Below are positions 1-33,173 of a stretch of DNA of 33,173 nt, in pieces (position 1 is the stretch's first letter; every line of letters begins with the position of its first letter). Source of the DNA: Desulfobacterales bacterium (GTDB lineage Bacteria; Desulfobacterota; Desulfobacteria; Desulfobacterales; ETH-SRB1); assembly GCA_030610995.1 (NCBI GenBank), contig JAUWQO010000019.1, positions 1-33,173 of the forward strand, read 5' to 3'. Position numbers and translations under genes: made by a program. The notes beneath the pieces were generated by a model that was given only the letters and a program-made list of their open reading frames with translations, was not told the origin of the DNA and searched no databases.

Positions 1-462
1 TTGTGGAAGGTTGTCTCTCGTGTAGCTTGCACTAAAAAACCCTTTCTTTGGAGTCAGATACTCTAAAAATTTCGATTCAACCGCTATTAATAAATGGTCG
101 TTATCAAGAAATACATCAAGGTTTGGAGGGGTTCCTCCAAGTCCAGTCGGACATTTTTTCTCAAAAGTCAGGGATTTAAATCCGTTTTTTCCGCAAAGAA
201 ATAAATCCGTCGTATTGCTTTTCCATTTAGCGAAAGCATTAACTGTTAAAGCTGATGAGGAGTGAAGCGCCTTAAATTTTTCCTGTAGTTCATTGCCACT
301 GCCGCCTTCTAATTCACGATAAACATCGGCTGACAATTTCATAGAAGGTAACAGATTGTTTTCAAGGCAAGAGACATAACCCTTATCAGATACTGGTAAG
401 TCATGCCTCTCTATATATGCACGCTTTATAGCTGATTTGCATTTCGTAAGAACATTATTCAT
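1..462 (-). CDS. PD-(D/E)XK-like restriction endonuclease-type protein (3' end beyond window)
   Basis: Own translation from ATG at 462: MNNVLTKCKSAIKRAYIERHDLPVSDKGYVSCLENNLLPSMKLSADVYRELEGGSGNELQEKF...GGTPPNLDVFLDNDHLLIAVESKFLEYL; the D-x(n)-E-S-K pattern resembles a PD-(D/E)XK nuclease core; open to window edge. Confidence 0.6.
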   Translation of the reverse strand, partial: MNNVLTKCKSAIKRAYIERHDLPVSDKGYVSCLENNLLPSMKLSADVYRELEGGSGNELQEKFKALHSSSALTVNAFAKWKSNTTDLFLCGKNGFKSLTFEKKCPTGLGGTPPNLDVFLDNDHLLIAVESKFLEYLTPKKGFFSASYTRDNLPQ

Positions 463-473
463 ATTTCATCACA

Positions 474-599
474 TGCGAACGCTCGCCATCACCAGTGGGC
501 AGGGTAAACGGGCTTTTGTAAAAGGCGATTAAACACAAAACTTGGTAAAAACTTCAAACCGCACGACCCTGCCCATCTGAGTGAATGGCGTTGTTCGGA
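474..599 (-). repeat. attC-like recombination site A
   Basis: Arms CGCCATCACCAGTGGGCAGGGT (484-505) and ACCCTGCCCATCTGAGTGAATGGCG (566-590) pair with only 3 single-base bulges; outer boxes TGCGAAC (474-480) and GTTCGGA (593-599) fit R'/R'' roles. Confidence 0.75.
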
Positions 600-631
600 T
601 GTCCTTGTTTACCATTATCTCAAACGTTTTG

Positions 632-865
632 TCAGGCCGCCTTGGCTTTCGCAAGATCAAGCACTTTGGCCTGAACACTATCGAGCACGGAATCTCGAAT
701 GAACGCGCTCGCGTTAAGGATCTCAATACCAATCAGCTCCCCTTTGGCATTGAGTTCCGCCGTGATATTTGGGCTAACCTCTACACTGCCCGCCTCTGGT
801 TCATCCGATATGGCAAGATGAAGAACGTCGTCCTTCTCGAAGTATGCCATGCGTGTTTTATTCAT
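632..865 (-). CDS. DUF2283-like small protein
   Basis: MAYFEKDDVLHLAISDEPEAGSVEVSPNITAELNAKGELIGIEILNAS matches the DUF2283 pattern; overlaps the upstream DUF4258-like gene. Confidence 0.7.
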   Translation of the reverse strand: MNKTRMAYFEKDDVLHLAISDEPEAGSVEVSPNITAELNAKGELIGIEILNASAFIRDSVLDSVQAKVLDLAKAKAA

Positions 866-1136
866 TCTTAAACCTCCCCGATTTGATTCGAGAGTTGATT
901 TGTTGCCGGCTTATCGCATGAATCGTTACAGGCGTCAGTGTGCGCCCCTTTAGCTCATACGGTATCATGACGAAAAGTTTCTCGTGTCGGCCAATCGCGA
1001 CCACACGCCCTGTCACCGTGTCTACGTACCGCTCAGAGGAGTATCGCAAGATTTGCTCGACCGTCGTAAGATCGTATCCCCGCAAACTTAGCCGGTACTT
1101 CATATACTCGGTCCAGACAATCGTTGCCTCCTCCAT
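858..1136 (-). CDS. DUF4258-like protein (putative toxin partner of DUF2283 protein)
   Basis: Small ORF MEEATIVWTEYMKYRLSLRGYDLTTVEQILRYSSERYVDTVTGRVVAIGRHEKLFVMIPYE; 8-bp overlap with DUF2283 gene. Confidence 0.55.
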   Translation of the reverse strand: MEEATIVWTEYMKYRLSLRGYDLTTVEQILRYSSERYVDTVTGRVVAIGRHEKLFVMIPYELKGRTLTPVTIHAISRQQINSRIKSGRFKNE

Positions 1137-1148
1137 CTTTCCTCCTCA

Positions 1149-1273
1149 TCCGAATGCAAAAGTCACCTGCCGGAAAAGCTATGATGAAGCTGGCAGATGC
1201 AAAGCTTTGCGAAAATAAAGTAAATACGAAAAATGCCGCAGCTTTTCCGGTCAGGTGAACTGTTTTGTTCGGG
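1149..1273 (-). repeat. attC-like recombination site B
   Basis: Arms GTCACCTGCCGGAAAAGCT (1162-1180) and AGCTTTTCCGGTCAGGTGAAC (1240-1260) pair with two single-base bulges; outer boxes TCCGAAT (1149-1155) and GTTCGGG (1267-1273). Confidence 0.75.
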
Positions 1274-1508
1274 GCGGTTGCTTGTGATGCGCAGCATATA
1301 GATCTAAAAGCCTGCGAATCATTTTTTGATATTGTGTATTATGCTTTTTTGCTTCATCTTTGAAAAAATTAACGCTGTCTTTGCTGAGAGTGATAGTGAT
1401 TTTTACATTCTCCTCTTTAAATAGCAAGTCTTCAGGAGGAGGCAGAAAATCATCTACTATGCGCAGTTTCCCCAATGGTTTATCAGTATATTTAATTTTG
1501 GCTTTCAT
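1251..1508 (-). CDS. brnA: BrnA-like antitoxin (RHH)
   Basis: MKAKIKYTDKPLGKLRIVDDFLPPPEDLLFKEENVKITITLSKDSVNFFKDEAKKHNTQYQKMIRRLLDLYA; downstream of BrnT-like ORF. Confidence 0.75.
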   Translation of the reverse strand: MKAKIKYTDKPLGKLRIVDDFLPPPEDLLFKEENVKITITLSKDSVNFFKDEAKKHNTQYQKMIRRLLDLYAAHHKQPPRTKQFT

Positions 1509-1770
1509 ATATTTTCCTTCCTTTTCGCCAATATCCCGCACCAATAATGCGTATAACACTGCCACGATATGTGAAACGAACAGTTATAATTCCATCACCG
1601 ACTTTACCAAAACAGTAAAATCGTTTTTCCTTTTGGCTGTGATTTAAGTCCTCTGCAATAATGCGGTTAGGATCGGTAAAAGCATATTGGGCAAGTTCAA
1701 ATGAAATCCTGTGTTTGTCCTGATTTTCCTTATCTTTTTTGGCATCCCATTCAAATTTTACCTTTTTCAT
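1492..1770 (-). CDS. brnT: BrnT-like toxin
   Basis: MKKVKFEWDAKKDKENQDKHRISFELAQYAFTDPNRI...RFYCFGKVGDGIITVRFTYRGSVIRIIGAGYWRKGRKIYE is characteristic of BrnT. Confidence 0.85.
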   Translation of the reverse strand: MKKVKFEWDAKKDKENQDKHRISFELAQYAFTDPNRIIAEDLNHSQKEKRFYCFGKVGDGIITVRFTYRGSVIRIIGAGYWRKGRKIYESQN

Positions 1771-1852
1771 ATTTTATCTAATATCAAAGGTGATTTATGA
1801 AAACAATATAAAAATACATATTTAATTATGGCTTTTAGGCGAGAAGGTAGGC

Positions 1853-1939
1853 CCCGAATGCGGAGCTGAGCGAAGTAGGAACGGGCTCAAGCGAAGCTTG
1901 AAGTCCGTGACGACTTTCGCTCCAGCGGACTTGTTCGGG
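1853..1939 (-). repeat. attC-like site C of an ORF-less cassette (copy 1)
   Basis: R'-like CCCGAAT (1853-1859) and R''-like GTTCGGG (1933-1939) flank imperfect inner arms; lies inside the 117-bp direct repeat. Confidence 0.55.
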
Positions 1940-1973
1940 TGTGCGAATCAGCGCACATCCGAATTAATCAGCG
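1857..1973. repeat. 117-bp direct repeat, copy 1
   Basis: aatgcggagctgagcgaagtaggaacgggctcaagcg...cgcacatccgaattaatcagcg identical to 2555-2671. Confidence 0.97.
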
Positions 1974-2006
1974 GTAGGGAGCGATAGCTCCAGCGTGTTG
2001 TTGGGG
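1958..2006 (-). repeat. degenerate short attC-like site C' directly after PIN gene stop
   Basis: TCCGAAT (1958-1964) and GTTGGGG (2000-2006) boxes around a short hairpin GGAGCgataGCTCC. Confidence 0.35.
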
Positions 2007-2540
2007 TCATGTCCACTTTTTTTGCAAATCTTTAGGAGACACCTCTTCTGGATCTATAACACCATATCCTTCTGCCTCAATAATCTTCTTAAAATTTTTG
2101 TCTGAAGTAACTATGTGAGGGAGTGATTCTCCAGCAAGCCCAAAACAGCCAAGATAGTTGTGGGCACACATAAGATGCCAGACATCACGGTCATTTTGCC
2201 CAATGGAAAGGCCATGCTTTTTAATCATTTGTTCATATTCCATAGGGTGTCCGACTTTAAAATCAGGAATTGGATATGTGTCACGGATACGAAATATATC
2301 ACTGAAATATCCATTGGCGCGCTCAATAATGTTTTTCACTTTTGAGGTAGTAAGTTGCTTATATGCTGCTTTCTTCCACAAAAGTTTCTCAAATTCGAGT
2401 CTTGCAAAGATCGAAACCGAAAGGTTGAGTCCTAATTTGGTACGATTATCGGCTAAATATCTAACGGTTTCACTCCCACGTTCGTCTATAAAAAATTTAA
2501 CGATTGCACATGTGTCAAGAATTAAGATTTTCATTATCAT
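2007..2540 (-). CDS. PIN-domain protein
   Basis: MIMKILILDTCAIVKFFIDERGSETVRYL...SVSIFARLEFEKLLWKKA...NDRDVWHLMCA...PHIVTSDKNFKKI: spaced acidic residues of a PIN nuclease. Confidence 0.65.
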   Translation of the reverse strand: MIMKILILDTCAIVKFFIDERGSETVRYLADNRTKLGLNLSVSIFARLEFEKLLWKKAAYKQLTTSKVKNIIERANGYFSDIFRIRDTYPIPDFKVGHPMEYEQMIKKHGLSIGQNDRDVWHLMCAHNYLGCFGLAGESLPHIVTSDKNFKKIIEAEGYGVIDPEEVSPKDLQKKWT

Positions 2541-2550
2541 CTTTATCTAC

Positions 2551-2637
2551 CCCCAATGCGGAGCTGAGCGAAGTAGGAACGGGCTCAAGCGAAGCTTGAA
2601 GTCCGTGACGACTTTCGCTCCAGCGGACTTGTTCGGG
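2551..2637 (-). repeat. attC-like site D of an ORF-less cassette (copy 2)
   Basis: CCCCAAT (2551-2557) and GTTCGGG (2631-2637) boxes; same internal sequence as site C. Confidence 0.55.
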
Positions 2638-2671
2638 TGTGCGAATCAGCGCACATCCGAATTAATCAGCG
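2555..2671. repeat. 117-bp direct repeat, copy 2
   Basis: Identical to 1857-1973. Confidence 0.97.
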
Positions 2672-2722
2672 CAAATCAGCGGGCGCGGCTTTTTGCGCTC
2701 CGCTGCATTTGCATTGTTATAT
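2656..2722 (-). repeat. attC-like recombination site E
   Basis: Arms GCAAATCAGCGGGCG (2671-2685) and CGCTCCGCTGCATTTGC (2696-2712) pair with bulges; outer TCCGAAT (2656-2662) and GTTATAT (2716-2722). Confidence 0.65.
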
Positions 2723-2763
2723 CATTCATTGACAGGGTTGCAGGCAAATAGCGAAAGAGGCCA

Positions 2764-3057
2764 TTATGATTCTATCAACTGGTAGGCCTCTAATTCTCGG
2801 TATACTTCACTCAACTCTTTATTTAGTTGAGTAACGTATTCCTTTGCCACATAGTAAATTAGGTCTCCATCTTCCTTTTCCTCCATACTGAATTCAAATA
2901 GCCCTTTTCTCAAATGTATAACTAATTCATTAAACACCTTTTTTATTTCATTTGGTTCATCTTTAGTTAAGGGCAAACACAAAATAGAATCCTTGATTTT
3001 AAAACTTAGAAAGTGTTCTGAGCCATCCAATGTTACCTTTGCATCATGGGTTTCCAT
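2764..3057 (-). CDS. small protein encoded downstream of and overlapping the TrlF-like gene
   Basis: METHDAKVTLDGSEHFLSFKIKDSILCLPLTKDEPNEIKKVFNELVIHLRKGLFEFSMEEKEDGDLIYYVAKEYVTQLNKELSEVYRELEAYQLIES; start overlaps the end of the 713-aa ORF by 14 bp. Confidence 0.65.
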   Translation of the reverse strand: METHDAKVTLDGSEHFLSFKIKDSILCLPLTKDEPNEIKKVFNELVIHLRKGLFEFSMEEKEDGDLIYYVAKEYVTQLNKELSEVYRELEAYQLIES

Positions 3058-5185
3058 ATATTTGCCCCCTTTCTCCGAATGCATTTTTCCCGCCTTCTAA
3101 GGTCCTCATACTTATTTCTTTCCAGTCGATCTTGTCTTCTTCATCCTTGATATTTACTAGATTATTCGAAAATGGATTGCCCACGAATGTTTCATACCCA
3201 TTTATCCCGTGCATTCTATAAACCGAATTGTACGGTAATGTCCGAACTGCAATATTCGCATCATGAGTAGCGATGAATATTTTCTTGCCAATCTTAGCTT
3301 TTTCTTTAATCAAGGGGACAATAACATTATTAATATATTCGTTTCCTAAGCTTTTTTCAGGTTCATCCAGTATATAAACATCTTTATCTTCTATTAATTC
3401 CCTATGTAACAACAGCATAGATGATTCACCTGTTGATGGTTCGTATAATTCACCGTTTATTGTAAAAGACTTGCTGATTAATAACAGTTCGAGAATCGTA
3501 GGAATATACTCTACGCCCTCTATAGAATTTAGTTTTGTAATTTCTTCAAAAAGTAGTGGCGAATATAAATTGTCATTTATTGATTTGATTGCTTTAGAAA
3601 ATAATTGTTGGGGAGTTTTCTTAACACTAGCTATAGGTTTAAATCTACTGTCACGAATATTGCCATCATGGATTTTAATTTCCGTTTTGCAGTAAAGATC
3701 ACCTTTTTCATCCAGGTTGCCTATATATTCAGGAGGTATGTCAATTTCTTTACGAATGTTTCTCAGAACTTCCTTTACTGCTATTTCAATTTTTATTCTA
3801 TTTGAAGCATATTTTCTGAATCCTGTCGTACTAGGTTTCCCAGGAGTCCCTGTTTTTTTGGATATCTCAAGCTTGACGTTTTCAATTAAATTATTGAAAA
3901 GATGGGCAACCTTGTGTTCGATAAAAGCTCCTATACGCTTTCCCTCTAGATCTTCTAATATTGATGTGAAACTTTCAGACAGTTCTTTGAGTTTACTACT
4001 CTCGACAAATTTAATTACTGATTTATCATTCTCTAAATAATCCTTAAACTCCTTGATTTTTTTATGTACAGCATTAACTGATACAAATTCACGCTCATGA
4101 ACTTGAATGTCTTCTGTAGAAAAATCTTTGATTTTGATTTTATTGGCGTTAGCATTCTTGATTTTTTCTGAATAGAACTGCCTATATTTAGATAGACTCG
4201 TCACATCTGTCTCTTGGGCCTTTTTAATGAAATCAATTTCCTTCTTGCAATATGAGATCCCATAGTTCAAAAGATCGATCGATATTTTTTTACAGTCTAA
4301 ATCATATATATCTGCGAGATTAGACGAACCTGATTCAAATTTATAAGAGTTAATTCCTTTGTTAGCAAAATGACGAGCAATAGCTTCGAGGATTTTTGAC
4401 TTTCCCGTCCCCTTTGAACCAAAAAAAACATTAATGTCATCATAGACTATTATTTCTAACACCTTTCTATCTTCAAAAGGTCTGATTGAAATTTTATCAG
4501 GAGCTTTTTTATCTAATAGAGAATTTATTGCTTTTCGATCTTTGTTTAGAAGCATGCAAAACTGTTCAAAACTTTCGACAGGTAACCTAAGGTCTGGAAG
4601 ATCTTTTGATATTGCTTGATATTTATCCCAATCTTGAATGTCAGAACCATATATTGATGAGTGCCCATGGCTTAAAAAAATCCCTGCTGAAATTGAATTT
4701 GTTGCTTCTTTTAACACCCTATCTTTTTGTGTTGTTTTTGAAATTAATTTTTCAATATCATTATCTATTAAATCAGGTTTTTTTTGCTTGTAATGTGCGA
4801 TGTATAAAGGGTTAAGGCTGTCAAAATTTGAAACAACATCATCAACTGAGATAGTAAAATTGTTTGGTGTAATCCCCTTAGATATTGAATACATGATTGT
4901 TTCCATTGCTCGTGCATGATTCGGAGAGACAATCACCAACAGATGGCCTCTACGCCCATCCTCTATAATATCTAGTTCAACACCAGGCCAGATTTGAAAA
5001 TCATTCCCCACAATTTCAATGAAGTCATTGTATTGTTTTATGTCAAAATGGTTATGATTAGTGATAGCAACAATTTTCACATCAGTTGAAGAAATTATCT
5101 CGTGGAATCTTCGTGCACCAATCTCTCTTGTTTGAGCATCACCTTGTTTGGTTTTTTTTGTATGGACATGAACATCGATTTTCAT
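3044..5185 (-). CDS. TrlF-like protein: N-terminal PHP domain plus SMC/ABC-type AAA ATPase
   Basis: N-term MKIDVHVHTKKT...VAITNHNHFD (PHP); Walker A FFGSKGTGKSKILEAIARHF; Walker B KDVYILDEPEKSLGNEYI; IFIATHDANIAVRTLP. Confidence 0.8.
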   Translation of the reverse strand: MKIDVHVHTKKTKQGDAQTREIGARRFHEIISSTDVKIVAITNHNHFDIKQYNDFIEIVGNDFQIWPGVELDIIEDGRRGHLLVIVSPNHARAMETIMYSISKGITPNNFTISVDDVVSNFDSLNPLYIAHYKQKKPDLIDNDIEKLISKTTQKDRVLKEATNSISAGIFLSHGHSSIYGSDIQDWDKYQAISKDLPDLRLPVESFEQFCMLLNKDRKAINSLLDKKAPDKISIRPFEDRKVLEIIVYDDINVFFGSKGTGKSKILEAIARHFANKGINSYKFESGSSNLADIYDLDCKKISIDLLNYGISYCKKEIDFIKKAQETDVTSLSKYRQFYSEKIKNANANKIKIKDFSTEDIQVHEREFVSVNAVHKKIKEFKDYLENDKSVIKFVESSKLKELSESFTSILEDLEGKRIGAFIEHKVAHLFNNLIENVKLEISKKTGTPGKPSTTGFRKYASNRIKIEIAVKEVLRNIRKEIDIPPEYIGNLDEKGDLYCKTEIKIHDGNIRDSRFKPIASVKKTPQQLFSKAIKSINDNLYSPLLFEEITKLNSIEGVEYIPTILELLLISKSFTINGELYEPSTGESSMLLLHRELIEDKDVYILDEPEKSLGNEYINNVIVPLIKEKAKIGKKIFIATHDANIAVRTLPYNSVYRMHGINGYETFVGNPFSNNLVNIKDEEDKIDWKEISMRTLEGGKNAFGERGQIYGNP

Positions 5186-5306
5186 AAAATTCCCTACAAT
5201 TTGCGCTATCGCTTTGATGTATCTTCTTGATTGGTATTTAGAAACTGTTAATTTTTATACTTGCCGACAATTTTGATAAATTTACCCTCTGATCAAATTC
5301 ATTTAG

Positions 5307-5378
5307 ATATAACGGAAAGCTTACCGGATTTTGTGGAGCAAGGCGGAACACAATTCCGTGTAAAGCGCCAGGTTATGT
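5307..5378 (-). repeat. attC-like recombination site F
   Basis: Arms GCTTACCGGATTTTGTG (5319-5335) and CACAATTCCGTGTAAAGC (5349-5366) pair with bulges; outer ATATAAC (5307-5313) and GTTATGT (5372-5378). Confidence 0.7.
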
Positions 5379-5407
5379 TTTAATCGATTTTTATTTATTG
5401 ATTTTAT

Positions 5408-6208
5408 TTATGCCTCGACCTTCATACCAAGTTTAAGACCAAGAAATGCTAATTCTTCTTTGATACGCCTGATAGACATTTTGCTAAGTTTGTATTTTTT
5501 ATTTAGTTCTGATTCAGTATGTTGAACCAAATCACCAAGCTTTAAAATATTAGCTTTTTTAAGTTCAACAATTGCTCTTACAGGTAACTCAAGTTCTGGG
5601 ATTATTGAATATTTTGGTTTATTAATTGTATTATCAATTTCAGTATTTATTGAACGTGTGATTGTTAGAACCTCTTCTAGTATTTCCCTATCACTCCTTA
5701 TCTCAAATTTGTTTTTTGGATCCTCATTTTTCATTACTTCAAATACTTGTGATTCAAGATCTGCCCACCATTTTTCATATACTTTTTCTAAAATGTTTGA
5801 ATCCAACGCTGTGTCACCTAAAGCCTTGTTTATTGATTTAATGACTTTACTCATCTCATTTTTCCCGAAAGTGGCACATTGGAACTGGGATAATGGAGCC
5901 TTAATATCAGTTGGACGTAGCCCAAATAGTATGGGAATAACACGTGATTTAGTGAAAGTCTTAGCAAGTGCACCAGCCTCGAATAAAATCCATGGGGCTT
6001 CATAATTTTCGTTAGTAAGACAAATAATCCCAACATTTGAATTCTCTAATTCTTTCGATATTTCAGAATACCAGATTGCCCCTTTGTCAATATCATCGGG
6101 AGAAAAATAAGGTTCAACGGCTTGAATAACTGATGGAATCCAATTGCGTATTATTTCGGCTAGTTTTCTACTTTTTTCACCTGACCAGCTAATAAATAAT
6201 TTCATCAA
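5408..6208 (-). CDS. TIR-domain protein with C-terminal RNA polymerase alpha-CTD-like domain
   Basis: N-term MMKLFISWSGEKSRKLAEIIRNWIPSVIQAVEPYFSPDDIDKG...NYEAPWILFEAGALAKTF (TIR_2 type); C-term LELPVRAIVELKKANILKLGDLVQHTESELNKKYKLSKMSIRRIKEELAFLGLKLGMKVE aligns with E. coli RpoA CTD. Confidence 0.85.
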   Translation of the reverse strand: MMKLFISWSGEKSRKLAEIIRNWIPSVIQAVEPYFSPDDIDKGAIWYSEISKELENSNVGIICLTNENYEAPWILFEAGALAKTFTKSRVIPILFGLRPTDIKAPLSQFQCATFGKNEMSKVIKSINKALGDTALDSNILEKVYEKWWADLESQVFEVMKNEDPKNKFEIRSDREILEEVLTITRSINTEIDNTINKPKYSIIPELELPVRAIVELKKANILKLGDLVQHTESELNKKYKLSKMSIRRIKEELAFLGLKLGMKVEA

Positions 6209-6396
6209 TAGCCTCTTTGATTAAAATATTGATTTAATATCCTAAAACAGAACAATTAGTCTGTGAACATTCGCTATTTTTTAGAATAACAATTATTATA
6301 TATTTAACCTAATAAATAAATGACATTTAATCAGGTGGTTATTATAAAATAATTATAAAAAATTGATTCGTATAAGTATTTATTTGGAAAACAAAA

Positions 6397-6431
6397 AGCC
6401 CCATTCTTCATATTACTGAAGCAACGGGGCT
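6397..6431. terminator. hairpin plus T-rich tract at right edge of cassette array
   Basis: AGCCCCATTCTTCA...TGAAGCAACGGGGCT followed by TTATTTT, preceded by AAAA. Confidence 0.7.
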
Positions 6432-6937
6432 TTATTTTCTTGTAATACTATTGCTGGTCACCTGACCCTCCTGTTTGAGGTTCAAAAAACAGACCGAAAT
6501 TAATTTTGATGGTTTTGTAAAAAGTACTAATTTTGCAGATTAAGCTAAAACCGTTTTGTGTAACTGTGCGTAATTACTGGATAGCGCTAATGCTTCACTA
6601 CGTGTCCGGCTTTCGCCGGAATGACGGGAAACGGTATTTTTCGACTTTTTATAAAACCGTCAATTTTTCACACTTTATATTAAATGAATATGCAAGTCAA
6701 TTTAACTTGTTATCTTTTCGATGAGTTATCAGTATTATTTCTGAATTCACTCCTCCATGGTTATAAGAAGGAGACTTTGCATATTTGGTTAACCGTCTCA
6801 CGGTTTGTTCAAAGCCAATCGAATGCGGGACAATAATTCTCCGGGCATCAAGACTTCTAATTGAGTGGTGTCTTCAGGCCAATAATCCTTGACAATAGCA
6901 TTTTTATATGTACAATAACCTGTACAGGAGGTGCTTT

Positions 6938-7297
6938 ATGGAAGCTATAACCTATACAGCCGCCAGGCAAAACCTTGCGAAAACAATGGAAAAAGTATGT
7001 AAAGACCGCGCGCCGGTAATTGTAACACGTAAAACCTCTAACTCTGTGGTCATTATGTCACTTGAGGACTATGAAGCCCTTGAAGAAACGGCTTATCTCT
7101 TACGATCACCAAAGAACACCAGGCGTTTAATTGAATCTATCGCCCAACTTGAAAACGACAAAGGGACCGAAAAGGAACTTTTGGAACGAAACGAAATCCA
7201 TTTGAGGGTATTGGAAAACCTGAACCACTTAAACATGCTCTTTCCGGTTACTGGTCCAGACGGATCACTGATGAACCCAGGTTTATTAAGTATCTGA
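6938..7297 (+). CDS. yefM: YefM-like antitoxin with aberrant C-terminal extension
   Basis: [83 protein letters not shown] is full-length YefM; the remainder reads through out-of-frame yoeB DNA. Confidence 0.85.
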
Positions 7298-7337
7298 AAA
7301 TGCAATTCATATCGCCCAGTTGCGCTACCACTACTGA
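7195..7337 (+). pseudogene. yoeB: yoeB toxin remnant
   Basis: From 7195: [29 protein letters not shown]; another frame then gives [17 protein letters not shown] ending 7337: YoeB C-terminal half with frameshift and stop, N-terminal part missing. Confidence 0.85.
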
Positions 7338-7350
7338 TTATTTCCTTTAG

Positions 7351-7399
7351 CCACAAGATTGCCGCGTCGCTTTGCTCCTCGCAATGACCAGAATTGACC
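7351..7399. repeat. dispersed 49-bp repeat, copy 1
   Basis: ccacaagattgccgcgtcgctttgctcctcgcaatgaccagaattgacc; one mismatch to 22589-22637. Confidence 0.9.
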
Positions 7400-7494
7400 C
7401 TGCGGTGAATATAAAAACTGTAATAGCTCGACTACATTAGTTTTGATGTTTTAATCTGGAACATCCTGTTAATCCTGTCAAAAAAATTAAATTG

Positions 7495-9405
7495 CTACCT
7501 GTTCCTTAATTTTCGGCTGTCACCTACTCGAAGGGTTATATTTGTGGAATCAAAATATTCTATTAGCGGGATTAAATACTTGCGGGATACTAATGCCATC
7601 TCTTTGAACTGCGGCGTTGTAATTTCTTCATGAGATTTTAAATAATCAATTAGACGTTTTTTCAACTCGTTAACAGCCTCTGCATGGAAATAGAGATTCT
7701 CTTTTACCTTAAGCAGAAATCCTTCGTCAACAAGCAGCATCAGCACATCTTTTGCCTGCTTCGAATCAACATCAAGCAACCCGCTTAGTTCTTTGAAGTA
7801 CGGGGGAGTCAGCCCGCTTTTAAGATAGGCGTCCAGCATTTTTGTTCTTATGTCGGCCTGATCAACTTTTAGAGAAACAGTATGCGAAGATAAACGGACA
7901 CTATTTTCTTCCTGAACAATCACCTTGTCCTTTATCATCCGGTTAAGTATAAGACTGAAAAGCTTTGTTCCCAGAGCAAAAGGAAACTTTGATCTTAATT
8001 CCTCTTTTGACATGCCGGCCTTTAAAGGATTTGATTTGTGGTAATTTGACAGATAATCGAGTGTTTCTTTCTCTAATTTTTCAATGCCGTTATTATGAAT
8101 GTAAATTCGATTTTCCCTGTCGAAACAGACGATTGTTTTTTTTGACAAAAGCCCTTGGATGGAATTATCGAGCTGTTTTTCAGGAAGGTTGGTCATTATT
8201 TTAAGATCGGCAAAGGAAACGCCTGCATAACCGGAATCATCAGCATGAGATGAAATTATTTCTTCGGGTATGTTATCGACAATCCCCTTTAATAGTTTGA
8301 TTACCTCCGGTTTAAAGCGTTTGTGTTTTCGGGGTATGGGATTTAATATATGCCCGCCGCCAATAGTTCGTATCGGGGAATAACTTCTTATTACAAACTT
8401 GTCATCCTTTACTGCCGCAACCGGAGAGTCGAGCCTAATCTGAGCAAGAGTTGTTTCGCCGGGAAGAAGTTCCTCCTTTTCAAGAAGAATAAGAATGCCT
8501 AACACTTCACTGGTTCCTGTGTGAAATCTGATGCGCATCCGGTTTTTAGCTGATTTATTATTGCTGCCAAGATAGTTAACCAACACGTCTATCATGAAGC
8601 TCGGCCTTAAGTCGTTCGGAGTAGATAATACCTCTCCGCGGGCTACGGAAGACTTTTCAAGCCCCTGAAAATTAATGGCTGTGCGCATTCCGGCTTCCGC
8701 AACATTCAGGCTTTGGTTATGAACCTGAATTCCACGGACCTTTGATGTAATGCCTGACGGATATATCATAACAGTATCTCCGACATGGATACTTCCTGAT
8801 ATAAGTGTTCCGGTAATTACCGTCCCAAATCCCTTCATACTGAAAACACGGTCAACAGGAAGGCGAAACAGGCCGGTTGATGTGCGCACAGGAATTAAGG
8901 CGCTTAGTTCATCCAGGGTTCTGATAAATTCCGGTATTCCTTTGCCTGTGGTAGATGATACAGGCACAATTGGACTGTCTTCCAGAAATGTTCCCCGGAG
9001 AAATTCTTTGATATCATCCAGCACAAGTTCCAGCCATTCCTGATCCACAAGGTCTATTTTAGTCAGAGCGACAAAACCGTGTTTTAAGCCTAACAGAGAA
9101 CATATCTCCATGTGTTCTCTGGTCTGGGGCATTACCCCTTCATCAGCGGCAATAACCAGCGTTACAATATCGATCCCTGTGGCGCCGGCCACCATGTGCT
9201 TGACAAATTTTTCATGCCCCGGCACATCGACAATTCCAATATGCTGTCCGCCGGGAAGATCCATCGACGCAAAGCCAAGTTCAATTGTTATGCCGCGAAG
9301 CTTTTCCTCCTTTAAGCGGTCGGTATCTATTCCTGTGACAGCCTTAATAAGCGAGGTTTTGCCGTGATCAATATGCCCGGCGGTTCCTAAAATAATCTGT
9401 TTCAA
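7495..9405 (-). CDS. selB: selenocysteine-specific translation elongation factor SelB
   Basis: [79 protein letters not shown]; 636 aa with C-terminal winged-helix region. Confidence 0.97.
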
Positions 9406-9466
9406 TTGGGATGTCTTCCTTTATAAGACCTTGTGAATTTGTGTTGTCAGCCATTCTTTTCTGGTC

Positions 9467-9844
9467 TCATGGACGAAATTTTGTAATTTGAATATCTTTT
9501 ACTATTTTGTAATGCTTATCATTGCTGGTAATAATCGGCAAACCATATGCTACGGCTGTGGCGCCGATTAATGCGTCAGCTAATTGCAACGAATGGCTTA
9601 AGAAATGTTGTTCCACGTAGAACATGGCTTTAGAAGATATTTCTTCGGAAATATACAGTACTTTAGCATTCCATGAATGAATAGACTTACGGAGAGTATT
9701 TAATTCTTTCTTATTTCTCATTCCCTGAACCAGCTCCATATATGTAACAACTGATATGAAAAAATTATTGGCTTTCTCAATAGCCTTATATGCTTTTTCA
9801 TTTCCTTTCATGTACCAAATAAGGACATCTGTATCGATAATCAT
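9467..9844 (-). CDS. vapC: VapC-like PIN-domain toxin
   Basis: MIIDTDVLIWYMKGNEKAYKAIEKANNFFISVVTYMELVQGMRNKKEL...LADALIGATAVAYGLPIITSNDKHYKIV. Confidence 0.9.
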   Translation of the reverse strand: MIIDTDVLIWYMKGNEKAYKAIEKANNFFISVVTYMELVQGMRNKKELNTLRKSIHSWNAKVLYISEEISSKAMFYVEQHFLSHSLQLADALIGATAVAYGLPIITSNDKHYKIVKDIQITKFRP

Positions 9845-9845
9845 T

Positions 9846-10079
9846 TTAGAATCTGCCTTTTCTCAAGCTCTTTACATATTCTTCAACATTCTGAATGCCT
9901 TCATGTTCTTTCCAAATACCAAATAGTTCGTCTTTTTTAATCTTCTTTCTTTCTTTGTGGTAGGGCACAAGTTTAGCGCAAGGCTTACCTCTATAGGTGA
10001 TAACTACTTCTTCTCCTCTGCTTACGGTGTTCAATAATTCACGCGATTGAAATCTAAGGTCTTTAGCTGTTGCTTTCAT
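9846..10079 (-). CDS. Phd/YefM-family antitoxin
   Basis: MKATAKDLRFQSRELLNTVSRGEEVVITYRGKPCAKLVPY; immediately upstream of vapC. Confidence 0.88.
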   Translation of the reverse strand: MKATAKDLRFQSRELLNTVSRGEEVVITYRGKPCAKLVPYHKERKKIKKDELFGIWKEHEGIQNVEEYVKSLRKGRF

Positions 10080-10236
10080 AACAACCTCCTCAACAGATGT
10101 TTATATTTTGAATTGTATATTTCAGAAAAGGGGGTGTCAAGAATATTTTGTGAAGTGTTTTGGCTTACTGGTCTGTCAGGGAATTGGAAATAAGCTGCAC
10201 AGATCTGGCAAAACGTCCCTATCCCTATCGCCCTTT

Positions 10237-10518
10237 TTATCTTGCTTTAAGGTAGTTTTTTAAATCTCTATAGTAATTTTCATGTGGGCCAATCATTATT
10301 AATTCAAGATCAGCTCCGACAAAGCGATAGGAAAGTAAATATTGAGTGTTTTTAATTTTGCATTTATGAACGTATACTCCACGGAGGTCGCCTTTTTTTT
10401 CCGCTCCAACAGATGGATTTTCGGCAATTTTTAGAATCTGTTTGTCTAATGCCTTTTTTTCTTGTTTGCCGAATTTTTTAACTTTTCGTTCAAATGATCT
10501 GGACTGAAGAATTTTCAT
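10237..10518 (-). CDS. RelE/YafQ-like toxin
   Basis: MKILQSRSFERKVKKFGKQEKKALDKQILKIAENPSVGAEKKGDLRGVYVHKCKIKNTQYLLSYRFVGADLELIMIGPHENYYRDLKNY. Confidence 0.88.
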   Translation of the reverse strand: MKILQSRSFERKVKKFGKQEKKALDKQILKIAENPSVGAEKKGDLRGVYVHKCKIKNTQYLLSYRFVGADLELIMIGPHENYYRDLKNYLKAR

Positions 10519-10524
10519 TGGCCA

Positions 10525-10743
10525 TTATCCAAATTTGTACTCTGATGATTCACCTTGTTCCAGCTCTGCAAGACCGATAAGGATATCTTTAATCAGACTA
10601 TAGGTTAAATCGGGATTTTCTTCAGCGCATTTTCCAATTAGTGCCCAATGTTCAATCTGGCCAGTTAACGACCGTTTCTCGATTTTACTAAATATCTTTG
10701 CGTCCCGAACCAAATCGTCGGTAATTCTTACCGCGGTTGTCAT
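10525..10743 (-). CDS. ParD-like antitoxin
   Basis: MTTAVRITDDLVRDAKIFSKIEKRSLTGQIEHWALIGKCAEENPDLTYSLIKDIL; ATG at 10743. Confidence 0.85.
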   Translation of the reverse strand: MTTAVRITDDLVRDAKIFSKIEKRSLTGQIEHWALIGKCAEENPDLTYSLIKDILIGLAELEQGESSEYKFG

Positions 10744-10898
10744 TATAGTTACCTCCTCTAATATTATTTTAGGTAACGATATTGCAAAAAATAGCAAATT
10801 GCAACATATAATTGCATGGCGCAATATGGCTTGTTGGGCCAAATCCTTTTGCTAAGGACCATTCGTTGCCCATTTGAAACAAATTCGATACTGATCAT

Positions 10899-12644
10899 TT
10901 ATGCGAATGCTGTTTTCTCCAATTCCTCCTTAACACCAAGACCTATTTTTTCAAGGATAACCGGTTTCTTTATATATTTGCCTGCGCCTAATTTTTGGGC
11001 TTTCTTCACATCATTTGTTTCAGCGAACCCACTGACTATGATAGCCTTTTGTTTAGGATGTATCTTTATTATTCTTTCATATGTCTCAAGGCCATTTATA
11101 CCTGGGTCCATAATCATATCAAGCAATATCAAATCTACGGTATTTTCTTTTAGATATTCAACGGCTTCCTCACCACTGGAAACGGCTTTGGTTTTGTAAC
11201 CTAATGTATCTAACATTTTACTGGATATATCTCTCTGGCTTTCAACATCATCAACAACCAGAATCGTCTCTCCGTTTCCTTTGTAGTCTTTAATAGGTAT
11301 GGACAAATCCTTATCCGACATTTCATCTCTTGTTATTCGGAAGTACAACTCAAATGTTGTGCCGTTCTTGTCACTATTCACATCTATGTAGCCTTTATGA
11401 TCTTGTACAGTATTCCATACCACAGCCAAACCTAAACCGGTACCGCTTCTGCCCATCATCTTCTTTGTGTAGAACGGCTCAAATATTCTCTCAAGGTCAT
11501 CTGATGATATTCCCGAACCATCGTCTGATACAGCCAGAACAGCGTATTCACCAATGTTTACATCATCATATCCCTTTAGAGGTTTGTCTATAGAACGGTT
11601 CATGGTCGATATGGTGACATTGCCGCCACCCTCAATAGCTTCATATGCGTTTGACACCAGGTTCATTACAACCTTCTTCATATGAACAGGAGAACCTGCT
11701 ACGTTAAGTAAGTCGTTATCAAGGTTTGTCTTGACCGTAACTGTAGGATGAAACTGCTCAAGTTTTTTAAACTCTGGAGAATTCAAATAGTTACTGACCG
11801 TGTCATTTAAGTTCAGTGGTTCTTTTGTGGCAGCTACTCCTCTTGCCATGGTTAACAGATCCTGGACAATATCAGCAGCCCTATGTCCGGACTCCTGCAT
11901 TATTTCAACGGGCTTCCTGAGCTTGCTGTCTTCAGGTAAATCCATCAAAATTAATTCCGGATAGCTTACAATCCCTGACAAGACGTTATTTAAGTCGTGG
12001 GCGATACCACCTGCCAAAAGTCCCAAGGACTCCATTTTTTTCGATCTTGCAAGCTTTTCTTCGCTTTTTCGTAGTGCCTTCTCCGCCTGCTTCTTTTCTG
12101 AAATATCGCGTATGGAACCGATAATCTTTACGGGTGTACCCTGGCTATCTCTCATCAACAAGGTATTTATCGAACAGAGGCGTTGGGAACCGTCTTTATC
12201 TTTCAGATGAATTTCATAATCATTAACCTTTCCCTTGTCTAAAATTAGCTTTAAAAATCCCTCCAGTTCTTTTTGGTCTGTATAAATACCATAAAGTGAT
12301 TTCCCGATTAACTCCTTCCTTTTATATTGAGATAATTTCTCAATTGAGGGACTGACTTCTAAAATAGTTCCGTCCATGCCTGCTTCGTAATAGACATCTT
12401 GTAGATTTTCAAATATTCTCCTGTATCTTTCCTTACTCTTCAGCAGCGCCTCCTCACTTTGTTTAATATCTGTAATATCACGTAGTGTTCCCATCATACC
12501 GATAGGCTTATTCGTTTCATCCCGAATGAGTGAATTGTGCATAATGGTTGGAAAGACAGTACCATCACGTTTGACATGCCAAATTTCACCTTTGAAGCTA
12601 CCCTTTTGTTTCATTTCCAGGTTGGTTGCTTCAATATGTGGCAT
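10899..12644 (-). CDS. PAS-PAS hybrid sensor histidine kinase with receiver domain, apparently 5'-truncated
   Basis: PAS linkers (GSIRDISEKKQAE), H-box KMESLGLLAGGIAHDLNNVLSG, HATPase GTGLGLAVV, receiver ILVVDDVESQRD...VDLILLDMIMDPG; PAS homology extends upstream (GLKISIFHTPEQMPHIE) to an in-frame stop without a start. Confidence 0.9.
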   Translation of the reverse strand: MPHIEATNLEMKQKGSFKGEIWHVKRDGTVFPTIMHNSLIRDETNKPIGMMGTLRDITDIKQSEEALLKSKERYRRIFENLQDVYYEAGMDGTILEVSPSIEKLSQYKRKELIGKSLYGIYTDQKELEGFLKLILDKGKVNDYEIHLKDKDGSQRLCSINTLLMRDSQGTPVKIIGSIRDISEKKQAEKALRKSEEKLARSKKMESLGLLAGGIAHDLNNVLSGIVSYPELILMDLPEDSKLRKPVEIMQESGHRAADIVQDLLTMARGVAATKEPLNLNDTVSNYLNSPEFKKLEQFHPTVTVKTNLDNDLLNVAGSPVHMKKVVMNLVSNAYEAIEGGGNVTISTMNRSIDKPLKGYDDVNIGEYAVLAVSDDGSGISSDDLERIFEPFYTKKMMGRSGTGLGLAVVWNTVQDHKGYIDVNSDKNGTTFELYFRITRDEMSDKDLSIPIKDYKGNGETILVVDDVESQRDISSKMLDTLGYKTKAVSSGEEAVEYLKENTVDLILLDMIMDPGINGLETYERIIKIHPKQKAIIVSGFAETNDVKKAQKLGAGKYIKKPVILEKIGLGVKEELEKTAFA

Positions 12645-12759
12645 CTGTTCAGGAGTATGAAAAATGGAGATTTTAAGGCCTTATATGACGCTACATTTAA
12701 ATGATTTGTTCACAATATCAATAGGTTCCTATGGCCCGACCCCCCAAGGGACCCCTAGA

Positions 12760-12791
12760 AAAAGGCAGGGCTATTTCTAACCCTGCCTTTT
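12760..12791. terminator. bidirectional hairpin terminator
   Basis: AAAAGGCAGGG...CCCTGCCTTTT. Confidence 0.75.
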
Positions 12792-13197
12792 CATGCCTGA
12801 ACTTTTTTGTGTCAAGGCTTTCTTAGGTTTGGTTGAGCCATTTCCATGGTAGTCGTCCGAACCTGTAATGTATAGCAGTATGTATTAGCTACATTTGTAA
12901 TACATAATTTTATAACAGCAAGAGCTGTACCAGGTTTAAAAAGGGATGTTGTTTTTTGGCTAACTGATTGAAATTGTGGGGGATATTTTTTGGCTTTCGA
13001 AGGCAGGGAAATACTTGACGACAATATGTGCAATAGATTTCATTTTGGAAGGGATATTCTTTTTCATAAAGTGGGAGTTCATTTCACATTTGGGTTGCTC
13101 GTTATTAATATAAACAGTTTTAAAGAATTTCTTATCTTTGTTTCAAGCAGGGTGTGTGTGTTTCTTTATCTGTGGAGTAAGATGAGTTGATTTTTAC

Positions 13198-13257
13198 TTG
13201 GTGCCGGAGGTCGGAATCGAACCGACACGAACTTAAAGTTCGGAGGATTTTGAGTCC
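13198..13257. repeat. att direct repeat (left), tRNA-Leu 3' fragment
   Basis: ttggtgccggaggtcggaatcgaaccgacacgaacttaaagttcggaggattttgagtcc identical to 22459-22518. Confidence 0.95.
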
Positions 13258-13489
13258 GAAAACCCCTCTTCCACTAAATGCACTGATATCAAACAACTAT
13301 CTAAAAACGCAAGATATTTTTTTGCTTTTTATGTTGGGAAATGTTAGGCTTTTTTAGAAAAAAATAGACACGATAGGTACAGAATAAACACAATTTGGGG
13401 GATAGCTTGATCAGCGAAAAGCCGGGATCTCCGCAACCGGCTTCCCCCATTTCTTCAATGCGGAGTTTAACGTCTTGCGGAGGGACAGC

Positions 13490-14074
13490 ATGTCTAAGCA
13501 ACCTTTTAATAGATTACCAAAAATATCAGATGAACTTAGGGCTTTTATCGAAAGTGATTATAAAGGCATGGTTTCTTATGAAAATAGAGAAAGAGAGGGA
13601 AAAAAATTACATAAAACAGCTAAGGAAACCCGTAAAAAACAACTGAGCCGAGGCTTAAAAAAAGACCTTGATATTTTGGGTTTGGCAAAGAAAAAAAAGT
13701 GGCTTTCAGATAATCAGTATCAAATTGAAAAAAATAAGCTTTTAGACGAAGCAGAACAGAAAAAGCTCAACCATCGAAACGAAGATAAAGAACATATCAA
13801 GCCATTTGGGAAAACCCATTATGGTTTTAATAACTTTGTTTGTCTAAGCTGGTACTTGATAAAAAAAGAAACCGATAGGCCTGACAGCAATATTTTCGGG
13901 TGGATTTCTAATTTCTTAAATGAAAATAATTTTAGAAAACAAAACAATAAACAGTACAATGAAACCGATTTAAGGCGAATTATATACAATCATAATTACG
14001 GCAATGAATCTTCCGGGAAATCTTACATGGAATCGTATTTTGATTTTATGTATTCTGAGTTTATACAGAAATAA
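13490..14074 (+). CDS. hypothetical protein
   Basis: RBS-like ggaggg before ATG; MSKQPFNRLPKISDELRAFIESDYKGMVSYENREREGKKL; lysine-rich. Confidence 0.6.
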   Translation: MSKQPFNRLPKISDELRAFIESDYKGMVSYENREREGKKLHKTAKETRKKQLSRGLKKDLDILGLAKKKKWLSDNQYQIEKNKLLDEAEQKKLNHRNEDKEHIKPFGKTHYGFNNFVCLSWYLIKKETDRPDSNIFGWISNFLNENNFRKQNNKQYNETDLRRIIYNHNYGNESSGKSYMESYFDFMYSEFIQK

Positions 14075-14531
14075 TCTTCTTTAACTACCTTTCATCAACT
14101 TCACTATACCTTTAATCCATATTTTCAATAAGGCAAAAGCCTGGCGAATATCAACGGTACCACGATGGTCCCGTTGCCCCAAAACTTTACTTCCTTGTTT
14201 ATATTCCTTGACCAGAACTTTCGATAATTGGCTTAATCTCTTCCAACAAATCTTTACGCTTCATAGTTCCCTTCCCTGAACTATGAAAATAAGGAAGTGA
14301 GCGGGTTCCACCGCCGGAACTCGCTTTTTTGTTTGGTATAGCCGCCAACAATTCCCCCAGCTTGGCTTCAGCATCCAGCAGGCTCTCTGCTTCGTTGTTC
14401 ATATTTCTTAATAGTATTTTTTATAGGGACAAAATGCGTCCCCTGTAAAAATACTAATAAAAACAATGAGTTGACACATAATATTCGGGGATATATCTTA
14501 TTATCAAATAAATTCAAGGAGGGAGGATTGG

Positions 14532-14717
14532 ATGAATGAAAAACTAAAAACCTCACAGGTCGCTCGGATTTGTGGTGTGCACAATCAAACAGTTTTGAAT
14601 TACTGTAAACGTGGGCTAATTACTCCTGCTCGGGATGTGAATAATCATAGGCGATTTTCACAGGTGGATGTTGAAAAGTTGAAGAGAATTCTTTCCGCCC
14701 GGTGGCCGGCTGGATGA
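14532..14717 (+). CDS. MerR/excisionase-like HTH protein
   Basis: MNEKLKTSQVARICGVHNQTVLNYCKRGLITPARDVNNHRRFSQVDVEKLKRIL; ggagggagg upstream. Confidence 0.8.
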   Translation: MNEKLKTSQVARICGVHNQTVLNYCKRGLITPARDVNNHRRFSQVDVEKLKRILSARWPAG

Positions 14718-15268
14718 TAGCGGAACTTAAACAAAATATCGATCTCGTGTCGGTCGTAGAATCCGCAGGCGTGGAGCTAAAACGCAGCGGAACCCGGAAA
14801 GTTGGTCTTTGTCCTTTTCATACTGAGAGGACACCGAGCTTTTTTGTCTTCCCGAACAACCGCTTTTACTGCTTTAGCTGCAATTCGAAAGGGGATGTCA
14901 TTGATTTTGTGCAAAGGCTGCATGGCCTGTCATTTAAGGATGCTTTGAAGTATTTGGGAATTGAGAGGGGCCGCGTAACTCCAAAAATCCGGGAAGACAT
15001 TCAGCAGCGTAAACGTCGGGCGGAGTTGATTAAGCAATTCAAGGATTGGTTAAACCGTTATACAGCCCATGTTGGCGGCTTAATTATTGAAACCGAAGAG
15101 TTGATGAAAGCAGGTATCCCGCCGGAAGACTTGGATTTATACGCTTCGGTGTTTCACATGCTGCCCGTCTGGCACTATCATCTAAGCATTTTGGTAGATG
15201 GGGAAGAAAAAGAACAGTTTTTGCTTTATGAAGAGGCCAAAAAATGGAAGACGACAGATTTAATTTAG
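14702..15268 (+). CDS. CHC2-type primase zinc-finger protein
   Basis: VGLCPFHTERTPSFFVFPNNRFYCFSCNSKGDVIDFVQRLHGLSFKDALKYL; only the zinc-binding region is evident. Confidence 0.88.
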   Translation: MAGWMIAELKQNIDLVSVVESAGVELKRSGTRKVGLCPFHTERTPSFFVFPNNRFYCFSCNSKGDVIDFVQRLHGLSFKDALKYLGIERGRVTPKIREDIQQRKRRAELIKQFKDWLNRYTAHVGGLIIETEELMKAGIPPEDLDLYASVFHMLPVWHYHLSILVDGEEKEQFLLYEEAKKWKTTDLI

Positions 15269-17019
15269 AACAAGCGCTAGAAAAAGAAGCTGATAAAAAG
15301 AAGAAAAAAAAAGAACCTGAAGAGAAGAAACCGACAATCGCGGATTCTCTTGTATTTCTTTCTAAAAAAAACGTTCAGTATTTTTTTCATGATCAACTGG
15401 ACACGCCTTATGCCCGCTTTCTTGTAAAAGATCATTCTGAACACTGGCCGATAAGAAGCAAGGCATTTCGTGTCTGGCTACAAGGGCTGTATTTTAAAAC
15501 TGAAAAAAAAGGTGCCAATTCGGATGCAATGAGTCAAGCGATGGATACACTGGAAGCCATAGCAAAATTTGACGGCAAGGGTGAGGTCGAGCTGCACGTT
15601 AGAGTTTGCGAACACGATGGTGCATACTGGTATGACTTGAGTAATGAGAAATGGCAAGCCGTTTCGATCACAGAAACCGGCTGGCAGATAATAGATGATC
15701 CGCCTGTTCTGTTTAGAAGGCTTTCACATCAAAAGTCGCAGGTTTTGCCTGATAGCAATGGGGATATTGATGCCTTAAACCCATTTTTGGCGGGCATTTC
15801 TGAGGAAGAAAAGAAAAAACTTGTTATAGCCTGGCTTATTTCATGCCTCATACCTGGGTTTTCTCATACAATTCTTGTCCCTTATGGCGACCAAGGTTCT
15901 GGCAAAACAACTCTTTCAAAAAATCTCAAAACCATTATAGATCCCTCTCTTATTGATACTTTAGGTATAATTGGAGAGCAACGGGAGCTTGTGCAGACAC
16001 TAAGTCACCACTGGTTATTGCCTTATGACAATTTGTCTTCATTAAGCCGTGAGGTGCAAAATATTTTTTGCCGGACAATTACAGGAGCGAGTTACTGCAA
16101 ACGCAAACTATATTCTGATGATGAAGATATTATCACGAAAAATCGTAACTGCCTTATTATTTCAGGAATCAACTATCCTGCCACAGCGCCTGACCTTTTA
16201 GACAGATGCATTCTAATCAAGTTGAAAAGATTCAATAATAGCGGCTTAAACAAAAAAGATGCTGTCCTGGATAAAGAGTTTCAAGCGGCGTTGCCTGCTA
16301 TCCTGGCCGGGATGTTTGATGTTCTTTCAAAAGCCATGCGCATTAAAAGTAAAGTCAATTTAAGTGTATTGCCACGGATGGCCGACTTTGCCGAGTGGGG
16401 ATATGCTATTGCAGAGGCAATGGGGGCTAGCGGTCAAAGCTTCATGGCTACCTATCAAGAAAATATCGAGTTGCGCAATCAAGAGATCATTGGTGCCAAT
16501 CCGGTGGCAAGTGCCATAGTGGATTTTCTGGAAGGCCGGGCGGAGTGGACGGGAAAGGCAAGCGAACTTTTAGATAATCTCGAAGCAGTGACCCCTGAAA
16601 AAGAACGAAAAGCAAAAGCCTGGCCGAAGTCTTCCAACGTACTCACGAGACGTTTGAACGAGTTAAAAACGAACTTAGATGAAGCGGGGATAAATATTGA
16701 AATAAACCGCACCAGCAAAGGCCGTTTTATCACCTTAATTTCTTGCCAAGAAGTAGGCAAAAATACCGTCACTAACCGTCATACCGTCACAAGTCAACAA
16801 AATCAAGAAGTTACGCATGACGATAGCATGACGGTATATGACGGTACTGAAAATATACCGTCATGCTCTAACCATGTGGAATCAATACAAAATGACGATA
16901 GTGACGATAATGACGATGTTTTACCTACTGTTTTGGGAAGCGCTGAAGCGGATGAACCTTTATGGAAAAAGCTAAGATTCGATTCCGAGCAGGACTATTT
17001 AAATATGATCGGCGGTTAA
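15244..17019 (+). CDS. phage/plasmid primase-associated P-loop helicase-like ATPase
   Basis: Walker A VPYGDQGSGKTTLSKNL, LLPYDNLSSLSREVQNIFCRTITGASYCKRKLYSDDED, RNCLIISGINYPATAPDLLDRCILIKL. Confidence 0.85.
   Translation: MEDDRFNLEQALEKEADKKKKKKEPEEKKPTIADSLVFLSKKNVQYFFHDQLDTPYARFLVKDHSEHWPIRSKAFRVWLQGLYFKTEKKGANSDAMSQAMDTLEAIAKFDGKGEVELHVRVCEHDGAYWYDLSNEKWQAVSITETGWQIIDDPPVLFRRLSHQKSQVLPDSNGDIDALNPFLAGISEEEKKKLVIAWLISCLIPGFSHTILVPYGDQGSGKTTLSKNLKTIIDPSLIDTLGIIGEQRELVQTLSHHWLLPYDNLSSLSREVQNIFCRTITGASYCKRKLYSDDEDIITKNRNCLIISGINYPATAPDLLDRCILIKLKRFNNSGLNKKDAVLDKEFQAALPAILAGMFDVLSKAMRIKSKVNLSVLPRMADFAEWGYAIAEAMGASGQSFMATYQENIELRNQEIIGANPVASAIVDFLEGRAEWTGKASELLDNLEAVTPEKERKAKAWPKSSNVLTRRLNELKTNLDEAGINIEINRTSKGRFITLISCQEVGKNTVTNRHTVTSQQNQEVTHDDSMTVYDGTENIPSCSNHVESIQNDDSDDNDDVLPTVLGSAEADEPLWKKLRFDSEQDYLNMIGG
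16765..16917. repeat. iteron-like cluster of TGACGRT/AYCGTCA heptamers
   Basis: ACCGTCA at 16765, 16775, 16783, 16857; TGACGRT at 16818, 16829, 16839, 16893, 16902, 16911. Confidence 0.7.
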
Positions 17020-17141
17020 TATTTTGGTGTGCTGGTTGGGGCCTCTTCCAGCGGGTAAGGGTGGGTAAAATCGTTAATCGCATTTTTTGAAACGACGGAA
17101 AGTGTGGGGATAAACTCGGCACGTACAAAGGAAAAATCAAA

Positions 17142-17297
17142 ATGAGAGAAGAAATATCATTAATTGAGGAACTTGACCGGGGCCTTGAGCGGCAAGACCG
17201 GCTTGATGTGCAGCTTACCCGTCTTGAAGTGGCGCTGGTTGAACAAAAAGAAGCGCAGGGCACAGATAATTTAACGGATAATTTAGACACAGTTTAA
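17142..17297 (+). CDS. small hypothetical protein
   Basis: MREEISLIEELDRGLERQDRLDVQLTRLEVALVEQKEAQGTDNLTDNLDTV; own reading, not in ORF track. Confidence 0.4.
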   Translation: MREEISLIEELDRGLERQDRLDVQLTRLEVALVEQKEAQGTDNLTDNLDTV

Positions 17298-17304
17298 ACA
17301 CAGC

Positions 17305-17538
17305 ATGGCTAAACGTACTGGAATAAAACAGAATAAAAGGGCGCAAGGGATTAGTAATCCTCGGCTCTTGCCTCTAAAGGACGCCGCTGCATGGTTAGGT
17401 TTAACTCTTTGGGCCATGCGGGAACGAATATGGGCCGGTCAAATTCCTGTGGTTCAGTTTCCGGGCGGGCGTAAGATGTATGTTGATACTCAGGATATTG
17501 AGGCATTTATTCAGATGAACAAAAGGACAATTATCTAA
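17305..17538 (+). CDS. excisionase-type HTH DNA-binding protein
   Basis: PLKDAAAWLGLTLWAMRERIWAGQIPVVQFPGGRKMYVDTQDIEAFI. Confidence 0.75.
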   Translation: MAKRTGIKQNKRAQGISNPRLLPLKDAAAWLGLTLWAMRERIWAGQIPVVQFPGGRKMYVDTQDIEAFIQMNKRTII

Positions 17539-17539
17539 A

Positions 17540-17875
17540 ATGGAAGAAAACAATTCAAATAACGAGAGTCAAAACAACAAAAAACTATTCAGGAAAGGTG
17601 GTCTTCCGGGCCCGGGTAGAGGCAAAAAGAAGCCACCGAAGCCTTTAACCCTCTTGGAAATCGAAGGCGAGCTTCAGAAGGACTTACGTAATTCAGACCC
17701 AAAGATCAGGCATAATGCAACGAAGATATATCTTATGCTGAAAAAGCAGATGGGTGAATCAACCAACAGTGCAACAATCGACCCTAACGTCAGGAAGGCG
17801 TTGGCTGGCTATACTGATGATCTATTCGGTGACGAGGATGTGCAAGAGACTGATGAGGATGATATAACTAATTGA
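17540..17875 (+). CDS. hypothetical protein
   Basis: N-term LFRKGGLPGPGRGKKKPPKPLTLLEIEGELQKDL; starts 2 bp after the HTH ORF. Confidence 0.55.
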   Translation: MEENNSNNESQNNKKLFRKGGLPGPGRGKKKPPKPLTLLEIEGELQKDLRNSDPKIRHNATKIYLMLKKQMGESTNSATIDPNVRKALAGYTDDLFGDEDVQETDEDDITN

Positions 17876-18009
17876 ATTTACTGTAATAAGAGGCTGGGGA
17901 TACCACCGGTTCCGGTTTGTGTAAGCATATCAGTATCTTATGGTTTCCACCTGCACGCAAACGTTAAAAAATTACACACAAACACAAACACACACAGAAG
18001 GAGAAGACA

Positions 18010-18351
18010 ATGAATGATTATGATGATGAAAGTTTTTTAGATGAAGGTGAAAAAGCCCGGCAGTATCAAGATTCTTACATCGGCAACATGAAAAAATTGA
18101 CAGATGGTTTGGATAACGATCACAGGGAAACGCTGTTCACAGAACTGGAAACCATAAAATACAACCCTACGTCGAGCCCGGCACAGGATGCTGAACTAAA
18201 TTTGTTGCGAGCTCAAAAAATTGTTTCCAGCAAAAAGCGAAATCTGGGCGGTGCCGTTAGTTCTTTCTTGAAATATAAACAACGGGCTGATGGCAAGAGT
18301 GCGGCCTCGATTGATCGTTGGGCTGACGGAGTTATGCGAGAGGAAGACTAA
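18010..18351 (+). CDS. hypothetical protein
   Basis: ATG preceded by aaggagaagac; MNDYDDESFLDEGEKARQYQDSYIGNMKKL. Confidence 0.6.
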   Translation: MNDYDDESFLDEGEKARQYQDSYIGNMKKLTDGLDNDHRETLFTELETIKYNPTSSPAQDAELNLLRAQKIVSSKKRNLGGAVSSFLKYKQRADGKSAASIDRWADGVMREED

Positions 18352-18377
18352 CTAAAAAAATTAAAGGAGGATTAGCT

Positions 18378-19265
18378 ATGACTGAAAGTGGTTTATATGA
18401 CCAGGCCCTTTTGTACGCTGAAGATCAGACGAAACGTTTGAGATTCTTATATGAACAAAGAACTTATGCCCGGATAGGTGGTGAAAAGGCAATAAAAGAT
18501 TTAATCAAAATTTCTGGGCTTTCTGAAAATCTGTTTTTGTTTGAATGTTATCAAAAGCAGTTCAACAAGATCAGCAATAAAGATTTTTTGTTTCGGGAGC
18601 AAAAGTTTCGCGCCCTTACGGCGCTGTGGGGACTTTATACCGGCCGGTTTTATCACATGGAGCTTCCTGTCAGCCAAGCGATTCGGGAGCATGTGGCGGC
18701 GCCTGGGCATGAGAATTTACCCCCAAAGACTTACAACTTTGGCGATCTTAAGGCGTTTGAGGCTTACAGCCTGCATTTTTCTCATTGGGACGAAAAGTTT
18801 GACGAATATTTTACTGACAAAAGAAAACTAAAGAGCGGCAAATCATCAGACCTGCCTGATGAGGATTTTCGATTGCGCTATGACCTGGCCAAAGAGATTC
18901 TTGAAAAACTAAAGGTAAGGTTGAAAGAGTTGTTGAAGCCCGGGGACCCTGTTGAAGTTGCAAAGCATAATGCGGTATTGAGGGAACTTATCTTTGAAAT
19001 CCGGCGGTGGCCGGGTGCTTTACAGGGTTTTGTTTGGAGTCGTTTTGACGAATTAAAAAAGGAGTTGAAGGCAAAGGACAAGTTTGCCGAGCTTATTTTA
19101 AATGCGCTTGGCGATGCCCTTTACGAGGGCTTAGACTTTGAAGCTTTCCGGCGCGAAATCATTTTGTATTATTGGGGGGAACTTGATGCTCTTTTGAAGG
19201 ATGCGAAACAAAAAGAGATTGTGGAGTTGATTCAGGCTGAGATAACAGAAATTATACATAATTAA
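18378..19265 (+). CDS. hypothetical protein, 295 aa, charged
   Basis: RBS aaaggagg; long ORF in same orientation as the element's operon. Confidence 0.65.
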   Translation: MTESGLYDQALLYAEDQTKRLRFLYEQRTYARIGGEKAIKDLIKISGLSENLFLFECYQKQFNKISNKDFLFREQKFRALTALWGLYTGRFYHMELPVSQAIREHVAAPGHENLPPKTYNFGDLKAFEAYSLHFSHWDEKFDEYFTDKRKLKSGKSSDLPDEDFRLRYDLAKEILEKLKVRLKELLKPGDPVEVAKHNAVLRELIFEIRRWPGALQGFVWSRFDELKKELKAKDKFAELILNALGDALYEGLDFEAFRREIILYYWGELDALLKDAKQKEIVELIQAEITEIIHN

Positions 19266-19280
19266 AAAAGGAGAATTAAA

Positions 19281-19808
19281 ATGAAGGTAGTTACCCAAAA
19301 AAACGATACAGAAAATGGCGAAAAAGTAACCATTGAGCCGCTTGTTTTAAACAGCGTATTGGTTAAAACAACAACCTTTAATGTAAGGGTCCCGAAAGAA
19401 GTTCCTTATGACGTGGATGTCCCGAATTATATCAACAAAAACTTTGAACGTCCGGTTCCAGTTGATACACCATACGAGCGACCAGTTATTACAGAAAAGT
19501 TGTATGAGGTGCCTGTTGTAGTGGAGGCAGAACAGACATTACAGGTAGCCACGAGGGCGGCAGCGGTGCTTGATGGAGCCGAAGCCATGCTAACCAGAAC
19601 CGAGACTATGCTAAACGGAGTTAATGAAAGCGCTATGGCTCTTGACAGCTTAATCGACAAAATGAATTTAACTATGAAGGAAGTTAAGGAAAAACTGGAC
19701 GGGGTTAAGAATTATGAGGTTGTAAAAGAAGACCTTGTCGTTAAAGTGCCCAAGTTAGTTTATGAAACAAAACACGTCATTGGTAAAGTTGTCGTAAAGG
19801 GAGCCTGA
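19281..19808 (+). CDS. hypothetical protein with Val-Pro repeat region and helical segment
   Basis: RBS aaaggag; VRVPKEVPYDVDVPNYINKNFERPVPVDTPYERPVITEKLYEVPVVVEAEQ. Confidence 0.65.
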   Translation: MKVVTQKNDTENGEKVTIEPLVLNSVLVKTTTFNVRVPKEVPYDVDVPNYINKNFERPVPVDTPYERPVITEKLYEVPVVVEAEQTLQVATRAAAVLDGAEAMLTRTETMLNGVNESAMALDSLIDKMNLTMKEVKEKLDGVKNYEVVKEDLVVKVPKLVYETKHVIGKVVVKGA

Positions 19809-19951
19809 TTGTGCATTGTGGTTATATCGTTTTGGTAAAAAGCCGGATCGGCAAGGCCGTAAATATAGCCGTGAATCAAATAAAATGGCAGTAGGATAGG
19901 CTTTTATTTATTTTCTGGGGTAAGGGCATAACTCAGGTTTAATGTAGGAAG

Positions 19952-20827
19952 ATGCAAAGAAAATCCTTAAAACTTTTAGAACAAGTGCAAGAAATTATTA
20001 AGAGCTATGACTTCGCCCTTACCTTGCGACAGATTTACTATCAGCTTGTGGCAAAGCAGATCATCCCGAACCAGCAAAACGAGTACATGAAGCTGTCAAG
20101 GTTATGTGTTCTTGGCAGGGATGAAGGGATATTGCGGGAAGATGCTTTTGCAGACAGGTTGAGACAGATCGATAAACCAGATTCATACCTTGACCTTGAT
20201 GATTTTATGAACACCGTAAGGCAGTCGTATCGTAAGGATAAGTGGCAAGACCAGGACGCTTATATTGAAGTGTGGACGGAAAAAGATGCTTTGCGAAGTG
20301 TGTTGACTGATGTCACTTATTCTTATGATGTAAACTTAATGGTGGTAAGGGGCCAGGTGAGCCGGACTGCCATATACGAAAGCTATAAGCGGTTTGCCGA
20401 AAAGATAGACGAAGGCAAGGATTGTCACCTTTATTATGCAGGCGACTTTGACCCTTCCGGGCTTTCTATTTATCACAGCCTTGTGGATAGAATCAGGAGG
20501 TTTGGCGATGCCGGGGAATACATAACCTTTGGAAGGGTGGCTTTAACACCTATTCAAATAGAAGAATATAACTTGCCTTCCGACCCTGCAAAGCAGAAAG
20601 ACCCTAACTGCAAACGCTTTATTGATGAGTATGGTGATGGCGTGGTTGAGCTTGACGCCTTGCCGCCGGATGTTTTAAGGGACCTGGTTAAGGAGTGCAT
20701 TGAAAAACATCTTGACTTTGATCTTTTTGAACAAGTGCGAAAAAAAGAACTTAAAGAGCAGGCGGAACTACAAACACTTATTTCTCAGGCTTCTTCCAGT
20801 CAATGCCTTGCTCTTCAAGGTATTTGA
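19952..20827 (+). CDS. Topo VI-A/Spo11-like (Mini-A type) TOPRIM protein
   Basis: N-term LTLRQIYYQLV (candidate catalytic Tyr), VWTEKDALRSVL (TOPRIM Glu region), LYYAGDFDPSGLSIYHSLVDRI (TOPRIM DxD). Confidence 0.65.
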   Translation: MQRKSLKLLEQVQEIIKSYDFALTLRQIYYQLVAKQIIPNQQNEYMKLSRLCVLGRDEGILREDAFADRLRQIDKPDSYLDLDDFMNTVRQSYRKDKWQDQDAYIEVWTEKDALRSVLTDVTYSYDVNLMVVRGQVSRTAIYESYKRFAEKIDEGKDCHLYYAGDFDPSGLSIYHSLVDRIRRFGDAGEYITFGRVALTPIQIEEYNLPSDPAKQKDPNCKRFIDEYGDGVVELDALPPDVLRDLVKECIEKHLDFDLFEQVRKKELKEQAELQTLISQASSSQCLALQGI

Positions 20828-20969
20828 TAACAATCATTTCGACCTGAGAAGAAAGACTTCTAAAGCCCTCTTTCGCAAACTTTTCTAAAGCTTTTTTTAC
20901 TTGGGGTGGAGTTTTAAACGTAATGGATGAAGTTTTCATTTTTTTATGATGCTCATTGATTTTTTTCAT
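20778..20969 (-). CDS. ribbon-helix-helix-like small regulator
   Basis: MKKINEHHKKMKTSSITFKTPPQVKKALEKFAKEGFRSLSSQVEMIVIKYLEEQGIDWKKPEK; converges on and overlaps the TOPRIM gene 3' end. Confidence 0.6.
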   Translation of the reverse strand: MKKINEHHKKMKTSSITFKTPPQVKKALEKFAKEGFRSLSSQVEMIVIKYLEEQGIDWKKPEK

Positions 20970-21092
20970 TTTAATACCTTTCCTTAATATTGCTGTCAAA
21001 ATATCTTTTATATTTTTTTTGTTGACAAAAGATACTTTAGGCTATAATTTATAATTATGCAAGAAAAAGTTTAAACTCAAAAACACAGTATC

Positions 21093-21263
21093 ATGAAAAC
21101 TAATTTAATAAACATACGCTTGAAGGAACTTGCAGCGGTGACGTTGCAGGCGGCTTATACTGTGGGCCGGAGTAAAACCTTCAGGCGTTTTGTTTTTGAG
21201 GCCCTGAGAGGCTCTGAGACGGCATTTCAGGGGTTAGGCATATCAGACTATGCCCAGGAATAG
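21093..21263 (+). CDS. small hypothetical protein, 56 aa
   Basis: MKTNLINIRLKELAAVTLQAAYTVGRSKTFRRFVFEALRGSETAFQGLGISDYAQE; own reading. Confidence 0.4.
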   Translation: MKTNLINIRLKELAAVTLQAAYTVGRSKTFRRFVFEALRGSETAFQGLGISDYAQE

Positions 21264-21350
21264 CTTTCTCGAAGTGAACACCGGCAAAACCTCCTGGCCG
21301 GTGTTCCTGGGCTACTAACAAACAGGAGAACCAGAGTGAAGGGGGGCTTT

Positions 21351-22445
21351 ATGGGAAGCATTTACAAAAGAGGGAAGGTTTACTGGGTTCAATATTACCG
21401 TATGGGGAAACCTTACCGTGAATCCACAAAGAGCAAGAAAGAGTGTGATGCAAAGCGCTTATTAAAAAAGCGTGAAGGTGAAATTTCAGAGGGCAAACTT
21501 CCGGGGATTTACTTTGACCGGGTTAAATTTGACGAACTGTCAGAGGACTTTCTCAGGGATTACCGAATTAACAACAGAAAGTCACTTAATAGGGCTGAAC
21601 AAAGCACAGAACACCTTAAGCGATATTTTGAAGGGTACAGGGTGACTGATATCAACTCACCTAAAATAGAGGGTTATATTGAGAGCCGTCTTGATGAAGG
21701 CGCTGCAAACGCTACCATTAACAGGGAACTATCTGCTTTAAAGCGTATGCTCAACATAGGCGCCAGACAGACACCGCCAAAGGTTGACCGTGTGCCTTAT
21801 ATTCCCATGCTGAAGGAAAGTAATATTCGTAAGGGATTTTTTGAACACGGGGAGTTTGTGGTTTTAAGGGATGAACTGCCGGAATATCTCAAAGGCTTTG
21901 TGACGTTCGCATACAAGACCGGGTGGAGGATGTCAGAGATAACAGACTTGACCTGGCCAAAGGTTGACCGTGATAATGGTATTGTCAGGCTTGAAGTCGG
22001 AGAAACTAAAAACGATGAAGCCCGGACGGTCTATCTCGACGAGGAATTACAAGAGGTATTTAACGGACAATGGGAAGCGAGGGGGAAAAGCCGAAAGCTC
22101 ACACCTTATGTATTCCCCAACATAGCCGGTACAGGCCGCATAAGCGATTTTAGGGGTTCATGGAAAACCGCCTGCAAAGATGCAAAGATAGGTCACAGGC
22201 TGTTTCATGATTTTAGAAGAACAGCTGTAAGGAATATGGTTAGGGCCCTTATCCCTGAAGGTGTGGTAATGAAGATTTCAGGCCACAAGACACGGTCTGT
22301 ATTTGAGCGTTATAATATCGTTAATGATGCAGATTTGAAACTGGCAGCACAAAAACAAGAGCTATATTTGCAGACACAAAAAGACACAGTTTCAAGCACA
22401 GTCCACAATTTAGGCGCCAAAAAAGGATTAACAAATAATGGCTAA
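21351..22445 (+). CDS. int: tyrosine recombinase/phage integrase
   Basis: MGSIYKRGKVYWVQYYRMGKPYRESTKSKKE; catalytic-type motifs TGWRMSEI, HDFRRTAVRNM, ISGHKTRSVFERYN. Confidence 0.95.
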   Translation: MGSIYKRGKVYWVQYYRMGKPYRESTKSKKECDAKRLLKKREGEISEGKLPGIYFDRVKFDELSEDFLRDYRINNRKSLNRAEQSTEHLKRYFEGYRVTDINSPKIEGYIESRLDEGAANATINRELSALKRMLNIGARQTPPKVDRVPYIPMLKESNIRKGFFEHGEFVVLRDELPEYLKGFVTFAYKTGWRMSEITDLTWPKVDRDNGIVRLEVGETKNDEARTVYLDEELQEVFNGQWEARGKSRKLTPYVFPNIAGTGRISDFRGSWKTACKDAKIGHRLFHDFRRTAVRNMVRALIPEGVVMKISGHKTRSVFERYNIVNDADLKLAAQKQELYLQTQKDTVSSTVHNLGAKKGLTNNG

Positions 22446-22458
22446 CTCCTTTATTTTA

Positions 22459-22518
22459 TTGGTGCCGGAGGTCGGAATCGAACCGACACGAACTTAAAGT
22501 TCGGAGGATTTTGAGTCC
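22459..22518. repeat. att direct repeat (right), inside tRNA-Leu
   Basis: Identical to 13198-13257. Confidence 0.95.
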
Positions 22519-22547
22519 TCTGCGTCTACCAGTTTCACCACTCCGGC
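22460..22547 (-). tRNA. tRNA-Leu (anticodon CAA)
   Basis: GCCGGAGTGGTGAAACTGGTAGACGCAGAGGACTCAAAATCCTCCGAACTTTAAGTTCGTGTCGGTTCGATTCCGACCTCCGGCACCA: acceptor, D, anticodon, variable and T arms, encoded CCA. Confidence 0.95.
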
Positions 22548-22588
22548 ACAAAATATATGTAGAAGCAATCTCAAAACATGTTGATAAT

Positions 22589-22637
22589 CCACAAGATTGC
22601 CACGTCGCTTTGCTCCTCGCAATGACCAGAATTGACC
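22589..22637. repeat. dispersed 49-bp repeat, copy 2
   Basis: ccacaagattgccacgtcgctttgctcctcgcaatgaccagaattgacc. Confidence 0.9.
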
Positions 22638-22805
22638 AAAATGAGGGTTGTGCAAAGCTCTCATGGGGTCAGGGATCGGGTGTCAGGAAGGCTTTGATTC
22701 CTGACAGCTAAACCCCGTAAACGGTCATAATAATTTTTAGGCAAAATGGAGATGGATGTCAATAGAATTGCTTGAATATATAATGATAAATTTTTAACAG
22801 AATAG

Positions 22806-23453
22806 CTATTTAAAGATGGCAAAAATATCCTTTGCAGGAACAGCTCCTTCCCTTAAAATAGCCGGTGCATCGCCGGTAACATCGACAACCGTTGATCCGA
22901 CGCCGCCCTCCAAGGGTCCGGCATCAAGTATCAGATCAAGCTCGTCTGCAATCAGCGGATCAAGATCCGAGATTTGCGAGCAGCCGGCATGGCCTGAAAA
23001 ATTGGCGCTTGTTCCTGTTATCGGGTTGTCCAGCGCATTTACCAAAGCACAAGCGGCTGTATGTTCAGGTATACGCACGCCGATCGTGTTGGCGCCTGCT
23101 GTTAGATTTTCCGGCAGACCCTCTTTTGCTTTAAATACAATAGTTATTTTCCCAGGCCAGAACCTGTCCATGATAATTGACGCATAAGTGGGAATGTATT
23201 GTACAAGCCTGCATAAGGCTTCCTGGTTTTTTACCAGCACGGAAAGGGGTTTATTATGAGGACGCTTCTTTATCCTGAAAACCCTGTCGATTGCATCCAC
23301 ATTAAAGGCGTTTGCCCCAAGCCCATAAATAAAGCTTGTGGGAAACATTACGACTCCGCCTTTTTCTATGACACGTGCCGCCTCAACGATTAAAGCATGC
23401 TGAGGATTAACCGGATCTATCCTTCTTATCTTATTTGCAGCGGATTTATGCAA
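22806..23453 (-). CDS. tsaC: L-threonylcarbamoyladenylate synthase (Sua5/YciO/YrdC/TsaC family)
   Basis: ARVIEKGGVVMFPTSFIYGLGANAFNVDAIDRVFRIKKRPHNKPLSVLV...NPITGTSANFSG; start codon uncertain (TTG at 23453 suggested; the ORF extends into repeat DNA to 23642). Confidence 0.85.
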   Translation of the reverse strand: MHKSAANKIRRIDPVNPQHALIVEAARVIEKGGVVMFPTSFIYGLGANAFNVDAIDRVFRIKKRPHNKPLSVLVKNQEALCRLVQYIPTYASIIMDRFWPGKITIVFKAKEGLPENLTAGANTIGVRIPEHTAACALVNALDNPITGTSANFSGHAGCSQISDLDPLIADELDLILDAGPLEGGVGSTVVDVTGDAPAILREGAVPAKDIFAIFK

Positions 23454-23521
23454 AATTTGTAACAATTTAGCCTTTTGAAAAAGAGTCTGACAGGATAACA
23501 GGATAGACAAGATTTTATTTA

Positions 23522-23684
23522 AACCTAAGTTGAGCGATTTTTTGCGAAGATATGTGCTGAGATGTTGATGCATAAAGATTTGCAAAAAACGCAGGCATAC
23601 CCGTGGATATGTCGAGGATTTTTGCGAAGCCTTTATGCGCAAGAGATCGGCGCAGATTGAGTAAAAAACCGCTCAATTTAGGTT
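23522..23684. repeat. MITE-like inverted-repeat element
   Basis: AACCTAAGTTGAGCGATTTTTTGC (left) vs reverse complement of GTAAAAAACCGCTCAATTTAGGTT (right); inner pair GCATAAAGATTTGCAAAAA / TTTTTGCGAAGCCTTTATGC. Confidence 0.75.
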
Positions 23685-23800
23685 AAAGTACACAAACAAA
23701 GTTAACTCTCATTGTAGCTATCCAGTAAATCATAAGATATAATCACAACATAAAGAAGGTGCGTATAAGATGGAAAATTGTATTATTGCCGATTTTGGTC

Positions 23801-23880
23801 ATTGCGAGGAGCAAAGCGACGCGGCAATCTCGTGGCTTATCAATGTATTATGAGATTGCTTCGCTTCGCTCGCAATGACA
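23801..23880. repeat. dispersed palindromic repeat related to the 49-bp repeats
   Basis: cattgcgaggagcaaagcgacgcggcaatctcgtgg...gagattgcttcgcttcgctcgcaatgac. Confidence 0.8.
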
Positions 23881-24001
23881 ATACCGGGGTTATGCAAAGG
23901 TCTCAAAGTATAAGGATTTAGATTTGGATTAACAGGAAAAGTTTCTATAATTTAAATCCTGAATATCCGGTAAATCCTGTCAAAAAATATATTTTGAAAA
24001 A

Positions 24002-25771
24002 TTAAAACATATTGAGCTTGTTTGCTTTTTGCTCAACCTGAATTGCCATTTCCGTTTTGAAACCATCCAGTATTTTTCCAAGTTCAGGATCGGAAACAGC
24101 AAGTATCTGGGCTGCAAGTATGCCTGCATTTCTTGCTCCTGGTTTGCCGATTGAAACTGTGGCAACAGGAATGCCGGGAGGCATTTGGACAGTGGAAAGG
24201 AGTGAGTCAAGACCTTTCAAGACAGAAGAATCGATCGGAACCCCTATGACCGGAATAGCGGTATGTGCGGCAATTACTCCTGCAAGATGGGCCGCGTGTC
24301 CTGCGCCGGCAATGATAACCTTTATCCCCCGTTTTTGGGCAAAAGATGCAAATTCAGATGCCTTTTTGGGACTCCTGTGGGCGGATGCGACGGTCATTTC
24401 ATACGGGATGCCGAATTTTTTCAAGATTGCAATTGTTTCTTCCATAACAGCATAATCGGAATCGCTCCCCATAACAATCCCTACCTTTGGAGGCTCTTTT
24501 AGCCTTTCAACAGCCTTTTGTCCTATATCCTTGCGATAATATACATTGTCCCACGATATTTTCGAGACAGCCCTGTATGCTTTTGATATTGCATTTGTGA
24601 CAGAATCTCCAAGGGCTGTAATCCCAAGGACGCGTCCGCCGTTTGCTATAACTGTTTTGTTCTTTGCAGCGGTGCCTGCATGAAAAACAACAACATCTTT
24701 CATTCGGGCAACATTTTTCAGGCCTGTAATCGGCATGCCTTTTTTGTATGAGCCAGGATACCCGCCGGATGCCATAACAACGCATACAGATGCTCTGTCG
24801 TCGATTTCCAGCCTGCATTTATCCAGTCTTCCCTTAATTGTGGCCTCCATTATCGGAATTATGTCATTTTTCATGCGTATTAACAGGGGCTGAGTCTCAG
24901 GATCTCCAAAGCGCGCATTAAATTCAAGAAGCTTAACCTGACCCTTATCAATCATGACCCCGGCGTACAGAACGCCTTTGTATGGACGACCTTCAGTTTC
25001 CATAGCACGTATGGTCGGTATCATAATATCTTCCATTATTTTTTTGCTTATGTACCTGTCTACTATCGGAGCTGGAGAATATGCCCCCATACCTCCTGTA
25101 TTTGGTCCTTTGTCGTTTTCATATATTGCTTTGTGATCCTGGGAGGAAGGAAGCGGAAGCACGGCTTTGCCGTCTGTAAAGGCAATAAAAGAGGCCTCTT
25201 CGCCAAACAGGCATTCTTCAATCACCACCTTATTCCCTGCATCGCCAAAATCTTTCTTTATCATTATTTTTTTTAGCGCTCTCAGCGCCTCGTTAACTGT
25301 TGCGCATACAATTACACCCTTGCCTGCAGCAAGCCCGTCAGCCTTCACAACAACAGGTGCGCCCATTTTCCGTATATAGCTTTCAGCCTTTTTATAACCG
25401 GTAAATGTCTGGCCGACAGCGGTCGGTATCTTGTATTTATTCATCAGGTTTTTTGCAAAAGATTTGCTGGATTCTATTTCAGCAGCTTTTTTTGTCGCCC
25501 CGAAAATATTCAAGCCTTCTGCTTCAAAAACATCGACTATTCCGGCAGAAAGCGGCCCTTCCGGGCCGACAACGGTAAGATCAATTTTTTTATCTTTTGC
25601 AAATAAAACAAGTTTATCTATATCTTCTGCGTTGATCGGCACGCAGGTTGCCGCAGTGGCCATTCCCACATTCCCGGGCGCACAATATATTTTTTTTACT
25701 TTCGGACTCTGAGCAATTTTCCAGACAAAGGCATGTTCTCTGCCGCCGCTGCCGATTACTAAGACTCTCAT
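24002..25771 (-). CDS. purD-purE: PurD-PurE fusion (GAR synthetase + N5-CAIR mutase)
   Basis: PurD: MRVLVIGSGGREHAFVWKIAQSPKVKKIYCAPGN...DGLAAGKGVIV...FNARFGDPETQ; PurE: VGIVMGSDSDYAVMEETIAILKKFGIPYEMTVASAHRSPKKA...IIAGAGHAAHLAGVIAAHT...QMPPGIPVATVSIGKPGARNAGILAAQIL in one ORF. Confidence 0.95.
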   Translation of the reverse strand: MRVLVIGSGGREHAFVWKIAQSPKVKKIYCAPGNVGMATAATCVPINAEDIDKLVLFAKDKKIDLTVVGPEGPLSAGIVDVFEAEGLNIFGATKKAAEIESSKSFAKNLMNKYKIPTAVGQTFTGYKKAESYIRKMGAPVVVKADGLAAGKGVIVCATVNEALRALKKIMIKKDFGDAGNKVVIEECLFGEEASFIAFTDGKAVLPLPSSQDHKAIYENDKGPNTGGMGAYSPAPIVDRYISKKIMEDIMIPTIRAMETEGRPYKGVLYAGVMIDKGQVKLLEFNARFGDPETQPLLIRMKNDIIPIMEATIKGRLDKCRLEIDDRASVCVVMASGGYPGSYKKGMPITGLKNVARMKDVVVFHAGTAAKNKTVIANGGRVLGITALGDSVTNAISKAYRAVSKISWDNVYYRKDIGQKAVERLKEPPKVGIVMGSDSDYAVMEETIAILKKFGIPYEMTVASAHRSPKKASEFASFAQKRGIKVIIAGAGHAAHLAGVIAAHTAIPVIGVPIDSSVLKGLDSLLSTVQMPPGIPVATVSIGKPGARNAGILAAQILAVSDPELGKILDGFKTEMAIQVEQKANKLNMF

Positions 25772-25839
25772 AATACCTCCATAAAAAAACTTTTACCACT
25801 GAGATCAATGTCATTAACCTTAGGCGATTTTATTATTAA

Positions 25840-26688
25840 TCACCACGAAGAACACGAAGGATTTTTTTCTTTATCTTCGCTCACTTCGTGCTTCGTGGTA
25901 AAAAGATCGCTGTGCGCGCCTCCGAGTTTTTCCAGCAAATCCTGCTTTATCTGATCAAGTTTTTCCCTATTTATATTTGCCCCTTTAATACCGCCGTTTA
26001 ACGCAATTTCCGAAAGATAATATTTGTTGTTATCGGCTTTCATGAGGTCTATGTGCGCAAAGGGGAATTTGCCGCGTTTCATGATAGCGCGGCAGAATTC
26101 CTCTTTTTCTTTATCCAGATTATAAGGAGAACTTTTGCCGCCTGCGGCTATATTCATCCTGAAATTATTTGGATTATATCTGGTATATGCCTCAACATAA
26201 TCGCCGACAATGATTATCCGCACATCTATATAATTTTCCAGAAGTGGCTGCACAACAAAGGGATATGAAGTCTCTGACATGAAACTATAAAGGCTTTCAA
26301 TCGTTTCCCACTTCTTGATTCCAAAACCGCAGTGCAGACGGTCTTCCTTGGTTACAACAGTGCCGATATTATTTTTATTGTATTGGTTTATGGATTGAAT
26401 CATGTCCGCTCGTCGCTCAATAACGCATGTATGAGGTAGCATCCACTTATTAAAAACAAGGGCCTGGGCGACTTTGGAGCTATTTAAAATTTGTGCAAGA
26501 GGGGAGGGGAAGCAGCGCACACCTCTTTCAAGCAGATCGATAAGCATGTATCTTTTCAGGTATTTTGATGATATAAATCTTCCTATGATAACATCGTTGC
26601 TGCAAAGTTTATGATAATGCTGCTTGAATTCGCTATTTTTTCTGATGATCATGAGAATGTCTGCTGTTTTTATGTCTTTCAATGCCAA
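25840..26688 (-). CDS. RimK-like ATP-grasp domain protein
   Basis: SKVAQALVFNKWMLPHTCVI...PFVVQPLLENYIDVRIIIVGDYVEAYTRYNPNNFRMNIAAGGKSSPYNLDKEKEEFCRAIMKRGKFPFAHIDLMKADNNKYYLSEIALNGGIKGAN. Confidence 0.8.
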   Translation of the reverse strand: MALKDIKTADILMIIRKNSEFKQHYHKLCSNDVIIGRFISSKYLKRYMLIDLLERGVRCFPSPLAQILNSSKVAQALVFNKWMLPHTCVIERRADMIQSINQYNKNNIGTVVTKEDRLHCGFGIKKWETIESLYSFMSETSYPFVVQPLLENYIDVRIIIVGDYVEAYTRYNPNNFRMNIAAGGKSSPYNLDKEKEEFCRAIMKRGKFPFAHIDLMKADNNKYYLSEIALNGGIKGANINREKLDQIKQDLLEKLGGAHSDLFTTKHEVSEDKEKNPSCSSW

Positions 26689-27601
26689 GCTCTATCAACC
26701 TGTCGAGAAGCCGGTCAAAACTAATCCCCGCTGTTTTTGCGGCCAACGGGAAAAGACTTGTTTCCGTCATACCTGGTATGGTGTTGGTCTCAAGAACATA
26801 TATATCTTTGTTGTCGAGGATCATATCAGTTCGGCTGTATCCTTTGCAGCCAAGAGCCTGGTGGGCTATTTTTGCATATGTTTTGGCCTTCTCAGCCAGA
26901 TTATCATCAATACGGGCAGGGCAAATTTCCCGGGTTATGCCCGCAGTATATTTTGCATGAAAATCAAAAAAATCATGTTCTCTATCAGGTATAATTTCAA
27001 CAATAGGAAAAACCTCCGGCTTGTCATTACCGATAACCGCGCCTGTAAGTTCAATGCCTTTGATATATGTTTCTATAAGGATCGTGTCGTCAAAAGCAAA
27101 AGCGCTATCAAGTGCGTCTTTAAGTGAATCTATTGATTTGACCATGGACATTCCGATGCTTGAACCGCCATTAACCGGTTTGATTACCAGTGGTATGCCG
27201 AGCCGATTAACATATTCTTCAGGATTGATTTTATCGCCTCGTTTGATTGCGATATATGGCGGGACAGGGATGTTGTATTGTTCGTAGAGCTTTTTTGAAA
27301 CAAGCTTGTTCATTGCAATAGCGCTTCCAAGAACTCCCGACCCCTGATATGGAATATCAAGAAGGTCGAGAAGCCCCTGGATTGAGCCGTCTTCGCCAAA
27401 AGGCCCGTGCAATATTATCAGGGCGACATCGATCTTAGATGCATCTGCCATCAAACGGTCAAGGTCTGTTTTTGGATCATACCTTATTACAATGTATTTT
27501 TCCTTGTTTAGAGCCTCATAAACCTGGTTTCCTCCGTAAAGGGAGACCTTGCGTTCAGAAGAAATGCCACCGGAAAGAAGAGCAATTGTTAGTTTTTTCA
27601 T
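26633..27601 (-). CDS. ddl: D-alanine--D-alanine ligase
   Basis: MKKLTIALLSGGISSERKVSLYGGNQVYEAL...LHGPFGEDGSIQGLLDLLDIPYQGSGVLGSAIAMNK...VLETNTIPGMTETSLFP. Confidence 0.95.
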   Translation of the reverse strand: MKKLTIALLSGGISSERKVSLYGGNQVYEALNKEKYIVIRYDPKTDLDRLMADASKIDVALIILHGPFGEDGSIQGLLDLLDIPYQGSGVLGSAIAMNKLVSKKLYEQYNIPVPPYIAIKRGDKINPEEYVNRLGIPLVIKPVNGGSSIGMSMVKSIDSLKDALDSAFAFDDTILIETYIKGIELTGAVIGNDKPEVFPIVEIIPDREHDFFDFHAKYTAGITREICPARIDDNLAEKAKTYAKIAHQALGCKGYSRTDMILDNKDIYVLETNTIPGMTETSLFPLAAKTAGISFDRLLDRLIELGIERHKNSRHSHDHQKK

Positions 27602-27611
27602 ACTACAGATA

Positions 27612-28133
27612 TTACGAATTAATTGAGTCAAAGGATTTGAAGATCTGCCGTTTAGCTATATTATATTCATCCTGAGTAATCAGGTTGTTTTCAAACAGGT
27701 TGGCAAGCTCTGTGAGTTCTCTGATGCGCATAGAGCTTGAGTCCTCAAGTTGCAAAAATTGTTTTGATTGATCATTGCCCAATGCCGGCATGTTGCTTGG
27801 CCTGCCCATTTTGAAAGAGGCAAGCCCTCCCAAAACGCTTATTTCAACCGGTCTTCCGCTAAACATTGGGGAGCTTAGGGTTTCTTTAAGAGTCTTTCCT
27901 TCCTCTTTCATGCGTCTGTAAATATAATATACGGCGGCAATTATTATTACGGCGCCGCCTATAAGAATCCATAGCATATAATTAATGATGCCACGGAAAA
28001 AAATAACCATAAGCCCAACGCCTGCAATCAAAAGAACATGAAGAACGAGAATAAAATAGGCCAGCATGACACCTTTAAAAAGGCCGGGCTCATTTTTTCT
28101 TTCTTCTTTCTTTTTTCTTTTCTTAAACAACAT
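27612..28133 (-). CDS. membrane protein with C-terminal SHOCT-like segment
   Basis: Two hydrophobic stretches; C-term IRELTELANLFENNLITQDEYNIAKRQIFKSF. Confidence 0.65.
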   Translation of the reverse strand: MLFKKRKKKEERKNEPGLFKGVMLAYFILVLHVLLIAGVGLMVIFFRGIINYMLWILIGGAVIIIAAVYYIYRRMKEEGKTLKETLSSPMFSGRPVEISVLGGLASFKMGRPSNMPALGNDQSKQFLQLEDSSSMRIRELTELANLFENNLITQDEYNIAKRQIFKSFDSINS

Positions 28134-28179
28134 CGGTTAGTAACCGTTCACGGTTGTTGGTTCACAGTTCACAGTTTTT

Positions 28180-28560
28180 TCAACCGTGAACTGTTTCAAT
28201 ACGTCTAATAAGCTTTGCTTCATATTGCTGAGGCACTTCAAACATTATCGGCGTGTTTCGCATTGAGTTCAGCTTCATAATCAAAAAGTTCATTTTTTTT
28301 AATAAGCAATATTTTTCAGAGGTTTCTTCCATGCCTGATAGAAGCTCTTCAGTTTTCGTTATTTCCTTTTTTAATTCAAGTTCAGGAGGAAGGCAGTCTG
28401 CATTTTTCAATATTTTATACGCGAGGCTTAGTTCTCCTGAAACCCATCCGTCATTTTCAAACAACAGGGGTTTGCCGGAACCCGGCAAATTATCAAACTC
28501 ACCATTTTTTTGAGCCTGTTTGATACGCTCTTCTACAATTTTTTCAAAGCCTGTAATCAT
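28180..28560 (-). CDS. DUF1992/DnaJC28-like conserved protein
   Basis: EKIVEERIKQAQKNGEFDNLPGSGKPLLFENDGWVSGELSLAYKILKNADCLPPELELKKEI. Confidence 0.9.
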   Translation of the reverse strand: MITGFEKIVEERIKQAQKNGEFDNLPGSGKPLLFENDGWVSGELSLAYKILKNADCLPPELELKKEITKTEELLSGMEETSEKYCLLKKMNFLIMKLNSMRNTPIMFEVPQQYEAKLIRRIETVHG

Positions 28561-28799
28561 GGCGATATATTATCAAGTCCCTGATCCCATAAGCGCTAAC
28601 TTAACAATTAATTATTAGCAATTGATTATTGATTATTTTTCCTGCGTGAATATCATCGCATCTATTCATATTTAACAATTAATAATCAATTGTTAATTGT
28701 GAATGATTAATGCTTGGACCCCTGACCCCTCCCTAATTGAGCTTTGGCTCAATTAAAATATAATATACTTGATATAGTATTATCAAGCTCAAAAAATAA

Positions 28800-28838
28800 A
28801 AAAGGCTCCTCTATTAGATTCTAAAAGAAGCCTTTTCC
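28800..28838. terminator. hairpin terminator downstream of cytochrome gene
   Basis: AAAAAGGCTCCTCT...AGAAGCCTTTT. Confidence 0.65.
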
Positions 28839-28850
28839 GACCTCTGAACT

Positions 28851-29663
28851 TTATGCTTTTAAATCATGAGCTGTGTTGTGGCATTTACCGCATGTTGAAA
28901 AATTCTTCAGCATTTCGTCCGCATGAGGTTGGCCGTGACATGCAAAACATGGCGGTACAACCTTATGCTTATTTTTATGACAATAAACACAGTCAAGGCC
29001 ATGGTGTTTGGTAGTATTTTTTTGAAGCAAGTCTTCAGCTTCTTTATGGCAACTTCCGCAATAATGTGATGGAGTCTCGCGTATATAAGCTACTTCAAGA
29101 GGCATGTGAACGGGATGGCAGCCTTTGCATGTCTCAAAATCCATATCTTCGGTGTGTTTTTCATGACATTCCATGCATTCAGGAATTGCCCTGTGGGCTT
29201 TATGGCATTCGCTGCAGGCCAGGTATGTATGAGCGCTGTGATGCTTATTAAGCTCATCTCCCTGCTGCTGGTGGCATGTCAGGCAAGGAGCTGTAATGTC
29301 GCCTTCCATTTTCAAATCAAGAGGGGCGTGTGTATTGGAATGGCAGCCGGAGCAATGCTCAAGTTTATAGTGTGGCGCTTTGCTGTGGCACATATTGCAT
29401 TGAGGTACAGCTCCGGTTCCGCGTGGAGGGTGCTCTATGTGACAGTCAATACAACCGACTTTAGTTTTGTGCTTTCCTCCACGGTCATCAATGGTTGCAG
29501 GTTGCTGAGGATGGCACTTGATACAGATATCATTTGTTAAAGAAGGTACTGCAGCAGAATTATCGGCTATTAAATGGTTTGCAAATATTATAAATCCTGT
29601 AATAATTATGCTCAAATAGCTTAATAACGGTATTATTTTTTTCCAGTTTTTCATATCTGCCAC
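28851..29663 (-). CDS. multiheme (12 CxxCH) c-type cytochrome
   Basis: Twelve CxxCH motifs: CIKCH, CIDCH, CNMCH, CSGCH, CLTCH, CSECH, CMECH, CKGCH, CGSCH, CVYCH, CFACH, CGKCH; N-terminal signal/TM segment. Confidence 0.93.
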   Translation of the reverse strand: MADMKNWKKIIPLLSYLSIIITGFIIFANHLIADNSAAVPSLTNDICIKCHPQQPATIDDRGGKHKTKVGCIDCHIEHPPRGTGAVPQCNMCHSKAPHYKLEHCSGCHSNTHAPLDLKMEGDITAPCLTCHQQQGDELNKHHSAHTYLACSECHKAHRAIPECMECHEKHTEDMDFETCKGCHPVHMPLEVAYIRETPSHYCGSCHKEAEDLLQKNTTKHHGLDCVYCHKNKHKVVPPCFACHGQPHADEMLKNFSTCGKCHNTAHDLKA

Positions 29664-29798
29664 TCTTTATACTCCGCCTATCCTAAAAATTTATTTCGGC
29701 CCTTACTGTTTAAAGCTTTTGATAAACAAAAAGGGTCCCGAAACTTAAATAAAATATTACCATAAATCCAAAGAAAATGAAAGTTATAAAACTATCCA

Positions 29799-29930
29799 GT
29801 CCAAAGTTCTGTCATTCCTGCGAAAGCGGGAATCCATAACCCCTTGATTTTCCTGGATTCCCGCTTCCGCAGGAATGACGATTTAGACAATATGATATTT
29901 CGCTTCATGTGGTTAGGAAGAACTTTGGAC
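29799..29930. repeat. nested inverted-repeat element (132 bp)
   Basis: Outer GTCCAAAGTTCT (29799-29810) / AGAACTTTGGAC (29919-29930); inner GTCATTCCTGCGAAAGCGGGAATCCA (29811-29836) / TGGATTCCCGCTTCCGCAGGAATGAC (29854-29879). Confidence 0.85.
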
Positions 29931-30044
29931 GCAGAATATTCCGGCCGTAATCGTTGATTTTATTTTGATGCTATTGACATTGTTTCATATCGAAGTTATT
30001 TTGCGAATTTCAAATTTGATTTTTTCATAGAGGAAAAATATCTT

Positions 30045-30458
30045 ATGATCAAACTTGATTTCAATAAGCTGGGCGGCCTTTTGCCGGCCATAGTTCAGGA
30101 TTATCAAAGCGGCGAAGTACTGATGCTTGCCTTTATGAATGAAGAAGCATGGGAGGCTACACTTTCCACCGGCAAAGCCACCTATTATAGCCGCAGCCGC
30201 AAGGAATTATGGATAAAAGGCAAAACATCAGGAAATATACAGATTGTAAAGGAAATCAGAATCGATTGCGACAATGACACTGTGCTTTTAAAAGTTGAGC
30301 AGATTGGCGGCGCTGCATGTCACATGGGATATAAGAGCTGTTTCTTTAAAAAGATTGAACACGGGCCTGCCCGCAACGCTCTCGCTTGCAAGGCGGGCGG
30401 GTCTGTCAGGGTTATTGGGAAACCTTTGTTTGACCCTGAGGAGGTATATAAAAAATGA
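30045..30458 (+). CDS. hisI: phosphoribosyl-AMP cyclohydrolase
   Basis: [53 protein letters not shown]...[28 protein letters not shown]. Confidence 0.96.
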
Positions 30459-31330
30459 AAACAAAATTAAAATTAGGCATTCCCAAAGGAAGTCTGCAAA
30501 ACGCTACAATTGCGCTGTTCAGGCGCTCAGGGTGGAAGATTAATGTCAATGGTAGAAGCTATTTTCCGGAAATCAACGACGATACAATAGAGTGCGCTAT
30601 ATGCAGGGCTCAGGAAATGTCCCGTTATGTTGAAAGCGGAACTCTTGATGCAGGGCTCACCGGCAAGGACTGGATAGCTGAAAACGGATCCGATGTGCAT
30701 GTTATAAGCGACCTTATTTATTCCAAAGTAAGCGCCCGGCCTGCACGATGGGTTCTTGCAGTTCCTTATGATTCTCCGATCAAGACAATCGAGGATCTTC
30801 AAGGGAAGAAGATAGCGACTGAGCTGGTGGAATTTACAAGAAGATATTTTACAGAGCGTGGGATTAATGTAATTGTTGAATTTTCGTGGGGAGCGACCGA
30901 GGCTAAGGTTATTTCCAAACTGGCGGATGCCATTGTGGAGGTTACGGAAACCGAAACTACCATAAAGGCGCATGGCCTTCAAATTATCCACGAATTGATG
31001 CAGACCAATACCCAGCTAATAGCAAATCACAATGTCTGGAAGAACCCTGAAAAGAGAGAAAAGCTCGAACAGATTGCCCTTTTGCTAAAAGGAGCTCTTC
31101 TGGGTGAAAAATTAGTCGGACTTAAGATGAATGTTCCTGAAACGCTTCTTGAAGATGTTGTATCATTGCTGCCGAGTCTTAATGCCCCCACAGTCTCTCC
31201 TCTTTACCAGTCAAAATGGTTTTCGGTTGAGACCGTGGTTAACTCAGATAAAGTAAGGGACCTTATCCCAAAACTGTTAAAAAACGGCGCTGAAGGTATA
31301 ATAGAATATCCGCTAAATAAGGTAGTATAA
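30455..31330 (+). CDS. hisG: ATP phosphoribosyltransferase (long form)
   Basis: [23 protein letters not shown]...[17 protein letters not shown]...[13 protein letters not shown]...[19 protein letters not shown]; overlaps hisI by 4 bp. Confidence 0.96.
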
Positions 31331-31361
31331 TGCCAATTGATAGGAGTCGGGGGAAGAAGTA

Positions 31362-32531
31362 ATGATTTCAAAACGGACAAAAGAGATGACCTCCTTTATT
31401 GTTATGGATGTCCTTGAAAAGGCCGGCGAGATGGAGCGACAGGGAATTCATATAATTCACCTGGAAGTGGGAGAGCCTGATTTTGATACACCCGAGTGCA
31501 TCAAGAGGGCTGCCTGCAAAGCCCTTGATGACGGGCATACTCATTATACGTACAGTCTTGGTCTTATTGAGCTCAGAGAGGCAATTTGTGAGCACTATTT
31601 CAATAAATACAATGTATCCATAGACCCGGACCAGGTCCTGGTATCTTCCGGAACCTCTCCTGCCATGTTTATTATGTTTTCAGTTCTTTTAGAACCCGGA
31701 GACCAGGTCATTATTTCAGACCCGCATTATGCATGCTATCCTAATTTTATCAGGTTTGTGCAGGGTGAGCCTGTAACGATACCTGTATATGAAGAAGACG
31801 GTTTTCAGCTCAGACCGGAAGCTATAAAAGAAAAAATCACGGAAAGGACGCGGGCAATATTTATAAATTCTCCGTCAAATCCAACCGGCAATCTTCTGTC
31901 TGAAAGCCGTATGAAGGATATTTCTTCTCTCGTAACGCCTGGATCATCCTATATTATTTCGGATGAAATATATCATGGCCTGGTTTATGAGGGAAAGGAG
32001 CATTCTATTTTGGAATTTACGGATAATGCCTTTGTTTTAAACGGTTTTTCAAAACTCTATGCCATGACAGGTCTCAGGCTCGGATATCTGATTGCGCCGA
32101 AGCCTTTCATGAGGCCCATACAAAAGGTGCAGCAGAACTTTTTTATTTCCGCCAATTCAATGATTCAGAGGGCGGGAATTGCGGCGCTTAAAGAGGCGGG
32201 AGATGATATAGCGTATATGAAACAGATCTATAATAAGAGAAGAAAATATATGATTAGCCGCCTGAGAGAGATGGGGTTCCGAATAACAGTAGAACCAACC
32301 GGAGCCTTTTATGTTTTTGCCAATGCAAAGCATATTTCCGGTGATTCATATAAACTTGCCTTTGATATACTGGAAAAGGCGCACGTGGGTGTGACTCCCG
32401 GGATTGATTTTGGCGAAAACGGTGAAGGATATCTCAGATTTTCATATGCAAACTCCATGGAAAACATTGCTGAAGGGATGGACAGACTGGGGAAATATCT
32501 GAACTCTGCGGTTAAAATAGCCGGTTCTTAA
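31362..32531 (+). CDS. PLP-dependent class I/II aminotransferase
   Basis: HLEVGEPDFDTPECIKRAACKALDDGHTHYTYSLGLIELREAI...INSPSNPTGNLLSE...VLNGFSKLYAMTGLRLGYLIAP. Confidence 0.93.
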   Translation: MISKRTKEMTSFIVMDVLEKAGEMERQGIHIIHLEVGEPDFDTPECIKRAACKALDDGHTHYTYSLGLIELREAICEHYFNKYNVSIDPDQVLVSSGTSPAMFIMFSVLLEPGDQVIISDPHYACYPNFIRFVQGEPVTIPVYEEDGFQLRPEAIKEKITERTRAIFINSPSNPTGNLLSESRMKDISSLVTPGSSYIISDEIYHGLVYEGKEHSILEFTDNAFVLNGFSKLYAMTGLRLGYLIAPKPFMRPIQKVQQNFFISANSMIQRAGIAALKEAGDDIAYMKQIYNKRRKYMISRLREMGFRITVEPTGAFYVFANAKHISGDSYKLAFDILEKAHVGVTPGIDFGENGEGYLRFSYANSMENIAEGMDRLGKYLNSAVKIAGS

Positions 32532-32532
32532 T

Positions 32533-33132
32533 ATGAAAATAAAGTCTGCTGAATTTATTAAAAGCGCTGTTAAACCATCCCAGTATCCTCCGGCTAATTT
32601 TCCTGAAATAGCTTTTTCAGGGCGCTCCAATGTGGGTAAATCTTCTCTAATTAATACACTCTTAAACCGGAAACGTCTGGTAAAAACCAGTTCTACACCT
32701 GGGCGCACCCAGCTCATCAACTTTTTTTTAATAAACAGCGCCTTTTGTTTTGTTGACCTCCCGGGATACGGGTATGCCAAGGTTCCGGCATCCGTGCAAA
32801 AGAAATGGGGTCCCATGATTGAAACATACCTTTTGACCAGGAAGACATTAAAAGGGGTTGTGCTGATCATGGATGTTCGGCGCATTCCTGGCATGGAAGA
32901 GTTGGAATTTATTGCATGGCTCAGCCGTTTTGATATTCCACCCATCCTGATACTGACAAAGACGGACAAGCTTTCAAAGACAAAACAGATAAAGCAGAAG
33001 ATTACCATAGCGGAAACACTTGATGTGGATAAAGATAATCTGATCCTCTTTTCTACAAAAACAGGCCGTGGGAAAAAGGATATTTGGGATGCGGGTGAGA
33101 AATTGATAAGGATTAAGGGATTGAGGGATTGA
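32533..33132 (+). CDS. engB: ribosome biogenesis GTP-binding protein YsxC/EngB
   Basis: PEIAFSGRSNVGKSSLINTLLNRKRLVKTSSTPGRTQLINFFLINSAFCFVDLPGYGYAKV...ILTKTDKLSK. Confidence 0.95.
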   Translation: MKIKSAEFIKSAVKPSQYPPANFPEIAFSGRSNVGKSSLINTLLNRKRLVKTSSTPGRTQLINFFLINSAFCFVDLPGYGYAKVPASVQKKWGPMIETYLLTRKTLKGVVLIMDVRRIPGMEELEFIAWLSRFDIPPILILTKTDKLSKTKQIKQKITIAETLDVDKDNLILFSTKTGRGKKDIWDAGEKLIRIKGLRD

Positions 33133-33173
33133 GGGATTGAGGGATTGAGGGATTGAGGGATTGAGGGATTGAG
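33121..33173. repeat. 8-bp tandem repeat (ttgaggga)n, runs off window
   Basis: Six full units plus ttgag; continues beyond window end. Confidence 0.95.

Follow-up and report, generated by a model that had tools for sequence, protein, structure and literature searches.

The TIR-alphaCTD gene and its product

The window, by which we mean the whole stretch of 33,173 nucleotides analysed, carries on its minus strand a gene (5408-6205) for a TIR domain fused to the C-terminal domain of the RNA polymerase alpha subunit (alpha-CTD). The open reading frame reported in the earlier note (5408-6208) was borne out as real, with a shorter ATG start (6205) favoured: reading from the ATG at 6203-6205 to the stop codon at 5408-5410 gives a protein of 265 amino acids.

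The TIR domain and its C-terminal helices, as delimited with Pfam, PADLOC and AlphaFold2, cover residues 1-165 (5711-6205, minus strand). TIR_2 (PF13676) matched residues 4-116 with 34.4 bits, above the Pfam cut-off of 28, and residues 1-200 matched the PADLOC TIR-TM profile with 251 bits. The candidate catalytic glutamate that had been read from the sequence, Glu76 (codon 5978-5980, minus strand) in PWILFEAGAL, belongs to a W-x-x-x-E type motif and was invariant in alignment A6, a catalytic-type glutamate being present in all 185 complete members of the family. The TIR part is followed by a linker helix (residues 172-194; 5624-5692, minus strand) with a motif of the type R-S-D-R-x-x-L-E-E-x-L-x-x-x-R that is common to most TIR-family members.

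The alpha-CTD occupies residues 196-264 (5414-5620, minus strand), a placement based on PF03118, a phmmer search of the PDB and Foldseek. RNA_pol_A_CTD (PF03118) matched residues 196-252 with 38.7 bits (E 8.5e-10, Pfam cut-off 23.8). Every PDB match with E <0.001 was an RpoA alpha-CTD, from many bacteria (best E 4.3e-9), and the alignments shown spanned about residues 200-264 without gaps, in agreement with the ungapped RpoA alignment proposed previously. In its own genome, PF03118 matched only RpoA (contig C146) and the TIR-alphaCTD protein. The resident rpoA is intact, and its alpha-CTD is 41% identical to the TIR-fused one.

The previous residue-by-residue reading was also right. Among the DNA-contact positions R265, N268, G296, K298, S299 and E302 (E. 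coli alpha numbering), the protein keeps two of six, R265 and S299, the other four being changed to V (N268), S (G296), M (K298) and R (E302). The R265 equivalent is Arg210 (codon 5576-5578, minus strand), which is kept in the four fusions described below, in RpoA and in 81 of 81 phage-borne alpha-CTDs. The equivalent of E261, a sigma contact, is retained too. The domain is homologous to the RpoA CTD, yet with two of six contacts kept DNA binding should not be assumed. We consider the fusion of TIR and alpha-CTD domains confirmed, and recurrent, in a known kind of predicted immune effector.

Fold prediction, suggested earlier as a check, depended on the alignment supplied. With RpoA rows included, the AlphaFold2 model reached a pLDDT of 89.2 and Foldseek matched it to the alpha-CTD of 3n4m chain B (TMt 0.89, 1.3 Å rmsd); with rows from the TIR family only, which have unrelated C-termini, prediction of the alpha-CTD region was poor (block pLDDT 57-78). 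We thus do not count the fold as proof independent of RpoA, since no confident alpha-CTD was obtained without RpoA rows, and the domain call is made on sequence. The TIR part of the AlphaFold2 model had pLDDT >80 for most residues, and the best PDB fold matches of this half were SPARTA TIR-APAZ chains.

A putative integron cassette

The genes examined at 858-6208 all lie on the minus strand, and their sequence is AT-rich, with 33-37% G+C where measured versus 43-45% in the flanking housekeeping genes. Among them are a BrnT/BrnA-type toxin-antitoxin pair and one gene each of the PIN-domain-like and PHP-plus-ATPase types. The PHP-plus-ATPase gene (3044-5185), directly downstream of the TIR cassette, fuses a PHP-type N-terminus to an SMC/RecF-like ATPase and is related to PADLOC PDC-M49A and NCBIfam TrlF, which makes it a candidate defence gene. 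The PIN-domain-like gene (2007-2540, minus strand) is flanked by two 122-bp direct repeats (1852-1973 and 2550-2671) that are 99% identical, and a truncated attC-like sequence adjoins the second of them.

Directly 3' of the TIR-alphaCTD gene, beginning about 30 nt past its stop codon, folding and the architecture scan placed an attC-shaped recombination site (5309-5376, minus strand). Its fold comprises a 5-bp R box, 5-nt unpaired spacers, an L box with extrahelical bases and a terminal stem, and its folding energy was modestly better than that of shuffled sequences (z about -1.4). A strict single-bulge attC scan of the window missed this site. The two-bulge architecture scan recovered it together with another attC-shaped site (476-597, minus strand) in this cassette stretch; these two sites in the 33 kb window, against a mean of 0.075 per shuffled window, are to be taken as indicative because the scan had been tuned with the site at 5309-5376 already known.

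The genome encodes two full integron integrases (TIGR02249, 490 and 481 bits), both on contigs other than that of the window (C40 and C185). Read by eye, contig C185 shows attC-like elements beside its integrase, which the architecture scan did not pick up. Given the attC-shaped sites and the integrases on other contigs, we best explain the stretch as cassettes whose own contig carries no integrase. The integron-type cassette proposed in the earlier note was thus upheld, the TIR-alphaCTD gene being best read as a single-gene putative cassette with a structure-based attC call.

Further along the window, a candidate integrative element (about 14700-22550) contains primase- and helicase-like genes, identified by reading the sequence only. 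An integrase-like ORF (21336-22445) in this element adjoins a tRNA-Leu gene (22460-22547), and there is an int-alpA RNA match at 13395-13464.

A TIR family with varied C-termini

We collected relatives of the protein from plasmids, phages, genomes and viral contigs and obtained 185 complete members; an alignment query was needed, as single-sequence pattern scans of the viral and genome collections returned no relatives. The family occurs in prophages, phages, plasmids and chromosomes. Several members are prophage cargo, for instance those that adjoin the antitermination gene Q in mEp390 and in a prophage-like region of E. coli. The TIR domain and the linker are conserved, and the C-termini past the linker motif fall into 78 clusters among the 185 members (largest, n=62), a pattern that suggests an exchangeable input module. 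With its mobile and phage-borne carriage and its varied ends, the family would seem to be a mobile defence effector whose end can be exchanged.

A Pfam scan of 141 members was followed by searches of selected members individually. Most members have a C-terminus without recognised domain. Two carry small HTH-like ends that were weakly detected with hand-made queries (L134 and L173), and the scan of 141 members also listed a candidate HTH-type match. Besides the alpha-CTD, the C-terminal domains above Pfam cut-offs in the members examined individually were sigma70 region 4 and Tudor. The C-terminus of member L239 is an RpoD-type sigma70 region 4 (PF04545, 36.2 bits, cut-off 24.1) and matched RpoD chains in the PDB (E 6.5e-8); this sequence ends at a masked stretch of N, so that the C-terminus read may be partial. 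According to our alignment reading, it lacks the equivalents of R584, E585 and R588, the -35 contact residues. The fusion lies at L239 1501-2500 (equivalent to L424 1738-2500), with a BrnT-like gene upstream.

The Tudor domain is of the PcrA/UvrD type and was found in L087 (4001-4828) and L256 (1501-2286), with 34.5 and 32.5 bits for a cut-off of 23.9. The Tudor of PcrA/UvrD is an RNA polymerase-interaction domain (PMC5397179, PMC7585439). The same TIR was thus found with three mutually unrelated modules (alpha-CTD, sigma region 4 and Tudor), all of them with a tie to RNA polymerase; such a module is present in 7 of about 185 members.

Recurrence and origin of the alpha-CTD fusion

A search for further proteins combining TIR with PF03118, advised in the earlier note, proved productive. 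Running an alpha-CTD model built from RpoA sequences over the TIR-family members, we recovered the domain in four of them: the window's protein and three more fusions in other genomes, namely L049 in a gammaproteobacterial MAG, L069 in Rhodanobacter, and L228 in another genome, sampled from the same class as that of L049. The DNA-contact residues are kept to very different extents (6/6 in L049, 5/6 in L228, 4/6 in L069 and 2/6 in the window's protein), and the R265 equivalent is kept in all four. The alpha-CTD of L049 is 59% identical to that of a proteobacterial RpoA. Among phage-borne members (83 TIR-family ORFs in a second locus set), no alpha-CTD was found except the known L228/L423 fusion.

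In the TIR tree, three fusions fell in one supported group of 15 members and the Rhodanobacter one elsewhere, which requires two changes; a single origin was not rejected (p-AU 0.126). In the alpha-CTD tree (65 columns), two of the domains grouped with gamma/betaproteobacterial RpoA (97/95), and a single clade of fusions was not rejected (p-AU 0.489). A repeated origin was thus not established, a single origin being allowed by both trees.

Phage attack on RNA polymerase and phage-borne alpha-CTDs

The alpha-CTD and sigma region 4 are both known phage targets. The T4 proteins Alt and ModA ADP-ribosylate alpha R265 and T4 AsiA binds sigma70 region 4 (PMC2988021), and phiKMV-like phages cause a cleavage that frees the alpha-CTD (PMC7552054). 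Viral genomes also contain alpha-CTDs of their own: at least 80 viral contigs (L263-L342) encode proteins that contain or end in a canonical alpha-CTD and have no alpha NTD, mostly small, standalone and often of 115-190 amino acids (for instance L307 2830-3183, L265 2938-3360 and L272 2662-3228). R265 and G296 are conserved in 81 of 81 of these phage-borne domains, and a type seen repeatedly has a helical 'MTKEELLDHLALEVL' part at its N-terminus. The viral standalone proteins are possible mimics of the host alpha-CTD. A Planctomycetota ORF of 456 amino acids (L223 622-1989) carries a tandem pair of alpha-CTDs. The attacks by T4 and phiKMV-like phages and the viral alpha-CTD proteins together mark the alpha-CTD as a contested surface.

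A proposed bait or sensor for RNA polymerase takeover by phages

We tentatively favour, at a little short of an even chance, a one-gene TIR effector whose alpha-CTD would serve as bait for, or sensor of, phages that take over RNA polymerase. We infer from the sequences an NADase activity, a defence role, a trigger, and a bait rather than a tether. The N-terminal TIR would be an NAD-consuming killer joined through the conserved helix to its C-terminal end, and the alpha-CTD would be the input end through which this effector is coupled to the transcription machinery of the host. The likeliest input would come from phages that interfere with RNA polymerase: one of their proteins, in binding, modifying or competing for the alpha-CTD, would meet the bait, the TIR domains would then assemble and deplete NAD, and the infected cell would stop before phage release. 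The data suggest that such proteins may watch for viruses seizing the host transcription machine.

The earlier note had left open whether the alpha-CTD is a decoy or sensor, or a tether to promoters or transcription factors. That proposal keeps its conditional standing but gains support from the three further genomes in which the fusion occurs and from the sigma70 region 4 and Tudor ends of relatives. Also in favour of a bait are the two domains above their Pfam cut-offs, the glutamate in all 185 members, the carriage of the family by phages, prophages and plasmids, its match to a PADLOC defence profile, the hypervariable C-termini on a conserved TIR and linker, and the phage attacks on the alpha-CTD and sigma region 4. 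A bait fits better than DNA binding, as R265 is kept in all four fusions while four of the six contacts are lost in the window's protein; the missing R584, E585 and R588 equivalents in the sigma region 4 of L239 likewise favour a bait over promoter binding. The conservation of R265 is not specific to a bait, as this residue is invariant in ordinary alpha-CTDs, and the same applies to the suggestion that ADP-ribosylation of the Alt/ModA type could be the sensed signal, for which the kept arginine is the evidence. Several observations count against a bait. The alpha-CTD of L049, with all its DNA-contact residues, is also compatible with promoter binding, and Tudor, a domain that binds RNA polymerase but is no part of that enzyme, fits a tether. 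As a rule for the family, the link to RNA polymerase is opposed by its presence in just 7 of about 185 members and by the few HTH-like ends.

Tethering is the alternative to which we give most weight, and we consider it rather unlikely. Here the TIR would be parked by its alpha-CTD, and in relatives by sigma region 4 or Tudor, on RNA polymerase, on transcription activators or on UP-element DNA, and would thereby sense transcription stalling or act locally. The binding of UvrD/PcrA Tudor to RNA polymerase (PMC5397179, PMC7585439) and the complete DNA-contact set of L049, with its 59% identity to a proteobacterial RpoA CTD, speak for a tether. The retained E261 equivalent, a sigma contact, does so as well. 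The promoter version of the proposal is weakened for the window's protein by the change of N268, G296, K298 and E302, and the lack of -35 contact residues in L239 points the same way. It is improbable that the alpha-CTD is a generic nucleic-acid sensor, a small helix-hairpin-helix (HhH) binder of phage DNA or replication structures: its fold is of the HhH type and a few relatives have HTH-like ends, but the match is specific to RpoA and does not extend to other HhH families, the DNA contacts are mostly lost, and the sigma region 4 and Tudor of relatives indicate RNA polymerase and not DNA in general.

The fusion might also be neutral or decaying, with an alpha-CTD acquired by chance that aids only folding or oligomerisation. 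Its rarity (4 in about 185) and the long branch of the window's alpha-CTD agree with this, but the four fusions occur in separate lineages, all with R265 kept and with an intact reading frame, and we find the explanation decidedly improbable; old retention is possible, as a single origin was not rejected in the TIR tree. We give hardly any credence to a chimera in which the assembly joined a TIR gene to rpoA. The window does come from a 200-contig assembly, but the same architecture is present in three other assemblies, the gene has an attC-shaped site beyond its stop codon, and, with 41% identity between the two alpha-CTDs and the resident rpoA intact on another contig, the domain is not a misassembled piece of that gene.

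Extending the bait reading to the relatives, it is possible, and we would hold it quite loosely, that they form a family of integrated decoys, in which one TIR chassis would have been repeatedly loaded with pieces of the transcription machinery (alpha-CTD, sigma70 region 4) or modules that bind RNA polymerase (PcrA/UvrD Tudor), and in which capture or modification of RNA polymerase by phage proteins would trigger suicide, much as in plant TIR receptors with integrated decoys.

Comparison with known systems

The TIR domain and linker align with PADLOC TIR-TM (PDLC03016; 251 bits over residues 1-200), which corresponds to the TIR component of 2TM-1TM-TIR, a system of P2-like prophages, and the homologue in Escherichia phage P2_AC1 is 39% identical to the window's protein. 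The C-terminus differs, being an alpha-CTD where that family usually has a helical end. We found no transmembrane partner genes, and no ORF on the same strand within 300 bases upstream of the TIR-alphaCTD gene. An assignment to TIR-TM/2TM-1TM-TIR as a system was thus dropped, since few family members have transmembrane genes directly upstream and the window's gene has none. Open PMC full-text searches, judged on titles and abstracts and covering few subscription journals, made no TIR-alphaCTD or TIR-sigma4 fusion evident, and literature searches on TIR-TM, 2TM-1TM-TIR and bacterial integrated decoys returned nothing useful.

The C-terminal domain resembles the RpoA alpha-CTD (PF03118) in its gapless alignment, its R265 and S299 equivalents and, when RpoA rows are in the alignment, its predicted fold; unlike RpoA, the protein has no alpha NTD, is fused to a TIR, and is changed at N268, C269, G296, K298 and E302. 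The window's protein shares the TIR fold and catalytic-type glutamate with Thoeris ThsB, SPARTA TIR-APAZ and the TIR of Cap12/Pycsar. In contrast to these systems, we saw no adjacent cyclic-nucleotide, Argonaute or STAND partner, and the sensor, if any, would lie in the same chain.

To our knowledge, the trigger is unknown for most standalone bacterial TIR effectors. A constant TIR with exchangeable ends, some of them recognisable as transcription modules, would provide named candidates, phage proteins that bind or modify the alpha-CTD or sigma region 4, and would allow an easy domain-swap test. Some plant TIR-NLR receptors contain integrated decoys, such as RRS1-WRKY, in which the receptor has incorporated part of a host protein targeted by pathogens. 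The window's protein is bacterial and lacks NB-ARC and LRR domains, unlike the plant receptors; the likeness, a TIR joined to part of a host protein under attack, would be an analogy of working only. If the bait reading is true, the integrated-decoy principle would extend to bacteria, with the host RNA polymerase as the monitored target.
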